Source: Actinomycetospora termitidis
GTDB lineage: Bacteria; Actinomycetota; Actinomycetes; Mycobacteriales; Pseudonocardiaceae
Assembly: GCF_030286555.1 (NCBI RefSeq)
Contig: NZ_JASVWF010000002.1
Location: forward strand, 496,001 to 560,000
Reading direction: 5' to 3'
Length of the DNA stretch: 64,000 nucleotides
A program made the translations under genes and the position numbers. Within the stretch, counting starts at the first letter, position 1; each line of letters begins with the position of its first letter. Of this stretch, positions 1 through 64,000 are shown one piece after another. Below the pieces are notes generated by a model, which was not told the origin of the DNA, did not search any database, and was given only the letters and a program-made list of their open reading frames with translations.

Positions 1-1276
1 GCAGCAGGGCGTGCTGCCGGCGGACCTGGTCGCGGCCGCGGTAGGGCTCGCGGCGGCCCTCGTACTCGCTGGAGAGCCAGCCGTCCCAGCCGGTGCGCCG
101 CAGCACGTCGACGATCGGTTCCCAGGGGATGTGCAGGTCCCGCCCGGCGTCGTCGATCTCGAAGAACTTCGTCTGGATGAACGCGACGTCGTCGATCATC
201 TCCTCGAGGTCGGACACCGGCACCGCCAGCGGTTCGAGGAACGCGGGCCGCTTGCCCTTCGCGAAGCCCTCGTGGCCGTCGTCCACGGGAACGGTCTGGA
301 AGATTCCCGTGTCGACCATCAGCCGGAAGTGCTTGGAGCCGGTCCGCCGCATGAACTCCCGGTAGCCGTCGACGACGGGGTGGTGCAACGGGGTCGGGCT
401 GTGGATCTCGGGGCAGATGACGACGTCGAGGTCCGCGGCCAGATCCAGCACCTTCTCGACGGCGGGTGCCCAGATCGGGTGCGGGTCCAGCTCGGCGGAG
501 ACGACGCCGAACTTGGGCCGGAGGAAGCCGAAGCCGAGCCGGTGGGCCAGGCGGAGGTCCCGGGCGAGCTGCGCCGCGCCCTCGTCGACGGTGAGGTCGC
601 GGTCGCGCCACATCGCCGTGTCGACCCAGGCCCCGAGGTTCGTCGGCACCAGGCCGTGGCGCTCGAGGCTGGCGTGCCAGGTGTCGATCCACGCCGACGA
701 CGGCTCGGGGTAGCCCGGCACGTGGGCCTCCCCGAGGATCTCGATCCCGGTGGCGCCGAGGTCGGCGATGTCGGCCATCGCGTCCTCGAGCGTCATCGAG
801 GTGAACATGTCCCCGGCGTAGCTGTAGAGGGACACGCCCAGCCGGGGCCCGGTGATCGGTGCGTCCGGCACGACGACCCGCACTCCCTCGGCCCGGAAGA
901 CCGAGGGCTGGGCGAACGCCGGGATGTACGGCGCGCGGAGCCGGACGGCCACCGCCACCTGGTGCGGGCCGAGGCGCAGCCCGCCGGGACGCGGGACGGT
1001 GACGGTCGCGAGCTCGTCGGCGGCCCAGCGGACGTCGGTCGAGGCGCGGAGCTCGTCGAGGGTGAACGTGCGGCCCTGCAGGGTCCAGACGCCGGCCTCG
1101 GGCGGGAAGCTCTCGCCGTCGACGACGACCTCGACCCCCTCGACGAGGCTGCCCGCGATCCCGCGGTAGTTGGGCATCCGCAGGTCCATGCGGAAGCCGG
1201 TGACGGTCCCGTCGGCGGCGGCGACGTTGGCGAAGCCGCGGCGCTGGACGAGGTCGCGTTCGAGCACGGTGGTCAC
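1..1276 (-). CDS. Fused C-glycoside deglycosidase beta (DUF6379) + alpha (TIM-barrel) subunits, 3' end outside window
   Basis: 425 residues are visible and no stop occurs before the window edge. Residues 1-120 look like the small beta subunit of C-deglycosylating enzymes (DUF6379, DgpB/CarB), with the blocks MPNYRGIAGSLVEG and TDVRWAADELATVTV. From about residue 145 an AP-endonuclease-2-like TIM barrel begins (LGVSLYSYAGDMFT), the fold of the alpha subunit DgpC/CarC. Probable metal ligands are the acidic and polar residues of ICPEIH, MVDTG, QTKFFEID and SSEYEG. In characterised systems the two subunits are separate and together cleave the C-C bond of 3-keto C-glycosides by beta-elimination. 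Here they are one chain, beta first. The GTG start overlaps the stop of the upstream oxidase by four bases (GTGA), so translation is probably coupled. Function is inferred from family and neighbours. The substrate is unknown. Confidence 0.8.
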   Translation of the reverse strand, partial: MTTVLERDLVQRRGFANVAAADGTVTGFRMDLRMPNYRGIAGSLVEGVEVVVDGESFPPEAGVWTLQGRTFTLDELRASTDVRWAADELATVTVPRPGGLRLGPHQVAVAVRLRAPYIPAFAQPSVFRAEGVRVVVPDAPITGPRLGVSLYSYAGDMFTSMTLEDAMADIADLGATGIEILGEAHVPGYPEPSSAWIDTWHASLERHGLVPTNLGAWVDTAMWRDRDLTVDEGAAQLARDLRLAHRLGFGFLRPKFGVVSAELDPHPIWAPAVEKVLDLAADLDVVICPEIHSPTPLHHPVVDGYREFMRRTGSKHFRLMVDTGIFQTVPVDDGHEGFAKGKRPAFLEPLAVPVSDLEEMIDDVAFIQTKFFEIDDAGRDLHIPWEPIVDVLRRTGWDGWLSSEYEGRREPYRGRDQVRRQHALL

Positions 1277-2769
1277 GCTCCCTGGGCGGGTCGGGCACCG
1301 GTGAGGGTGCGGGTCAGGTCGGCGGCGATCGCGCGGGCGCCCGCGACGGCGAGCGCGAGCGCGGTGAGGGTGGGGTTGGCGGCGATCTCGGTGCCGATCA
1401 CGCCGTTGCCGGCGACGCGGAGGTGCTCGACTCCCCACACCTGCGACGTCGGGTCGCAGACGCTGGTCCCGTCGTCGGCGCGGCCGAGGCGCACCGTGCC
1501 CTGGTAGTGCAGCGAGGCGCCGGCGGACAACACGACCGGCGCGGGGTCCAGGGGCTCGCCGAGCGCGTGCGCGGCGCGGCGCACCGCGGCCGTCGCGGCC
1601 TCGGTCCGTTCCCGGTCGACCGCGGACAGCCCGTAGTGGATCGTCGGCGCGGGCAGGCCGTAGGCGTCGAGGTCACCCGCGTCGAAGGTCACGCGGTCCT
1701 CGGCGCGGACGTCCTTCGCGCAGAACCAGCCGAGGCCGACGATCGACCCCGGGGCCGCGTCCTGCGCCACGAACGGGATCGGCGAGGCGTCGAGCTGCAT
1801 CATCTGGCCGTGGAAGGGCTCGGAGCGGGTGTACGGCACCCAGCTCACGCCCGCGGACGCCGCGGCGGGCGGGCGTCCGGCCACGTCGCGCAACCGGACG
1901 GCGTACACGATCTGCGGCTGGTCGTTCAGGTACCGGCCCAGGGCGGCGGGCCGGACGCCGGAGGCCCACAGCAGCTGGGGGGTGCGCAGGGCGTCCGCCG
2001 CGACGACGACGTGTCGGGCGCGGACGGCGTGCTCCTCGCTGGTGCGGCGGTCGCGGACCCGCACTCCGACGGCCCGGCCGTCCTCGACGACGACGCGGGT
2101 CACCAGGGCCTCGGCGTGCAGCCCGAAGGCGGGGTCGGCCCGGGTCGCCTCGCCGAGCACGACGTCGGCGCCGGACCAGTGCACGGCGCCGTCCGCGCCG
2201 ACCCGCACGGCCAGCGGCATCGGGCCGACCCGCCGGTCGGGGGCGCGGCCGGCGTCGAGGGCCGCGGCCAGGCGCTCCCGGACCGTGCCGGCGAACGGGG
2301 CGTCGGCGAAGGGGTCCCGCGTCACCCCGAGCAGCCGCTCCGCGGTGTCGAGGAGCTCGTCGAGCCCGTCCACGTCCGGGCGCTCGTCGTCCCCGGGCCG
2401 CGGGCAGGCCCCCGTCCAGTGCGCCCCCATCCCGCCGACGCACGCGGACATCGCGACCGAGGGCATCCCGCCCGCGTGCGCGGCGTCGAGCAGGAAGGTG
2501 CCCTCGCGGCGGACCCGCGCGGCGCCGGGGCGCCACGGGGCGACCTCGGCCGGGCCGGGGCCCTCCGAGGCGGTCCGGGCACGGGCGGCCTCGTCGTCGG
2601 GGAGGTTCTTGACGTGCACCCCGGCCGGCTCGCCGAGCCGGGGACCGACCTCGAACATCGCGACCCGCGTGCCGGGGACGAGCTCGGCGAGGACCCGGGC
2701 GTAGGCCGACCCGGCCGGACCGCTGCCGACGATCGCGACCTCGACCTCGTCGGGGAAGCGGCCGGTCAC
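1273..2769 (-). CDS. GMC / pyranose-oxidase-like FAD oxidoreductase (CarA-like glycoside 3-oxidase)
   Basis: 498 residues from a GTG start. An N-terminal Rossmann motif (VAIVGSGPAGSAYARVL) binds FAD. CVGGMGAHWTGACPRP resembles the flavin-site segment of bacterial pyranose oxidase and C-glycoside oxidase (CarA) proteins. The C-terminal GMC catalytic pair is present as the His of LHYQGTVRLG and the Asn of AANPTLTALALA. Such enzymes oxidise a sugar hydroxyl, C3 for CarA, making the keto-glycoside that the deglycosidase needs. Start and stop overlap both neighbours by four bases (GTGA on each side), so it is tightly coupled between the importer and the fused deglycosidase. The upstream reading frame is open well into the importer gene, so the start rests on the overlap and on the Rossmann fold beginning there. 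A pyranose 2-oxidase specificity cannot be excluded. Confidence 0.82.
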   Translation of the reverse strand: MTGRFPDEVEVAIVGSGPAGSAYARVLAELVPGTRVAMFEVGPRLGEPAGVHVKNLPDDEAARARTASEGPGPAEVAPWRPGAARVRREGTFLLDAAHAGGMPSVAMSACVGGMGAHWTGACPRPGDDERPDVDGLDELLDTAERLLGVTRDPFADAPFAGTVRERLAAALDAGRAPDRRVGPMPLAVRVGADGAVHWSGADVVLGEATRADPAFGLHAEALVTRVVVEDGRAVGVRVRDRRTSEEHAVRARHVVVAADALRTPQLLWASGVRPAALGRYLNDQPQIVYAVRLRDVAGRPPAAASAGVSWVPYTRSEPFHGQMMQLDASPIPFVAQDAAPGSIVGLGWFCAKDVRAEDRVTFDAGDLDAYGLPAPTIHYGLSAVDRERTEAATAAVRRAAHALGEPLDPAPVVLSAGASLHYQGTVRLGRADDGTSVCDPTSQVWGVEHLRVAGNGVIGTEIAANPTLTALALAVAGARAIAADLTRTLTGARPAQGA

Positions 2770-4163
2770 GCGGGCTCCCCGGCACGTCGGGCCTCGTTGG
2801 CGGCGACGACGGTGGGCAGGTCGCGCTCGAGACGGTAGAAGGCCAGAGCGGCGACCTGGAGCAGGGCGAGGACGATCGGCAGGCCGACGTAGAGCCAGGT
2901 CAGGCCGGTCGTGACGGCGGGGTCGGCAGCGCCGGGGCGGTACCCGATCACCGCGAGCCCGAAGGCGAGCAGTGCGCCGCCGATCGCGGTGCCGACCTTC
3001 GTCGCGAAGGAGTAGCCGGCGTAGAGCAACCCCTCGTTGCGCTCGCCGGTGCGGTGCTCCTGGTACTCGACGGTGTCCGAGACCAGGGCCGGCGCGGCCA
3101 CGAACCCGAAGCCGCCGACGATGCCGGAGACGAAGAAGAGGGCGGTGAACAGGGCCAGGTTCCCGGTCGCCGGGACGAGCAGGAGGTGTACCGGGACGCT
3201 GAGCAGCAGGCCGCCGATCACGCCGCGACGGTGGCCGGTGCGGCGCAGGACCCACGGGGTGACGATCGAGCCGAGCAGGGCCGAGACGGAGAAGCCGAGC
3301 AGGATCACCGGGATCGCGCCGGGGTTCCCCATCACCGAGAGCGCGTAGTACACGGCGCCACCGGTCAGCACACCGAGGCGGGCGAACATGAACAGGCTGG
3401 AGACGAAGACGGCGACCCACGGGGTGTTCGACGCGAGGGTGCGCAGGCTGGTGCCGAGCGAGCGGCGCTGCGCGGCGGGGGTGAACGGGACGCGCTCCTT
3501 CGCGGTGCCGGCGACCACCCAGAACAGCAGCAGCCCGACCCCGGCGAAGATCGAGACGACGACGAGGAACCCGTGGCGCTGGTCGCCGCCGCCGAACACG
3601 CCGACCAGGGGCGTCGTCAGGCCGGAGACGACGACGAGGCCGATCGAGGCGCAGGCGAAGCGCCAGCCGGAGAGTCGCATGCGCACGTCGGAGGACCGGG
3701 TCATCATCGGCATGAGGGCGCCGTAGGGGATGTTCACCAGCGAGTAGACGAGACCGACGAGGATCAGCGAGGCGTAGGCCCAGACGATCGAGCCGGTGCC
3801 GCCGCCGGGGGCGGGCGTGGTGAACGTGAGCACGGTCAGCACCGCGAGCACCGGTGCCCCGAACATCAGGTAGGGGCGGGCCCGGCCGAACCGCGTCTGC
3901 GTGCGGTCGAGCAGCAGCCCGACGGCGGGATCGGCGATCGCGTCGAGCGCGCGGGCGACGAACAGGATCGTGCCCGCGGTCGCGGCGCCGATGAGGGCGA
4001 CGTCGGTGTAGAAGAAGAGCAGGTAGCTGGTGATCGTCGTCCAGGTCAGGTTGGACGCGAGGTCGCCGAGGCCGTAGCCGAGGCGTTCGCCGACGCGGGG
4101 CTGTGCGTCGGCCGGGGCGGAGGGCGCGGCCGCGACCGGGCCGTCCACGGTCTCACTCGTCAT
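2766..4163 (-). CDS. GPH-family glycoside:cation symporter (MFS)
   Basis: 465 residues with about 12 membrane segments. The N-terminus GERLGYGLGDLASN followed by ALDAIADPAVGLLLDRTQTR is the signature of the glycoside-pentoside-hexuronide cation symporter family (MelB/LacS/XylP relatives), which imports glycosides with a proton or sodium ion. A GGAG ribosome-binding site precedes the ATG. The gene lies between the isomerase (34-base gap) and the oxidase (4-base overlap), which makes it the probable uptake step for the glycoside that the operon degrades. The particular glycoside cannot be read from the sequence. Confidence 0.87.
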   Translation of the reverse strand: MTSETVDGPVAAAPSAPADAQPRVGERLGYGLGDLASNLTWTTITSYLLFFYTDVALIGAATAGTILFVARALDAIADPAVGLLLDRTQTRFGRARPYLMFGAPVLAVLTVLTFTTPAPGGGTGSIVWAYASLILVGLVYSLVNIPYGALMPMMTRSSDVRMRLSGWRFACASIGLVVVSGLTTPLVGVFGGGDQRHGFLVVVSIFAGVGLLLFWVVAGTAKERVPFTPAAQRRSLGTSLRTLASNTPWVAVFVSSLFMFARLGVLTGGAVYYALSVMGNPGAIPVILLGFSVSALLGSIVTPWVLRRTGHRRGVIGGLLLSVPVHLLLVPATGNLALFTALFFVSGIVGGFGFVAAPALVSDTVEYQEHRTGERNEGLLYAGYSFATKVGTAIGGALLAFGLAVIGYRPGAADPAVTTGLTWLYVGLPIVLALLQVAALAFYRLERDLPTVVAANEARRAGEPA

Positions 4164-4197
4164 CGAGGGCTCCAGGGAGTCGGTGGTGGGAGAGGTG

Positions 4198-5118
4198 TCA
4201 GGGGGTGACGAGCGGGCGCAGGGTGCGGTGGGCGATGCGCAGGCCGTCCTCGACGCGGTCGGGCGTGCCGCCCCAGACCGGGTCCTCGTGCTCGACGGAC
4301 AGGACGCCGGAGAAGCCGCCCTCGTGCAGGGCGTCGACGACGCCGGGCCAGTCGACCTGGCCGCGGCCGGGGACGCGGTAGCGCCACCACCCGACGTCCC
4401 AGGGGTCGGTGCGACCGACCGCGATGCCGGGCCAGCCGTAGCGGTGCCGACGCTCGGGGAAGAGCTCGACGTCCTTGGCCTGCGCGTGCCGGACGCGGTC
4501 GACGTAGGGGCGCAGTGCGGTGACCGGGTCGATGCCCATCCACATCAGGTGCGACGGGTCGTAGTTCAGGTACAGGCCGAGGGAGAACATCCACTCCCAC
4601 AGCTCGGGGGAATAGGCGAGGTTCCCGGGATAGCCGTCCGGGTGCCAGCCCTCCATCACGCAGTTCTCGATGACGATGTCCACCCCGCGCTCGCCCGCGT
4701 GGTCGACGATCGGCGCGAACACGGTCTCCGCGTCGGCGAGGTTCTCCGCGACGGTGCGGCCGGGGTGCCGGCCGACGAACGTGCCGACGGTGGGGACGCC
4801 CAGGGCGGCGGCCGCGTCGATGCAGGTGTGCAGGTGCTCGTGTACCGCGGCGCGCTCGCGGGCGTCGGGGTGCAGCGGGTTGTCGTAGTAGGCCAGCGAG
4901 GAGATCGCGAGGTCGTGCTTGCCGACGGTCTCGGCGATCTCGTCGGTCTGCCGGTCGGTCATCTCGGGCAGGGGCAGGTGGGCGGCGGTGAACGGGCGGT
5001 CGCCGAGCGCGGGCCAGGCGGCGACCTCGAGGGCCTCGAAGCCCTGCGCGGCCGCGAACGCGGCGATCTCTCCCAGCGTGCGTCCGGGCAGGCAGGCGGT
5101 GAGGAAGCCGAGCTTCAT
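4198..5118 (-). CDS. Sugar phosphate isomerase/epimerase (AP-endonuclease-2 TIM barrel)
   Basis: 306 residues, one complete TIM barrel starting MKLGFLTACLPGRTLGEIA. Metal-binding acidic and histidine residues are visible in DIVIENCVMEGWHPD, LNYDPSHLMWMG, HAQAKDVEL and LSVEHEDPVW. Proteins of this fold isomerise or epimerise keto-sugars, and some dehydrate 3-keto-glycosides. It is a second TIM barrel, distinct from the one in the fused deglycosidase at the operon's end. A role in processing the released keto-sugar is an inference. ATG overlaps the stop of the upstream dehydrogenase (ATGA). Confidence 0.85.
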   Translation of the reverse strand: MKLGFLTACLPGRTLGEIAAFAAAQGFEALEVAAWPALGDRPFTAAHLPLPEMTDRQTDEIAETVGKHDLAISSLAYYDNPLHPDARERAAVHEHLHTCIDAAAALGVPTVGTFVGRHPGRTVAENLADAETVFAPIVDHAGERGVDIVIENCVMEGWHPDGYPGNLAYSPELWEWMFSLGLYLNYDPSHLMWMGIDPVTALRPYVDRVRHAQAKDVELFPERRHRYGWPGIAVGRTDPWDVGWWRYRVPGRGQVDWPGVVDALHEGGFSGVLSVEHEDPVWGGTPDRVEDGLRIAHRTLRPLVTP

Positions 5119-6176
5119 CGCGGGACCTCGATCCAGGTGCCGGTGGCGGCCGAGGTCAGGACGGCCTCGGTGAGGGCGGCGGCGCGGCGGCCGTCGGCGA
5201 AGGTGGGGAGCCCGTCGGGGGCTTGGCCGCCGATCGCCGCGTAGGTGTCGGCGACGAAGGCGTCGAAGCAGTCCTGGTAGCCCTGCGGGTGTCCCGTCGG
5301 GACGAGCGAGTAGGGGGAGCCCTCCTCACCGCGGCGCAGCTCGCGGTTGCCGTCCCGCCCGCCGATCCACAGCGTCTCCGGCTGTTCCTGGTCGAAGGCC
5401 AGGCTCTCGCGCGCGGCGTCGACCGACAGCGCCAGCCGGTTCTTGCGCCCGGGGCTGACCTGGCTGACGACCAGGCTGCCGGCGACCCCGCCGACGGTCT
5501 CGAACTGCACGGTCGCCGCGTCCTCGGTGCGCACCGGGCGCCCGCCGCGGACCGGCTCGGCGATCACCGTGCGGGCGGACAGGCGGGCGATGCGGTCACC
5601 GGAGACGAACTCCGCGAGGTCGCACCAGTGCACCCCGATGTCGGCGAACGCCCGGGAGCCGCCGCCCCGGGCCGGGTCGACGCGCCAGTTCTCGTCGTCC
5701 GGGAGCGCCATCCAGTCCTGCAGGTAGTGCCCGTGCAGCAGGCGCACCGGGCCGGTGGTGCCGTCGGCGACGCGGGCGCGGGCAGCGCGGACGGTGGGGT
5801 AGAAGCGGTAGACAAACGGCACCGTCGCGACCCGTCCGGCCGCGGCCGCGAGGAGCTGGTCGGCCTCGGCCAGGCCCGTCGCGAGCGGCTTCTCGCATAC
5901 GACGTGCTTGCCGGCGCGCAGCGCGGCGGCGGCGATCGAGGCGTGGGTGGCATTCGGCGTGCAGACGTGGACGACGTCGACGTCGGATGCCTCGAGGAGC
6001 TCCTCGACCGAGGCCGTGGCGTACTCCGCGTCGAACCGGTCCGCCGCGGCCGCGCTCGACCCCGGGGTCGAGCCGACGATCCGCGACACGACCGCTCCTG
6101 CCCGGCGGACCGCCCGGGCGTGCACCGTGCCCATGAACCCGGTCCCGACGATCCCCGCATGGATCCGGTCCGACAT
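5115..6176 (-). CDS. Gfo/Idh/MocA family NAD(P)-dependent oxidoreductase
   Basis: 353 residues. The N-terminal nucleotide-binding fold starts AGIVGTGFMGTVHARAV. The conserved EKP triad lies in HVVCEKPLATGLAEAD, and the catalytic Asp-His pair in FADIGVHWCDLAEF. Family members oxidise or reduce sugar hydroxyls at C3 or related positions. The gut C-deglycosylation protein DgpA is of this family, so it could be a second, NAD-linked route to the 3-keto-glycoside or a reductase for the released 3-keto-sugar. It is the first gene of the operon: a 138-base gap with a perfect palindrome separates it from the ROK repressor gene. Confidence 0.87.
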   Translation of the reverse strand: MSDRIHAGIVGTGFMGTVHARAVRRAGAVVSRIVGSTPGSSAAAADRFDAEYATASVEELLEASDVDVVHVCTPNATHASIAAAALRAGKHVVCEKPLATGLAEADQLLAAAAGRVATVPFVYRFYPTVRAARARVADGTTGPVRLLHGHYLQDWMALPDDENWRVDPARGGGSRAFADIGVHWCDLAEFVSGDRIARLSARTVIAEPVRGGRPVRTEDAATVQFETVGGVAGSLVVSQVSPGRKNRLALSVDAARESLAFDQEQPETLWIGGRDGNRELRRGEEGSPYSLVPTGHPQGYQDCFDAFVADTYAAIGGQAPDGLPTFADGRRAAALTEAVLTSAATGTWIEVPR

Positions 6177-6231
6177 CCCCGCCCGCCTCCCGTGTGCTGG
6201 ACCACGGCGGTCGCCGTGGCTCGGCCCACAT

Positions 6232-6256
6232 ACTTCTGCTGATTTCGAGCAGAAGT
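6232..6256. promoter_or_regulatory. Perfect inverted repeat, probable ROK repressor operator of the glycoside operon
   Basis: ACTTCTGCT and AGCAGAAGT form perfect 9-base arms around a 7-base spacer, 56 bases before the first operon gene. The same half-site (CAGAAGTC) recurs before the ROK gene at 7584-7591. Position and symmetry fit an operator. Which protein binds is inferred from the neighbouring ROK gene. Confidence 0.6.
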
Positions 6257-6314
6257 CAACGGCGCAGCGACCTAAGAGTGGTGATACCGGGTATGCGTCC
6301 CGCGGATGATCGGG

Positions 6315-7535
6315 TCAGTTCGCGAGGGCCGGCTCGCCGCCGAAGCGCCGGCTCAGCTCGTCGCCGGAGAACACGCCGTCGAGCGCGAGGTGCACCGCTC
6401 CGACGGTCCCGCCGGTCGCGCCCAGCGCCGACGGCTCGATCCGCAGCGTGCGGGTGGCCAGGGGCAGCGAGCGGCGGTAGACCGCCTCCCGCACCGCCGC
6501 CAGGACGTGGTCGCCGGCGGCCACGACGCCGCCGGAGAGCACGACCCGTGCGGGGTTGTAGAAGCTGACCAGGGTCGCGAGGGTCGCGCCGATCACGCGT
6601 CCGGCCTCGGCCAGCAGAGCGCGGGCGGCCGGGTCGCCGTGCTCGGCGGCGACGGTGACGTCGGCGTGGGACAGCGATCCGTGCGCGTCGAGCCGCGCGG
6701 CGAGGACCTCGCTCCGGCCGGAGCGGGCGATCTCGCGGGCGTCCCGGGCGAGCGCCGCCCCGCCTGCGACGGCCTCGAGGCATCCGACGTTCCCGCACCG
6801 GCACACGACGTGCGTGTCGGTGACCGCGATGTGCCCGATGTCGCCCGCGCCGCCGTTCGCGCCGCGGTGGACCCGGCCGTTCGAGACCAGTCCCGCGCCG
6901 ATCCCGGTCCCGACCTTCACGCAGATCAGGTCCTGCCCCGCCGCCGTCGGGTCGGCGCGCAGCTCGCCCAGCGCGAGCAGGTTCACGTCGTTGTCGACCC
7001 ACACCGGCACGCCGAACCGCTCGGCGAGGCGGGCGCGGACCGGGTACCGGTCCCACCCGGGCATGATCGGCGGCGCGACGGGTAGTCCCGCGGCGACGTC
7101 GACCGGGCCGGGGAGTCCGATCCCGAGGCCCCAGACCGGGGTGTCCCGGCCGGTCAGGAGTTCCTCGACGCCCGCCTCGACCCGGCCGAGCACGAGTTCC
7201 GGCCCGTCCGCGACGTCGATGTCGACCTCGGACCGCTCGAGGACGCGCCCCGCGAGGTCGGCCACGGCCAGGCGCATCCCGCTGGCCCCGGCGTCGACGC
7301 CGACCACGACGCCGGCCTCGGCACGCAGGCGCAGCCGGCGGGGGGCGCGGCCCCCGGTGGACGGCCCGAGCCCGGCCTCCCCCAGGAGGCCGAGCTCACG
7401 CAGCTCCGCGACGCGTGCGGCGACGATGCTGCGACTGGAGCCGCACAGTCGGACGAGTTCGGGCTGACTGACGTCGGTCCGGGTCCGGACCGCGTGCAGG
7501 ACGTCCACCAGGTCGTCCGGGAACCCCGTCGGCAC
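6315..7535 (-). CDS. ROK-family transcriptional repressor
   Basis: 406 residues from GTG, with the purine-rich ribosome-binding site GGGAGGGAG just upstream. Residues 1-60 form a winged helix-turn-helix (SQPELVRLCGSSRSIVAARV). The rest is a ROK sugar-binding domain: GVDAGASGMRLAVADLAG (phosphate-loop-like), GIGLPGPVD, WVDNDVNLLALGE, and the zinc-binding motif CRCGNVGCLEAVAGG. ROK repressors release DNA when they bind a sugar or sugar phosphate. Upstream of, and co-oriented with, the glycoside operon, it is the obvious local regulator and probably controls itself through the 7565-7592 repeat. Confidence 0.88.
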   Translation of the reverse strand: MPTGFPDDLVDVLHAVRTRTDVSQPELVRLCGSSRSIVAARVAELRELGLLGEAGLGPSTGGRAPRRLRLRAEAGVVVGVDAGASGMRLAVADLAGRVLERSEVDIDVADGPELVLGRVEAGVEELLTGRDTPVWGLGIGLPGPVDVAAGLPVAPPIMPGWDRYPVRARLAERFGVPVWVDNDVNLLALGELRADPTAAGQDLICVKVGTGIGAGLVSNGRVHRGANGGAGDIGHIAVTDTHVVCRCGNVGCLEAVAGGAALARDAREIARSGRSEVLAARLDAHGSLSHADVTVAAEHGDPAARALLAEAGRVIGATLATLVSFYNPARVVLSGGVVAAGDHVLAAVREAVYRRSLPLATRTLRIEPSALGATGGTVGAVHLALDGVFSGDELSRRFGGEPALAN

Positions 7536-7564
7536 CGCGCTCCCTCCCGGTCCCGCCGTCGACG

Positions 7565-7592
7565 GGACTTCGGTCGGAATCTACAGAAGTCC
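7565..7592. promoter_or_regulatory. Inverted repeat upstream of the ROK gene, possible autoregulatory operator
   Basis: GGACTTC and GAAGTCC are 7-base arms 14 bases apart, 30 bases before the ROK start. The outer ACTTC/GAAGT pair matches the operon palindrome at 6232-6256, where the same two pentamers are 15 bases apart. Confidence 0.45.
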
Positions 7593-7608
7593 GGCCTCCG
7601 GCGCGGAA

Positions 7609-7627
7609 CCATCGACCCCGTCGATGG
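7609..7627. promoter_or_regulatory. Short perfect palindrome in the ROK/MFS divergent region
   Basis: CCATCGAC-ccc-GTCGATGG, 8-base arms with a 3-base centre, in the 200-base region between the divergent ROK and MFS genes. It could be an operator for the MFS gene or a small hairpin. No regulator for it is evident. Confidence 0.3.
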
Positions 7628-7735
7628 CCACTCCCAACCGGAATGATTTCCGATCACCTCGTCCGCGCCCCGACACTTCCGCCGGACGTGTGGTGCCGAT
7701 CACGGCCCCTCGACGAGGCGACAAGGAGGTCGGCC

Positions 7736-8932
7736 GTGACGGTCGTCGGAGACTCGCAGGACCAGGGCCGGAGGGCGGGCACGCGGCCGCCGATCGGGCA
7801 GGGCGCGATCCTGCTGGCCGGGAGCTGCCTGCCGATCCTGGGCTCGGTGCTGCTCGCGCCGGTCCTGCCGCGCATGGCAGAGGCGTTCGCGACGACGGCC
7901 GGTGTCTCCGTCCTCGTCCCGATCGTGCTGACCGCGCCGGCGCTGATGATCGGCCTGCTCGCGCCGGTCGCAGGCCGTCTGGTCGACGCGGCCGGGCGCA
8001 AGCGGGTCCTGCTCGTCGCCCTGGTGCTCTACGCGCTGTTCGGCACCGCGCCGCTCTACCTGGACTCGCTGGGCGCGATCGTGGCCAGCCGGGTCGGCGT
8101 GGGCATCTGCGAGGCGGCGATCATGACCGCCTGCACCACCCTGCTCGCCGACCTCTTCGACGGCACCGCCCGTGACCGCTGGTTCGCCCGGCAGACCATC
8201 GCGACGACGCTCGCGGCGACCGTGTTCTTCGGCCTCGGCGGCGCGCTGGGCGCCGTCAGCTGGCGGGCGCCGTTCGTCCTCTACGTGTCCAGCCTGGTGA
8301 TCGCCGTGCTCGTCGCGGTCTTCGTGCGCAACACCGGCCGGACCCCTGCTGCGGCCCTGCCGCCCGTGCCGTGGCGCCTGATCGCGGTCCCGTGCGCGGT
8401 GACCCTGTTCGGCGGGATCGTCTTCTACACGCCGATCGCGGAGCTCTCCCTGGTCCTGGCCTCGGTCGGGGTGACCTCCACGGCCACCATCGGCCTGCTC
8501 AGCGCCATCGCCTCGCTCGCGACCGCCGCGGGCGGCTTCACCTTTGGTCGGGTGGCCCGCCGGGGGACCGCGGTGCTGCTCCCGATCGCCCTGGGCCTGG
8601 CCGGGGTCGGACTCGTCGTGATGGGCGTGTCGCCGGCGGTTCCGGTGATCGCCGTGGGTGCCGTGATCGCCTCGGCGGGCACCGGGCTGCTGCTCCCGAC
8701 CCTGCTGACCTGGGCCCTCTCCGGCCTGGGCTTCGCCGAGCGCGGCCGCGGCACCGGGATGTGGACCGCCGCGATGTTCATCGGCCAGTTCTTCTGCCCA
8801 CTGGTGATCCTGGCCGCCTCCGCACCACTCGGCACGCTATCCGCCGCCGTGCTGGCCCTGGGCGTGCTCGCCGCGGTCGGGGCGGGCTTCGCGCCGCTGA
8901 TCGTCCGCCGCTGGGCAGCACGCCTGGCCTGA
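7736..8932 (+). CDS. MFS transporter (DHA1-like exporter)
   Basis: 398 residues and about 12 membrane segments. The start is set by an AAGGAGG ribosome-binding site at 7723-7729, six bases before GTG 7736; longer in-frame starts exist but lack one. Motif A of the major facilitator superfamily is visible after TM2 (GRLVDAAGRKRVLLV). The drug:H+ antiporter-1 type of arrangement suggests efflux or metabolite export; the substrate is unknown. It diverges from the ROK gene, but nothing in the protein shows that it belongs to the glycoside pathway. Transcription probably ends at the palindrome that begins on its stop codon. Confidence 0.85.
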   Translation: MTVVGDSQDQGRRAGTRPPIGQGAILLAGSCLPILGSVLLAPVLPRMAEAFATTAGVSVLVPIVLTAPALMIGLLAPVAGRLVDAAGRKRVLLVALVLYALFGTAPLYLDSLGAIVASRVGVGICEAAIMTACTTLLADLFDGTARDRWFARQTIATTLAATVFFGLGGALGAVSWRAPFVLYVSSLVIAVLVAVFVRNTGRTPAAALPPVPWRLIAVPCAVTLFGGIVFYTPIAELSLVLASVGVTSTATIGLLSAIASLATAAGGFTFGRVARRGTAVLLPIALGLAGVGLVVMGVSPAVPVIAVGAVIASAGTGLLLPTLLTWALSGLGFAERGRGTGMWTAAMFIGQFFCPLVILAASAPLGTLSAAVLALGVLAAVGAGFAPLIVRRWAARLA

Positions 8933-8980
8933 TCCCCACGCCCGCCGGCGGGCGTGGGGATCCCCACGCCCGCCGGCGGG
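8931..8980. terminator. 32-base perfect palindrome plus a partial second copy
   Basis: Bases 8931-8962 form a perfect palindrome (GATCCCCACGCCCGCC followed directly by its complement), and the first 22 bases are repeated at 8959-8980. It begins inside the MFS stop codon. As RNA it would be a very stable GC hairpin without a U-tract, a common terminator form in high-GC actinobacteria. Confidence 0.6.
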
Positions 8981-9003
8981 TCGCCGCGGCCCGACCCATC
9001 CGT

Positions 9004-9071
9004 CCGTTGCGTCGTGCACACGGTCGGCGCCGTCGATGCACCAGCGGACGGCCGTTGCGTCACGCACACGG
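9004..9071 (-). repeat. Two inverted copies of the 20-base core of the ftsK-upstream repeat, also 48 bases apart
   Basis: CCGTTGCGTCGTGCACACGG at 9004 and CCGTTGCGTCACGCACACGG at 9052 are the reverse complement, with two or fewer changes each, of the core repeated five times at 9146-9378. Their spacing is the same 48 bases, so this looks like a diverged, inverted arm of the same array. Confidence 0.7.
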
Positions 9072-9145
9072 TGAGCCAACCCGACGACGTCGGGTGCCTC
9101 GGTCACCCCACGGGGCACCGGAGCCACCGGACCCCGGCCGCCCGG

Positions 9146-9378
9146 GGCCGGCCGTGTGCGGGACGCAACGGGGATCGGTTGCTGTACGAGTCGGGCCGGC
9201 CGTGTGCGGGACGCAACGGGGAGCCGTTGCTGCACGAGACGGGCCGGCCGTGTGCGGGACGCAACGGGGATCGGTTGCTGCACGAGTCGGGCCGGCCGTG
9301 TGCGGGACGCAACGGGGAACCGCGGCTACACGGGATACGCCGGCCGTGTGCGGGACGCAACGGGGTACACGAGGTGAG
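9146..9378 (+). repeat. Five tandem 48-base repeat units upstream of ftsK
   Basis: Units start at 9146, 9194, 9242, 9290 and 9338. The best conserved part is CCGTGTGCGGGACGCAACGG, which can fold (CCGT-g-TGCG-gga-CGCA-ACGG). The remaining 28 bases vary slightly (GATCGG against GAGCCG, for example). Forty-eight bases is 16 codons, so the array is open in the ftsK frame and on the other strand. The gene-free stretch 8933-9481 (549 bases) holds the palindrome at 8931, these repeats and the ftsK promoter. I see no further gene there. Confidence 0.85.
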
Positions 9379-9468
9379 CCGGGGCGGTCAGTCCGCTCCG
9401 GCGGGAAGGCCCGGATCCGACACCCGGCCGGACGCGTGTGGCTCCCGGGACGTGTGGGGCGCCGCGGC

Positions 9469-9474
9469 TACCGT
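9469..9474 (+). promoter_or_regulatory. -10 box of a probable leaderless ftsK promoter
   Basis: TACCGT lies exactly seven bases before the ATG at 9482 and no Shine-Dalgarno sequence is present, as expected for a transcript starting on its start codon. No clear -35 box. Confidence 0.45.
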
Positions 9475-9481
9475 GTCCGCC

Positions 9482-12115
9482 ATGGCCCGCACCGACACGC
9501 GTTCGCAGCGCAGCCGCCCCCTCACCGGCGGGCGCACGCCGGAGCGCACGGTCGCGACCGCCTCTCCGCGACGGTCCGGGTCCGGCCGGCGCGCGCCGGC
9601 GAAGGGCCGCGGTCGCCCGCCCGCCCGCAAGCCGGCCGCCCGGAAGAACGGGCCGGGTCCGATCGCCCGAGGGTTCCGCGGCGCGTGGACGCTGACCGCC
9701 CGGGGTCTCGGATCCCTCGCGCGCACCATCGGTCGCGGCCGCGAGATCGATGCCGCGCACCGCCGCGACGGGATCGCCCTGGCGCTGGTCGTGCTCGCGC
9801 TCGTCACCGCGGCGGGGCTGTGGCTCGGCGCCGGCGGGCCGATCGGGACCGGCATGCAGATCGCGTTCCGGACGGTGCTCGGGTCGGTGGCCCTGGCGTT
9901 CCCGGTGATCCTGCTCGGGATCGCCGTCCTGCTGATGCGCACCGACCCCGTGCCGGAGACCCGCCCGCGCACCGTCGTCGGGGCCCTGCTGCTCGTCGTG
10001 GGGGTACTCGGCGCCTGGCACCTCTCCGTCGGGGCGCCGGAGCTCCTCGCCGGGCGCCAGGCCGGCGGCGGGGTGATCGGCGCGTGGGTGGCCGACCCGC
10101 TCACCGCCGGCGTCACGATCTGGCTCGCCATGCCGGTGCTCGTGCTGGTCGCTGCCTTCGGGCTGCTGGTGCTCACCGGCACGCCGGTCCGCGACGTGCC
10201 CCACCGGGTCCGCTGCCTGATCACCGGCGAGGCCTTCGACGAGGAGTACGACGACGAGTGGGGCTCGGCCGAGGAGGTCGACGGGGACGCCGCCGACACC
10301 TCGGCCACCGAGGTCATCGAGAAGCCGCGGCGTCGCCGGAAGAAGGACGAGGCCGCCGAGGAACTCGACGCGGACGCCCACCCCGCCCGCCACCGCGACC
10401 ACGCCGAGGCCGGGACCGCCGAGGCCGAGGAGCCCGAGCCGCCCGCACCCGCCGTCGGGAAGAAGGCCCCGAAGAAGCGGACCCCGGCGTCGGAGATCCC
10501 CGAGACACCGCCGGTCGTCGAGGACTCCGAGACCGACCCGCAGGCCGCGCAGTCGTTCTCCAGCCATCGCGAGCCGCCCGAGGGCGAGCAGGACTACCAC
10601 CTGCCCCCGCCCGACCTGCTGACCGCGGGCGACCCGCCCAAGGCCCGGTCGGCCGCGAACGACGCCATGATCGACGCGATCACCGGCGTCCTGGAGCAGT
10701 TCAAGATCGACGCGCAGGTCACCGGGTTCGTGCGCGGCCCGACGGTCACCCGCTACGAGGTGGAGCTCGGGCACGGGGTGAAGGTCGAGAAGATCACCCA
10801 GCTCCACCGCAACCTGGCCTACGCCGCGGCGACGGACAACGTCCGGCTGCTCGCACCCATCCCGGGCAAGTCGGCGGTCGGCATCGAGGTGCCGAACTCG
10901 GACCGCGAGATGGTCCGGCTCGCCGACGTGCTCTCGTCGACCACGGCGCGCCGCGAGACGCACCCGATGGTCATCGGGCTGGGCAAGGACATCGAGGGCC
11001 AGATGGTCCTGGCGAACCTCGCGAAGATGCCCCACCTGCTCGTCGCGGGCTCCACCGGCTCCGGTAAGTCCAGCTTCGTCAACTCGATGCTGGTCTCGCT
11101 GCTGGCGCGGGCGACGCCGGACGAGGTCCGGATGATCCTCATCGACCCGAAGATGGTCGAGCTGACGCCCTACGAGGGCATCCCGCATCTGATCACGCCG
11201 ATCATCACCTCGCCGAAGAAGGCCGCGACCGCGCTGCAGTGGCTCGTCGAGGAGATGGAGCAGCGCTACGCGGACATGCAGGCCAACCGCGTCCGGCACA
11301 TCGACGTGTTCAACGAGCAGGTGCGCTCCGGCAAGATCACCGCGCCGCCCGGGTCGGAGCGGGTGTACCGCCCGTACCCCTACATCATGGCGATCGTCGA
11401 CGAGCTCGCCGACCTCATGATGACCGCACCCCGCGACGTCGAGGACGCGATCGTCCGCATCACGCAGAAGGCCCGCGCCGCCGGCATCCACCTCGTGCTC
11501 GCGACGCAGCGACCCTCGGTCGACGTCGTCACCGGCCTGATCAAGACGAACGTGCCGTCCCGGCTCGCCTTCGCGACCAGCTCGCTCACCGACTCGCGGG
11601 TCATCCTCGACCAGCCGGGCGCCGAGAAGCTGATCGGCATGGGGGACGCGCTCTTCCTGCCGATGGGCGCGGGCAAGACGAACCGCCTCCAGGGCGCCTT
11701 CGTCGGCGACGACGAGATCGCGGCGATGGTCGACTTCTGCAAGGAGCAGGCCGACCCGGACTACGACGACTCCGTCACCACCGAGGCCGCGGGCGAGAAG
11801 AAGGAGATCGACCCGGACATCGGGGACGACCTCGAGGTCCTGCTGCAGGCCGCCGAACTCATCGTGACGAGCCAGTTCGGCTCGACGTCGATGCTGCAGC
11901 GCAAGCTGCGCGTCGGGTTCGCGAAGGCGGGGCGCCTGATGGACCTCCTGGAGACCCGCGGGGTGGTGGGTCCCAGCGAGGGCTCGAAGGCCCGCGACGT
12001 GCTGTTCAAGCCCGACGAGCTGCCCGAGCTGCTCGCCTCGATCCGCGGCGAGCCGGCCCCGGCCCCGACCCCCGACGACGACGCCGCGGAGGACCCGGAT
12101 CGGGTGGAGGCCTGA
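9482..12115 (+). CDS. ftsK: DNA translocase FtsK/SpoIIIE
   Basis: 877 residues. A basic N-terminal tail (residues 1-85) is followed by four membrane segments (about 90-240), an acidic, Lys/Pro-rich linker (about 250-370), and the alpha/beta motor with Walker A GSTGSGKS near residue 523 and Walker [14 protein letters not shown] near 635. The winged-helix gamma domain lies at about 800-870 ([20 protein letters not shown]), ending in the conserved KARDVL block. It pumps chromosomal DNA at the division septum or sporulation-type septa. The ATG at 9482 was chosen because it follows a well-spaced -10 box and starts the basic tail. The frame is open further upstream only through the tandem repeats. 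Next to argA, as in mycobacteria. Confidence 0.95.
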
Positions 12116-12201
12116 TCGGGTCCGCGTGTCCCGGCAGGGCACGCAGCGTGTTCTGCCAGGCTGCTGCCGCTGGCGTCCTACGGGGGTCGGGAGTGGCGGA
12201 C

Positions 12202-13503
12202 ATGGTCGGTGACGGGTCGGGGACGGACGAGGACACCTCGCGTCTCGTGGCGCACGAGCGCGAGCGGGTCGCAGCGGACCTGCGCGCCGTCGTGGTCGAG
12301 CACCTGCACCGCCTGGAGGCGGCCCCGGACGACGAGGTCGGGCACCACGCGGCGGCCGCCCTGGACGCCACGGACCGTGCCGCCGCGCTCGGGGGCCTGC
12401 CCGACGTGCCGTCGCCGGAGCACCACGTGCGGTGGCCCTGGGTCGTCCTCGCGACCGTGACCGGTGCCGTCGCCCTCGCCCTCGTGGCCCTGGTCGTCGT
12501 CCTGCTCCCCGGCAGCGTGGCCTCCGGCCCGCTGCTCGTGCTCGGCCTCGCCGTCGCGATCGCGGCGACCGCCCGGCACGCCCCGCCGGTCGCGTCCGGT
12601 GCCGGGCTCGCCCTGGTGCTCGCCGTCCTCGCCGTCGCCGCTCCCTTCGCGACGACGGCCGTGCCCGCGGCCGGCGCCGTCGCGGGCGCCGTCGACCTCC
12701 CCATCGGCGCCGAGCCCGAGGCGGGTGCGTGCCTGCTTCTCGGCGTCGTGCTCGCCGCGGCCTGGGGCTGCGGGCTGTACCGCCGCCGGTGCGCGATCGC
12801 GAGCCGACGGCGCCGCTGGCTGGGGACGGTGGACGCGCTCGGCCGGTGCCGTGCCCACGCCCGTCTCGGCCTCTCGACGACGGGCCACCGCACGCTGGTC
12901 GACGAGCTCGCCGTCCTCACGTCCGGTGGGGCCGAGGCCCGCCGGATGCGGGTCGCCCGGCACCGCCTCGACGGGGTGCTGCCGGCGCTGACCGCCGTGG
13001 ACCTCACACCCGGCTCCTCCGACGTGGTGGACGCCGTGCTCGACGAGGGCCGGGTCGCGGTGCTCGTCGCCGCGGCCCAGCAGTCCGTGCTGGCCGGGGC
13101 GCCCTGGAGCGGTCGCCCGCCGTCGGTCGTGGTGTGCGGGGTGCCCGCCACCGAGCGACCGGAGGTCGGCCTGCTCGCCGCCCGCCTGCTCGCGGACCTC
13201 GTCGCCGACGTCGCCTCGCACGCGGGCCCGGTGCCCGCCAGCGTCTCCGTGGAGCACCGCGCGGACGCCGTGGCCCTCGAGGTCGCCTCCGGGCGGGGGA
13301 GGGGGTCCGGGGCCGGCCGTACCCCGGTGGCGCTGGAGGAGCGCGCCGCGCTGCTGGGCGGCACGGTGGAGGTGACCTCCACGACCGGCGCCCTCTCCGT
13401 GCGGGTGGTGCTGCCCACGGGGACGCGGGTGGAGGTCGCCCCGGTGGAGCCGGTGCGTCCCGTCGCGCCCGCGTCGGAGCCCGGACCCGCGCAGGCGGCC
13501 TGA
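12202..13503 (+). CDS. Degenerate histidine-kinase-like membrane protein
   Basis: 433 residues. Near the start, HERERVAADLRAVVVEHL resembles the phosphoacceptor helix of NarL-partner kinases (ERERIARDLHDxVAHxL) but the histidine is Arg28. Residues about 80-190 hold four or five membrane segments. The C-terminal end, VALEERAALLGGTVEV followed by VRVVLPTG, resembles the last part of a HATPase_c domain (G2 region onwards), while the N box and first ATP-binding glycines are not evident. It therefore probably does not autophosphorylate. No response regulator is adjacent. ATG 12202 follows GGGAG by 8 bases; GTG 12193 is an alternative. What it senses is unknown. Confidence 0.6.
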   Translation: MVGDGSGTDEDTSRLVAHERERVAADLRAVVVEHLHRLEAAPDDEVGHHAAAALDATDRAAALGGLPDVPSPEHHVRWPWVVLATVTGAVALALVALVVVLLPGSVASGPLLVLGLAVAIAATARHAPPVASGAGLALVLAVLAVAAPFATTAVPAAGAVAGAVDLPIGAEPEAGACLLLGVVLAAAWGCGLYRRRCAIASRRRRWLGTVDALGRCRAHARLGLSTTGHRTLVDELAVLTSGGAEARRMRVARHRLDGVLPALTAVDLTPGSSDVVDAVLDEGRVAVLVAAAQQSVLAGAPWSGRPPSVVVCGVPATERPEVGLLAARLLADLVADVASHAGPVPASVSVEHRADAVALEVASGRGRGSGAGRTPVALEERAALLGGTVEVTSTTGALSVRVVLPTGTRVEVAPVEPVRPVAPASEPGPAQAA

Positions 13504-13550
13504 CCCGCGCCGACCCCCTATCGGCGTGCTCAATCGGATGTCGGGAAGGC

Positions 13551-14066
13551 TCAGAGGTCCAGCAGCATCCGGGTGTTGCCGAGGGTGTTCGGCTTGACGT
13601 AGGCGAGGTCGAGGAACTCCGCGACGCCCTCGTCGGCCGACTGCATCATCTCGAGGTAGATCTCCTGGCTCACCGGCGAGCCGTCGATCTCGCGGAACCC
13701 GTGACGCAGGAAGAAGTCGACCTCGAAGGTGAGCACGAACAGGCTCGCGAGCCCGAGGGCCCGTGCCTGGGCGATCAGCTCGTCGACCAACGTGTGGCCG
13801 ACGCCACCGCCCTGGGTGGACGGGTGCACCGCGATCGTGCGGACCTCGCCGAGGTTCTCCCAGAGCACGTGCAGCGCCCCGCACCCCACGACCTCGCGCC
13901 CGCGCACCGCCACCCGGAACTCCTGGACCGTCTCGTACAGCGTGACCAGGGGCTTGCGGAGCAGGATGTTGTCGTCGGCGAAGGAGTCGACCAGCGCCTT
14001 GATCCCGCGGACGTCGGCGGTCCGGGCACGTCGCAACAGGATCGGTGAGGTCGGCGGCGCTGTCAC
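13551..14066 (-). CDS. argA: Amino-acid N-acetyltransferase (short GNAT-type N-acetylglutamate synthase)
   Basis: 171 residues, a single GNAT domain. The acetyl-CoA loop is [19 protein letters not shown]; other family blocks are [37 protein letters not shown] and [11 protein letters not shown]. Size and position (convergent with ftsK and divergent from rimO) match the mycobacterial enzyme Rv2747, which acetylates glutamate or glutamine in the first step of arginine synthesis. The GTG start gives the usual length. It has no amino-acid kinase domain, unlike E. coli ArgA. Confidence 0.88.
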
Positions 14067-14116
14067 GGAGTGCCACTGTAGGCACCTCCTGCGCCGGTCG
14101 GCGGGGCCGGTGCGGC

Positions 14117-14122
14117 TACCCT
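14117..14122 (+). promoter_or_regulatory. -10 box of a probable leaderless rimO promoter
   Basis: TACCCT lies six bases before GTG 14129, with no Shine-Dalgarno sequence in between. Confidence 0.4.
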
Positions 14123-14128
14123 GGACGC

Positions 14129-15778
14129 GTGCCGCAGCGTTCTGATCCGCGAGCGGGCGCATCCCGGACGGAGGACGGGCGTCGAGGTCGTGTGGCGCTC
14201 GTGACGCTGGGGTGCGCGCGCAACGACGTCGACTCCGAGGAACTCGCCGGTCGGCTGGCCGCCGACGGCTGGGAGATCTCGGGTGACGACGACGGGTCGG
14301 CCGACGTCGTCCTGGTGAACACCTGCACCTTCGTCGAGCAGGCCAAGAAGGACTCGGTCGACGCGGTGCTCGCCGCGGGCGGGCCGGAGTCGAAGGTCGT
14401 CGCGGTGGGCTGCATGGCCGAGCGCTACGGCGCGGAGCTCGCCGAGGCACTGCCCGAGGCGACGGCGGTGCTCGGGTTCGACCACTACGGCTCGATCGGC
14501 GACCGGCTCGACGACGTCATGGCCGGGCGTCCGCTGGCCAGCCACGAGCCGGCCGACCGCCGCGCACTGCTGCCGATCAGCCCGGTGAAGCGTCCCGAGG
14601 CCGTCGGCACCACGAGCATCCCGGGCCACGACTGGCTGCCCGAGATCCCCCGCAAGCGGCTCGACGACGCGCCCGTGGCCCCGCTCAAGCTCGCCTCGGG
14701 GTGCGACCGGCGCTGCGCCTTCTGCGCGATCCCGTCCTTCCGCGGCGCCTTCGTCTCGCGCGACCCGGGCGACGTCGTCGCGGAGGCCGCCTGGCTCGCC
14801 GACCACGGGGTCGCCGAGGTCACGCTGGTCAGCGAGAACTCGACCTCGTACGGCAAGGACATCGACCCGCGCGGCGCCGCCGGCGGCGCGCTGGAGCGGC
14901 TGCTCGGCGACCTCGCCGAGGTCCCCGGCCTCCGTCGGGTGCGGGTGTCGTACCTGCAGCCCGCCGAGGTCCGGCCGCCGTTGCTCGCCGCGATCGCCCG
15001 GACCGACCGCGTCGCGGACTACTTCGACCTCTCCTTCCAGCACGCCTCCGGGCCGCTGCTGCGCCGGATGCGCCGGTTCGGCTCGCGGTCGTCGTTCACC
15101 GCGCTCTGCGCCGAGATCCGGGCCCTGGCCCCCGAGGCGGGCATCCGGTCCAACGTGATCGTCGGCTTCCCCGGGGAGACCGAGGACGACCTCGCCGAGC
15201 TCGAGGCCTTCCTCGCCGAGGCCGACCTGGACGCCGTCGGCGTGTTCGGCTACTCCGACGAGGACGGGACCGAGGCCGCCGACCTTTCGGACAAGATCGA
15301 CCCCGCCGAGGTCTCGGCCCGCGTCGAGCGGATCACCTCGCTGGTCGAGGTGCTGACCGCCGACCGTGCCGCCCGCCGGGTGGGCACCGAGGTCGAGGTG
15401 CTCGTCGAGCGCCAGGAGCTCTCCGAGGCGGCCGCGCAGGAGTACCCGGACCTCGCCGACGTCGACGACCTCGACCTGGCCGAGCTGGGGCTCGACGGCG
15501 AACCCGAGATGGTCGAGTTCCCCGACGACGAGCCCGAGGAGGCCGCCGACACCGAGCCGGGCGACCTCGTGTGGGTCGGCCGGGCCGCCCACCAGGGCCC
15601 GGACGTCGACGGAGAGTGCCTGCTCACCGGCGACGACGACGTCCTCGCCGACCTCTCCCGCGGCGCGATGGCGCGCTGCCGCGTGGTCGGCTCCGACGGG
15701 GTCGACCTCGTCGTGGAGGTGCTCGAGGTGCTCGCCGCCGGCGCCGACCGGGTGCCGGCCGCGGCGGGCGCCCGGTGA
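14129..15778 (+). CDS. rimO: Ribosomal protein S12 methylthiotransferase RimO
   Basis: 549 residues. The N-terminal UPF0004 domain holds three cluster cysteines ([21 protein letters not shown]). The radical-SAM motif is CDRRCAFC at C192, C196 and C199. A TRAM-type domain ends the protein. RimO thiomethylates Asp of ribosomal protein S12. The TRAM region carries an acidic insertion of about 35 residues (around [20 protein letters not shown]), so the protein is longer than the usual 440-500. The GTG start is followed by a short tail before [11 protein letters not shown]. pgsA begins on the stop codon (GTGA overlap). Confidence 0.94.
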
Positions 15779-16365
15779 CCCAGCAGGCCGTGGATCCGGT
15801 GGAACGCAGGCCGGTCCCCCTGGTCAACATCGCCAACGCCCTCACCGTCGTGCGGCTGGTGCTGGTGCCGGTGTTCCTGGTGACCCTCTTCGCCCAGGGG
15901 GGTCACGACGCCGGGTGGCGCTGGATCGCGTTCGGCGTGTTCGCCCTGGCCTCGGTCACCGACTCCTTCGACGGCGAGTTCGCCCGGCGGTGGGGGCTCG
16001 TCACCGACTTCGGCAAGATCGCCGACCCGATCGCGGACAAGGCGCTGGTCGGGGCGGCGCTGGTCGGGCTGTCGGTGCTGGGCGAGCTCGGCTGGTGGGT
16101 CACGATCGTCATCGCCGTCCGGGAGCTCGGCGTGACCCTGCTGCGGTTCTGGGTGCTGCGCCACGGGGTGATCCCGGCCAGTCGCGGTGGGAAGCTCAAG
16201 ACGGTGCTGCAGACCGTCGCGCTCGGTCTCGCGATCATGCCGCTGCCCGCCGTCGTCGCGCCCGGGGTCGCGACGTTGTTCCTGCTCGCGGTGGTGGTCA
16301 CGATGGTGACAGGGCTGGACTACGTCGCGCAGGCCGTGCGGCTGCGCCGGGCCGCGCTGCGCTGA
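15775..16365 (+). CDS. pgsA: CDP-diacylglycerol-glycerol-3-phosphate 3-phosphatidyltransferase
   Basis: 196 residues with several membrane segments. The complete CDP-alcohol phosphotransferase signature is present (D63, D66-G67, A70-R71, G80, D84, D88, in [12 protein letters not shown] and [12 protein letters not shown]). It makes phosphatidylglycerophosphate for membrane phospholipids. The GTG start overlaps the rimO stop by four bases. Same place as mycobacterial pgsA3, just before clgR. Confidence 0.92.
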
Positions 16366-16522
16366 GGTCGGCGGGCGGCGCCGAGTTCGCCCACGGTGAA
16401 CGTCGCCCTCGCTCCCGACGCGCGCCCGCGCGAATCGGTACCGTGGTCGGAACGGTCATCGATGCCGGGCTCTCCTCGGGGCCGTGAGTTCCCGACGGCG
16501 GGTACGGCCAGGAGGTGCTCAC

Positions 16523-17086
16523 ATGGCGCTGTTGTTGCGCGAGGCGATCGGCGGCACGATCCGCCGCGCCCGCACCGAGCGTCGACGGACCCTGCGGGAC
16601 GTCTCGCGGGACGCCCGGGTGAGCCTCGGGTACCTGTCGGAGATCGAGCGCGGCCGCAAGGAGCCCTCGAGCGAGCTGCTGGCCGCGATCTGCGACGCGC
16701 TGGCGCTCCCGCTGCCCGACCTGCTCGACGACGTGGCGGCCACGATGCGTCCCGCGCCGGTGGAGCCCCGCATCCCGGCGCGCCTCGCCGACCGGCGGTT
16801 GGTCGGGGCGAGCGGAGCGACGGGGAAGATCTCCGTGGACGCCGCGCTCCGTTCGGCGGTCGAGGAGGCCTTCGAGTCCTCGACCGAGGCCACGCCGGGG
16901 CCGACGCCGGCCCCCGACGAGGCCGCGGCGGTCACGGAGGCGGAGGTGGTCGACCTGGCGACCGACGCCACCGGGCCGGACGCGGACGAGGCGACTGCCG
17001 AGGACGAGGTGGTCGAGCCGGCCGGCGAGCTGCGCCTGGTCGAGCTCGTGACGCTCGGGCGCGACCCGGTGCGGTCCGCGGCCTGA
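16523..17086 (+). CDS. clgR: ClgR-type transcriptional regulator (Clp and recA activator)
   Basis: 187 residues. The Xre-type helix-turn-helix occupies residues 5-72 ([20 protein letters not shown], then [20 protein letters not shown]), as in ClgR, which activates clp protease genes and, in mycobacteria and streptomycetes, recA and psp-linked genes. The C-terminal half is acidic and low-complexity. The protein does not end in Ala-Ala but in RSAA, which still resembles a Clp-type degradation tail. AGGAGG at 16510-16515 precedes ATG 16523. A RecA-NDp promoter, the known ClgR-dependent element, lies before recA at 43643. Confidence 0.9.
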
Positions 17087-17225
17087 CCGCTCGGCGCTCC
17101 TGATCACCGGTGCCGACGCCGATACGGGGCCTCGGTGGAACACCGGGAGCAGAGCTGACACGATGGGCGGGACCAGGTCAGCGGAGTCGGCCTGTACGGA
17201 CGGTGACTGAGTTGGGCGGGAGCAG

Positions 17226-18050
17226 ATGGCCAACCCCTTCGTGAAGGCCTGGAAGTACTTCCTGGCGGCGTTCTCGTCGAAGATCGACGAGCACGCGGAC
17301 CCCAAGGTGCAGATCCAGCAGGCGATCGAGGACGCCCAGCGCCAGCACCAGGCGCTGTCGCAGCAGGCGGCCTCGGTGATCGGCAACCAGCGTCAGCTGG
17401 AGATGAAGCTGAACCGCCAGCTCGGGGACATCGAGAAGCTGCAGTCGTCGGCGCGGCAGGCGCTGACGATGGCCGACCAGGCTCGCGCCAAGGGCGACGA
17501 GCAGGCCGCGCAGCAGTACGAGCAGTCGGCGCAGGCGTTCGCCACCCAGTTGGTGACCGCGGAGCAGAACGTCGAGGACCTCAAGACGCTGCACGACCAG
17601 TCGATCGGCGCGGCGCAGCAGGCCAAGTCGGCCGTCGAGCGCAACGCGCAGGTCCTGCAGCAGAAGCTGGCCGAGCGCACGAAGCTGCTGAGCCAGCTCG
17701 AGCAGGCCAAGATGCAGGAGCAGGTGTCGGCCTCGCTGCGCTCGATGAGCGAGGTCGCGGCGCCGGGGAACACCCCGTCGCTGGACGAGGTCCGCGACAA
17801 GATCGAGAAGCGGTACACCACCGCCCTCGGCTCGGCGGAGCTCGCGCAGAACAGCGTGCAGGGCCGCATGCTCGAGGTGCAGCAGGCGTCCACGGACTAC
17901 GCGGGGCAGAGCCGCCTCGAGCAGATCCGGGCGTCGATGCAGGGGCCGGGCCAGGTCACGCAGGGCCAGCCCGCGGCCGGTCAGACGCAGCCGGCGCAGC
18001 CCGCCCCGGCCCAGCAGACCCAGCAGTACGCGCCGCCGCAGCAGAGCTGA
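17226..18050 (+). CDS. pspA: PspA/IM30 envelope-stress protein
   Basis: 274 residues, nearly all coiled coil (about 25-230), with the amphipathic N-terminus [19 protein letters not shown] and a Gln/Pro-rich tail. PspA binds stressed inner membranes and forms scaffolds. It follows clgR as in mycobacteria (35-kDa antigen, Rv2744c), but the two membrane partners found there (Rv2743c/Rv2742c) are absent: a terminator follows at once. GGGAG precedes the ATG. The 139-base gap after clgR contains GGAAC at 17137, compatible with an ECF sigma -35, but no convincing -10. Confidence 0.92.
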
Positions 18051-18066
18051 GCACCACCCCGCACCC

Positions 18067-18114
18067 ACGAACGGGCCGTTCGTCACCCTCTTCGGTGATG
18101 AACGGCCCGTTCGT
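18067..18114. terminator. Strong hairpin terminator after pspA
   Basis: 21-base arms (left 18067-18087, right 18094-18114, one mismatch that is G:U on one strand) around a CTCTTC loop, 17 bases after the pspA stop. No U-tract on the + strand. Confidence 0.8.
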
Positions 18115-18168
18115 GCGTTCCGGGGTGCCGGTTTGCGGACGCTGTCCGACTCGTCCAGAGTCCCGGTG

Positions 18169-19659
18169 ATGCGCTCGGGGCTGTTCGCGGCGATGTCGGT
18201 GCTCGTGGTCGTCGTGCTGACCGCCTGTGGGGGTGGTGCCGCCCCGCCCGCGGCCCCCGCGTCGCCGGCCGCGCAGGCTCCGCAGCCGCCCGACCCGGGC
18301 CTGCCCGCCGCGCTCGCCCAGCAGGTCTCCGGGGACGGCGCGTTCGTCCACCTGCAGCAGCTGCAGGGCATCGCCGACCGCAACGGCGGGAACCGTGCGT
18401 CGGGCTCACCCGGGCACGAACAGAGCGTCGACTACGTCGCCGACCAGGCTCGCCGGGCAGGCTTCCAGGTGGAGACGCCGACCGTCCCGTTCGACTTCTT
18501 CTCCGCGGGCGCCCAGAGCCTCGCGGTCGCGGGCGCCCCCGTCCCGAACGTCGTCGCGCTGACCTACTCCAAGCCGACCCCGCCCGGTGGCGTCACCGCC
18601 CCGCTGGTCGTCCTGCCCGAGGCGCCGGCCGACCCGACGCCGGCCTGCGACGCGGCGGACTTCCCGCCGACCACCCGCGGCGCCATCGTCGTGGCCCGGC
18701 GCGGCGTGTGCCCGTTCGCGCAGAAGCAGCGCGTCGCCGCGGAGGCCGGGGCGGCCGCGATGGTCGTCGTGAACACCGAGGCCGGGCCGCTCAACGGCAC
18801 CGTCGGCTCGGTGGCCGAGTCCCGCATCCCGACGGCGGGCCTCTCCCGCGCCGACGGCGACCCCCTGTTCGGGCGGGGCGGCGTGCCCGCCACGCTCGTC
18901 CTGGAGACCCGCGCCGAGAGCCGCACGACCCGCAACGTCATCGCGCAGACGACCACCGGGCGCCCCGACGAGGTCGTCATGGCCGGCGCCCACCTCGACA
19001 GCGTCCCCGAGGGCCCGGGCATCAACGACGACGGCTCGGGCTCCGCGGCGCTCCTGGAGACCGCCCTGCGGCTCGGCGGGGCCCCACGCATCACCAACGC
19101 CGTGCGCTTCGCGTGGTGGGGCGCCGAGGAGGAGGGACTCGTTGGGTCCACCGCCTACGTGGCCGGCCTCGACCCGGAGCGGAAGCGCGACATCGCGATG
19201 CTGCTGAACTTCGACATGGTCGCCTCGCCCAACGCCGGCTACCTCGCCTACGACGGGGACGACTCCGACCGACAGGGCGCGCCCGCCGGCCCGCCCGGGT
19301 CGGACGCGATCGAACGCCGGATGCTCGCCGCGCTCGGCCAGGTGGGCGTGCAGGGCGAGGGCACCGACTTCGACGGGCGCTCGGACTACGGGCCGTTCAT
19401 CGAGGCCGGCATCCCCGCGGGCGGTCTGTTCACGGGCGCGGAGGAGGTCAAGACGCCCGAGCAGGCGGCGCGCTGGGGCGGCGCGGCGGGCCAGGCGTTC
19501 GACCCGAACTACCACAGCCCCCGCGACGACCTCGCCAACCTCGACCGCGTCGCCCTCGACCGGAACACCCGCGCGATCGCCTCGGTCGTCGGCGGGTACG
19601 CGCTCGACCTGGGTGGCCCCGACGGCGTCCCGCCCCGCGCTGCGCGCCAGCCGCGCTAG
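18169..19659 (+). CDS. Lipoprotein M28-family aminopeptidase with PA domain
   Basis: 496 residues. A lipoprotein signal ends in LTAC (cysteine near residue 22). A PA insert lies around residues 140-250 (RRGVCPFAQKQRVAAEAG). The zinc-peptidase core follows, with AGAHLDSVPEGPGINDDGSG (His, Asp), WWGAEEEGLVGS (Glu pair), LLNFDMV (Asp) and NYHSPRDDLANL (His). Members of this group release N-terminal residues outside the cell. The start ATG was chosen because it begins the signal peptide. Convergent with the DNA glycosylase gene, 24 bases apart. Confidence 0.9.
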   Translation: MRSGLFAAMSVLVVVVLTACGGGAAPPAAPASPAAQAPQPPDPGLPAALAQQVSGDGAFVHLQQLQGIADRNGGNRASGSPGHEQSVDYVADQARRAGFQVETPTVPFDFFSAGAQSLAVAGAPVPNVVALTYSKPTPPGGVTAPLVVLPEAPADPTPACDAADFPPTTRGAIVVARRGVCPFAQKQRVAAEAGAAAMVVVNTEAGPLNGTVGSVAESRIPTAGLSRADGDPLFGRGGVPATLVLETRAESRTTRNVIAQTTTGRPDEVVMAGAHLDSVPEGPGINDDGSGSAALLETALRLGGAPRITNAVRFAWWGAEEEGLVGSTAYVAGLDPERKRDIAMLLNFDMVASPNAGYLAYDGDDSDRQGAPAGPPGSDAIERRMLAALGQVGVQGEGTDFDGRSDYGPFIEAGIPAGGLFTGAEEVKTPEQAARWGGAAGQAFDPNYHSPRDDLANLDRVALDRNTRAIASVVGGYALDLGGPDGVPPRAARQPR

Positions 19660-19683
19660 CCGGCCGGCCGGGGGCTGCTCCGA

Positions 19684-20565
19684 TCAGCCGTAGCGCGCCC
19701 GCCGTCCGGTCTGCTGCTGCGGGCGTCGCCGGCCACCCCGCCGCGGCAGCTCCGGGTGCGGGCCGGGCTGGCAGGTGGGGCAGAAGTAGGCGACGCGGTC
19801 CTCGGCGTCCTTCGTCCCGTCGTCCTGCCGGGCGACCTGCACCACGTCGCGGCAGCGTCGGCAGCCCCGCCCGCCCCGCTCGAAGACCCAGTGCTGGGCG
19901 CCCTCGCCCAGGTCACCCGTCGTGGACTGCTCCGGGCGCCACGCGTTGCGCAGCAGCAGCTTGCGCGACCAGGTCACGGCGTCGACGGCCTGTTTCTCGG
20001 TCAGGTCACCGACCTTCGTCCAGGGCGACACCTTGAGCAGGAAGCAGATCTCGGCCTTGTAGAGGTTCCCGACCCCGCACGCCACCCGCTGGTCCAGCAG
20101 CGCCGTCCCGAGCTCCCGGTCGGGGTCCGCCCGGAGCCGGCGCAGCACCTCCGCCGCGGCCGCGTCGTCCCACCCGTCGCCGAGGAGGTCCGGGCCGAGG
20201 TGCCCGACGAACCGGTCCTCCTCGTCGGTCGGCAGGAGCTCCAGGTCGTGCAGCCGGAACCCGACCGCGACCCGCTCCGCGGTCGCCAGGATCGCCCGGA
20301 TGTCGTGATCGGCGCCGCGCCACGGGCGCCCCGGCCGGTAGAGGTGCCACGACCCGTCCATGCGGAAGTGGCTGTGCAGGCTGCGCCCGTCGTCGAACCG
20401 CGTGAACAGGTGCTTCCCGACGGACACGACCTGCTCGACCGTCCGCCCCGCGAGGTCGTGCTGGATCAGCCGCGGGTGCCGCAGCTCGCCGCGGGTCAGC
20501 TCCTTCCCGGCCAGCGCGTCGTCCAGGCGCCGGCCGGCGAGGAACACGGTGTCACCCTCGGGCAC
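19684..20565 (-). CDS. nei: Fpg/Nei-family DNA glycosylase (endonuclease VIII-like)
   Basis: 293 residues starting (GTG) PEGDTV, so that Pro2 and Glu3 are the catalytic residues as in Nei. The helix-two-turn-helix is near GNLYKAEICFLLKVSPWTKV. A zinc finger CRRCRDVV ... YFCPTC closes the protein, followed by a basic tail. It excises oxidised bases and nicks the strand. Mycobacterial Nei2 is the closest type by sequence appearance. Its start faces that of the coiled-coil gene across 93 bases. Confidence 0.9.
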   Translation of the reverse strand: MPEGDTVFLAGRRLDDALAGKELTRGELRHPRLIQHDLAGRTVEQVVSVGKHLFTRFDDGRSLHSHFRMDGSWHLYRPGRPWRGADHDIRAILATAERVAVGFRLHDLELLPTDEEDRFVGHLGPDLLGDGWDDAAAAEVLRRLRADPDRELGTALLDQRVACGVGNLYKAEICFLLKVSPWTKVGDLTEKQAVDAVTWSRKLLLRNAWRPEQSTTGDLGEGAQHWVFERGGRGCRRCRDVVQVARQDDGTKDAEDRVAYFCPTCQPGPHPELPRRGGRRRPQQQTGRRARYG

Positions 20566-20645
20566 GTCTCCATGGTGCCCTCCCACGGTCGATCCCACCC
20601 CCGGCGGACGTCGACGATCGACCCCGTCGACGCCTCCCGCTCCGA

Positions 20646-20651
20646 TAGCAT
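20646..20651 (+). promoter_or_regulatory. -10 box of a leaderless promoter
   Basis: TAGCAT, seven bases before GTG 20659; no Shine-Dalgarno sequence. Confidence 0.45.
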
Positions 20652-20658
20652 CCCGACC

Positions 20659-20913
20659 GTGACCACCACGCTGGCCGACCTCGAAGCACGGGTTGCCGCC
20701 CTGGAGGCGGAGCGCGCCGACTACCGCGCCGTGCTGGCCGCGGTCAACGCTCTCGGTGAGAACCAGCGTGAACTCGGTCAGCGGGTGGCGTCGGTGGAGA
20801 CGCGACTGGGCACCGTCGAGAGGAAGCTCGACGACACCGGCGCCCGGGTGCGCTCGATCGAGGACGGCGTCATCGAGATGCGGGATCTGCTGGTGCGCGC
20901 CCTGGACCGCTGA
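20659..20913 (+). CDS. Small coiled-coil protein of unknown function
   Basis: 84 residues, one long heptad-rich helix (LADLEARVAALEAERADY, then RVASVETRLGTVERKLDD). No membrane segment or enzyme motif. The acidic/basic heptads suggest a homodimer. Probably translated from a leaderless mRNA. Similar short coiled-coil proteins are common in actinobacteria, and no function can be assigned. Confidence 0.6.
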   Translation: MTTTLADLEARVAALEAERADYRAVLAAVNALGENQRELGQRVASVETRLGTVERKLDDTGARVRSIEDGVIEMRDLLVRALDR

Positions 20914-20980
20914 CGCCACCGGCTCGTCGTTCCGTCCGCCGCCACCGGCCGTTCACGTGCAGCGGCCATGATCCGACGCG

Positions 20981-22471
20981 ATGCCGAATCGTCGTGAGGT
21001 GCTGCGGGCCGGGATCGTCCTCGGCGGGGGAGGCCTGCTCGCGGCCTGCGCCGGGAGCACCGGGCCGGGCCTCGTGCGTTCCGACCGGCCCGTCCTGACG
21101 CACGGCGTCCAGGCCGGCGAGGTCACCGCCGACTCGGCGTTGGTGTGGGCCCGGGCCGACCGGCCGTCGCGCATGGTCGTCGAGGTCGCCTCGGACCCGT
21201 CGTTCGCGAACGCCCGCCGTCTCGACGGACCGGAGCTCACGCCGGACACCGACCTCACCGGCCGCCTGCGGGTGCCCGCGGCGCCCGGCCGCACGACGTT
21301 CTATCGGGTCTCCGCGGACGGCTCCGATCCCGTCGTCGGGACCTTCCGACGCCCGCCGTCGGGAACGGAGGACGTCCGCTTCGTCTGGACCGGCGACGTC
21401 GTCGGGCAGGGCTGGGGGATCGACGAGAGCCGGGGCGGGATGGCGCTCTACCGCGCGATGCAGGCCCGCGACCCGGACTTCCTGCTGCACTCCGGCGACA
21501 CGGTCTACGCCGACGGGCCGGTCGAGGAGACCGCCACGCTCCCGGACGGCTCGACCTGGCGGAACCTCGTGACGCCGGAGAAGACGAAGGTCGCGGAGAC
21601 GTTGGCCGAGTTCCGCGGCCAGTGGGCCTACAACCTGCTCGACGAGCACTACCGGGCGTTCCAGGCCGCGGTGCCGACCTACGCCAGCTGGGACGACCAC
21701 GAGGTCACCAACAACTGGTACCCGGGCGAGGTCCTCACCGACGCGAAGTACGCGGGCGAGAATCGCGTCGACGTGCTCGCCGCGCGGGCAGCGCAGGCCT
21801 TCCGGGAGTGGATGCCGATCGAGGGCGGGCGCATCCACCGGCGAGTGCCCTACGGCCCGCAGCTCGACGTGTTCGTGCTGGACATGCGCACGAACCGCGG
21901 CCCCAACCCGGAGGCGCTGACCGCACCGGCCGCACCGATGCTCGGCGAGGAGCAGGTGGCGTGGCTGCTCGACGGGCTCGCCGCCAGCCGCGCGACCTGG
22001 AAGGTGATCGCGGCGGACATGCCGCTCGGGATCGTCGTGAAGGACGGGGACACGGGGATCGAGGCGGTCGCGAACAACGCCGCGGGTGCACCGGGCGGGC
22101 GGGAGGCCGAGCTCGCTCGCGTCCTCACCGGCATCCGCGAGCGGGGTGTGCGCAACACCGTCTGGCTCACCGCGGACGTGCACTACACCGCGGCCAACCG
22201 CTACACCCCGGAGCGGGCCGGCATCGCCGCCGACCCGTTCTGGGAGTTCGTCTCCGGCCCCGCCCACGCGGGCGCGTTCCCGGCGAGCCCGCTGGACCCG
22301 ACGTTCGGCCCGGAGCAGGTCTTCGTACACGCCCCGACGACCTCGAACGTCTCCCCGGCGGAGGGCTTCCAGCACTTCGGCGAGGTGTCGATCAGCGGTG
22401 GGCGCCTGCGCGTCGACCTCCGCGACGCCACGGGCGCGTCCCTGTGGTCGACGGAGCTGCAGCCCGCCTGA
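20981..22471 (+). CDS. phoD: Alkaline phosphatase D family lipoprotein
   Basis: 496 residues. The N-terminus MPNRREVLRAGIVLGGGG with LLAAC is a Tat-like lipoprotein signal. A fibronectin-like N domain (THGVQAGEVTADSALVWARA) precedes the PhoD metallophosphatase core: LHSGDTVYADGP, SWDDHEVTNNWYPG and LTADVHYTAANRY. PhoD enzymes release phosphate from phosphodiesters and monoesters outside the cell. Its stop abuts the convergent exporter gene with no gap (bases 22471/22472). Confidence 0.9.
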   Translation: MPNRREVLRAGIVLGGGGLLAACAGSTGPGLVRSDRPVLTHGVQAGEVTADSALVWARADRPSRMVVEVASDPSFANARRLDGPELTPDTDLTGRLRVPAAPGRTTFYRVSADGSDPVVGTFRRPPSGTEDVRFVWTGDVVGQGWGIDESRGGMALYRAMQARDPDFLLHSGDTVYADGPVEETATLPDGSTWRNLVTPEKTKVAETLAEFRGQWAYNLLDEHYRAFQAAVPTYASWDDHEVTNNWYPGEVLTDAKYAGENRVDVLAARAAQAFREWMPIEGGRIHRRVPYGPQLDVFVLDMRTNRGPNPEALTAPAAPMLGEEQVAWLLDGLAASRATWKVIAADMPLGIVVKDGDTGIEAVANNAAGAPGGREAELARVLTGIRERGVRNTVWLTADVHYTAANRYTPERAGIAADPFWEFVSGPAHAGAFPASPLDPTFGPEQVFVHAPTTSNVSPAEGFQHFGEVSISGGRLRVDLRDATGASLWSTELQPA

Positions 22472-24187
22472 TCAGCTCGAGAGCACCAATGACCGCGGGG
22501 CCGAGCGGTCGGCCGGTGAGACGTGCTCCGCGGTCGGGCGTCCGCCGGGGCCGCTCGCGATGACGAGCACCGTCTCCGGGTGGTCCACCGGCGCGCAGAA
22601 GGACCCGTCCTGGTCGACCGGGACGACGGCGAGCTGGCGGCCGTGCAGGTCCACGAGCGTCACGTGCGCCTCCGCGGCCGGGGCGCCCCCGGCGAGCCGG
22701 ACGTGTCCGTGCACGGCGAGGTGCCCCGACCGGTCGTCGGGGAGCTCCTGCGCGGTGTCGATCACGACCTCGTCGACCGAGCGCGAGCGCGGCAGCACCG
22801 GGATCAGCACCGTCGCGACCAGGGCGACCACGCCGCAGCCGGCCGCGATCCACAGCGTCGTCTGCAGCCCCGCGAGCGAGGGGAGCGTCGCCGGGCCCAC
22901 GCGGATCGTCATGGCCGAGAGCACGACCGCAGCCACCGCCGACGCCGTCGACGTGCCGACCGAACGCATCAGCGTGTTCAGCCCGTTGGCCGCCGCGGTC
23001 TTGTCGGTCGGCACCGCGCGCATGATCAGGTCGGGCAGCGAGCCGTAGGCCAGGGCGACACCGGCGCCGACCAGCGAGATCACCAGCGCGACGTGCCACG
23101 GCTGCGAGAGCAGCGCCGTGCCGAGGACGTAGGCGATCACGATGATCACCAGCCCGATCCGCAGCGAGGTCCGCGGGCCGAAGCGCGCCGAGACCCGTGC
23201 CGTCACCGGCGACATCACCATCATGACGACGCCGTTGGGCGCCAGCACGAGCCCGGCCGCGAGCAGCGAGAGCCCCAGCCCGTAGCCCGACGACGTCGGG
23301 GCCTGGAGCAGCTGCGGGAAGGTGACCATGCCGGTGAACATCGCGACGCCGACCGGCACGGAGACCAGGTTGGGCACGAGCACCGCGCGGCGGGCGGAGA
23401 TGCGCAGGTCGACGATCGGGTCGGTCACCCGCAGCTCCCACGCGCCCCACGCGAGCAGCACGATCACGGCGCCGACCGCGGAGCCGAGCGTGGTGGCACT
23501 GGTCCAGCCCCACTCGCCGCCCTTGGAGACGGCGAGCAGGCCGAGCACCAGGCCGACGGTCAGGGCGACCGCGCCGACGCCGTCGAACCGGCCGCCCGAG
23601 CGCTGCGCGGTCTCGGGGATGACCAGCAGGATCACGACCACGCCGATCGCGCCGAGCGCACCCGCCGTCCAGAAGAGGGCGTGCCAGTCGGCGACCTGGA
23701 CGATCAGCGCGGACAGCGGGAGGCCGAGCCCGCCGCCGATGCCGAGGGTCGCGCTCATCAGCGCGATGCCGGACCCGAGGCGCTCGGGCGGCAGCGCGTC
23801 CCGCATCAGGCTGATCCCGAGCGGGACGGCGCTGACGGCGACGCCCTGCAGGGAGCGCCCGATCAGTACGGGGACCAGCGACGACGTCACCGCGCAGATC
23901 AGCGCGCCGACCACGAGCAGCGCCAGGGTCGCGATCAGGACCCGCCGCTTGCCGATCATGTCGCCGAGCCGCCCCGCGATCGGGGTGGCCACCGCGCCGC
24001 CGAGCAGGGTCGCGGTGATGACCCAGGAGGCGTTCGCCTGCGAGGTCGCCAGGAGGGCGGGGAGCTGGGGGACGATCGGCACCACCAGCGTCATGCACAG
24101 GGACGCGATCAGGCCGACCGAGGAGAGGACCGCGACGACCAGCGCGGGCGAGGCACCCGGCCGGGTACCGACTTCAGCCTGCGCCAC
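22472..24187 (-). CDS. DHA2-type MFS exporter with C-terminal carboxypeptidase-regulatory-like domain
   Basis: 571 residues. About 14 membrane segments up to residue 480, with motif A GRLGDMIGKRRVLIA and motif C-like GIGGGLGLPLSALI, as in EmrB/QacA drug:H+ antiporters. Residues about 495-560 form a soluble beta-sandwich (GHVRLAGGAPAAEAHVTLVD, then VDQDGSFCAPV) that looks like a carboxypeptidase regulatory/transthyretin-like fold. This tail recurs in actinobacterial exporters; its role is unknown. A TAGTG-N10-CACTA repeat lies just before the start. Confidence 0.85.
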   Translation of the reverse strand: MAQAEVGTRPGASPALVVAVLSSVGLIASLCMTLVVPIVPQLPALLATSQANASWVITATLLGGAVATPIAGRLGDMIGKRRVLIATLALLVVGALICAVTSSLVPVLIGRSLQGVAVSAVPLGISLMRDALPPERLGSGIALMSATLGIGGGLGLPLSALIVQVADWHALFWTAGALGAIGVVVILLVIPETAQRSGGRFDGVGAVALTVGLVLGLLAVSKGGEWGWTSATTLGSAVGAVIVLLAWGAWELRVTDPIVDLRISARRAVLVPNLVSVPVGVAMFTGMVTFPQLLQAPTSSGYGLGLSLLAAGLVLAPNGVVMMVMSPVTARVSARFGPRTSLRIGLVIIVIAYVLGTALLSQPWHVALVISLVGAGVALAYGSLPDLIMRAVPTDKTAAANGLNTLMRSVGTSTASAVAAVVLSAMTIRVGPATLPSLAGLQTTLWIAAGCGVVALVATVLIPVLPRSRSVDEVVIDTAQELPDDRSGHLAVHGHVRLAGGAPAAEAHVTLVDLHGRQLAVVPVDQDGSFCAPVDHPETVLVIASGPGGRPTAEHVSPADRSAPRSLVLSS

Positions 24188-24216
24188 CCGTCCTCCGATC
24201 CGCCCGATTTTCGTGT

Positions 24217-24236
24217 AGTGCGCAACGAAACACTAG
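24217..24236. promoter_or_regulatory. Inverted repeat upstream of the DHA2 exporter
   Basis: TAGTG-N10-CACTA, 30 bases before the exporter start, in a locally AT-rich patch. It resembles TetR/MarR-type operators, but no such regulator gene is adjacent. Confidence 0.35.
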
Positions 24237-24281
24237 ACGCTCGGAACGGGCGCGGGTGGCCCGATATTCCCTATCTCACGC

Positions 24282-25016
24282 TCAGCGGGTGGCGAGCAGG
24301 ACCGCGACGAGGCCGACGACGTTGGTCCCCAGGTGGATGCCGATCGAGGCGAACAACGAGCCCGTGCGGCGGCGCACGACCGACATCACGACCCCGCCCA
24401 CCGCCGTCACCAGCAGCACCACGGCGACCCCGAGGACCGGGACCCCGCCCGCCGGCGCGGCCAGCGCCCCCGCGAGGTGCCACACCGCGAAGGCGGAGGC
24501 GACCGCGAACACCACGCCACGGCCGGCCCAGAGACGGCCGGCCCACGCCCGCTCGGTCAGCCCGTGCAGCACGCCCCGGAAGGCGAGCTCCTCGCAGAGG
24601 ACCGTGCCCACGGGGATGAGCAGCAGCGCGCGGAGCACCAGGGCGGAGGTCGGGCTGGACTCGACGCCCGGGTTCTCCAGCAGCGGCCGCGTCGCCGGCA
24701 GCACGAAGGCCACCCCGTACCCGAGGGCCGCGACCCCCACGGCCGCACCGCCCCAGCGCAGGCCGGCCCGCCACGTCGTCGGGCAGAGTCCGAGGTCCCG
24801 CCAGGTCAGACCGCCGGCGCGGGCGGCCAGCACCAGCACCAGCACGCCGACGACGTTCGCGATCATCCGCACCACCGGGTCGGCGGGCAGCGCCGGCACC
24901 AGGAGGTTGTTCCACGCCACGAGGCCGGAGGCCACGGCGGCGACGACCGCCGAGAGCACGAGGACGGCGGGAGCGCGGCGCGACGGGGTCGGCAGGACGG
25001 TGGCGGGAGCGGTCAT
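24282..25016 (-). CDS. CPBP-family intramembrane metalloprotease
   Basis: 244 residues, seven or eight membrane segments. The Abi/CAAX motifs are CEELAFRGVLHG (EExxxR), the His of AFAVWHLAG and the His of IGIHLGTN. The family includes Rce1-like prenyl proteases and bacteriocin self-immunity proteins. The target here is unknown. Confidence 0.87.
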   Translation of the reverse strand: MTAPATVLPTPSRRAPAVLVLSAVVAAVASGLVAWNNLLVPALPADPVVRMIANVVGVLVLVLAARAGGLTWRDLGLCPTTWRAGLRWGGAAVGVAALGYGVAFVLPATRPLLENPGVESSPTSALVLRALLLIPVGTVLCEELAFRGVLHGLTERAWAGRLWAGRGVVFAVASAFAVWHLAGALAAPAGGVPVLGVAVVLLVTAVGGVVMSVVRRRTGSLFASIGIHLGTNVVGLVAVLLATR

Positions 25017-25138
25017 GGCACCTTCGGGTCGGGGCCGGCGGACCCCTCCACGGTGCCACCCGGTCCTGTGGGCGATCCGTGAGGGTGCCCCGGGCCGTCG
25101 TCCGGAACACACCCCGACCTCGGGTCGGGTGACCGGGA

Positions 25139-26917
25139 TCACCGAGCGAGGACCTCGCGCACCCGCTCGGTGTCGGCGGCGGTCCACCCCGGCGGCGCGG
25201 CCACGGCGACCCAGCCGTCGAGCACCTCGCCCTGGTAGACGTGCCCGTGGCCCGGCGGCACGTCGACCGCGTTCACCAGGTCGATCGACACCTGCCAGAA
25301 CGTGATCACCGGGTACCAGCTCATCGCGCCCACCACGTCCGAGCCGCGGGGTTCGACGAGCCAGTCCGGCCGTTCCCAGAGCAGGCTCGGTGACCACCAG
25401 ACGACGGGGTCCGACGGGTGCTGCAGGTAGAGCACGTGCGGCGGGAGCCACGGGGACGCCGGGTCCTGCCCGACCGTGGCGGTCGAGCCGCCCCCGGCGA
25501 ACCGCACGACGAGCCCGTCGGAGTAGGTGGGTCGGACCTCGGGCGAGCCCGGGTCCCGGCGGTCGACGATCTGCGACCACAACCGGTTGGAGTTCGGCGG
25601 CCCCACCCAGAGGGCGCCGTCGGTGTTGGCGCGGACGTCCGCGAGCGAGGAGAACGCGCCCTCCGAGCCCTGCGACCCCAGGCTCTCCCCGAACACGATC
25701 ATCCGCGGGCGCGGCTGCCCCGGCGGGATGGCGTCGATCCGGGCGTGGACGGCGTCGATGAGCAGCCGTCCGGCCTCCTCCGCCCGCGGGCCGTCGAAGA
25801 GGAAGGACAGCCAGCTGGGCAGGTAGGAGTACTGCGTGGCGACCATCGCGGTGTCGCCGCCGTAGATCGCCTCCAGGGAGTCCGACACCGGGTCGTCCAC
25901 CCAGCCGGTCCCCGTCGTCGTGACGACCGCGACGACGTCCCGGGAGAAGGCGCCCTCCCGGTCCAGCTCGCGGACGGCGAGGTCGGCGCGGGCCTGGGCG
26001 TCCGGGGCGGACTCCAGGCCGACGTAGGCCCGGACGGGTTCGACGGCGGGTCGGCCGCTCGCCTCGGCGAGGGTCCGGGCGTCCCGACCGGCCGCGACGA
26101 AGCGCCGACCCTCCTTGCCCAGCGTCTCCCAGGGCACGAGGGAGTCGGGCGATCCGGAGCGGGTCGGGCCGGTGGGCCGCTCGAAGCCGGGGTAGGTCTG
26201 CTCGTTGACCCCCGAGAAGGCCTGGTCGACGACGGTCAGCGTGCCGGGCAGCACGATCTGGTTCAGGACCGCCGCGATGACCATCGCGAGCAGCACGACG
26301 GCCACGGCGCCGGCGATGCGGCGCGGGAGGTGGGTGAAGCGGCGCAGGCCGCGCACCAGCACGTGGTCGGCGTGCCGGACGAGGCGGACCACGGCGATCG
26401 GCGCCGCGGCCACGAGGACGCCGAGGGGGAGCGCCCGCGCGTAGCCGAGCAGCGTCGGCGGCTCGATCCCGACGAGGAGCGCGAGCTGGCGCTGCCACTG
26501 CACCCCGGCGACGAGCATGACCAGCACGACGACGACCGCGGCGACGAGCAGGATCGGCCACGCGACGAGGCGCACCCGGGGCGGGATGTGCCGCCGCGCC
26601 CGGGCGAACAGGCGGAGCCCGGTGCGCGTGCGGCGGATCAGGAACCACACCGTCGTGCCGACCCCGTACCCGACGGCCGCCGACAGGCCCGTGGCGAGCC
26701 CCTGGACCACCCAGTCCCGCGGGATCAGCGACGGGGTCATCGCGAGGGCGCCGAAGGCGACCGCGACGGCCAGGCCGAGGGCGTCCACCCGCAGCCACCG
26801 GAGCCCGGGCCGGTCGAGCGGCCCCGGCCCGCGGTGCACGACGTGCGCGGCCGGGGGGCGGGGCCCGGGCCCGTGGAGGTCGCGGGAGGGTTCGGTCTCC
26901 ACCCCCGTGTCGGTCAC
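25139..26917 (-). CDS. Membrane-anchored alpha/beta hydrolase (Rv1069c type)
   Basis: 592 residues. Four to five membrane segments in residues 45-220 (LGLAVAVAFGALAMTPSLIP; LVAWPILLVAAVVVVLVML) match the Abhydrolase_9 N-terminal domain. The C-terminal alpha/beta-hydrolase domain has the nucleophile motif FGESLGSQGSE and conserved QYSYLPSWLSFLFD and YLQHPSDPVVWW. Homologous to M. tuberculosis Rv1069c; substrate undefined. GTG start chosen before a polar tail. The frame is open further upstream without better evidence. Confidence 0.83.
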   Translation of the reverse strand: MTDTGVETEPSRDLHGPGPRPPAAHVVHRGPGPLDRPGLRWLRVDALGLAVAVAFGALAMTPSLIPRDWVVQGLATGLSAAVGYGVGTTVWFLIRRTRTGLRLFARARRHIPPRVRLVAWPILLVAAVVVVLVMLVAGVQWQRQLALLVGIEPPTLLGYARALPLGVLVAAAPIAVVRLVRHADHVLVRGLRRFTHLPRRIAGAVAVVLLAMVIAAVLNQIVLPGTLTVVDQAFSGVNEQTYPGFERPTGPTRSGSPDSLVPWETLGKEGRRFVAAGRDARTLAEASGRPAVEPVRAYVGLESAPDAQARADLAVRELDREGAFSRDVVAVVTTTGTGWVDDPVSDSLEAIYGGDTAMVATQYSYLPSWLSFLFDGPRAEEAGRLLIDAVHARIDAIPPGQPRPRMIVFGESLGSQGSEGAFSSLADVRANTDGALWVGPPNSNRLWSQIVDRRDPGSPEVRPTYSDGLVVRFAGGGSTATVGQDPASPWLPPHVLYLQHPSDPVVWWSPSLLWERPDWLVEPRGSDVVGAMSWYPVITFWQVSIDLVNAVDVPPGHGHVYQGEVLDGWVAVAAPPGWTAADTERVREVLAR

Positions 26918-27009
26918 GGGCGTCAGTCTGGACCTCCCGGGGCCGCCCCGGACGGCGGGACCCCGCGGATGTGAGCGGAACGTCGCCCTCCACCCGGGGT
27001 CCGGCCGCG

Positions 27010-27357
27010 TCAGGCGGCGATCTCCTCCGCCCCGCCGAGATCGACGTGGATCCAGCCCTCGACCACGACGACGGGGTGGGTCCGGACCGGCACGGACGCC
27101 GGCGGCCCGTCCGGCTCGCCGGTCCGCAGGTCGAACAGGGCGGCGTGCAGCGGGCACTCGATGAAGCAGCCCTCCAGGTACCCGTCGGACAGGGCGGCGT
27201 CCTGGTGGGTGCAGGAGTCGTCGATGGCGTGGAGCTCGCCGTCCTCGGTGAGGAAGATCGCGACGCCGGGTCCGGTCGGGTCGAGGGTGTGCTGCGGCTC
27301 GAGGCGCACGGCGTCACCGGGGGAGAGGTCGGACAGGGGGCGGACGGGGACGAGCAT
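27010..27357 (-). CDS. Rieske [2Fe-2S] ferredoxin
   Basis: 115 residues, one Rieske domain with the ligand pairs C-x-H in DDSCTHQDAAL and C-x2-H in CPLHAALFDLRTG, spaced as in bacterial oxygenase-type ferredoxins. It should carry electrons to a Rieske oxygenase, and one is encoded 3.7 kb away in the same locus. It is transcribed away from the iclR gene, and the 151 bases between them hold the TGTTGCG-N24-CGCAACA operator, the same as the one before the demethylase genes. Confidence 0.9.
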   Translation of the reverse strand: MLVPVRPLSDLSPGDAVRLEPQHTLDPTGPGVAIFLTEDGELHAIDDSCTHQDAALSDGYLEGCFIECPLHAALFDLRTGEPDGPPASVPVRTHPVVVVEGWIHVDLGGAEEIAA

Positions 27358-27385
27358 CGGGCCACACTCCGGATCGAGAGGGGTT

Positions 27386-27423
27386 TGTTGCGCACAGGGG
27401 AACGGTGGGCGCGATACGCAACA
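27386..27423. promoter_or_regulatory. IclR-type operator 1, TGTTGCG-N24-CGCAACA
   Basis: Seven-base arms 24 bases apart in the ferredoxin/iclR divergent region. The geometry is identical to the site at 28446-28483, and the right halves share GCGC-N-AT-N-CGCAACA. That fits two IclR dimers or one tetramer. Confidence 0.7.
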
Positions 27424-27495
27424 GCGTGGGGCCGATTCCAGGATCCCGTCAAGGGGGCCCGTCCCCGGAGGACGTGGCGGAGGTGGGAGTTCGTT

Positions 27496-27501
27496 TACAC
27501 T
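27496..27501 (+). promoter_or_regulatory. -10 box of a leaderless iclR promoter
   Basis: TACACT, seven bases before GTG 27509; no Shine-Dalgarno sequence. Confidence 0.5.
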
Positions 27502-27508
27502 CCCCGGC

Positions 27509-28315
27509 GTGTCGAGGGCGGACGGTGACCGGACGGAGCGGTCGTCCGTCCAGTCGGTGGACCGCGCCGTCACCATCCTCGAGATCCTGGCTGCGCGCGG
27601 TGAGGCCGGGATCACCGAGATCGCCGAGGAACTCGGCGTCCACAAGTCCACCGCGTCCCGTCTGGTGTCCGCCCTGCAGCGCCGTGGACTGCTCGAACAG
27701 CTCGGCGACCGCGGGAAGTACGCGCTGAGCTTCGGCATCGTCCGGCTCGCGGCGGCGACCACCGGACGGATGGATCTGGCCCGCCTCGGCCAGCCGACCT
27801 GTCAGGCGCTGGCCGAGGTCGTCGGCGAGACCGTGAACATCGCCGTGTCCGACGGCGAGGCCGCGATCAACGTCGCGCAGGAGTTCGGGACCTCCACGGT
27901 CAGCACCCAGAACTGGGTCGGCCGGCGCACCCCGCTGCACGCGACGTCGGCGGGCAAGGTGCTCCTCGCCCACATGGACGAGGCCGAGCAGCGCGCCCTG
28001 CTGCGCCGCCGGCTCCCGCGCTACACCGAGGCCACGATCACCGAGCCCTCCGCGTTGCGCGCCGAGCTCGCCCGCGTGCTCGACGAGGGCTACTCCCGGT
28101 CGTTCGAGGAGCTCGAGGTGGGGATGCACGCGGTCGCGGTGCCCGTGTGGGCCCACGACGGCAGCGTCGTCGCCGCGCTCTCGGCCTCCGGGCCGGCCTA
28201 CCGGCTGCCCCGGCGCCGGGCGCGGGCGATCGTCGCGGACATGCGCGAGGCCGCGCGCGAGCTCTCGGCCAAGCTCGGCTGGGTCGAGCCGAGCGGCGGC
28301 AGCGCCCTGCGCTGA
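27509..28315 (+). CDS. IclR-family transcriptional regulator
   Basis: 268 residues. Winged helix-turn-helix at 12-75 (SVDRAVTILEILAARGEAG, then GVHKSTASRLVSALQRRGL). The effector domain follows (VGETVNIAVSDGEA, TPLHATSAGKVLLAHM, GYSRSFEELEVGMHAVAVPV). IclR proteins bind small carboxylates, aromatics or amines and act as repressors or activators. The gene sits between two copies of the same operator, one before itself and the ferredoxin and one before the demethylase operon, so it very probably controls both. Confidence 0.9.
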   Translation: MSRADGDRTERSSVQSVDRAVTILEILAARGEAGITEIAEELGVHKSTASRLVSALQRRGLLEQLGDRGKYALSFGIVRLAAATTGRMDLARLGQPTCQALAEVVGETVNIAVSDGEAAINVAQEFGTSTVSTQNWVGRRTPLHATSAGKVLLAHMDEAEQRALLRRRLPRYTEATITEPSALRAELARVLDEGYSRSFEELEVGMHAVAVPVWAHDGSVVAALSASGPAYRLPRRRARAIVADMREAARELSAKLGWVEPSGGSALR

Positions 28316-28416
28316 CCGGCCCAGCGGGGTCTCATCCGTACCCCGTACTACGCGTGCGTACTCCCGTCACGCGGAAACAGCCTGGTTACGCCCACCGACT
28401 CATCGGGCTCCGCCTC

Positions 28417-28446
28417 TTGACACCGCTCGGCCGGAAATCCCACGGT
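28417..28446 (+). promoter_or_regulatory. Promoter of the demethylase operon
   Basis: A perfect -35 box TTGACA at 28417-28422, then 18 bases to a weak -10 CACGGT (28441-28446). Operator 2 begins on the -10, so a bound regulator would block it. Confidence 0.45.
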
Positions 28447-28484
28447 GTTGCGGTAAGCAAAACACGGTGCGCAATGCGCAACAC
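28445..28484. promoter_or_regulatory. IclR-type operator 2, GTGTTGCG-N24-CGCAACAC
   Basis: Eight-base perfect arms 24 bases apart, 33 bases before the demethylase ATG. It includes TGCGCA-a-TGCGCA in its centre-right part. Spacing equals operator 1. Confidence 0.72.
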
Positions 28485-28517
28485 GAGTCCACGGACTCGG
28501 CCGAGCGGGAGACGCCC

Positions 28518-30968
28518 ATGGGACCTCGCGTCGTCATCGTCGGAGCCGGCATCGTCGGCTGCGCCCTCGCGGACGAGCTCACGGCACGCGGGTGGACCCG
28601 CGTCACCGTGCTCGACCAGGGCGAACCGGTCCGGACCGGTGGCTCCACCTCGCACGCCCCGGGGCTGGTGTTCCAGACCACCGGCCACCCGACGATGACC
28701 CGGTTCGCCCGGGCCACCGCCACCAAGTACGGCGCCCTGCGCCTCGACGGGCGGGCCTGCTTCAAGCCGGTCGGTGGACTCGAGGTCGCCGCGACCCGGG
28801 AGCGCCTCACCGACCTGCGCCGCCGGCACGGGTGGGCGACGGCGGCGGGCATCGAGTCCCACCTGCTCGACCCGGGCGAGTGCGCCGCCCTGCACCCCCT
28901 GATCGACCGCGATGTGGTCCTCGGTGGCCTGCACATCCCGTCCGACGGCCTGGCGGTCCCGCTCGGGGCGGCCGAGGCGCAGGCCCGGGCCGCCACCGCC
29001 CGCGGCGCGACGTTCCGCCACGGCGTGCGGGTCACCGGCATGGACGTCCGCGGCGGGCGGGTGCGCGGGGTCGAGACCTCCGAGGGCCGGGTGGAGGCCG
29101 ACGTCGTGGTGTCGGCCGCGGGCATGTGGGGGCCGCTGCTCGGGGCGATGGCCGGGGTCGGGGTCCCGCTGTCGCCGATGGCCCACCAGTACGCCTGGAC
29201 CACCCCGCTGCGCGAGCTGGATCTGCTGCAGAAGCTGCGCGGCCTGGTCGACCCGGGCGGGGCGGTGTTCCCGATGCTGCGCCACCAGGACGCGGACCTG
29301 TACTTCCGGGAGCACGGCGACCGCCTCGGGGTCGGCGCCTACGGCCACCGCGCGATGCCCGCCGACCCGACCGGCCTGGACCGCTCCGGGCCGGACCGCG
29401 GGGACATGCCCAGCGAGCGGGCCTTCACCGAACTGGACTTCGAGCCGAGCTGGGCCGCCGCCCAGGCGCTGCTGCCCGCGCTCGGCGACGCGAAGGTCGA
29501 GCGCGGCGTCAACGGGCTGTTCTCCTTCACCCCCGACGGGATGCCCCTGCTCGGCGAGACGTCGGTGCGCGGGTTCTGGCTCGCCGAGGCGGTGTGGATC
29601 ACGCACTCGGCGGGCGTCGCCCAGGCCGTGGCGAGCTGGATGGTCGACGGCGTGCCGTCACTGCCCGCGCTCGACGGGTCCTCCGACCCCGACCCCGTCG
29701 ACGTCTCCGCGGCCCACCACGACCGCTTCGACCCCGCCCTGCTCGCCCCGTCCACCGTCCGCAGCCGGGCCTGCACGGCGTTCGACGAGGTCTACGACAT
29801 CGCCCACCCCCAGGGCCTGTCGACGTCCTCCCGCCCGCTGCGTGCGGGTCCGTTCGACGCCCGCCACCGCGAGCTCGGGGCGGTCGTCGCCGAGCGCGAC
29901 GGCTGGGCCGTGCCCGCGTGGTTCGCCGACAACGCCGACCTGCCCGAGGTCTGCGAGGTGCGCCCGCGCCGCGAGTGGGCGGGCCGGCACTGGTCCCCGG
30001 TGGCCGGGGCGGAGTCCCTCGTCGTCCGCCGGGCCGTCGCCCTGGTCGACCTCACCGCCTCCCACCGGCTCGAGGTCACCGGCCCCGGGGCACTGGGTCT
30101 GCTCCAGCAGCTCGCGACGGTCGACCTCGACCGGCCGGTCGGGTCACGCACCCGGGCGCTGTGCCTCGACGCCGCCGGGCGGATCCGGGCCGACCTCGAC
30201 GTCGCCCGGCTCGGCGAGGAGCGGTTCGCCGTCGCGGTGGCGACCCGGCTGGAGGCCCGCTGGCTGGCCGAGCACGTGCTCGGCGACGTGGCGGTCCGGG
30301 ACGTCTCGTCGGGGACCTGCGCGATCGGGGTGTGGGGGCCCGCGTCGGGCGTGCTCCTCTCCCGGCTCACCGACCCGGCGTCCCGGGCGTCGACCGTCGC
30401 GACCGCGGCCGAGACCCACGTCGGGCCGGTCCCGGTGCTCGCCCTGCGCGGGACGCCGATCGGGGTCGACGGGGTGGAGCTGCGCACCACCTCCGACCTC
30501 GGCGCCGCGCTCTGGGACGTGCTCTGGGACGCCGGGGCCACCCTCGGCGTCGTCGCGGCCGGGGCACGCGCGGTGACCAGCCTCGCCGTCGAGTCGGGCC
30601 TGCGCACCCTCGGCAGCGGGGTGGACGCCTCGCTGACCCCCGCCGAGGCGGGACTCGCGCACCTCGTCGACCCGGACAAGGGCCCGTTCCTCGGCCGGGA
30701 GGCCGTGCTCGCCGGCGGGACGCCGTCCCGCCGCCTCGTCACCCTCGCCCTGGAGGACCCGGGGGAGGTGGTCGTCGGCGACGAGCCCGTGCTCGCCGGG
30801 GACGACTGCATCGGGCGCGTCGCGGTGGCCGAGGCCTCGGCCACCGAGGACGTGTCCCTGGCCCTGGCGGTGGTCCCCGCCGCCCTGTCCGACGCGGGCA
30901 CCGCGCTGTCGGTCGAGTACTTCGGCCGGCGCCTGCCCGGACGCGTCGTCGACCGGGAGGTGCGGTGA
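28518..30968 (+). CDS. Dimethylglycine/sarcosine dehydrogenase-like flavoprotein (DAO + FAO_M + GcvT)
   Basis: 816 residues. The N-terminal Rossmann motif is VVIVGAGIVGCALADEL. His46 in STSHAPGL matches the covalent-FAD histidine of dimethylglycine dehydrogenase. A DAO domain runs to about 370, followed by an FAO_M linker and a folate-binding GcvT domain (about 430-815; VALVDLTASHRLEVTGPGA, then LRTLGSGVDASLTPAEAGL). These enzymes strip N-methyl groups and pass formaldehyde to tetrahydrofolate. GGGAG lies seven bases before the ATG. With the GbcA-like oxygenase downstream it fits stepwise demethylation of glycine betaine or a similar betaine. The exact amine is unproven. Confidence 0.85.
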   Translation: MGPRVVIVGAGIVGCALADELTARGWTRVTVLDQGEPVRTGGSTSHAPGLVFQTTGHPTMTRFARATATKYGALRLDGRACFKPVGGLEVAATRERLTDLRRRHGWATAAGIESHLLDPGECAALHPLIDRDVVLGGLHIPSDGLAVPLGAAEAQARAATARGATFRHGVRVTGMDVRGGRVRGVETSEGRVEADVVVSAAGMWGPLLGAMAGVGVPLSPMAHQYAWTTPLRELDLLQKLRGLVDPGGAVFPMLRHQDADLYFREHGDRLGVGAYGHRAMPADPTGLDRSGPDRGDMPSERAFTELDFEPSWAAAQALLPALGDAKVERGVNGLFSFTPDGMPLLGETSVRGFWLAEAVWITHSAGVAQAVASWMVDGVPSLPALDGSSDPDPVDVSAAHHDRFDPALLAPSTVRSRACTAFDEVYDIAHPQGLSTSSRPLRAGPFDARHRELGAVVAERDGWAVPAWFADNADLPEVCEVRPRREWAGRHWSPVAGAESLVVRRAVALVDLTASHRLEVTGPGALGLLQQLATVDLDRPVGSRTRALCLDAAGRIRADLDVARLGEERFAVAVATRLEARWLAEHVLGDVAVRDVSSGTCAIGVWGPASGVLLSRLTDPASRASTVATAAETHVGPVPVLALRGTPIGVDGVELRTTSDLGAALWDVLWDAGATLGVVAAGARAVTSLAVESGLRTLGSGVDASLTPAEAGLAHLVDPDKGPFLGREAVLAGGTPSRRLVTLALEDPGEVVVGDEPVLAGDDCIGRVAVAEASATEDVSLALAVVPAALSDAGTALSVEYFGRRLPGRVVDREVR

Positions 30969-31045
30969 TGTCCGTCGTCCGCCCGCCCCGGCCCGTCCTG
31001 CGTCTCGCCCCCCACCCTCCCGGTCGCTCGGAGAACGCCCCATGA
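30968..31045 (+). CDS. Possible 25-residue linker ORF between the demethylase genes
   Basis: Its ATG overlaps the upstream stop (TGATG) and its stop overlaps the oxygenase start (ATGA). The product is Pro/Arg-rich (MSVVRPPRPVLRLAPHPPG). It may be a translational relay rather than a functional protein. GGAG at 31029-31032 would also serve the oxygenase directly. Confidence 0.35.
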   Translation: MSVVRPPRPVLRLAPHPPGRSENAP

Positions 31046-32211
31046 CCACCGCACCGTCCCACCCGTCCCTGCTCCCGACGCTGCCCGGCTCGGCCTACGT
31101 CGACCCCGCGGCCCACGCCGCCGAGTGCGAGCACATCCTCGAGGCGTCCTGGTTCTGCGCGGTCGCCTCGACGGACCTCCCCGACGCCGGGTCCTTCCGG
31201 ACCGTGACCGTCGGCCGCGAGTCCGTCCTGCTCACCCGCTCGCGGGACCGCGCCGTCCGGGCCTTCTTCAACGTCTGCCGCCACCGCGGCGCCCGGCTCT
31301 GCACCGAGGAGTCCGGCACCGTCCGCCGCAGCTTCCAGTGCCCGTATCACGCGTGGACCTACGGACTGGACGGGACGCTGGTGTCCGCGCCGCACCTGTC
31401 GTCCATGCCGGGGCTCGACCGCACGGCCCACGGCCTGCGCACGATCGCGGTGCGCGAGTGGCTCGGGTACGTCTGGATCTGCCTGGCGGACGACCCGCCG
31501 TCGTTCGAGACCACCGTCGAGGACGTCGTCGCCGAGCGCCTGGGTTCGCGGGAGGCGGTCCACGCGTACGGCATCGACCGGCTCGCGCTCGGCCGGCGGA
31601 TCACCTACGACGTGGCGGCCAACTGGAAGCTCGTCGTCGAGAACTTCATGGAGTGCTACCACTGCGCGACGATCCACCCGGAGCTCACCGAGGTGCTCCC
31701 GGAGTTCGCCGGCGGCTACGCGGCGCAGACCAACGTCGGGCAGGGCGCGGTCATGGGCACCGAGGGGTTCACCGTCGACGGGTCGGCGGGCCTCGGACGG
31801 CTGCCCGGGGTCACCGAGGAGCAGGACCGGCGCTACTTCGCGGTGACGATCGCCCCGCAGGTGTTCGTCAACCTGGTCCCCGACCACGTGATCGTGCACC
31901 GCATGTTCCCGCTCGCGGCGGACCGGACCGTCGTCGAGTGCGACTGGCTCGTCGACCCCGAGGTGGTCGCCGCGGGCGTCGACGTCTCGCGATCGGTCGA
32001 GCTGTTCGACCGGGTCAACCGGCAGGACTTCGACGCCTGCGAGCGCTGCCAGCACGGCATGTCCTCGCGGGTGTACGCCGACGGCGGGGTGCTGGTGCCG
32101 ACCGAGCACCACATCGGCGCGTTCCACCACTGGGTGCGGTCGATGCTGGGGCGGCCCGAGGAGCTCGCCGAGGGTCTGGTGGCCGTCCCCGAGGCGCACG
32201 AGGTGGCGTAG
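31042..32211 (+). CDS. Rieske oxygenase alpha subunit, glycine-betaine-monooxygenase (GbcA)-like
   Basis: 389 residues. Rieske ligands are C79, H81, C100 and H103 (CRHRGARLC, CPYHAWTYG). The mononuclear-iron histidines are H207 and H212 in NFMECYHCATIHPEL, the pattern of GbcA and choline/carnitine-type amine oxygenases. They hydroxylate an N-methyl group, which leaves as formaldehyde. Electrons would come from the Rieske ferredoxin at 27010. No reductase gene is in the window. Placement directly after a dimethylglycine-dehydrogenase-like gene favours a betaine substrate over an aromatic ring, though that remains an inference. Confidence 0.83.
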   Translation: MTTAPSHPSLLPTLPGSAYVDPAAHAAECEHILEASWFCAVASTDLPDAGSFRTVTVGRESVLLTRSRDRAVRAFFNVCRHRGARLCTEESGTVRRSFQCPYHAWTYGLDGTLVSAPHLSSMPGLDRTAHGLRTIAVREWLGYVWICLADDPPSFETTVEDVVAERLGSREAVHAYGIDRLALGRRITYDVAANWKLVVENFMECYHCATIHPELTEVLPEFAGGYAAQTNVGQGAVMGTEGFTVDGSAGLGRLPGVTEEQDRRYFAVTIAPQVFVNLVPDHVIVHRMFPLAADRTVVECDWLVDPEVVAAGVDVSRSVELFDRVNRQDFDACERCQHGMSSRVYADGGVLVPTEHHIGAFHHWVRSMLGRPEELAEGLVAVPEAHEVA

Positions 32212-32313
32212 CGGGGCGTTCGGAGCAGCGGGCCCTGTGGACCGAGCGGGGTTGTCCACAGGGCGCCGCGGGCTCGTTGCCGTCCCGCCGTCGACGGGCC
32301 GACCCTGATCGTC

Positions 32314-32910
32314 ATGCGCGAGATGATCACGGTCCGCGAGGCGGACCACGAACTGCGGATCCAGGTCGTCGACGCCCGGGCGTACGTCGCGATCGTGCCG
32401 GTCGGGGCCGACCCGGAGGACGGCGACCCGGGGCTCACGGTGTCGCTGCCCGCACGGCGGCTGCACGCCCTGCTGCGGGCCGCCTGGGCCGACGACCAGT
32501 TCGGCACGTACGGCCCGCTGGACCCGCCGATGTGGCCCGCGGCCGAGCCGGAGCCCGAGGAGGACCCGTTCTCCGAGGAGCGGCTGCGCTTCGGCTGGCG
32601 GGACGACTGGCCGGACGACGAGCGCGACCCGGGCGACCTCGTCCCCTTCCCCCGCTCGCCCTGGCGACGCCCCCGCCCGGCCAACGGCGGGACGCCCTGG
32701 TCGGCCGAGGACGACGCCGCCCTGCGCGCGGCCTGGCTCGCGGCCGACCCGGAGAAGACCCGTACCGCCGTGCTCGACGAGCTCGGCAGCCGGTTCGGGC
32801 GGACGCCCGGCGCCGTGACCCAGCGCCTCTACCGCGTGGGCTGCGACCCCTCCCGGCGCGGCACGGAGTGCATGGTCCCGGTGGCGCGGGAGCCGCTCGA
32901 GGAGGCGTGA
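32314..32910 (+). CDS. Hypothetical protein with C-terminal Myb/SANT-like helix bundle
   Basis: 198 residues. The N-terminal 70 residues look like a small alpha/beta domain. The middle is acidic and Pro-rich. Residues about 128-180 (PWSAEDDAALRAAWLA, then GSRFGRTPGAVTQRLYRVG) resemble a SANT/Myb or helix-turn-helix unit, so DNA binding is possible. ATG chosen at the first in-frame methionine. No function can be assigned. Confidence 0.6.
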   Translation: MREMITVREADHELRIQVVDARAYVAIVPVGADPEDGDPGLTVSLPARRLHALLRAAWADDQFGTYGPLDPPMWPAAEPEPEEDPFSEERLRFGWRDDWPDDERDPGDLVPFPRSPWRRPRPANGGTPWSAEDDAALRAAWLAADPEKTRTAVLDELGSRFGRTPGAVTQRLYRVGCDPSRRGTECMVPVAREPLEEA

Positions 32911-32924
32911 GCCAGGATCGGTCC

Positions 32925-33917
32925 ATGACCGACACCCCGCCGGCCGTCGAACTGCACGTCCACGTCGAGGGCACCCTCGAGCCCGAGCTGATCATGGAGC
33001 TGGCGCAGCGCAACCGGGTCGCCCTGCCCTACGCCGACCTCGACGACCTCCGCGCCCGGTACGCCTTCACCGACCTCTCCCACTTCCTCGACCTCTACTA
33101 CGCGAACATGGCCGTGCTGCGGCACGCGGAGGACTTCGCGGCGATGACGGCGGCCTATCTCGAGCGCGCCGCGCGGGCCGGGGTCCGGCACGTGGAGCTG
33201 TTCGTCGACCCGCAGGCCCACCTGGCCCGCGGCGTCGGGGTCGAGGTGGTGCTGGAGGGGGTCTCCGGGGCGTTGGCGGCGGCTCCGGCGGGGATGACGA
33301 CGGGGCTGATCCCGTGCTTCCTGCGCGACCGGCCGGCCGAGGAGGCGTCCGAGGTCCTCGACGCGCTGCTCGCGAGCGGGACGCCGCTGCTGGGCATCGG
33401 GCTCGACTCCGCGGAGGCGGGCAACCCGCCCTCACGGTTCGCCGACGTCTACGCCCGGGCCCGGGCGGAGGGGTTGCGGCTGGTGGCGCACGCGGGGGAG
33501 GAGGGTCCGGCCGACTACGTGCGGGAGGCCCTCGACGTGCTCGGCGTGGAGCGGGTCGACCACGGGATCCGCAGCCTGGAGGACCCGGCCCTGGTCGCGC
33601 GGCTGGCGCAGGAGGCGGTGCCGCTGACCGTCTGCCCGCTGTCGAACGTGCGGCTGCGCGCGGTCCGCACCCTCGCGGCGCACCCGCTGCCGTTGATGCT
33701 CGGGGCGGGCCTCGCCGTCAGCGTCCACTCCGACGACCCGGCCTACTTCGGGGGCTACGTCGACGACAACCACCGTGCCGTCGTCGAGGCCCTGCACCTC
33801 AGCGACGAGCAGGTGCGCACGCTCGCGCTGAACGCCGTCGAGGCCGCGTTCGTCGACGACGCGCGCCGGGCGGAGCTGCGCGGGGAGGTGACCGCCTGGG
33901 CGGCGGCTCAGGCCTGA
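32925..33917 (+). CDS. Adenine/adenosine deaminase family protein, probably adenine deaminase
   Basis: 330 residues, metal-dependent TIM barrel. Zinc ligands are in ELHVHVEGTLEPEL, the His of LRLVAHAGEEGPADYV and the Asp of VHSDDPAYFGGYVDDN. VDHGIRS and CPLSNVRL complete the pattern. The HxHxEGTLEPEL and SDDPAYFGGY forms are those of fungal and pseudomonad adenine deaminases, rather than the HxHLDG of adenosine deaminases. It would turn adenine into hypoxanthine for salvage. AGGATCG precedes the ATG. Overlaps the convergent gene by ten bases. Confidence 0.83.
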   Translation: MTDTPPAVELHVHVEGTLEPELIMELAQRNRVALPYADLDDLRARYAFTDLSHFLDLYYANMAVLRHAEDFAAMTAAYLERAARAGVRHVELFVDPQAHLARGVGVEVVLEGVSGALAAAPAGMTTGLIPCFLRDRPAEEASEVLDALLASGTPLLGIGLDSAEAGNPPSRFADVYARARAEGLRLVAHAGEEGPADYVREALDVLGVERVDHGIRSLEDPALVARLAQEAVPLTVCPLSNVRLRAVRTLAAHPLPLMLGAGLAVSVHSDDPAYFGGYVDDNHRAVVEALHLSDEQVRTLALNAVEAAFVDDARRAELRGEVTAWAAAQA

Positions 33918-34837
33918 GCGTGGGCCCGGAGGAGGAAGGCCGCGGCGTCGTCGAGGTCGGTGAACCCGGCACCGAGGGCGTCGACGAGCAGGTCGTTCGA
34001 CCCGCACGCCACCCGGCCGATCGTGTGCCGCGACCGGTCCACCGCCGGGAGCTCGACGCCGAGCACCGACGCCACGATCTCGCGCTTGCCCTCCCCGCCC
34101 GACCCGCCGTCGACGGTGAGGACCGGCAGGAAGCGCTCCGGGCGTGCGACCGCGAGGACGTGGGTGAGCACCGCCTCGCGCGCTCCGGGCATCGCGTGCG
34201 GGCTGGTCTGGTCGACGAGGGCGGTGAACCGCTCCTCGAGCGGCGGGTCGTCCGGGCTCTGCTCGTCCTCACCGGACTCGCCGCGCAGCAGGTACTCGAT
34301 CGCGTCGCGGAACCGGCGCGACGCGTCGCGGTCGCCGAGCTTGCGCCACTCGCGGGAGAACGACGAGGTGTTGCCCGACAGCGCCAGGACGTCGGACGTG
34401 ACGAAGTCCTTGAGCTGCCCGGGCTCGGTGTGCGGCAGCCCGGCGCGGCTGAACATGAGCTCGTGGAGCCGGCGGAAGTCGGCTGCGTACGGGTCGGGCC
34501 GGGGCCGCTCGCGCGGCCACGTCGCCTTGAGCGCTGCGAGCCGGCGGAGGTTCTCGTCGGGTACGTCGTCGAGGGTCGGGAACCTCCGGACGACGGGAGC
34601 GGGTGCGGCCGCCGCCGGGGCGGTGCGGGTGCGCGTGGACGTCGCGCCTCCGGTGCGTGGAGCGCGGGGTGTGGGGGTCTTCACCGGCTTCGGGGTCACC
34701 GCCCGGGGCGACACCGGCTTCGCACCGAGCATCCAGTGGTGGCCGCACGACGTGCACCGCATCTCGTTGCGGCCGTCGTCCGCCATCCCGACGTACTCCG
34801 CGGCCGCGGCCTCGCAGCTCGGACACGCCAGCGCCAT
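33908..34837 (-). CDS. Hypothetical protein with N-terminal zinc ribbon
   Basis: 309 residues. CPSCEAAAAEYVG ... CTSCGHHW is a four-cysteine zinc ribbon (residues 5-31). A Pro/Thr-rich linker follows, then a mostly helical domain (about 85-305; FVTSDVLALSGNTSSFSREW, and EERFTALVDQTSPHAMPGAR). The helical part somewhat resembles proteins with a restriction-type or DNA-handling role, but I do not recognise the family. The next gene in the same direction upstream is unrelated, and lhr lies 78 bases downstream. Confidence 0.65.
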   Translation of the reverse strand: MALACPSCEAAAAEYVGMADDGRNEMRCTSCGHHWMLGAKPVSPRAVTPKPVKTPTPRAPRTGGATSTRTRTAPAAAAPAPVVRRFPTLDDVPDENLRRLAALKATWPRERPRPDPYAADFRRLHELMFSRAGLPHTEPGQLKDFVTSDVLALSGNTSSFSREWRKLGDRDASRRFRDAIEYLLRGESGEDEQSPDDPPLEERFTALVDQTSPHAMPGAREAVLTHVLAVARPERFLPVLTVDGGSGGEGKREIVASVLGVELPAVDRSRHTIGRVACGSNDLLVDALGAGFTDLDDAAAFLLRAHAQA

Positions 34838-34915
34838 CAGTCTCCCTCTCTCGGGCGGCCATGCCGCGCCCCATCATGCCGGGCCGGCGCCGCGCGCGCG
34901 CCCGACCCCGGGGCA

Positions 34916-37900
34916 TCACGCCCGGATGCGCAGGCCCTTCGGGCTGTTGCGGAAGCCCGCCTCCGACAACGCCTCCGCGAGGGCCCCGTCGAGCGCGCTC
35001 GACCCGTCGGTCCGCTCCACCGACAACCCGCCGAGCGAGCCGTCGCGCACCGCCGAGGTCAGGGCGTTGGCGGCCTCGGTCAGCCGCTCGACGTCGTCGG
35101 TGAACGACAGCAGCGACTTCCCCCCGCGCTCGACGTAGATCGTCGGTTCGCCGTCGGTGAGGACCACGAGCGAACCGGCCTTGCGCCCGGGACGGTGGCC
35201 GGAGGACCCGTCCTGCGACGCGCGGGTGGGCGGCCACTCCAGCGCGGCGCCCCACGGCTGGGCGGGATCGGTCGCGGCGAGGACGAGAGCGCCCTGGCCG
35301 CGGGCCGAGGCGTCGTCGTCCCGGGAGGTCGCGCGGAGCCGGTCGATCGCCCCGGGGACGGCGAACTGCGCCGCCCCGAGCCCCTCGACGACGTACCCGC
35401 GCCGGCACCGCCCGGACTCCTCCATCGCCCGCAGCACCGGGTAGATCCCCGCGAAGCCGCCGGTCACCCGCTCGGTGTCGAGGGCCCCGCGCGTCAGCAC
35501 GCCGTGCCGCTCGAGGAACGACTCGGTCCGGGCCTGCGCGCGCCGTGTGGCGTCCTCCTCGCGCTCCGGCACCAGCGACCACCGACCCGCCACCGTCGGC
35601 GGCCCCGTGCGCGACGGCATCTGCGGTCGGCCGACCCGGGCGTAGCGCCCGCGCGACGGCGCCCGGCGCTGCTTGTGTGCGGCCTTCGACCGGCCGCCGC
35701 CGCCCGACACCAGGGCCCGGACCGGCGCGAGCGTGTCGTTCGTGGCGAACCCGGCCCACACCAGGTCCCACAGCGCCTCGACGGTCGTCGGGTCGTCGGG
35801 GATCGTCTCCCCGGCGTCGCGCAGGAGGGTCCCGGCGCGGTCGGCGAGCGTGCGGAAGAAGAGCGCCCCGCCACCGTCCATGGCCTCGAGCAGCGCCCGG
35901 TGCAGTGGTGTGTCGGCGAGGTCGGCCTCCGGGTCGGGCAGCATCAGGTCGGCCACGTCGGCCGGCGCCGCCGCGAGCCAGCCGTCGCCGCCGGAGAGCG
36001 TGCCGCACCCGGTCCAGATCACCTCGCCGGCGCTGGTCAGCTCGTCGAGCAGCGCGGGGGTGTACCCGGGCAGGCGCGTCGGCAGCACCAGGGACTCCCA
36101 CGCGCTGGCGGGGACCGGTGCTCCGGCGAGCTGCTCGACGACGTTGAGGACGTCGTCCGGGCTCGGCGCCCGGCGGCGTCGTCCGCCGATGCCGTGCCAC
36201 GACGGCAGGAACCGCCCCAGCGCCGCCGGCTCGACCGGTTCGACCTCGGCCCGCAGCCGGGCGAGCGACCCGCGGCGGATCCTCCGCAGCACCTCGGCGT
36301 CGCAGAAGTCGATGCCGCCGTCGGGTGCTCCGCTCTCACCCGGCACCGGTGGCGCGTCGGTCGGCCGCAGTTCGCCGCGCACCAGACGTCCGGCGCCCGC
36401 CATCCGCTCGAGCACCGAGGACACGACGGCCGGCCCGAGGCCGAACCGTCGGGCCGCGGCGGACGCCGGGAAGGGACCCCGGGTGCGGGCGTACCGGGCG
36501 AGGAGGTCGCCCAGCGGGTCGGCCACCGGCTCGGTGAACGCCTCCGGCACGCCCACCGGAAGGCCGGCACCCAGGGCGTCCCGCAGGCGTCCGGCGTCCT
36601 CGATCGCGACCCACCGGGACTCGCCCGCGATCTTGACCCGCAGTGCACGGCGCGCGGTCTCCAGCTCCGCGAGCCACTCCTCGCGCACGCCGCGCTGCGC
36701 CGCCTCCGCGGTGGAGAGGTCGCCGACGAAGCGCAGCAGGTCGGCCGTGCCCTCGACGTCGCGCACGTGCCGCTCGGGGTCGGTGCGCTGCAGGCCGCCC
36801 TCGACCTCGGCGAGCACCTCGACGTCGAGCAGCTCGCGGATCGCCTCGGACCCGAGCAGCTCCGCGAGCAGCGTCGAGTCCAGCGACAGCGCCGCGGCTC
36901 GCCGCTCGGCCAGCGGGGCGTCCATCTCGTAGAGGAACATCCCGACGTACCCGAACATCAGCGTCCGCGCGAACGGCGAGGGTGACGGCGTGGCGACGTC
37001 GACGACCTGCACCGTCCGGGACCGCACGTCGTGCATCAGCTCGACGAGCCCGGGCACGTCGTAGACGTCCTGGAGGCACTCCCGGTAGGTCTCGAGCACC
37101 ACCGGGAACTGCTCGTACTTCGACGCCACGCTGAGCAGCTGGGCGGCCTTCTGCCGCTGCTGCCACAGCGGCGTCCGCCGCGTCGGGTCGCGGCGGGGGA
37201 GCAGCAGGGACCGGGCCGCGCACTCCCGGAAGCGGGCCGCGAACATGGCCGAGCCGCTCACCTCGGCGGTGACCATCTGGTCGACCTCGTCGGGGTCGAG
37301 CAGGATGTCCTCGGCCCCGGGGAGGATCTCCGCGCCGGCCTCGTCGAGGGTGTCCGGCAGCCGCAGCACGATCCCGTCGTCGGCCGAGGCCGCCGAGACC
37401 TCCAGTCCGCGCTGCTCGCGGAACCGTGCCGCGATCGCGAGCGCCCACGGCGCGTTGACCTGCGCACCGAACGGGGAGTGCACGACGATCCGCCAGTCGC
37501 CCAGCTCGTCGCGGAACCGCTCGACCACGATCGTCCGGTCGCTCGGGACGTGCCGCGTCGACTCCCGCTGCTCGCCGAGGTAGCCGATGAGGTTGTCGAC
37601 CGCCCAGGCGTCCAGCCCGGCCGCCGTCGCACGCTCACGGGCCACCGAGTCGTCGGCCGCGGCGACCTCGCGCACGAAGGCGCCCAGCGCACGCCCGAGC
37701 TCCAGCGGCCGGCCCTGCGCGTCGCCCTTCCAGAACGGCATCCGCGCCGGGACGCCGGGCGCGGGCTCGGCGATCACCCGGTCACGCGTGATGTCCAGGA
37801 CCCGCCAGCTCGTGGACCCCAGCAGGAACGTGTCGCCCGCCCGCGACTCGTAGACCATCTCCTCGTCGAGCTCGCCGACCCGCGACCCGCCGGTGCCGTT

Positions 37901-39673
37901 CTCCCCGGACCCCGGCGTCACGACCGTGTACAGCCCGCGGTCGGGGATCGTGCCGCCGGAGGTCACCGCGAGCCGCTGGGCCCCCGGCCGCCCGGCCAGC
38001 TCGTCGGTGACGCGGTCCCACGTGATCCGCGGCCGCAGCTCGCCGAAGTCCTCGCTCGGGTAGCGGCCCGCGAGCATGTCCAGCACCGACGTCACCGCCG
38101 AGTCGGGCAGTCCCGAGAACGGGGCCGCGCGGCGGACCAGCGCCGTGAGGTCGGTCAGCGACCAGTTCTCCATCACGGTCATCGCCACGACGTGCTGGGC
38201 GAGGACGTCGAGCGGGTTGCGCGGGTAGCGCATCGCCTCGATCTTCCCCCCGGCCATCCGCTCGGCCACCACCGCGCACGACACGAGGTCGCCCCGGTAC
38301 TTGGGGAACACCACGCCCTCGGAGACCGCGCCGACCTGGTGGCCCGCACGCCCGACCCGCTGCAGCCCGCTGGCCACCGACGGCGGCGCCTCCACCTGCA
38401 CCACGAGGTCGACCGCACCCATGTCGATGCCCAGCTCCAGGCTCGACGTCGCCACCACGCACGGCAGCTGCCCGGACTTCAGCGCCTCCTCGACCAGGGT
38501 GCGCTGGGTACGGCTCATCGACCCGTGGTGGGCCCGCGCCACGATCACCTCGGCCGGCTCGGCGACCCCGGACTGGCCGACCGCCTCCGCCGGGAAGGGC
38601 CCCTTCGTGACGGCCGGCGTCGGCTCGTCGTCCTGGTCCTCCTCGTCGCCGTCGTCCAGGTCGACCGGCTCGGACTCCGCGGCCTGCATCGCCGCCCGCT
38701 CGGTGGCGAGCTCGTTGATCCGCGCGGTCAGCCGCTCGGCCAGCCGCCGCGAGTTCGCGAAGACGATCGTGGAGCGGTGGGCCTCGACGAGGTCGAGCAC
38801 CTTCTCCTGCACCGCGGGCCAGATCGACGCCCGCTGTGCCGCCCCGGCCGCCGAGCCCTCGACCTCCTCCTCGACGCCCGGACCGCTCTGGTTGTCGCCC
38901 GCGTCCAGCGCACTCATGTCCTCGACGGGGACGACCACGCCGACCTGCACGACCTTCGTCGACTCCGGCTGCACCACGCGCACGGGCCGCCCACCCGCGA
39001 GGAAGGTGGAGACCTCCTCGACCGGCCGCACCGTCGCCGAGAGCCCGATCCGCTGGGCGGGCGCGTCGAGCAGGGTGTCCAGTCGCTCCAGCGACAGCGC
39101 CAGGTGCGCGCCGCGCTTCGACGCGAGCACCGCGTGCACCTCGTCGACGATCACGGTGTCGACGCCGCGCAGGGACTCCCGCGCGGCCGAGGTGAGCAGC
39201 AGGAACAGCGACTCGGGGGTGGTGACGAGGACGTCGGGCGGCGTGCGGTTGAAGGTGCGGCGCTCGTCGGCCGGGGTGTCGCCGGTGCGGGAGCCGACGG
39301 TGATGTCCGGCTCGGGCAGCCCGAGCCGGTGGGTGGCCTGGCGCAGGCCGGCGAGCGGCGAGCGGAGGTTGCGCTGCACGTCGACGGTGAGCGCCTTCAT
39401 CGGCGAGACGTAGAGGACGCGACACCGGCGCTGCGGCTCCTCGGGCAGCGGCGCGGCGGCGAGCCGGTCGAGCGCCCAGAGGAAGGCCGCGAGGGTCTTG
39501 CCGGACCCGGTCGGCGCGACGACCAGGGCGTGCTCGCCGTCGGCGACCGCGTCCCAGGCGCCGGCCTGCGCCGCGGTCGGCTCACCGAAGGCGCCGGTGA
39601 ACCAGTCGCGCGTGGCGGGGGAGAAGCGGTCGAGAACGGTCACAGCGTCATGGATACCCCGAGGGTCCGACAC
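34916..39673 (-). CDS. lhr: ATP-dependent helicase Lhr (Large helicase-related)
   Basis: 1585 residues. SF2 core: APTGSGKTLAAFLWALDR (Walker A), TVIVDEVHAVLASKRG (DEVH box), GLSATVRPVEEV (motif III), SLELGIDMGAVDLVVQVE and QRVGRAGHQVGAVSEG (motifs V and VI), followed by winged-helix modules and the long Lhr-specific C-terminus. Lhr unwinds RNA:DNA and DNA hybrids and is damage-linked in mycobacteria. An acidic insert (DLDDGDEEDQDDEPT) interrupts the core. Two starts are plausible: GTG 39673, which directly follows the stop of the small membrane ORF, or GTG 39643, seven bases after a TATCCA -10-like box and nearer the usual N-terminus VLDRFSPATRDWF. Confidence 0.92.
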   Translation of the reverse strand: MSDPRGIHDAVTVLDRFSPATRDWFTGAFGEPTAAQAGAWDAVADGEHALVVAPTGSGKTLAAFLWALDRLAAAPLPEEPQRRCRVLYVSPMKALTVDVQRNLRSPLAGLRQATHRLGLPEPDITVGSRTGDTPADERRTFNRTPPDVLVTTPESLFLLLTSAARESLRGVDTVIVDEVHAVLASKRGAHLALSLERLDTLLDAPAQRIGLSATVRPVEEVSTFLAGGRPVRVVQPESTKVVQVGVVVPVEDMSALDAGDNQSGPGVEEEVEGSAAGAAQRASIWPAVQEKVLDLVEAHRSTIVFANSRRLAERLTARINELATERAAMQAAESEPVDLDDGDEEDQDDEPTPAVTKGPFPAEAVGQSGVAEPAEVIVARAHHGSMSRTQRTLVEEALKSGQLPCVVATSSLELGIDMGAVDLVVQVEAPPSVASGLQRVGRAGHQVGAVSEGVVFPKYRGDLVSCAVVAERMAGGKIEAMRYPRNPLDVLAQHVVAMTVMENWSLTDLTALVRRAAPFSGLPDSAVTSVLDMLAGRYPSEDFGELRPRITWDRVTDELAGRPGAQRLAVTSGGTIPDRGLYTVVTPGSGENGTGGSRVGELDEEMVYESRAGDTFLLGSTSWRVLDITRDRVIAEPAPGVPARMPFWKGDAQGRPLELGRALGAFVREVAAADDSVARERATAAGLDAWAVDNLIGYLGEQRESTRHVPSDRTIVVERFRDELGDWRIVVHSPFGAQVNAPWALAIAARFREQRGLEVSAASADDGIVLRLPDTLDEAGAEILPGAEDILLDPDEVDQMVTAEVSGSAMFAARFRECAARSLLLPRRDPTRRTPLWQQRQKAAQLLSVASKYEQFPVVLETYRECLQDVYDVPGLVELMHDVRSRTVQVVDVATPSPSPFARTLMFGYVGMFLYEMDAPLAERRAAALSLDSTLLAELLGSEAIRELLDVEVLAEVEGGLQRTDPERHVRDVEGTADLLRFVGDLSTAEAAQRGVREEWLAELETARRALRVKIAGESRWVAIEDAGRLRDALGAGLPVGVPEAFTEPVADPLGDLLARYARTRGPFPASAAARRFGLGPAVVSSVLERMAGAGRLVRGELRPTDAPPVPGESGAPDGGIDFCDAEVLRRIRRGSLARLRAEVEPVEPAALGRFLPSWHGIGGRRRRAPSPDDVLNVVEQLAGAPVPASAWESLVLPTRLPGYTPALLDELTSAGEVIWTGCGTLSGGDGWLAAAPADVADLMLPDPEADLADTPLHRALLEAMDGGGALFFRTLADRAGTLLRDAGETIPDDPTTVEALWDLVWAGFATNDTLAPVRALVSGGGGRSKAAHKQRRAPSRGRYARVGRPQMPSRTGPPTVAGRWSLVPEREEDATRRAQARTESFLERHGVLTRGALDTERVTGGFAGIYPVLRAMEESGRCRRGYVVEGLGAAQFAVPGAIDRLRATSRDDDASARGQGALVLAATDPAQPWGAALEWPPTRASQDGSSGHRPGRKAGSLVVLTDGEPTIYVERGGKSLLSFTDDVERLTEAANALTSAVRDGSLGGLSVERTDGSSALDGALAEALSEAGFRNSPKGLRIRA

Positions 39674-39808
39674 TCACCGTCTCTGCGAGAACCACCAGCG
39701 CAGCAGCACGACGAGCGCGGCCACCAGGCCGAGCACCGCGAGGACCGGTCCGAGCCACTCGTAGCCCGCCGGGGTCGGCATACCGATCTGCGCGAACACG
39801 ACATCCAC
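39674..39808 (-). CDS. Small single-pass membrane protein
   Basis: 44 residues from a GTG: a short polar N-terminus (VDVVFAQIGMPTPAGYEWLG), one membrane segment PVLAVLGLVAALVVLL, and the tail RWWFSQRR. The stop is immediately followed by the outermost lhr start (TGA-GTG). TAGTCT lies exactly seven bases before the GTG, so it looks leaderless. Codon third positions are G/C-rich. Unknown function; could be a real small protein that couples to lhr. Confidence 0.55.
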   Translation of the reverse strand: MDVVFAQIGMPTPAGYEWLGPVLAVLGLVAALVVLLRWWFSQRR

Positions 39809-39815
39809 GACACCG

Positions 39816-39821
39816 AGACTA
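39816..39821 (-). promoter_or_regulatory. -10 box TAGTCT of the small membrane ORF/lhr
   Basis: Seven bases before GTG 39808 on the minus strand. Its first three bases (TAG) are also the stop codon of the upstream response-regulator gene. Confidence 0.45.
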
Positions 39822-40487
39822 CCGACCGCCCGGCACCGTCAGACCCGCGTCGCGCGCCAGCAGCGCGAGCTGTGTGCGGTTCTCCAGGTCGAGCTTGGTG
39901 AGCGCGCCGGACAGGTAGGTCTTCACCGTCGACAGTGAGAGCAGGAGCTCGGCCGCGATCCGCGCGTTGCCCCAGCCCTGCCCGACGGCGGCCGCCACGG
40001 CCCGCTCCTGCTCGGAGAGGGCGGCGAGCCGGTCGGTGGCCTCCCGGGCGGGGTTCGGGCCGCCCGTCGCCGCGGTGATGACCCGCCGCGCCACCCCGGG
40101 CGACAGGCTCGGCTCATTCCGCGCCGCGCGCCGCACCGCGTCCTCGATCTCCGCGGGCGCCGTGTCCTTCACCAGGTAGCCGACCGCGCCCGCCCGGAGC
40201 GCGTCGAGGACGTCGTCGTCGGACTCGAACGTGGTCAGGACCAGGACGGCGGGGGCGTCCGCACGCGTGGCCAGGTCGGCCGTCGCGCGGACTCCGTCGA
40301 CCCGGCGCATCCGCAGGTCCATCAGCACGACGTCCGGGGCGTGCTCGGCGACCGCGGCCGGCACCTCGTCGCCGTCGGCCGCCTCGCCGACCACCTCGAG
40401 GTCGTCGGCGCCGCCGAGCATCAGCCGCAGCCCCGACCGCACGAGCGCGTCGTCGTCGACGATCAGGACGCGGATCACGCGGGTCAC
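39819..40487 (-). CDS. NarL/FixJ-family response regulator
   Basis: 222 residues. The receiver domain has VLIVDDDALVRSG, the phospho-acceptor Asp in VVLMDLRMRRVDG and Lys in LVKDTAPAE. The LuxR-type helix-turn-helix is at about 150-215 (LSEQERAVAAAVGQGWGNAR, then LSLSTVKTYLSGALTKL). The GTG start overlaps the kinase stop by four bases, so the pair is co-translated. Target genes are not visible here. Confidence 0.92.
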   Translation of the reverse strand: MTRVIRVLIVDDDALVRSGLRLMLGGADDLEVVGEAADGDEVPAAVAEHAPDVVLMDLRMRRVDGVRATADLATRADAPAVLVLTTFESDDDVLDALRAGAVGYLVKDTAPAEIEDAVRRAARNEPSLSPGVARRVITAATGGPNPAREATDRLAALSEQERAVAAAVGQGWGNARIAAELLLSLSTVKTYLSGALTKLDLENRTQLALLARDAGLTVPGGR

Positions 40488-41668
40488 GTCCCTGCCCGCC
40501 AGGGCACCCGCACGGCGACCCGGAAGGACCCGCCGTCGGGACCGCAGGAGAGCACCCGGCCGCCCGCGAGCTCGACCCGCTCGCTGATCCCCACGAGGCC
40601 CGCGCCCGCCCCCGCGGTCGGGCGACCGCCCGACGTCGGGACCGGGAGCGGGTTGACGACGTCGAGCTCGGCGTCGGCTCCGGGACGCCCGCGCAGGCGG
40701 ACCTCGATCGGCCGGCCGGGGGCGTGCCGCGTCGCGTTCGTGAGCGCCTCCTGGGTGATGCGGTAGAGCGTGCGCCCGCTCTCGGCGGGCACGGCGGCGG
40801 CCCCGCCGTCGAGGTCGTCGTGCAGCGCCACGTCGGCTCCGGCGGCCCGGACCCCCTCGACGAGGCGGTCGAGGTCCGCGAGCGTCGGCTGCGGCGCCCG
40901 GCCGGAGGAGTCCACCTCGTCGACGTCGGCCCGGAGCACCCCGAGGATCGCCCGCAGGTCGTTCAGGGCGTCCTGGGCGCCGCGACGGATGACGTCGAGC
41001 GCGTCGTCGAGCTCGGCGGGCTCGACCGAGCGTCCGCCGCCGCGGCGGTGGGCGAGCGCCGCCGCGTGCATGGACACCAGCGAGAGTCGGTGGGCGAGCA
41101 CGTCGTGCATCTCGCGAGCGATCCGCGTGCGTTCGCCGGTGCGCGCCGCCTCGGCCCGCAGGGCGGCCTCGCGCTCGGCCCGCTCGGCGCGTTCGACCAG
41201 GGAGTCCAGCAGCTGGCGCCGCGCGCGCACCGCGGCCCCGGTCCCGATCACGGCCGCCGAGATCGCGGCGGCGTAGGCGAGCGACCCCCAGGACGACTCC
41301 GCCGGGGTGAGCGCGCGGAACGTCCACTGGAGGGGGCTCGCCGCCAGGGAGACGGCGATGACGACGGCGGCGACGTACCACGGCCGCCGGAGGGCGAGCG
41401 CGAAGGCCGCCACCGGGCCGGCGAGCCACGCGGTCGTCACGACCAGCCCCAGGACGGACACGGCCACCGTCACGGCGAGGGGGGCGCGGCGCCGGGCCAG
41501 GAGGAGCGCGGCCGCCACCAGCCCGCCCACGAGGTCCACCCACCACCAGGCCGGTGCCTCGACCGGGACGACGGGGGAGTACGGACCGAGCACCATCCAC
41601 ACGCCGAGCAGCGCGACGGCGAGCGCGCCGACGTCGGCGAGTCGACGGCGTGCACCGGTGTCCGTCAC
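40484..41668 (-). CDS. NarL-partner sensor histidine kinase (HisKA_3)
   Basis: 394 residues. Four to six membrane segments (residues 12-150), a short coiled linker, then the phosphorylation helix RTRIAREMHDVLAHRLSLVS with its histidine, and a HATPase_c domain (ITQEALTNATRHAPGRPIEV, then GAGAGLVGISERVELAGG). No extracellular sensing domain, so it is of the intramembrane-sensing DesK-like kind. Divergent from the glycosyltransferase gene across 132 bases. Confidence 0.92.
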   Translation of the reverse strand: MTDTGARRRLADVGALAVALLGVWMVLGPYSPVVPVEAPAWWWVDLVGGLVAAALLLARRRAPLAVTVAVSVLGLVVTTAWLAGPVAAFALALRRPWYVAAVVIAVSLAASPLQWTFRALTPAESSWGSLAYAAAISAAVIGTGAAVRARRQLLDSLVERAERAEREAALRAEAARTGERTRIAREMHDVLAHRLSLVSMHAAALAHRRGGGRSVEPAELDDALDVIRRGAQDALNDLRAILGVLRADVDEVDSSGRAPQPTLADLDRLVEGVRAAGADVALHDDLDGGAAAVPAESGRTLYRITQEALTNATRHAPGRPIEVRLRGRPGADAELDVVNPLPVPTSGGRPTAGAGAGLVGISERVELAGGRVLSCGPDGGSFRVAVRVPWRAGT

Positions 41669-41800
41669 GGGACGGACGGTAGCGCCGCCCCCCGACGGTC
41701 CGCCTCGTCCGAAGGTCGACCACCCGGTGGCCGAAGGTCGACCCGACCGGGGACGAACACCGGAGGCGCGGACCGGCCCGCCCGGACCAGGCTCGTCGTC

Positions 41801-43273
41801 ATGGTCACCGAGACGTCCGCGCCCGAGTCGCCCCGACCCGTCGCCGCATGGGCCGTCGCGCCCCTCGCGTCATCCGTCGGAGCCGTCGCCGGCGTCGTCG
41901 GGCTCGTCCACCTCGTGCTGTCGTTCGCCGACGGCCGCTGGTTCGACGAGATGCTGATGCTCGCGATCGGCCGGCACCACCTCGACTGGGGCTCCGCCGA
42001 CCAGCCTCCCGTCGCGCCGCTGCTCGCCGCCGCGGCCGACGCGCTCGCCCCGGACCAGCAGTGGCTGATGCGCCTGCCCGCGGTCCTCGCGACGGCGGGC
42101 GCGGTGCTCCTGGCGGGCCTGATCGCCCGCGAGCTCGGGGGCGACGGCCGCGCCCAGACCCTCGCCGCGCTGGCCCAGGCCACCGGGATCTGGGCCGCCT
42201 TCTACGGGCACTGGCTGACGCCCTACGCGCTGGAGCCCGTCGAGTGGCTGGCGCTGGCGTGGCTGGTGGTGCGCTGGGTGCGGGTGCGCGACGACCGGCT
42301 CCTGGTCGCCCTCGGCCTGGTGACGGGGGTCGCGGCGCAGACCAAGTTCCAGGTGCTGCTGCTGGGCGCGGTGTTGGTCGTGGCTGTCGCCGTGTGCGGC
42401 CCGCGGGCGCTCCTGCGGCGCCCGGCCCTGGGGGTGGGGGTCCTGCTGGCCGCGGTGATCGCCGCGCCGACGCTGGTCTGGCAGGCCCTGCACGGGTGGC
42501 CGCAGCTGGCCATGGGCCCGGTCGTGGCCGGGGAGGCCGAGTACCTCTACGGCGGCCGGCCCGGGGTGGCCGTCCAGCTGGTCGTCGGGGCCGGTCTGCT
42601 CGGTGCCGTGCTCGGCAGCTACGGCCTCGTGCGTCTCCTCCGCCGCCCCGACCTGCGGTTCCTGGGGGTGACGACGGTGGCGCTCGCGGTCTTCTTCGTC
42701 GTCACCGGCGGGCGGCCCTACTACCTCGCCGGGCTCTACGGGCTCCTCGCCGCGGCCGGGGCGGTCGGCCTGCAGCGGCGCCGGGAGGCGGGGCGCACGC
42801 GGTGGCGGTGGGTGGCGTGGCCGGCGTCGGCCCTGAGCGTCGCCCTGGCGGCCGTCGTGCTGCACCTCGGGACGAGCAGCGCGAGCCCGGAGGTGCCCGA
42901 GCGGGTCGCGGACGGGACGGCGGCGGCGTACGCGGCGCTGCCCGCGGGGCTGCGGGACCGGACGGCGATCGTCGGCGAGTCCTACATCTACGCGACCTAC
43001 GTCGACGTGTACTCGGCGCGGCTCGGGACCCCGGGGGCCCACTCGCTCAACCGCAGCTACGGGTACTTCGCCCCGCCGTCGGAGGATCTGGACGCGGCGC
43101 TCTGGATCGGGACCGGGCCGGGGCCGCTCCGGGGGTCGTTCGCCGCCGCCCGGCAGGTCGCCACGCTCGGCGACGCCCGGGACCCGGACAGCACCCAGCT
43201 GTGGCTGCTCACCGGCCGTCAGGAGCCGTGGTCGTCGATCTGGGACCGGGAGCGCCACCTCGACGTCTCCTGA
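41801..43273 (+). CDS. GT39-family (ArnT-like) membrane glycosyltransferase
   Basis: 490 residues, about 11 membrane segments. WFDEMLMLAIGRHHLDWGSA then DQPPVAPLLAA is the first-loop signature of ArnT/PMT-type transferases that use polyprenyl-phosphate sugars; the Asp of FDE is the probable catalytic base. KFQVLLLGAVLVVAVAV and YYLAGLYGLLAAAGAVG are typical later segments. The acceptor (protein, lipid or cell-wall glycan) is unknown. Confidence 0.8.
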   Translation: MVTETSAPESPRPVAAWAVAPLASSVGAVAGVVGLVHLVLSFADGRWFDEMLMLAIGRHHLDWGSADQPPVAPLLAAAADALAPDQQWLMRLPAVLATAGAVLLAGLIARELGGDGRAQTLAALAQATGIWAAFYGHWLTPYALEPVEWLALAWLVVRWVRVRDDRLLVALGLVTGVAAQTKFQVLLLGAVLVVAVAVCGPRALLRRPALGVGVLLAAVIAAPTLVWQALHGWPQLAMGPVVAGEAEYLYGGRPGVAVQLVVGAGLLGAVLGSYGLVRLLRRPDLRFLGVTTVALAVFFVVTGGRPYYLAGLYGLLAAAGAVGLQRRREAGRTRWRWVAWPASALSVALAAVVLHLGTSSASPEVPERVADGTAAAYAALPAGLRDRTAIVGESYIYATYVDVYSARLGTPGAHSLNRSYGYFAPPSEDLDAALWIGTGPGPLRGSFAAARQVATLGDARDPDSTQLWLLTGRQEPWSSIWDRERHLDVS

Positions 43274-43303
43274 GGGGCTGGTTCCCGACGACCGGTGGGG
43301 ACC

Positions 43304-43309
43304 TACCCT
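43304..43309 (+). promoter_or_regulatory. -10 box of a leaderless DUF3046 promoter
   Basis: TACCCT, seven bases before GTG 43317; no Shine-Dalgarno sequence. Confidence 0.45.
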
Positions 43310-43316
43310 CGACGGC

Positions 43317-43511
43317 GTGCGCCTGACCCACTTCCGGCAGCTCATGGAGGACGAGTTCGGTGCCGTGCGCGCCTCCTCGATCGCCCGGGACCACGTGTTC
43401 TCCGCGCTGGACGGCCGGACCGTGGAGCAGGCGCTGGAGGACGGTGACGAGCCCCGTGACGTCTGGCGCGCGGTCTGCGCCGAGTTCGACGTGCCGGCGT
43501 CGCGACGATGA
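43317..43511 (+). CDS. DUF3046 protein
   Basis: 64 residues, the whole DUF3046 domain (LTHFRQLMEDEFG, then RDHVFSALDGRTVEQALEDG). It lies just before recA in most actinobacteria (Rv2738c in M. tuberculosis). Function unknown; a small helical cytosolic protein. Confidence 0.88.
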   Translation: MRLTHFRQLMEDEFGAVRASSIARDHVFSALDGRTVEQALEDGDEPRDVWRAVCAEFDVPASRR

Positions 43512-43545
43512 GGTCGGAGACGACCGGCGTGTCCCCCTGCGGGAT

Positions 43546-43559
43546 CGAACACGTGTTCG
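43546..43559. promoter_or_regulatory. LexA SOS box of recA
   Basis: CGAACACGTGTTCG, a perfect palindrome matching the actinobacterial SOS box, directly before a TACTCT -10 at 43562-43567. It lies 147 bases before the recA start. LexA would repress this promoter until DNA damage. Confidence 0.93.
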
Positions 43560-43642
43560 TCTACTCTGAACGCCGTAGGCGGTTGTCCCCACCGGCACCG
43601 ACCGCCCCCGTTGTCCACAGCCGCAGACCACCGCGCACGACG

Positions 43643-43665
43643 TTGTCGGACCCCTGACCTAACGT
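43643..43665 (+). promoter_or_regulatory. RecA-NDp promoter (LexA-independent, ClgR-type)
   Basis: TTGTCGGAC-N8-TAACGT closely fits the actinobacterial RecA-NDp consensus (TTGTCRGTG-N8-TANNNT), which drives damage-inducible genes without LexA and is activated by ClgR. A clgR gene is present at 16523. Confidence 0.82.
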
Positions 43666-43705
43666 CGCCGCCGAAAGCCACACCCGTCCCGAGGGGGAAC
43701 CCCGA

Positions 43706-44752
43706 ATGCCTCAGGCCCCGGATCGCGACAAGGCGCTCGAGCTCGCCCTCGCGCAGATCGACAAGCAGTTCGGCAAGGGCTCGGTGATGCGCCTGGGCGA
43801 CGAGGGCCGGGCCCCGGTCAGCGTCATCCCCACCGGCTCGATCGCCCTGGACGTCGCACTCGGCGTCGGCGGCCTGCCGCGCGGCCGCGTGGTGGAGATC
43901 TACGGCCCGGAGTCCTCCGGGAAGACGACCGTCACGCTGCACGCCGTGGCGAACGCCCAGGCCCAGGGCGGCGTGGCGGCGTTCATCGACGCCGAGCACG
44001 CGCTCGACCCGGAGTACGCCAAGGCCCTCGGCGTCGACACCGACGCCCTGCTGGTGGCGCAGCCCGACACCGGTGAGCAGGCGCTCGAGATCATGGACAT
44101 GCTGATCCGCTCGAACGCGCTGGACATCATCGTCGTCGACTCGGTCGCCGCGCTCGTGCCGCGCGCCGAGATCGAGGGCGACATGGGCGACAGCCACGTC
44201 GGTCTGCAGGCCCGCCTCATGAGCCAGGCGCTGCGCAAGATCACCGGTGCGCTCAACCACTCGGGCACCACGGCGATCTTCATCAACCAGCTGCGCGAGA
44301 AGGTCGGCGTCATGTTCGGCTCGCCGGAGACCACCACGGGTGGCCGCGCGCTCAAGTTCTACTCGTCGGTGCGCCTCGACATCCGCCGCATCGAGACGCT
44401 CAAGGACGGCACCGACGCGGTCGGCAACCGCACGCGCGTCAAGGTCGTGAAGAACAAGGTCGCGCCGCCGTTCAAGCAGGCCGAGTTCGACATGATCTAC
44501 GGCCACGGCATCTCCAAGGAGGGCTCGCTGATCGACGTGGGCGTCGAGCAGGGCTTCGTCCGCAAGTCCGGGGCCTGGTACACCTACGACGGCGACCAGC
44601 TCGGGCAGGGCAAGGAGAACGCCCGGAAGTTCCTGCGGGAGAACCCGGACGTGGCCGGCGAGATCGAGAAGCGGATCAAGGAGAAGCTCGGCGTCGGGCC
44701 GAAGCTCGACGCCGACGAGACCGAGCCGGCGCCGGCCCCGGTCGACTTCTGA
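43706..44752 (+). CDS. recA: Recombinase RecA
   Basis: 348 residues with no intein. Walker A GPESSGKT near residue 67, Walker [12 protein letters not shown]1/L2 DNA loops (around [20 protein letters not shown] and [20 protein letters not shown]), acidic C-terminus. Catalyses strand exchange and triggers LexA cleavage. A purine-rich GAGGGGGAA precedes the ATG. Its stop overlaps recX (TGATG). Two promoters, one SOS and one RecA-NDp, are visible upstream. Confidence 0.98.
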
Positions 44753-45330
44753 TGGCCCTCGGGCAGCGGCCGCGGCGCCGTGCCCGGGAGGAACCGGAGC
44801 GGGAGGGTCCGCCCGACGCGCCCGCCGACCCCGAGTCGGTGGCGCGGACGATCTGCCTGAACCTGCTCACCGGGCGGGCGCGCACGCGGGCCGAGCTCGC
44901 GACCGAGCTCGCCCGTCGGGACGTGGCCGACGAGGTGGCGGTTGCGGTGCTCGACCGGCTCGAGGAGGTCCGCCTCCTCGACGACTCGGCGTTCGCCGAG
45001 CAGTGGGTCGACTCGCGGCACCGCCACCGCGGTCTCGGGCGACGGGCGCTGTCCCAGGAGCTGCGGCACAAGGGCGTGGACACCGAGGTCGCGAACGCCG
45101 CCCTCGACGAGCTCGACCCGGAGTCCGAGCGTGCGAAGGCCGCCGAGCTGGTCCGCCGTCGGCTGCCCTCCCTCGACCGGGTCGAGCCGCAGGCCGCGGC
45201 CCGGCGACTCGTCGGGATGCTCGCCCGCAAGGGATACGGCGCGGGCCTGGCCTACGACGTCGTCCGCACCGAGATGGCGGCACGCGGGGCGGAGTTGGAG
45301 GGCGACGTCCCGGACGACGACGCGCTCTGA
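44752..45330 (+). CDS. recX: RecA regulator RecX
   Basis: 192 residues. A charged N-terminal tail (to about 30) is followed by three RecX helical repeats (ICLNLLTGRARTRAELATEL, LLDDSAFAEQWVDSRHRHRG, AARRLVGMLARKGYGAGLAY). It inhibits RecA filaments. TGATG overlap gives coupled translation with recA. Confidence 0.95.
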   Translation: MALGQRPRRRAREEPEREGPPDAPADPESVARTICLNLLTGRARTRAELATELARRDVADEVAVAVLDRLEEVRLLDDSAFAEQWVDSRHRHRGLGRRALSQELRHKGVDTEVANAALDELDPESERAKAAELVRRRLPSLDRVEPQAAARRLVGMLARKGYGAGLAYDVVRTEMAARGAELEGDVPDDDAL

Positions 45331-45360
45331 GCGGGGCCGTGACGCTCCGTCCCCGACCAG

Positions 45361-45374
45361 GTGACAGGGATCAC
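45361..45374. promoter_or_regulatory. CRP/GlxR-type site upstream of the succinate dehydrogenase operon
   Basis: GTGACAGGGATCAC fits GTG-N2-A-N5-CAC, the site of the mycobacterial CRP (and corynebacterial GlxR), and GTGA-N6-TCAC. It lies 60 bases upstream of a TAGTGT -10 at 45421-45426, so an activator role is plausible. Confidence 0.6.
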
Positions 45375-45426
45375 GACAACATCACCTGTGACCCGGACGA
45401 CAGCCGGGAACGGCGAGTCGTAGTGT

Positions 45427-45460
45427 GCTGCGCACCACACGGCGTGACGCCGTGCGCAGC
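45427..45460. promoter_or_regulatory. Nested inverted repeat in the sdh leader
   Basis: Outer arms GCTGCG and CGCAGC and inner arms CACGGCG-tga-CGCCGTG. GCTGCGCAC/GTGCGCAGC is an alternative 9-base pairing. It is right after the -10 box: either an operator or an mRNA leader hairpin. The rest of 45331-45528 shows no gene. Confidence 0.45.
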
Positions 45461-45528
45461 GCTTTCCACCACCACGGAGGGCCGGGCACCGGTCGTCACG
45501 CGAGCCCCGTCGACGAGGACCGGTGCGA

Positions 45529-46365
45529 GTGACCACCACAGCGCACGACCCCGGAGCGCCTTCGGCCGAGAACCCCGGCCGAGCTGACATCCGGGCGAGA
45601 ACCCTCCGCCGCGACCGCTGGTGGCTCGCGCCGCTGGTGAACGCCCTCGGACTGGCCACGTTCGTCGTGTACGCGACGATCCGGTCCTTCTGGGGATCGG
45701 CGTACTACGTGCCCGAGTACCACTACCTCTCGCCGTTCTACTCGCCGTGCTTCTCGGCGAGTTGCGTGCCGGGGTCGAGCCACTTCGGGACGTTCCTGCC
45801 GGAGTTCCCGGCGTGGCTCCCGCTCGCGCTGCTGTCGCTGCCGTTCCTGCTCGGCTTCCGGGTCACCTGCTACTACTACCGGAAGTCGTACTACCGGGCG
45901 TTCTGGGCGTCTCCGCCGGCGTGCGCGGTCGCGGAACCGCACGGGAAGTACACCGGGGAGACCCGGTTCCCACTGATCCTGCAGAACGCCCACCGCTACT
46001 TCTTCTACATGGCGTTCCTGATCTCGCTGATCAACACCTACGACATGGTCGTGGCGTTCCAGAGCGACGCGCCCGACGGCTCGGGCCGGTTCGGGATCGG
46101 CCTGGGCAACGTCATCCTGCTCGTCAACGTGATCGGGCTGTGGCTCTACACGCTGTCCTGCCACTCCTGCCGGCACATCACCGGCGGGCGGCTCAAGCAC
46201 TTCTCGAAGCACCCGGTGCGCTACAGGATCTGGACGGGGGTCTCGGCGCTCAACACGAGGCACATGCTCTTCGCGTGGATCACCATCGGGACGCTGATCC
46301 TCACCGACCTCTACATCATGCTCGTCGCGAGCGGCACCATCTCCGACCTGAGGATCGTGAACTGA
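45529..46365 (+). CDS. sdhC: Succinate dehydrogenase membrane anchor subunit (Sdh1 type)
   Basis: 278 residues, five or six membrane segments (WWLAPLVNALGLATFVVYAT; LPLALLSLPFLLGFRVTCYY; YFFYMAFLISLINTYDMVV). Several His residues (QNAHRYFF, SCHSCRHI, NTRHMLF) could bind haem. Size and order match the Rv0249c-0247c complex, Sdh1. GTG 45529 was chosen because GAGGA lies nine bases upstream; GTG 45523 is too close to it. Stop overlaps sdhA (TGATG). Confidence 0.85.
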   Translation: MTTTAHDPGAPSAENPGRADIRARTLRRDRWWLAPLVNALGLATFVVYATIRSFWGSAYYVPEYHYLSPFYSPCFSASCVPGSSHFGTFLPEFPAWLPLALLSLPFLLGFRVTCYYYRKSYYRAFWASPPACAVAEPHGKYTGETRFPLILQNAHRYFFYMAFLISLINTYDMVVAFQSDAPDGSGRFGIGLGNVILLVNVIGLWLYTLSCHSCRHITGGRLKHFSKHPVRYRIWTGVSALNTRHMLFAWITIGTLILTDLYIMLVASGTISDLRIVN

Positions 46366-48284
46366 TGGCCGACACCAGCACACCGGACGTCGTCCACCAC
46401 ACCTACGACGTCCTCGTCATCGGCGCCGGCGGGGCCGGACTGCGTGCGGCGATCGAGGCACGCATGCGGGGCAAGCGCGTCGCGATCCTGTCGAAGTCGC
46501 TGTTCGGCAAGGCCCACACCGTCATGGCCGAGGGCGGGATCGCCGCGTCGATGGGCAACGCGAACCCCCGGGACAACTGGGAGGTCCACTACCGCGACAC
46601 CATGCGCGGCGGGAAGTTCCTCAACAACTGGCGGATGGCCGAACTGCACGCCAAGGAGGCGCCGCAGCGGGTCTGGGAGCTCGAGACCTACGGCGCGCTG
46701 TTCGACCGCACGCCCGAGGGCAAGATCAGCCAGCGGAACTTCGGCGGGCACCAGTTCCCGCGCCTGGCCCACGTCGGTGACCGCACCGGCCTCGAGCTGA
46801 TCCGCACCCTGCAGCAGAAGATCGTGTCGCTGCAGCAGGAGGACCACGCCCGCACCGGCGACTACGAGTCCGACCTGAAGGTCTTCCACGAGTTCACCGT
46901 CACCGAGCTGTTCAAGGAGGGCGACCGCATCGCCGGCGCCTTCGGCTACCGGCGACCGACGGGGGAGTACCTCTGCTTCCACGCCCCCGCGGTGGTGCTG
47001 GCGACCGGCGGGATCGGCAAGTCGTTCAAGGTCACCAGCAACTCCTGGGAGTACACCGGCGACGGCCACGCGCTGGCTCTGCGCGCCGGGGCCCGACTGA
47101 TCAACATGGAGTTCGTCCAGTTCCACCCCACGGGGATGGTCTGGCCGCCCAGCGTCAAGGGCATCCTCGTCACCGAGTCCGTCCGCGGCGACGGCGGCGT
47201 CCTCAAGAACTCCGAGGGCGAGCGGTTCATGTTCCGCTACATCCCCGACGTGTTCCGCGAGCAGTACGCGACCAGCGAGGACGAGGGCGACCGCTGGTAC
47301 GACGACGCCGACAACAATCGTCGGCCCCCGGAACTGCTGCCCCGCGACGAGGTGGCCCGCGCCATCAACAACGAGGTCAAGGAGGGCCGGGGCTCGCCCG
47401 CGGGCGGGGTCTACCTCGACATCGCCAGCCGCCGGACCACCGAGTTCATCCGCAAGCGCCTCCCGTCGATGTACCACCAGTTCAAGGAGCTGGCCGACGT
47501 CGACATCACGACCGAGCCGATGGAGGTCGGCCCGACCTGCCACTACGTGATGGGCGGGGTCGAGGTCGACCCGGACACCGCCTCCACCGTCGTGCCCGGG
47601 CTCTTCGCGGCCGGTGAGGTCGCGGGCGGCATGCACGGTTCGAACCGGCTGGGCGGCAACTCGCTGTCGGACCTCCTCGTCTTCGGCTGCCGCGCCGGTG
47701 CGGGCGCGGCCGACTACCTCGACGGACTGGCGGGGGTACCCGCCGTGACCGACGAGGCCGTGGACGCGGCGCTCGCCGAGTCCGAGAAGCCGTTCTCGGT
47801 CCGCGGCGAGGAGAACGCGTACACGCTGCACCAGGAGCTGCAGCAGACGATGAACGACCTGGTCGGCATCATCCGGCGGGCCGACGAGATGGAGATGGCC
47901 CTCAAGCGGCTCGCCGAGCTGCGCGACCGCATCCCGCGGGTCGGGGTCACCGGCGGGCGCGCCTACAACCCGGGCTGGCACCTCGCGATGGACCTGCGCA
48001 ACATGCTCGTCGTCAGCCAGTGCATCGCGATGGCCGCCCTGGAGCGCCAGGAGAGCCGCGGCGGCCACACCCGCGACGACTACCCGGCGATGGACGAGAA
48101 CTGGCGGCGCGAGCTGCTCAACTGCTCGCTGGTCGAGGGCCCGGAGGGCCCGCAGGTGGAGCTGGCCCACCAGCCGCAGCCGGCCATGCGGTCCGACCTG
48201 TTCGACCTCTTCGAGCTCGACGAGCTGAAGAAGTACTACACCGGCGACGAGCTCGGCGGTCACCGCGCGGATCAGGGGGTCTAG
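46365..48284 (+). CDS. sdhA: Succinate dehydrogenase/fumarate reductase flavoprotein subunit
   Basis: 639 residues. VLVIGAGGAGLRAAIEARM binds FAD, with the covalent-FAD histidine in KAHTVMAEGGIAAS. The succinate site includes QFHPTGM and LVTESVRGDGGVLKN. MHGSNRLGGNSLSDLLVFG and the C-terminal NPGWHLAMDLRNML complete the family. It oxidises succinate to fumarate at the membrane and feeds electrons through sdhB. Confidence 0.96.
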   Translation: MADTSTPDVVHHTYDVLVIGAGGAGLRAAIEARMRGKRVAILSKSLFGKAHTVMAEGGIAASMGNANPRDNWEVHYRDTMRGGKFLNNWRMAELHAKEAPQRVWELETYGALFDRTPEGKISQRNFGGHQFPRLAHVGDRTGLELIRTLQQKIVSLQQEDHARTGDYESDLKVFHEFTVTELFKEGDRIAGAFGYRRPTGEYLCFHAPAVVLATGGIGKSFKVTSNSWEYTGDGHALALRAGARLINMEFVQFHPTGMVWPPSVKGILVTESVRGDGGVLKNSEGERFMFRYIPDVFREQYATSEDEGDRWYDDADNNRRPPELLPRDEVARAINNEVKEGRGSPAGGVYLDIASRRTTEFIRKRLPSMYHQFKELADVDITTEPMEVGPTCHYVMGGVEVDPDTASTVVPGLFAAGEVAGGMHGSNRLGGNSLSDLLVFGCRAGAGAADYLDGLAGVPAVTDEAVDAALAESEKPFSVRGEENAYTLHQELQQTMNDLVGIIRRADEMEMALKRLAELRDRIPRVGVTGGRAYNPGWHLAMDLRNMLVVSQCIAMAALERQESRGGHTRDDYPAMDENWRRELLNCSLVEGPEGPQVELAHQPQPAMRSDLFDLFELDELKKYYTGDELGGHRADQGV

Positions 48285-48288
48285 ACCG

Positions 48289-49143
48289 ATGGGTTACCGG
48301 GCGAAGTTCGAGGTCTGGCGCGGGGACTCCTCCGGCGAGGGCGCGCTGCAGCCGTTCGACGTGGACGTCGAGGAGGGCGAGGTCGTCCTCGACATCGTGC
48401 ACCGGTTGCAGGCCACCCAGGCCGGCGACCTCGCGGTGCGCTGGAACTGCAAGGCCGGCAAGTGCGGCAGCTGCTCGGCGGAGGTCAACGGCCGCCCGCG
48501 GCTGATGTGCATGACGCGGATGTCGACGTTCGAGGAGAACGAGACGATCACGATCACGCCGCTGCGCACGTTCCCGGTCATCCGGGACCTCGTCACCGAC
48601 GTCGACTTCAACTACGTCAAGGCGCGCGAGGTCCCGTCGTTCGCGCCGCCGGAGGGCGTGGCGCCGGGCGAGTACCGGATGAGCCAGGTCGACGTCGACC
48701 GGCCGCAGGAGTTCCGCAAGTGCATCGAGTGCTACCTGTGCCAGAACACCTGCCACGTGGTGCGTGACCACGAGGACAACAAGCCGGAGTTCGCGGGACC
48801 CCGCTACCTGATGCGGATCGCGGAGCTCGACATGCACCCCCTCGACGTCCGCAACCGCAAGGAGGACGCCCAGGAGGAGCACGGCCTCGGCTACTGCAAC
48901 ATCACCAAGTGCTGCACCGAGGTCTGCCCCGAGCACATCAAGATCACCGACAACGCGCTCATCCCCATGAAGGAGCGCGTCGTCGACCGGAAGTACGACC
49001 CGCTGGTGTGGCTCGGCAAGAAGATCTTCAAGCGCGAGGAGCTCGAGCAGCGCGAGGCCACCGGCCAGCGCTCGCTCGACGACGCCGGGCCCGAGAACGG
49101 GTCTCCGCTCCCGGCGGACTCGATCGGCCCGGTCGGCAGCTGA
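48289..49143 (+). CDS. sdhB: Succinate dehydrogenase iron-sulfur subunit
   Basis: 284 residues. The [2Fe-2S] cysteines are in CKAGKCGSCSAEVNGRPRLMC (split across residues 50-70). The [4Fe-4S] and [3Fe-4S] cysteines are in CIECYLCQNTC and CCTEVCPEHIKI. Four bases after sdhA. The operon ends at a strong hairpin just after this stop. Confidence 0.96.
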   Translation: MGYRAKFEVWRGDSSGEGALQPFDVDVEEGEVVLDIVHRLQATQAGDLAVRWNCKAGKCGSCSAEVNGRPRLMCMTRMSTFEENETITITPLRTFPVIRDLVTDVDFNYVKAREVPSFAPPEGVAPGEYRMSQVDVDRPQEFRKCIECYLCQNTCHVVRDHEDNKPEFAGPRYLMRIAELDMHPLDVRNRKEDAQEEHGLGYCNITKCCTEVCPEHIKITDNALIPMKERVVDRKYDPLVWLGKKIFKREELEQREATGQRSLDDAGPENGSPLPADSIGPVGS

Positions 49144-49144
49144 C

Positions 49145-49183
49145 CCCGACGACGGGTCCGGCGCGTCCGGACCCGTCGTCGGG
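49145..49183. terminator. Terminator after the sdh operon
   Basis: Perfect 17-base arms (49145-49161 and 49167-49183) around a five-base loop, two bases after the sdhB stop. Confidence 0.85.
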
Positions 49184-49272
49184 AATGCGGAGTCCAGCCG
49201 CCCAGGATCGTTCCCGGCCTGCCCGCATCGTCGCGCGCGGGGCCGGATCGGTCTGCGGGAGGCCGGAGACGC

Positions 49273-49911
49273 TCAGAGGAGCGCCAGGCCACCGAACACG
49301 GCACCCGCGGTTCCGGTCAGGAAGCTTCCTACGGTGGCGGCCAACATGATTCCGTCGTAGGCGTCCCGGCGCGTCGCCTGGTGAGCAGGCTTCGACGGGT
49401 TCGTTCCCGAGGGCGAGTCACGCCCCTGCCACACGAGCCGGAGATTCCGACCGGGATTGGTCAGGCTGAACAAGGAGAAGACCGCGTCTCGCTTCGCTCG
49501 GGCGTGGTAGCTGCACCCGCGGAACTTGCCGTGCACGGGCCTGATGCAAGCGCGGCCGGAATTCGTCATGTGGTCGCAGTAGGTCGGCATGGCGAAGAGC
49601 CACCAGAAGCCGAAGATCGAGAAACCGATCAGCACCAGGAACGGCGGCCAGACACGCTCACGGAGCACGACCCACCCGACGAGTTCGAGTATCACGATGA
49701 AACCGAGATCGCGGAGTTTCGTCCGTCGTCTCGGTCTCGCCACGAGGTGCCCTGCCCGTACTCGCCCGTCCCGGTCGAGATCCAGTGTGCGGGGGACGAG
49801 TCCGGTCAGCCGGGCCGCGAGCCGGTTTCGAGTCCGGATCGATGCACGGTCGAGGTCTTCGTCGCCTGTCGTGGCTCGGAGCCGACTCCGACACGGCGAC
49901 GAGAGGTACAC
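49273..49911 (-). CDS. Hypothetical membrane protein with Cys/His segment
   Basis: Up to 212 residues. Two adjacent membrane segments (FIVILELVGWVVL, and FLVLIGFSIFGFWWLFAM), then a Cys/His-rich stretch (YCDHMTNSGRACIRPVHG, then GCSYHARAKRDAV) that may bind a metal, and a C-terminal Gly/Ala-rich hydrophobic segment. GTG 49743, just before the first basic stretch, is an alternative start that gives 156 residues. Base composition is visibly less GC-rich than its neighbours, with more A/T third positions, and the gene sits alone between two strong terminators. It may have been acquired. Family not recognised. Confidence 0.6.
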   Translation of the reverse strand: MYLSSPCRSRLRATTGDEDLDRASIRTRNRLAARLTGLVPRTLDLDRDGRVRAGHLVARPRRRTKLRDLGFIVILELVGWVVLRERVWPPFLVLIGFSIFGFWWLFAMPTYCDHMTNSGRACIRPVHGKFRGCSYHARAKRDAVFSLFSLTNPGRNLRLVWQGRDSPSGTNPSKPAHQATRRDAYDGIMLAATVGSFLTGTAGAVFGGLALL

Positions 49912-50001
49912 CAGACACGTTCGCGCGCACGCTGAGGTGCCTGACGTACCTCTCGATGCCAGCCGGACCGGGCCGGTCCTCGGGAATGTGGATTTCCTGG
50001 C

Positions 50002-50038
50002 GCTGGGTGCAAGCAGTGACGCATTGCTTGCACCCAGC
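50002..50038 (-). terminator. Terminator of the gluABCD operon
   Basis: Perfect 14-base arms (50002-50015, 50025-50038) with a nine-base loop, 22 bases after the last glu gene's stop. Confidence 0.83.
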
Positions 50039-50059
50039 CGCCCGTGACCCGGCCGGGGC

Positions 50060-50908
50060 TCAGCCCGCCGCGGCCTCCTCCACCGCCGGCGCCGCCGCGG
50101 ACCGGCGGGTGCGCCGCTCCAGGTAGGTCGCGAGCGCCGTCAGGAGCAGGCACAGCGTGATGTAGACGATCGCGACGACGAACGCGACCGGCAGCAGCGG
50201 CCGCCCGAGCTGACCGGACGACCCGAGCACGCGGGCCTGGTAGAGCAGCTCGGGGTACAGGATGAGGAACCCGAGCGCGGAGTCCTTGAGCAGCACCACG
50301 AGCTGGCTGACGATCGTCGGCAGCATCGAGCGGACCGCCTGCGGCAGCAGGACGAACCGCATCACCGCCGACTTGCGCATCCCCAGCGCGTACGCCGCCT
50401 CGGACTGCCCGCGCGGCACCGCCTGGACGCCCGAGCGGAAGATCTCCGCGAGCACGGACCCGTTGTAGAGCGTCAGGCCCACGACGACGGCCGTGAAGGT
50501 CGAGACCGTGACCCCGACCGACGGCATGCCAAAGTAGAAGATGAACATCAGCACGACGAGCGGGACGGCGCGAAAGAACTCGACGACGCCGGTCGAGATC
50601 CCCCGTACCCACGCGTGGTCGGACAACCGGCCCAGCGCGAACACCGCCCCGAACACCAGGGCCAGCACCGCGCCGGCGGCGAACGCCCGCAGGGTGTTGC
50701 CCAGGCCCTCGAGCAGGGCGAGCTGGATGTTCTCGTAGAGGATCCATTCCCACACCGCGCCGTCGAACTGACCGGTCGCGGCCAGCCGGGCGATGATGAA
50801 CGCGAGCAGCGCGGCGACCACGATCACCGCGACGACGCCGAGCGCCCCGTTGCGGGCCCGCGCCTTCGGGCCGGGGACGTCGAACAGGACGGCGGTCGGT
50901 GCACTCAT
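50060..50908 (-). CDS. gluD: Glutamate-type ABC transporter permease
   Basis: 282 residues, five or six membrane segments. The HAAA-family EAA loop is RSGVQAVPRGQSEAAYALGM. Tail Ala/Glu-rich. ATG overlaps the preceding permease stop (ATGA). Both permeases together form the channel of a polar amino acid importer. The glu name is based on the classical gene order A-B-C-D and on the position between recX and miaB, as in Streptomyces. Confidence 0.88.
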   Translation of the reverse strand: MSAPTAVLFDVPGPKARARNGALGVVAVIVVAALLAFIIARLAATGQFDGAVWEWILYENIQLALLEGLGNTLRAFAAGAVLALVFGAVFALGRLSDHAWVRGISTGVVEFFRAVPLVVLMFIFYFGMPSVGVTVSTFTAVVVGLTLYNGSVLAEIFRSGVQAVPRGQSEAAYALGMRKSAVMRFVLLPQAVRSMLPTIVSQLVVLLKDSALGFLILYPELLYQARVLGSSGQLGRPLLPVAFVVAIVYITLCLLLTALATYLERRTRRSAAAPAVEEAAAG

Positions 50909-51576
50909 CGGGCCCCCACTCGGACGCCGCCCGACGACGCCGACCAGCGGCGCTCCAGGGAGCGCTGCAGGAGCGTCATCGGGGTGATCAGGACGATGAA
51001 GCCCAGGGCGACCCACAGCAGGCCGACCAGGGTGGAGTAGCCGCGCTCGGACAGGGTCGAGTAGATCCCGCCCGCCTCGACCACCGAGAAGCCTGCGGCC
51101 ACCGTGGTGTTCTTGATCAGCGCGATCTGCACGCTGGTCAGCGGGGGCACCACGGCACGGATCGCCTGCGGCAGGATCACCAGCGACAGCGACTGGCCGA
51201 ACCCGAAGCCGAGCGCCCGGGCCGCCTCGGCCTGCCCGGGCGGCACGGTCGAGATGCCTGCGCGCACCGTCTCGCAGACGAACGCCGCCGTGTAGAGCGA
51301 CAGCGCCACGACGGCCAGCGTGAAGTAGGAGAGGTCGACGATCTCCAGGCGCGGGAAGCCCAGCGCGAAGAAGAACATCACCAGGGTCAGCGGGGTGTTG
51401 CGCAGCAGCGTCACGTAGGCCGTGGCGGTCACCCGCATCGCCGGGACCGGGCTCACCCGCATCGCCGCCAGGACGGTGCCGAGGATCAGCGACGCGATCG
51501 CGGACAGGACGAACAGCTCGATCGTGCCGAGGAACCGCGTGCCGAACTCACCGAGGTTGTCGATCAGGACGTTCAT
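50905..51576 (-). CDS. gluC: Glutamate-type ABC transporter permease
   Basis: 223 residues, a His/Glu/Gln-type permease: GTIELFVLSAIASLILGTVL, RNTPLTLVMFFFALGFP, and the EAA loop VRAGISTVPPGQAEAARALG. AGGCCT precedes the ATG weakly. It follows the binding-protein gene by 54 bases. Confidence 0.9.
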   Translation of the reverse strand: MNVLIDNLGEFGTRFLGTIELFVLSAIASLILGTVLAAMRVSPVPAMRVTATAYVTLLRNTPLTLVMFFFALGFPRLEIVDLSYFTLAVVALSLYTAAFVCETVRAGISTVPPGQAEAARALGFGFGQSLSLVILPQAIRAVVPPLTSVQIALIKNTTVAAGFSVVEAGGIYSTLSERGYSTLVGLLWVALGFIVLITPMTLLQRSLERRWSASSGGVRVGAR

Positions 51577-51630
51577 GTCAGGCCTCCACGCGGACGGGGC
51601 CCGGCGCACCGGGCCCCGCCGTCGGCGAGA

Positions 51631-52518
51631 TCAGTACCGCTGGATCGCGGGCGGGGTGGCCGGCGTGCCCGACTTGCCCAGCGTCGCGTCGTAGATGCGC
51701 TGCCAGGTGCCGTCGGTCTCGGCCTGCTGGAGCAGGTCGTTCACCTTGTTGCGGAAGGCCACGTCGTCGCGCGGGACGCCCACGCCGTAGGGCTCCTGGG
51801 AGAAGACCTGGCCGACGACCTTGAGCCGCTGCGGGTCCTGCGCGGCGAAGCCCTTGAGGATCGCGTCGTCGGTGGTGACGGCGTCCACCTGGTTCGCGAT
51901 CAGCTGGTCGACGCACTGCGAGTAGTTCTGGAACTCGACGACGTTCTGCGGCTGGGTCAGGTTCTGCTGGCGCACGCGCTGGATCGGGGTGGAGCCGGTG
52001 ACCGAGCAGACGCGTTTGTTCTGCAGGGTCGTCGGGCCGGTGATCGACGGGTCGTCCGCGCGGACGAGCAGGTCCTGGCCGGCCTGGTAGTACGGCCCGG
52101 CGAAGCCGACGCGCTGCTTGCGGTTGTCGTTGATCGTGTACGTGCCGACGTAGTAGTCGACGTCGCCGCGCGAGATCGCGTCCTCGCGGGCGGCGGAGGG
52201 GACGACGACGTAGTCGATGCGGTCGGCCGGGACGCCCAGGCCCGCAGCGATCATCCGCCCGATCTCGATGTCGAAGCCGGTGTACTGACCCGTGGTCGGG
52301 TCCTGCACGCCGAGGCCGGGCTGGTCGTTCTTGACGCCCATCTTGATCCGGCCCGCCTGCTGGATCTTCGCGAAGGTCGCCGAGCCCGGCACCTGCACGT
52401 TCTGCGCGACCGGGTAGCTGAGCTGCTCGGCGGGAGCGGCCCCGGGGGCACCCTCCCGGCCGCAGCCGGCGAGGACGAAGGCGGCGATGGCCACCAGGAT
52501 GACGCCGACGCGTCTCAT
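51631..52518 (-). CDS. gluB: Glutamate-type ABC transporter substrate-binding lipoprotein
   Basis: 295 residues. Lipobox LAGC near residue 19. SBP_bac_3 domain: IKMGVKNDQPGLGVQDPTTG, YTGFDIEIGRMIAAGLG, DYYVGTYTINDNRKQRVGFA, and VDAVTTDDAILKGFAA. The fold binds polar amino acids; glutamate is the likely ligand by family and operon. Confidence 0.9.
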   Translation of the reverse strand: MRRVGVILVAIAAFVLAGCGREGAPGAAPAEQLSYPVAQNVQVPGSATFAKIQQAGRIKMGVKNDQPGLGVQDPTTGQYTGFDIEIGRMIAAGLGVPADRIDYVVVPSAAREDAISRGDVDYYVGTYTINDNRKQRVGFAGPYYQAGQDLLVRADDPSITGPTTLQNKRVCSVTGSTPIQRVRQQNLTQPQNVVEFQNYSQCVDQLIANQVDAVTTDDAILKGFAAQDPQRLKVVGQVFSQEPYGVGVPRDDVAFRNKVNDLLQQAETDGTWQRIYDATLGKSGTPATPPAIQRY

Positions 52519-52529
52519 GACCGGACTCC

Positions 52530-53267
<738 letters not shown>

Positions 53268-53316
53268 GAGTGGTCCTCCTCACATCGACGCGATCGAGTG
53301 CGAACCCTGCCGAGGT

Positions 53317-53366
53317 CTTGACGCAGCGGCCAGGGCTCTTGAGGAAGGCTTAGGGTTGTCTTGATC
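53317..53366 (+). promoter_or_regulatory. CTT(G/A)-heptad direct repeats in the gluA/response-regulator promoter region
   Basis: CTTGACG at 53317, CTTGAGG at 53338, CTTAGGG at 53349 and CTTGATC at 53360: spacings of 21, 11 and 11 bases, the helical phasing used by OmpR/PhoB-family regulators. The adjacent gene encodes one. Confidence 0.6.
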
Positions 53367-53388
53367 CGCCCGAAACGAGGTGACGCCC

Positions 53389-54054
53389 GTGCGCATCCTG
53401 CTGGTGGAGGACGACGACCGCGTCGCCGCCGCCCTGCGCACGGCCCTCGCCCGGCAGCAGATCGAGGTCGCCCGCCTCGCCACGGGCCGGGACGTGGTCT
53501 CCCACCTCGCCGGGATCGACGTGGTGCTGCTCGACCTCGGGCTGCCCGACGTCGACGGCATCGAGGTGTGTCGCCGCATCCGCGCGGCCGGCGACACCCC
53601 GGTGATCGTCGTGTCCGCGCGCGGCGAGGTCGACGACCGGATCCTCGGCCTGCACTCCGGCGCGGACGACTACCTGGTGAAGCCCTACGACGCCGGTGAG
53701 CTGCTCGCCCGCGTCCACACCGTGCTGCGCCGCCGGCGCCCCGAGCCCGCGGACGACGTCGTCGACCTCGGTGCGGGCCTCGTCGTCGACCTGGCCCGCC
53801 GCGAGGTCCGCGACGACGGGGCGGGGAGGTCGCCGGTCGCCCTGAGCCGCAAGGAGTTCGCCGTCCTCGCCCTGCTCGCGCGCGCGGACGGCGCGGTGTG
53901 CACCCGCGAGCGGATCGTCGCCGAGGTCTGGGGCCGCACGTGGCCGGGCGCAAACCGCACGCTCGACGTCCACGTCGCGACCCTGCGCACCAAGCTCGGC
54001 CGCCCCGAGCTCGTCGCGACGGTGCGCGGGGTCGGGTACCGGCTCGGCCGCTGA
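53389..54054 (+). CDS. OmpR-family response regulator
   Basis: 221 residues. Receiver: ILLVEDDDRVAAAL, Asp in VVLLDLGLPDVDG, Lys in YLVKPYDAGELLARV. C-terminal winged helix (SRKEFAVLALLARADGAVCT, then RTLDVHVATLRTKLGRPELV). GTG 53389 follows GAGG by eight bases; GTG 53380 is possible. One base after its stop the kinase gene begins. Confidence 0.92.
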   Translation: MRILLVEDDDRVAAALRTALARQQIEVARLATGRDVVSHLAGIDVVLLDLGLPDVDGIEVCRRIRAAGDTPVIVVSARGEVDDRILGLHSGADDYLVKPYDAGELLARVHTVLRRRRPEPADDVVDLGAGLVVDLARREVRDDGAGRSPVALSRKEFAVLALLARADGAVCTRERIVAEVWGRTWPGANRTLDVHVATLRTKLGRPELVATVRGVGYRLGR

Positions 54055-54055
54055 C

Positions 54056-55453
54056 GTGCGCACACGCCTGCTCGTCGTCGTGTCCGTCCTCGTCGTGGCG
54101 GTCGTGCTCGGGCTGGGGATCCCGCTCGCGATGTCCGCGGCCGCGGGGTCGACCGCGGAGATGTTCACCGACCGGCTCGGCGACACCACCCGCTTCGCCG
54201 CCCTGGCCCAGCGCGCGATCACGGATTCGGACACCGCCGCGCTCGGCGCCGAGCTCGCGCGCTACGACCAGCTCTACGACGCCCCGGCCGCCGTGCTCGA
54301 CCGCCAGGGCGACGTGCTCGTCGCCTCCCGCCCGGACGTCCTCGTCACCGACGATCCCGACGACGGGGCCCGTGTCGCCCTGGCCCTCGCCGGCCGCCGC
54401 TCGCCCACCGCGCAGACGATCTGGCCGTGGGACACGCGCCCGATGCTGCTCGCCGAACCGGTGCTCGTGGGCGGGGAGGTGCGGGGCGCCGCCGTCACGG
54501 TCTCGCCGACGGGAGCGCTGCGCGGCGGGGTGCTGATCGTCTGGGGCGGGCTCGCGGCAGCGGGCCTCGTCGCGCTCGCCGTCGCGGCGCTGGCCGCCCT
54601 GCCGCTGGTCCGCTGGATCCTGGCCCCGATCGAGGAGCTCGACGCCGGGACGGCGCGGGTCGCCGCCGCCGTCCGTGCCGGCCGCCCGGCCGAGCCCGTG
54701 GGGGCCGAGCGCGGCCCGCCGGAACTGCGCCGGCTCACCCGCGACTTCGACGCCATGGCGGCCACGGTCAGCGCGACCCTGGAGGCGCAGCGGTCGTTCG
54801 TCGCCGACGCCGGGCACCAGCTGCGCAACCCGCTGACGGCGCTGCGGCTCCGCCTGGCCACGCACGCCGAGGACCTCGTGGACGCGCCCGTCGCGCCCGA
54901 GGTCCGCGACGGTCCCGGGGCCGCCCTGGAGGAGGTCGACCGGCTCACCGCGGTGCTCGACGCCCTGCTCGCGCTCGCGCGCACCGAGGGCCGGGTGGCG
55001 CCGCCGGTCGAGGTGGCGCTCGACCGGGTCCTCGACGAGCGCGTCGGGACCTGGGCGGTGCTCGCCGAGTACGAGGGCCTGGACCTGCACCGCGCCGGGG
55101 CGCGCGGCCTGGTCGTGCCGTCCGACCCCGTCACGGTCGCGACCGTGCTCGACGCCGTCCTGGACAACGCCGTCAAGTACGCGCCGCCCGGCTCGGCGGT
55201 CGAGCTGACGACCGCACGCGTCGAGGGCGCGGTGGAGGTCGCCGTCCGCGACCACGGCCCCGGCCTGGCGCCCGACGAGCTGGACCGGGCCACGGAGCGC
55301 TTCTGGCGCAAGTCCTGGGAGGACGGCGGGTCCGGCCTCGGCCTCGCCATCGCCGCGCGCGGTGCCGAGCGTGCCGGTGCGGCCCTCGCGCTCGAGCTGC
55401 CCGACGACGGCGGGTTGCGGGTCGTCCTGCGGTGGCCGCCTACCAGGGCTTGA
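54056..55453 (+). CDS. Sensor histidine kinase (EnvZ/TctE type)
   Basis: 465 residues. Two membrane segments (about 5-28 and 160-190) flank an extracytoplasmic domain of about 130 residues. HAMP at about 190-245, HisKA with SFVADAGHQLRNPLTALRLR, HATPase_c (LDNAVKYAPPGSAVELTTAR, then GSGLGLAIAARGAERAGAA). Pairs with the preceding regulator. Its 3' end overlaps the convergent TAXI gene by 14 bases. Confidence 0.92.
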   Translation: MRTRLLVVVSVLVVAVVLGLGIPLAMSAAAGSTAEMFTDRLGDTTRFAALAQRAITDSDTAALGAELARYDQLYDAPAAVLDRQGDVLVASRPDVLVTDDPDDGARVALALAGRRSPTAQTIWPWDTRPMLLAEPVLVGGEVRGAAVTVSPTGALRGGVLIVWGGLAAAGLVALAVAALAALPLVRWILAPIEELDAGTARVAAAVRAGRPAEPVGAERGPPELRRLTRDFDAMAATVSATLEAQRSFVADAGHQLRNPLTALRLRLATHAEDLVDAPVAPEVRDGPGAALEEVDRLTAVLDALLALARTEGRVAPPVEVALDRVLDERVGTWAVLAEYEGLDLHRAGARGLVVPSDPVTVATVLDAVLDNAVKYAPPGSAVELTTARVEGAVEVAVRDHGPGLAPDELDRATERFWRKSWEDGGSGLGLAIAARGAERAGAALALELPDDGGLRVVLRWPPTRA

Positions 55454-56390
55454 GCGCCCGGTAGGCCTCGGCCGCCCCGGCGTGCAGCGCCACCGGCTGC
55501 GTACCGATCGCGGTCCGCGGGTCCACGCTGCGCCCCGCCGGATCGGCGGCGACGAGTGCGTCGACCCGGTCGAGCAGGACCCGGGTGAGCCCGCGGGCGG
55601 TCGGGACGGGGAGCGCCGCCGTCACCAGCAGGACGTTGCGCACGGCCACCGTCGTCACCGGGTCCGTGATGCCGTAGGTGCGGGCGGGCACCGTCGTGAC
55701 GTCGTAGACGGGGTAGGCCCGGCGCAGGGCGTCGACCTCGGTGGTGAGGTCGAGCAGCCGCAGCGGGACCGACCGCGCGAGCTCCTCCACCCCCGCCGTC
55801 GGGACCCCGCCGGACCAGAGGAACGCGTCGATGCGACCCTCGCGCAGCGCGGCGATCGAGTCGCCGAGGCCGAGCTGCACCGCGGACAGGCCGGTCTCCG
55901 GAAAGAGCCCGACCGTCGCGAGCAGCCGGGGCGCGATGACCAGCACGCCGGAGTTCGGGGCGCCGACCGAGACGCGGCGGCCGCGCAGATCGGCGAGGCG
56001 GCGGATGTCGGAGGACGCCGGGACGACGACGTGGATCGCGTCGTCGTGGATCCGGGCCAGCGCCTGCAGCGGGCGGTCGGGGCGGGCGCCGTCGACCGCG
56101 CCGTCGGCGGCCACGTCGAGCGCGCAGAAGGCGACGTCGGCGAGCCCGGACGCCAGCATCCCGACGTTGTCGACCGACCCCTGGCTGTCGAGCAGCGTCG
56201 TCGTCGCGCCGAGGTCGGTCCGCCAGACGTCCACCAGCGCGCCACCGAGCCGGTGGTAGACGCCCGCCGGGTTCCCGCTCGCGACGGCCACCGCCGCCCC
56301 GGCGCCGTCCCGGCCGCAGGCCAGCCCGGGGACTCCCGCCCCGAGCGTCAGCGCCCCGGCACCGAGCAGCACCGCGCGTCGGCCGACCAC
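55440..56390 (-). CDS. TAXI-family solute-binding protein (TRAP type), orphan
   Basis: 316 residues. Twin-arginine-like signal [17 protein letters not shown]. The TAXI motif is [17 protein letters not shown], followed by [39 protein letters not shown] and [24 protein letters not shown] proteins normally deliver glutamate or other carboxylates to a fused TRAP permease. No TRAP permease gene is near. The gene is next to a two-component system whose kinase has a periplasmic domain, so a sensing role is plausible. GTG start before the twin arginines. Confidence 0.85.
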
Positions 56391-56416
56391 GGGAGCATCC
56401 TCGCAGCCCCCGGGCA

Positions 56417-56422
56417 TACCCT
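56417..56422 (+). promoter_or_regulatory. -10 box of a probable leaderless miaB promoter
   Basis: TACCCT eight bases before ATG 56431; no Shine-Dalgarno sequence. Confidence 0.4.
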
Positions 56423-56430
56423 GGACACCG

Positions 56431-57951
56431 ATGAGCGGCCGTACCTTCGCGATCCGCACCCACGGGTGCCAGATGAACGTGCACGACTCCGAGCGGCTGG
56501 CCGGCGTCCTGGTCGAGGCGGGCTGGGAGCCCGCTCCGGAGGACCAGGCCGTCGAGGACGCCGACCTCGTCGTGTTCAACACCTGCGCGGTGCGCGAGAA
56601 CGCGGACAACAAGCTCTACGGCCAGCTCGGGCGGCTCGCGCCGGTGAAGGCCGCGCGCCCCGACCAGCAGATCGCGGTCGGTGGCTGCCTCGCCCAGAAG
56701 GACCGCGGCACCGTCACGGCGAAGGCGCCGTGGGTCGACGTCGTGTTCGGCACGCACAACGTCGGGTCGTTGCCGGCCCTGCTGGAGCGGGCGCGGCACA
56801 ACGGCGAGGCCCAGGTCGAGATCCTCGAGGCGCTCGAGACCTTCCCGTCGCACCTGCCGGCGCGCCGCGACTCGGCCTACTCGGGCTGGGTGTCGATCTC
56901 GGTCGGCTGCAACAACACCTGCACGTTCTGCATCGTGCCGTCGCTGCGGGGCAAGGAGGTCGACCGGCGCCCGGGGGAGATCCTGGGCGAGGTCGAGGCG
57001 CTGGTCGCCGAGGGCGTGCTCGAGGTGACCCTGCTCGGGCAGAACGTCAACGCGTACGGCGTCTCGTTCGAGGACCGCGCGACCGGCCGCACCGCCTTCG
57101 CGGACCTGCTGCGCGCGTGCGGCGACGTCGAGGGGCTCGAGCGGGTGCGCTTCACGAGCCCGCACCCGCGGGACTTCACCTCCGACGTCATCGCCGCGAT
57201 GGCCGAGACGCCGAACGTCTGCCCGCAGCTGCACATGCCGCTGCAGTCCGGCTCGGACCGGGTGCTCAGGGCGATGCGGCGCTCGTACCGGGCGAAGCGC
57301 TACCTCGACATCGTCGCCGAGGTCCGCGAGGCGATGCCCGACGCGGCACTGACCACGGACATCATCGTCGGGTTCCCCGGGGAGACCGAGGAGGACTTCG
57401 CGGAGACGCTGCGCGTGGTCGAGGAGTCCCGCTTCTCCCAGGCGTTCACGTTCCAGTACTCGCCCCGCCCCGGCACTCCGGCCGCGACCCTGCCCGACCA
57501 GGTGCCCAAGGCCGTCGTCCAGGACCGCTACGAGCGGCTGGTCGCGCTGCAGGAGGAGATGTCGCTGGCGGGGAACCGCGAGCAGGTCGGGCGCGAGCTG
57601 GAGCTGCTGGTCGCCACCGGTGAGGGGCGCAAGGACGCCGCGACCCGGCGGATGTCCGGCCGCGCCCGCGACGGTCGGCTGGTGCACTTCACGCCCACCG
57701 GCGTGGACGGCCCGATCCGCCCGGGGGACGTCGTGACCGTGCGCGCCACCTACGGCGCCCCGCACCACGTCGTCGCCGACGGGGACGTGCTGTCCCACCG
57801 CCGCACCCGGGCCGGCGACGCGCACGAGGCGGGCACGCGTCCCACCACGCCGCGCGTCGGGTTGGGGCTGCCGGCCCTGGGGAAGCCGCAGGACCAGCCG
57901 GTCGAGACCGGATGCGGCGTCGAGACCAGCACCGTCGGGAGCCCCGCGTGA
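56431..57951 (+). CDS. miaB: tRNA-2-methylthio-N6-dimethylallyladenosine synthase MiaB
   Basis: 506 residues. UPF0004 domain with [22 protein letters not shown] and VGGCLAQKD; radical-SAM cysteines C160, C164, C167 (GCNNTCTFC); TRAM domain to about 450; then a Pro/Thr/Gly-rich tail of about 50 residues. Methylthiolates A37 of tRNA. The next gene overlaps its stop (GTGA), as Rv2732c follows miaB in M. tuberculosis. Confidence 0.96.
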
Positions 57952-58403
57952 ACCCCTTCGACAGCGACACCGAGGCCGAGCGCGAGCAGCCGGCCCGGCC
58001 GTCGATCTCCCGCGAGGTCGACTTCGGGCCGAAGGTGCTGGTCGTCGCGATCGCGATCTTCGTGCTGCTCGTGGCCGCGATCCTGCGCTGGACCGCCGGC
58101 GGGGCGACGGGCTGGCAGGTCGTCTCGGGGGATCCGGGCGTCACCGTGCTGCCGCGCCTGTTCTCGATCCTCGCGCTGGTGTTCGGCGTGGCGGCGTCGG
58201 TCGCCGCGGTGATGACGCGGCGCTGGGTGGTCGTCTTCGTGACGGCGGCCGGCTGCGCGATCACGTCTGTGACCGGGGTCTGGGCGGTGTGGTCGCAGAA
58301 CACCGTGCCCGGCGGCGGGCCCGGGTTCGGGCTGGTGCTGGCGCTGCTCGCGATGGTGGTGCTCACCGGACGCTGGGCGGGCTGGGCGTTCTCCCGGACC
58401 TAG
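57948..58403 (+). CDS. Conserved membrane protein (Rv2732c-like)
   Basis: 151 residues, four membrane segments ([75 protein letters not shown]) after a charged N-terminus. Function unknown. Coupled to miaB by a four-base overlap. Confidence 0.8.
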
Positions 58404-58435
58404 TGGGCCGCGACCCGATCGCGGTCCGCCGTTCG

Positions 58436-58464
58436 TTGACGGATTGTTGAACGATCCCTACGTT
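58436..58464 (+). promoter_or_regulatory. Promoter of the NRAMP-pxpBC operon
   Basis: TTGACG (58436-58441), 17-base spacer, TACGTT (58459-58464), then six bases to ATG 58471: close to the vegetative sigma consensus, and leaderless. Confidence 0.7.
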
Positions 58465-58470
58465 GGACGA

Positions 58471-59700
58471 ATGACGGTCCCGGAGGAGAACGACACGTCG
58501 ACCCCGACCGTGGACGTGAAGCGGACGTTCGCGGTCGCCGGCGCCATGTTCCTCATGGCCATGTCGGCCGCGGGACCGGGCTTCATCTCCCAGACGGGCA
58601 CCTTCACCGCGCAGTACGGCGCGTCGTTCGCGGCCGCCATCGTGGCGAGCGTCCTCATCGACATCGCGATCCAGCTCAACGTCTGGCGCATCGTCGGGCT
58701 CTCCGGGCTGCGGGCGCAGGACCTCGCGAATCGGGTCGTGCCGTACTCCGGGCACGTGCTCGCGTTCCTCGTGGTGGTCGGCGGCCTGGTGTTCGGCATC
58801 GGCAACATCAGCGCGGCGGGCCTGGGGCTGCACGACGTCTTCGGGCTCGACATCCGGATCGGCGCCGTGATCAGCGCGGTCCTCGCCATCGCGATCTTCA
58901 ACTACAAGGCGCTCGAGGGCACGATCGACCGGGCCGTGCTCGTGCTCGGGGTGCTCAAGATCGGGCTGATCGCGGTCGTCGCCGTGATCACCGCGCCGCC
59001 GGTGGGGGAGGCGGCCCTGCGCACCGTCGCGCCGGTCGGCCTGGACTTCCTGCCGGTGCTGACGCTGATCGGCGGCACGGTCGGCGGCTACATCACCTAC
59101 GCCGGCGCGCACCGGCTCATCGAGTCCGGGACGACCGGCCCGGAGAACCTGCGGACGATCACGCGCGGCTCCGTCAACGGCATCCTCGTCACCGGCGTGC
59201 TGCGGATCCTGCTCTTCCTCGGGATCCTCGGCGCGGTCGCGGCCGGCGCGCAGCTCTCGAAGACCGATCCCGCCGGCTCCGCCTTCGAGCACGCCCTCGG
59301 GTCGGTCGGGCTGACGCTGTTCGGCGTGGTCCTCTGGACCGCGGGGATGACGTCGACGATCGGCGCGTCGTTCACCTCGGCGACCTTCCTCCGCACGCTC
59401 TCCGGCGTCGTCGACCGGCGCTTCAACCTGACGATCTCGGCGTTCATCACCGTCTGCACGATCGCGTTCCTGGTGCTCGGCCAGGCGCCGTCGGCCCTGC
59501 TGGTCTTCGCCGGCGCCTTCAACGGGCTGATCCTGCCGTTCGGCCTGGCGCTGCTCCTCTGGATCGGGTGGCGGCGCCGGGACCTCCTGGCAGGGCTGCG
59601 CCAGCCGGCGTGGCTGCTGGTGATCGGCGGGATCGCGTTCGTGTTCACCGTCGTCGCCGGCGTGCAGTCCGTCGCGAAGATCCCCACCATCTTCCAGTGA
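58471..59700 (+). CDS. NRAMP-fold permease (YcsG type) without canonical metal motifs
   Basis: 409 residues, about 11 membrane segments. AAGPGFISQTGTFTAQYG occupies the place of the NRAMP segment that normally contains DPGN. In the sixth segment YITYAGAHRLIES replaces the MPHN motif. So the metal ligands are missing, as in YcsG-type proteins next to 5-oxoprolinase genes. A substrate such as 5-oxoproline or another small carboxylate is more likely than a metal; that is an inference. Its stop overlaps pxpB (TGATG). Confidence 0.8.
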   Translation: MTVPEENDTSTPTVDVKRTFAVAGAMFLMAMSAAGPGFISQTGTFTAQYGASFAAAIVASVLIDIAIQLNVWRIVGLSGLRAQDLANRVVPYSGHVLAFLVVVGGLVFGIGNISAAGLGLHDVFGLDIRIGAVISAVLAIAIFNYKALEGTIDRAVLVLGVLKIGLIAVVAVITAPPVGEAALRTVAPVGLDFLPVLTLIGGTVGGYITYAGAHRLIESGTTGPENLRTITRGSVNGILVTGVLRILLFLGILGAVAAGAQLSKTDPAGSAFEHALGSVGLTLFGVVLWTAGMTSTIGASFTSATFLRTLSGVVDRRFNLTISAFITVCTIAFLVLGQAPSALLVFAGAFNGLILPFGLALLLWIGWRRRDLLAGLRQPAWLLVIGGIAFVFTVVAGVQSVAKIPTIFQ

Positions 59701-60311
59701 TGCGCACCGTCCGACCCTGCGGCGACACCGGCCTGCTCGTCGAGCTCGACTCGCTGGACGACGTCCTGGCCCTCCACGCCACCCTGGCCGCCGACCCGCC
59801 GTCGGGAACGGTGGACCTGGTCCCCGCCGCCCGGACCGTGCTGGTGCGCGTCGCCTCGGCGGCGGACCTGCCGGGGGTGGCGGCGGACGTGCGGTCGCGG
59901 GAGGCGGGGGAGGTCGCGGACCGGTCGGGGTCGGGCACCGTCGAGATCGCCGTGACCTACGACGGTGAGGACCTCGACGACGTCGCCGAGCACACCGGGC
60001 TCTCCCGCGACGACGTCGTCGCGGCGCACACCGACCAGCTCTGGACGGTCGCCTTCGCGGGCTTCACCCCGGGCTTCGGCTACCTCGTCGGTTCCGACGA
60101 GCGGCTCCACGTGCCACGACGGGCGTCCTCGCGCACGCGGGTGCCCGCCGGCGCCGTCGGGCTCGCGGGGGAGTTCAGCGGGGTGTACCCGCGGGAGTCG
60201 CCCGGCGGCTGGCAGCTGATCGGCCGCACGGACCACGTGCTGTGGGATCTCGACCGCGACCCGCCCGCCGTCCTGCTGCCCGGGACCCGCATCCGCTTCT
60301 GCGTCGCATGA
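59700..60311 (+). CDS. pxpB: 5-oxoprolinase subunit PxpB
   Basis: 203 residues. KipI-like fold with VRPCGDTGLLVEL, AVTYDGEDLDDVAEHTGLSR, FTPGFGYLVG and PGGWQLIGRT. With PxpA and PxpC it hydrolyses 5-oxoproline to glutamate using ATP. No pxpA gene is present in the window. Confidence 0.9.
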   Translation: MRTVRPCGDTGLLVELDSLDDVLALHATLAADPPSGTVDLVPAARTVLVRVASAADLPGVAADVRSREAGEVADRSGSGTVEIAVTYDGEDLDDVAEHTGLSRDDVVAAHTDQLWTVAFAGFTPGFGYLVGSDERLHVPRRASSRTRVPAGAVGLAGEFSGVYPRESPGGWQLIGRTDHVLWDLDRDPPAVLLPGTRIRFCVA

Positions 60312-61159
60312 TCCGCGTCCTCGCGACCGGCCCCCAGGTGACCGTGCAGGACCTCCACGGCCGGCCCGGCCGGGCGGACCTCGGCGTCGGGGTGTCCGGC
60401 GCCGCGGACCGGCGTGCCCTCGCCCTCGCCAACCGGCTCGTCGGCAACGACGTCGATGCCGCCGGTCTCGAGGTCACCTTCGGCGGCTTCGCCGCGTCCT
60501 TCCCGACGACGGCGGTGGTCGCCCTGACGGGCGCCCCGTCGCCCGTCACGATCGACGGCCGCGCCACGGACCCGCACCGCCCCGTCGTCGTCCCGGCCGG
60601 GTCGCAGGTCCGGCTCGGGACCCCGCCGACCGGGCTGCGCACCTACGTGGCCGTGCGCGGCGGGATCGCGGTGGACCCGGTGCTCGGGAGCCGGTCGACC
60701 GACGTCGTCTCCGGGCTCGGACCCGCCGTCGTGGCCGAGGGCGACGAGCTGCCGATCGGGCCCCGGCCGGCGGCCGCGGTGCCGTGGATCGACCTCGCCG
60801 CGCCGCCGCGGTCCGACGGGGTCCTCCGGGTCGTCCTCGGCCCGCGCGACGACTGGTTCACCGACCCGGGCGTCCTGCTGCGCAGCACCTGGACCGTCAC
60901 CGAGGACGCCAACCGGGTCGGGTTCCGGCTGGACGGTCCGGAACTCGCCCGCGCCGAGGGCTTCGCCGACGCCGAGCTGCCGAGTGAGGGCGTGATCCGG
61001 GGCAGCATCCAGGTCCCGCCGTCGGGACGGCCCACGGTGTTCCTCGCCGACCACCCCGTCACCGGTGGCTACCCCGTGATCGGGGTGGTCGTCGACGCGG
61101 ACACCGACGTCGCCGGGCAGCTCCGCCCGGGGGAGGCGGTGCGGTTCCGGCGGGCCTGA
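60308..61159 (+). CDS. pxpC: 5-oxoprolinase subunit PxpC (biotin-dependent carboxyltransferase-like)
   Basis: 283 residues. GPQVTVQDLHGRPGRADLGV, ALANRLVGNDVDAAGLEVTF, RTYVAVRGGIAVDPVLGSRS, and SEGVIRGSIQVPPSGRPTVF are KipA/PxpC blocks. ATGA overlap with pxpB. Works with PxpB; the third subunit PxpA must lie elsewhere. Confidence 0.9.
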   Translation: MIRVLATGPQVTVQDLHGRPGRADLGVGVSGAADRRALALANRLVGNDVDAAGLEVTFGGFAASFPTTAVVALTGAPSPVTIDGRATDPHRPVVVPAGSQVRLGTPPTGLRTYVAVRGGIAVDPVLGSRSTDVVSGLGPAVVAEGDELPIGPRPAAAVPWIDLAAPPRSDGVLRVVLGPRDDWFTDPGVLLRSTWTVTEDANRVGFRLDGPELARAEGFADAELPSEGVIRGSIQVPPSGRPTVFLADHPVTGGYPVIGVVVDADTDVAGQLRPGEAVRFRRA

Positions 61160-61213
61160 CCCCTCCGACGGCGTCCGTCGAACCGACCGTGGGCCCGCCG
61201 GCGAACGAGGGGT

Positions 61214-61480
61214 GTGACCCACGACGCCGGGCGCCCGCTGGACGCGCGGGAGCAGGACGAGTTCGAGGCGATCCTGTCCGGCTACCGCCGCACCGCGCGC
61301 CGCCCGGGCGACGCGCCGGCGCCGGTCGTCGTGGGCGTGGTCCTCGTCGGGGCGGTGGTCGTCGCGGTGCTGACAGCGCTGCTGCCGAGCCCGCTCAACC
61401 TGTGGGTCCCCGTCGTCGTCCTGGGGGTCGTCGCGACGCTCGCCGTCGTACGCGGAGTGGCGGAGAACTCGGCACGTTAG
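61214..61480 (+). CDS. Small two-pass membrane protein
   Basis: 88 residues. A charged N-terminus (LDAREQDEFEAILSGYRR) and two membrane segments (VVVGVVLVGAVVVAVLTALL; LWVPVVVLGVVATLAVV), resembling DUF3040 proteins. GAGGGG lies just before the GTG. Function unknown. Confidence 0.6.
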   Translation: MTHDAGRPLDAREQDEFEAILSGYRRTARRPGDAPAPVVVGVVLVGAVVVAVLTALLPSPLNLWVPVVVLGVVATLAVVRGVAENSAR

Positions 61481-61508
61481 TGGCCGGGGAGCCGGGGTAG
61501 CCCGCTGC

Positions 61509-62171
61509 GTGACCTCTGCGATCCTCTTCGGCTCCATCTCCACCGTCGTGGACACCTCCGAACTGCAGCGCCAGGCGTTCAACCGTGCCTTCGCCGAGCA
61601 CGGCCTGGACTGGGAGTGGGACCGCGACGAGTACCTCTCGATGCTGCAGAGCAACGGGGGTGCGGACCGCGTCGCCGACTACGCGAAGCAGCGCGGCGAG
61701 CAGGTCGACGCGGCCGCGGTGCACGCCACCAAGTCGACGATCTTCCAGAAGTCGCTGGCCGAGGGCCCGACCGAACCGCGGCCCGGCGTCCTCGACGTCG
61801 TGCGCGGCGCGAAGGAGTCCGGCCTCAAGCTGGGCCTCGTCACGACGACGAGCCGCGACAACGTCCGCGCCCTGCTCGACGCGCTCGAGCCCGACATCCG
61901 CTCCGCGGACTTCGACGTCGTCGAGGACACCTCGCGGGTGCAGAACGTGAAGCCGGACCCGGAGGCCTACCGCACCGCGTTGCGGGAGCTGGGTCTGGAG
62001 CCGGGCGACGCCGTCGCGATCGAGGACAACGTGGGCGGCGTGCAGGCGGCCAAGGAGGCCGGCATCACCACCGTGGCGTTCCCGAACGCCAACACCTCGG
62101 GCCACGACTTCGGTGCGGCCGATACGCGCGTGGACGCGCTCGACCTCGCCACGCTGCGCGCCCTCGCGTAA
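61509..62171 (+). CDS. HAD-like protein of CbbY/beta-PGM fold lacking the catalytic aspartates
   Basis: 220 residues. Cap (about 15-80) and core follow the DHAK/CbbY type. Motif I, normally DxDGT, reads [19 protein letters not shown]: the nucleophile Asp is Gly9 and the second Asp is Ile. The other motifs are intact: LVTTTSRDN (Thr), NVKPDPEAY (Lys), [16 protein letters not shown] (acidic). It could still bind a sugar phosphate but should not be a normal phosphatase. GTG start. Upstream of a sedoheptulose-phosphate cyclase, with a 73-base gap containing a hairpin. Confidence 0.8.
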
Positions 62172-62188
62172 CCCGCTTCCCCCACCCG

Positions 62189-62216
62189 ACCGGCCCGGCG
62201 ATCACGTCGGGCCGGT
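62189..62216. terminator. Hairpin between the HAD-like and cyclase genes
   Basis: ACCGGCCCG and CGGGCCGGT, nine-base arms with a ten-base loop, 18 bases after the HAD-like stop. No U-tract; possibly a weak terminator or attenuator. Confidence 0.45.
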
Positions 62217-62244
62217 GAGTCGGCCTGCCTCCAGGAGCCCACCC

Positions 62245-63459
62245 ATGGTCGCCCCACAGCCCACCCTGACCACCACCGACACCGCGTTCCACGTCGAGGC
62301 CTACGAGAAGATCGACTACTCGCTGGTCTACGTCGACGGCGTGTTCGATCCCGCCAACCCCCAGCTCGCCGACACCTACCGGCCCTACGGCCGCGCGCTG
62401 ATGATCGTGGACCGCACCGTCCACGAGCTCTACGGCGAGCAGATGCGGGCCTACTTCGACCACCACGGCCTCGAGCTCACCACGTTCCCGATCATCATCC
62501 GGGAGCCGGACAAGACGTTGGCGACGGTCGAGCGGATCGTGGACGCGTTCGGCGAGTTCGGACTCAACCGCACCGAGCCGGTCCTCGTCGTCGGCGGCGG
62601 TCTCATCACCGACGTCACCGGCACCGCGTGCTCGATGTTCCGGCGCTCCACGCCCTACATCCGCATCCCGACGACGCTGATCGGGCTCATCGACGCCTCG
62701 GTCGCGATCAAGGTCGCGGTGAACCACGGCAAGAACAAGAACCGCCTCGGCGCCTTCCACGCCTCCCAGCAGGTCATCCTCGACTTCTCGTTCCTGCGGA
62801 CGCTGCCGGTCGACCAGGTCCGCAACGGGATGGCCGAGCTCGTGAAGATCTCGACCGTCGGCAACTCCGACATCTTCGAGCTGCTCGAGAAGTACGGCGA
62901 GGACCTGCTGCACACCCGGTTCGGCCACCTCGACGGCACGCCGGAGCTGCGCGAGATCGCTCACCGCCTCACCTACGACGCCATCCGCACGATGCTCGAG
63001 CTCGAGGTGCCGAACCTCTGGGAGCTCGACCTCGACCGCGTCATCGCGTTCGGGCACACCTGGAGCCCGACCATCGAGCTCACGCCCGATCCGCCGTACT
63101 TCCACGGGCACGCGATCTCGATCGACATGGCGCTCTCCACGACGCTCGCCGAGCGCCGCGGCTACATCTCGGTCAGCGAGCGCGACCGCATCTTCTGGCT
63201 GATGAGCCGCATCGGGCTGACCCTCACCAGCTCCCACCTCACGCCGGAGCTGCTGGCGAAGGCCACGGACTCGATCACCCAGACCCGCAACGGTCAGCTG
63301 CGCGCCGCCGTCCCGCGGCCGATCGGGACCTGCTTCTTCGTCAACGACCTCACGCCCGACGAGCTGACGGAGACGGTCGAGACGCACCAACGGGTCGTGC
63401 AGTCCTACCCGCGGCAGGGCGAGGGCGAGGACATGTACGTGGTGCCGGAGGAGGCGTGA
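62245..63459 (+). CDS. mysA: Sedoheptulose-7-phosphate cyclase, probably desmethyl-4-deoxygadusol synthase
   Basis: 404 residues, dehydroquinate-synthase fold. [18 protein letters not shown] is the NAD loop; [20 protein letters not shown] the substrate loop. Zinc ligands are the Glu of MAELVKIS and the His residues of AFGHTWSPT and [11 protein letters not shown]. This is the sugar-cyclase branch of the family (EEVS/DDGS), not AroB. DDGS makes desmethyl-4-deoxygadusol from sedoheptulose 7-phosphate; the adjacent O-methyltransferase supports DDGS over 2-epi-5-epi-valiolone synthase. AGGAG lies seven bases before the ATG. Confidence 0.87.
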
Positions 63460-64000
63460 CCCCGAGGACCGCGCCGGGCGCCGCGCGCCCGGTCACGCCC
63501 GCGTCGATCCTGGCGGCGCGGCTCGAGTCGTTGGTCGGGCGGGCCGGCGGGACCGGGCTCGAGGACGAGCTGCGCGAGGTGCGCGACCTCGCCGTCGGGC
63601 TGGACCCGTACGTCGAGTCGATGACCTCTCCGGAGTCGCCGGCGCTCGCCGACCTGGCCGCCGCGACCGCGGCGTTCGACTGGCGCGACGCCTCCGGCTC
63701 GCTCGAACAGGAGATGCTCTCCGGGCACGTCGAGGGGCGGTTCCTCGCGATGCTCGCGCACGCGACCCGGGCGCGGCGGGTGCTCGAGGTCGGGATGTTC
63801 ACCGGGTACTCCGCGCTCGCCCTCGCGGAGGCCCTTCCCGACGACGGGTCGGTGGTCGCCCTGGAGCTCGACGAGTCCGTCGCGGCGTTCGCGCAGGAGC
63901 AGTTCGCGCGGTCGTCGGCGGGCCGGCGGATCGACGTGCGCGTCGGACCGGCCGCCGAGACGTTGCGGGCGCTGGCCGGGGAGTCGTTCGACCTGGTCTT
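63456..64000 (+). CDS. mysB: O-methyltransferase, probably 4-deoxygadusol-forming, 3' end outside window
   Basis: 181 residues visible. Class I fold: [18 protein letters not shown] (SAM motif I), [19 protein letters not shown] (acidic residue at the end of strand 2), ESFDLVF at the edge. Caffeoyl-CoA-O-methyltransferase-like family, as is the methyltransferase that follows DDGS in mycosporine-like amino acid clusters. The GTG overlaps the cyclase stop (GTGA). The remaining mys genes (ATP-grasp ligase, D-Ala-D-Ala-ligase-like) would lie beyond the window if the cluster is complete. Confidence 0.8.

Follow-up and report, generated by a model that had tools for sequence, protein, structure and literature searches.

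The genes at one edge of the window (the whole stretch of 64,000 nucleotides analysed here, at C11:496001-560000 in a genome of 6.56 Mb and 30 contigs) probably form a ROK-regulated operon for C-glycoside catabolism, in which a one-chain representative of the C-glycoside deglycosidases (CGDs) serves as the carbon-carbon lyase. C-glycosides are hard to degrade, and CGDs matter to drug and food chemistry. Expression and engineering should be easier with a one-chain CGD than with a complex of two chains, and the operon would provide a compact set comprising import, oxidation, cleavage, probable hydration and reduction, and a regulator with probable operators.

A one-chain deglycosidase at the window edge

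The fused CGD gene occupies positions 1..1276 on the minus strand. Its frame, read from 1276 to 1, contained no internal stop and encodes 431 aa from a GTG at 1276, the last 6 residues and the stop lying outside the window (C11:495981-496000, the stop ending 20 bases beyond). This confirmed the continuous beta-alpha frame that the sequence-only reading had described at the edge, now as a complete protein in the genome. Pfam detected CGDB (PF19906) at residues 5-117 (E 2.3e-35; 121 bits, cut-off 27.6) and AP_endonuc_2 (PF01261) at residues 168-413 (E 3e-17; 63.6 bits, cut-off 31.1), that is, the pairing expected of a CGD/CGE, with both domains above their gathering cut-offs. PF19906 is the former DUF6379, in agreement with the 'DUF6379 domain-containing protein' names of homologues and PDB chains, and the N-terminal DUF6379 domain and C-terminal TIM barrel proposed from the letters were thus borne out. 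The chain can be divided into a beta portion (residues 5-117), a linker (~118-142) and a short TIM-barrel alpha portion (~143-431), and it was the sole PF19906 match in its own genome.

The fused CGD matched eight distinct solved CGD sequences. The solved CGD of Microbacterium testaceum (8qrz, 8un2) is likewise a single chain of 435 aa, beta then alpha (53% identity, TM 0.92), and the fused CGD matched the 8qrz fold along its full length, with beta and alpha in one chain. Both proteins have a Gln at a metal-ligand position, but the M. testaceum enzyme fell in another subclade of fused enzymes in a quick tree (see below). The view that the one-chain form departs from the characterised enzymes was therefore not supported: the joined enzyme is real, but its family has already been solved and is present in many actinobacteria. 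A PMC search, outside which most subscription journals lie, found no open paper on 8qrz/8un2 or any one-chain CGD.

The nearest solved two-chain enzyme by sequence was EuCGD DfgA-DfgB (7bvs/7dre; E 2e-58), whose alpha chain of 290 aa, from a Firmicute, is described as having no lid domain (PMC8563793); unlike the fused CGD, it has two chains and a His as metal ligand. PuCGD/DgpBC, AgCGD2, MiCGD, PurBC and the D. aerius CGD share the beta and alpha composition and the pathway position, with metal dependence reported for several, but all are two-chain. Where lengths of these five are printed, their alpha chains measure 324-354 aa versus ~290 in the fused CGD, and those among them with a printed alignment row, as well as AgCGD2, have His at the ligand position occupied here by Gln368.

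Organisation and neighbours of the probable operon

Pfam and NCBIfam models agreed with the neighbours named in the sequence-only reading, all on the minus strand. Adjoining the fusion is a predicted GMC-family, FAD-dependent glycoside 3-oxidase (1276..2769) whose closest PDB entries were PsG3Ox 7qf8 (E 1.3e-169) and then 7dve (E 1.6e-163), supporting the proposed CarA/pyranose-oxidase-like FAD enzyme. The catalytic pair of PsG3Ox, H440/N484 (PMC10646112), is kept as His421/Asn465, and the score against the NCBIfam pyranose oxidase equivalog (200.6 bits) stayed below the cut-off of 544.9. PsG3Ox, the closest solved oxidase, also adjoins CGD genes in Pseudarthrobacter siccitolerans, but there the B and C genes are described as separate from each other and present as two pairs (PMC10646112). 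The following gene (2766..4163) encodes a GPH-type glycoside/sugar cation symporter (MFS_2), which passed the cut-off of TIGR00792 (356.4 bits against 231.35). A second TIM barrel (AP_endonuc_2; 4198..5118) resembles IolE and AtHYD: one of its two PDB matches with E ≤0.001 was AtHYD (8ro4, E 8.1e-5), a 2-hydroxy-3-keto-glucal hydratase, and its sole NCBIfam match was IolE (myo-inosose-2 dehydratase; E 1e-8; 35 bits, cut-off 290). We propose it as such a hydratase and not as a second deglycosidase, a tentative link made through weak matches (E 8e-5 and 1e-8); a 71% relative adjoins a two-chain CGD in L006. The Gfo/Idh/MocA oxidoreductase (5115..6176) is a proposed 3-keto-glucose reductase and possibly also a 3-dehydrogenase; its best NCBIfam match was the levoglucosan dehydrogenase model (E 2e-45), below that model's cut-off, and neither this protein nor the oxidase reached a functional NCBIfam cut-off. 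Last comes a ROK-family regulator (6315..7535), whose N-terminal part matched the winged-helix model MarR_2 weakly, short of the cut-off.

Between the fusion and gfo, three of four junctions were 4-nt stop/start overlaps (GTGA between fusion and GMC and between GMC and MFS, ATGA between TIM and gfo), the MFS/TIM junction being a gap of 34 bp, and rok and gfo are spaced by 138 bp. The genes from gfo through the fusion are likely to share one transcript.

Neighbourhoods were compared across 13 loci carrying a fusion of the main clade defined below (the own locus, L004 and 11 others), a non-random set chosen among PF19906 matches with flanks of differing length. A GMC oxidase at ≥48% identity was found in 12 of the 13 and a Gfo protein at 66-100% in 8, the own locus included in both counts, so the view that it is unusual for FAD and NAD enzymes to occur together was not supported. 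ROK genes at 43-58% occurred in 5 of the 13 fused loci, or 6 counting the window's own, which lies outside the L002 extract. Two results count against the proposed reading: four of the five other fused loci with ROK had it ~9.4 kb from the fusion, and the second TIM barrel exceeded 40% identity only in the window, with a 27-28% match in 3 more loci. The MFS symporter appeared in one of the 13, the window itself. Neighbour genes lay up to ~9 kb from the fusion, weak matches up to 13 kb; L057 had no GMC within its 20 kb.

Two-chain relatives showed comparable surroundings. In L052, from the window's own family, GMC (60%), MFS (57%) and ROK (47%) accompany alpha and beta chains of 61% each, and this is the same operon with a two-chain CGD. 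Among other close two-chain relatives, L058 harboured GMC (59%) and Gfo (70%), L060 a ROK (63%) with weak Gfo and TIM matches, and L055 none of the five operon neighbours. In another genome of the genus (G010), a distant two-chain CGD is flanked by a Gfo (54%), a TIM barrel of the type seen here (71%) and a remotely similar GMC (28%). PF19906 itself was uncommon, being found in 2 of 18 genomes in the genus, 17 of 348 in the order and 5 of 394 in the class, the own genome counted each time. A cluster at L002 4632-10610, considered as the aglycone route, showed no link to the operon; a LysR gene, a HAD gene and another frame stand in between.

Proposed pathway

In the route that we propose, the GPH symporter would import the glycoside, and the FAD/O2 glycoside 3-oxidase, of published family function and presumed substrate, would convert it to the 3-keto-glycoside and H2O2. 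With the substrate lodged between the two domains of the fused CGD, beta and alpha, this enzyme would then eliminate the aglycone, leaving 2-hydroxy-3-keto-glucal, which the second TIM barrel would hydrate to 3-keto-glucose and the Gfo/Idh/MocA enzyme would reduce, with NADH, to glucose. The A. tumefaciens, PUE and levoglucosan operons are predicted to share the order of oxidation, elimination, hydration and reduction, and there is preliminary evidence that in A. tumefaciens one TIM barrel is the hydratase and Gfo the terminal 3-keto-glucose reductase (Bitter et al., PMC10628242). The A. tumefaciens GlycDH-OGE-HYD-Gfo operon shares these four steps, but its oxidation is carried out by GlycDH and its eliminase, AtOGE, is described as acting on O-glycosides and as having no sequence similarity to CGDs (PMC10628242). 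Because the window operon fits the published order with one protein per step, the FAD and NAD enzymes are read here as one oxidase and one reductase. The sequence-only reading was supported in its fused CGD, FAD enzyme, GPH importer and ROK regulator, and its import-oxidise-cleave route is plausible; its second oxidase, the Gfo protein, is better read as a reductase.

It is possible, though rather unlikely, that both oxidoreductases oxidise, the FAD oxidase and a DgpA-like Gfo enzyme serving as alternative C3 routes and the latter perhaps exchanging hydride with 3-keto-glucose. Besides its resemblance to the levoglucosan dehydrogenase model, the Gfo protein did match DgpA (7xr9, E 7.9e-19), but among the matches listed 13 PDB sequences scored better, and the analogous A. 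tumefaciens protein reduces 3-keto-glucose according to the preliminary evidence cited above. No glycoside 3-dehydrogenase cut-off of NCBIfam was reached by the Gfo protein, which may nevertheless have such an activity and, in the window operon, may act both as reductase and as oxidase.

Active-site residues and probable substrate class

The metal site of CGDs is described as 1His/2Glu/1Asp/1Lys; in AgCGD2 the ligands are E147, D179, H269, K271 and E305 and the catalytic residues H149 and E307, and in PuCGD the catalytic His and Glu are H143 and E301 (Mori et al. 2021, PMC8563793). We aligned 32 fusions, namely the window protein and 31 chosen from the 120 listed homologues. The metal positions Glu290, Asp322, Lys370 and Glu404 and the catalytic positions His292 and Glu406 were invariant in all 32, and the position of AgCGD2 H269 was a Gln (Gln368) in every one, the other metal and catalytic positions of Mori et al. 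being unchanged. In the fused CGD a divalent metal would be held by Glu290, Asp322, Lys370, Glu404 and, putatively, Gln368, with His292 acting as base and Tyr37 binding the aglycone.

Substitution of the corresponding His by Ala dramatically lowered the activity of PuCGD and MiCGD (PMC8563793), and the change from His to Gln may thus count against CGD function, though Gln also occurs in the solved one-chain CGD. The idea that a Gln in the metal site marks fused enzymes was considered and rejected. Over 90 alpha rows, Gln was present in all 55 of the main clade (54 fused, 8qrz included, plus P0023), but split rows had it too, namely 3 of the 5 close ones and 6 of the 28 others (9 of 33 in all), and both rows of a second fused type had His; the Gln is therefore family variation and no effect of fusion.

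Tyr37 aligned ungapped with position 39 of the DgpB chain and was invariant in the 32 fusions. In PuCGE, the beta-chain change Y39F caused a 2.4-fold loss on 3-keto-phlorizin and a loss of ~1.2e4-fold on 3-keto-C-glucosides, and the alpha chain by itself was inactive on C-glucosides while keeping ~1.4% of the activity on 3-keto-phlorizin (Bitter et al. 2023, PMC10628242). Since Tyr37 is invariant and Tyr39 of PuCGE is essential for C-glucosides, C-glycosides are the suggested substrates, this being the best argument that the sequence provides. An operon devoted mainly to O-glycosides, in which the CGD homologue would eliminate 3-keto-O-glycosides intracellularly, appears improbable: PuCGE does cleave the O-glycoside 3-keto-phlorizin (PMC10628242) and the oxidase PurA is reported to accept O-glycosides, but the fusion has kept both the beta domain and Tyr37, and the Y39F and alpha-alone results favour C-glucosides.

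Possible joining and parting of the beta and alpha chains

A search for other one-chain fusions, suggested by the sequence-only reading, gave 929 homologues that passed, of which the 120 listed were 58-94% identical to the fused CGD and 119 showed the same two-domain chain. Because of this a frameshift artefact is unlikely, and we reject the notion that the fusion is a local oddity or an assembly artefact joining two genes, which could draw on one close relative listed as alpha alone (P0023, 94% over 68% of the query) and on the two-chain L052 of the same family, but has the 119 homologues and the one-chain 8qrz against it. P0023 may have arisen by parting, or its record may contain a frameshift.

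In the four close two-chain relatives (L052, L055, L058 and L060) the stop of beta and the start of alpha share an ATGA or a GTGA, and the end of the beta chain corresponds to the beginning of the fused linker. As the overlap coincides with the position of the linker, a one-base frame change could join the chains. A quick tree built from 90 rows (2 PDB rows, 47 frames from the loci and 41 proteins, roughly one in three of the 120 listed), whose search warned of long branches, implied at least 4 changes between one-chain and two-chain states, 3 of them forced by starred branches. A second fused type, with CGDB and AP_endonuc_2 by Pfam (L056 13984-15468 and L057 10789-12633), fell in another clade and adjoins a main-clade fusion in the same genomes. 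The quick tree placed L052 inside the fused rows; constraining a main clade of the 54 fused rows plus P0023, a group named after the tree had been seen, gave a higher likelihood (p-AU 0.729). A single main-clade origin without loss was thus not rejected, and a parting in L052 was not accepted as shown.

We tentatively suggest, at a little under even chances, that the operon enzyme can exist interchangeably as a one-chain or a two-chain CGD, with two or more joinings (one in the short-alpha, Gln-ligand clade that includes this gene and 8qrz, another in the longer-alpha, His-ligand clade) and perhaps partings as well. The operon would then be a complete set that returns the sugar of a C-glycoside as glucose. 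A 2025 review regards the heteromeric-to-fused transition as noteworthy and calls for its phylogenetic study (PMC12141560), and this operon with its two-chain relatives offers a test case for the passage from a heteromeric to a fused enzyme.

Candidate operators of the ROK regulator

A perfect 9-bp inverted repeat, ACTTCTGCT-N7-AGCAGAAGT, lies in front of gfo (6232..6256) as a candidate ROK operator, and a second copy of the palindrome, ACTTCGG...CAGAAGT, lies in front of rok (7567..7590) as a candidate autoregulatory operator. The pattern shared by both, drawn from these two sites, matched twice in the window versus 0.02 times expected in shuffles, and at 4 sites in the 6.56 Mb genome versus none for a reversed control pattern; the other two genomic sites are on other contigs and have other spacers. 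Both palindromes stand at the two expected promoters and are probable ROK operators, from which the regulator would be released once an inducer appears. Under a looser rule, a similar site was found in 2 of 22 other loci, L060 and L047, in the latter between gfo and a rok whose product is 58% identical.

Fused and separate CGD chains

A two-chain C-glycoside deglycosidase (CGD) operon, with GMC, MFS and ROK genes as in the window, was found in a genome from the window's own family (L052:8883-10540, minus strand), the beta and alpha subunits being encoded by separate, overlapping genes. Among the homologues of the window protein, P0023 consists only of the alpha domain and shares 94% identity with it, whereas P0001, 93% identical to the window protein, is fused; the state of P0023 may reflect either a very recent parting of the two domains or a frameshift in one record.

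One-chain CGDs of a second type, joining CGDB to a longer alpha domain, were found at L056:13984-15468 (minus strand) and L057:10789-12633 (plus strand), in both genomes immediately adjoining a fusion of the main clade, to which the window protein belongs. They have a histidine at the metal-ligand position where the main clade has glutamine, and this second type probably arose by an independent fusion.

Neighbouring features

In a host of a different family but the same order, an operator-like palindrome similar to both window sites (L047:17826-17850) lies between diverging gfo and rok genes. Outside the window, a putative aromatic catabolic cluster (L002:4632-10610 = C11:486632-492610, minus strand), encoding an amidohydrolase, two FAA hydrolases, a glyoxalase/dioxygenase-type protein, a FAD-binding protein and a cyclase, is separated from the fusion by convergent LysR and HAD genes. 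Within the window, a tandem array of a 48-bp unit (9145-9365; 4.6 copies, 90% matches) is flanked by an MFS gene and a putative FtsK gene, the latter judged by eye.
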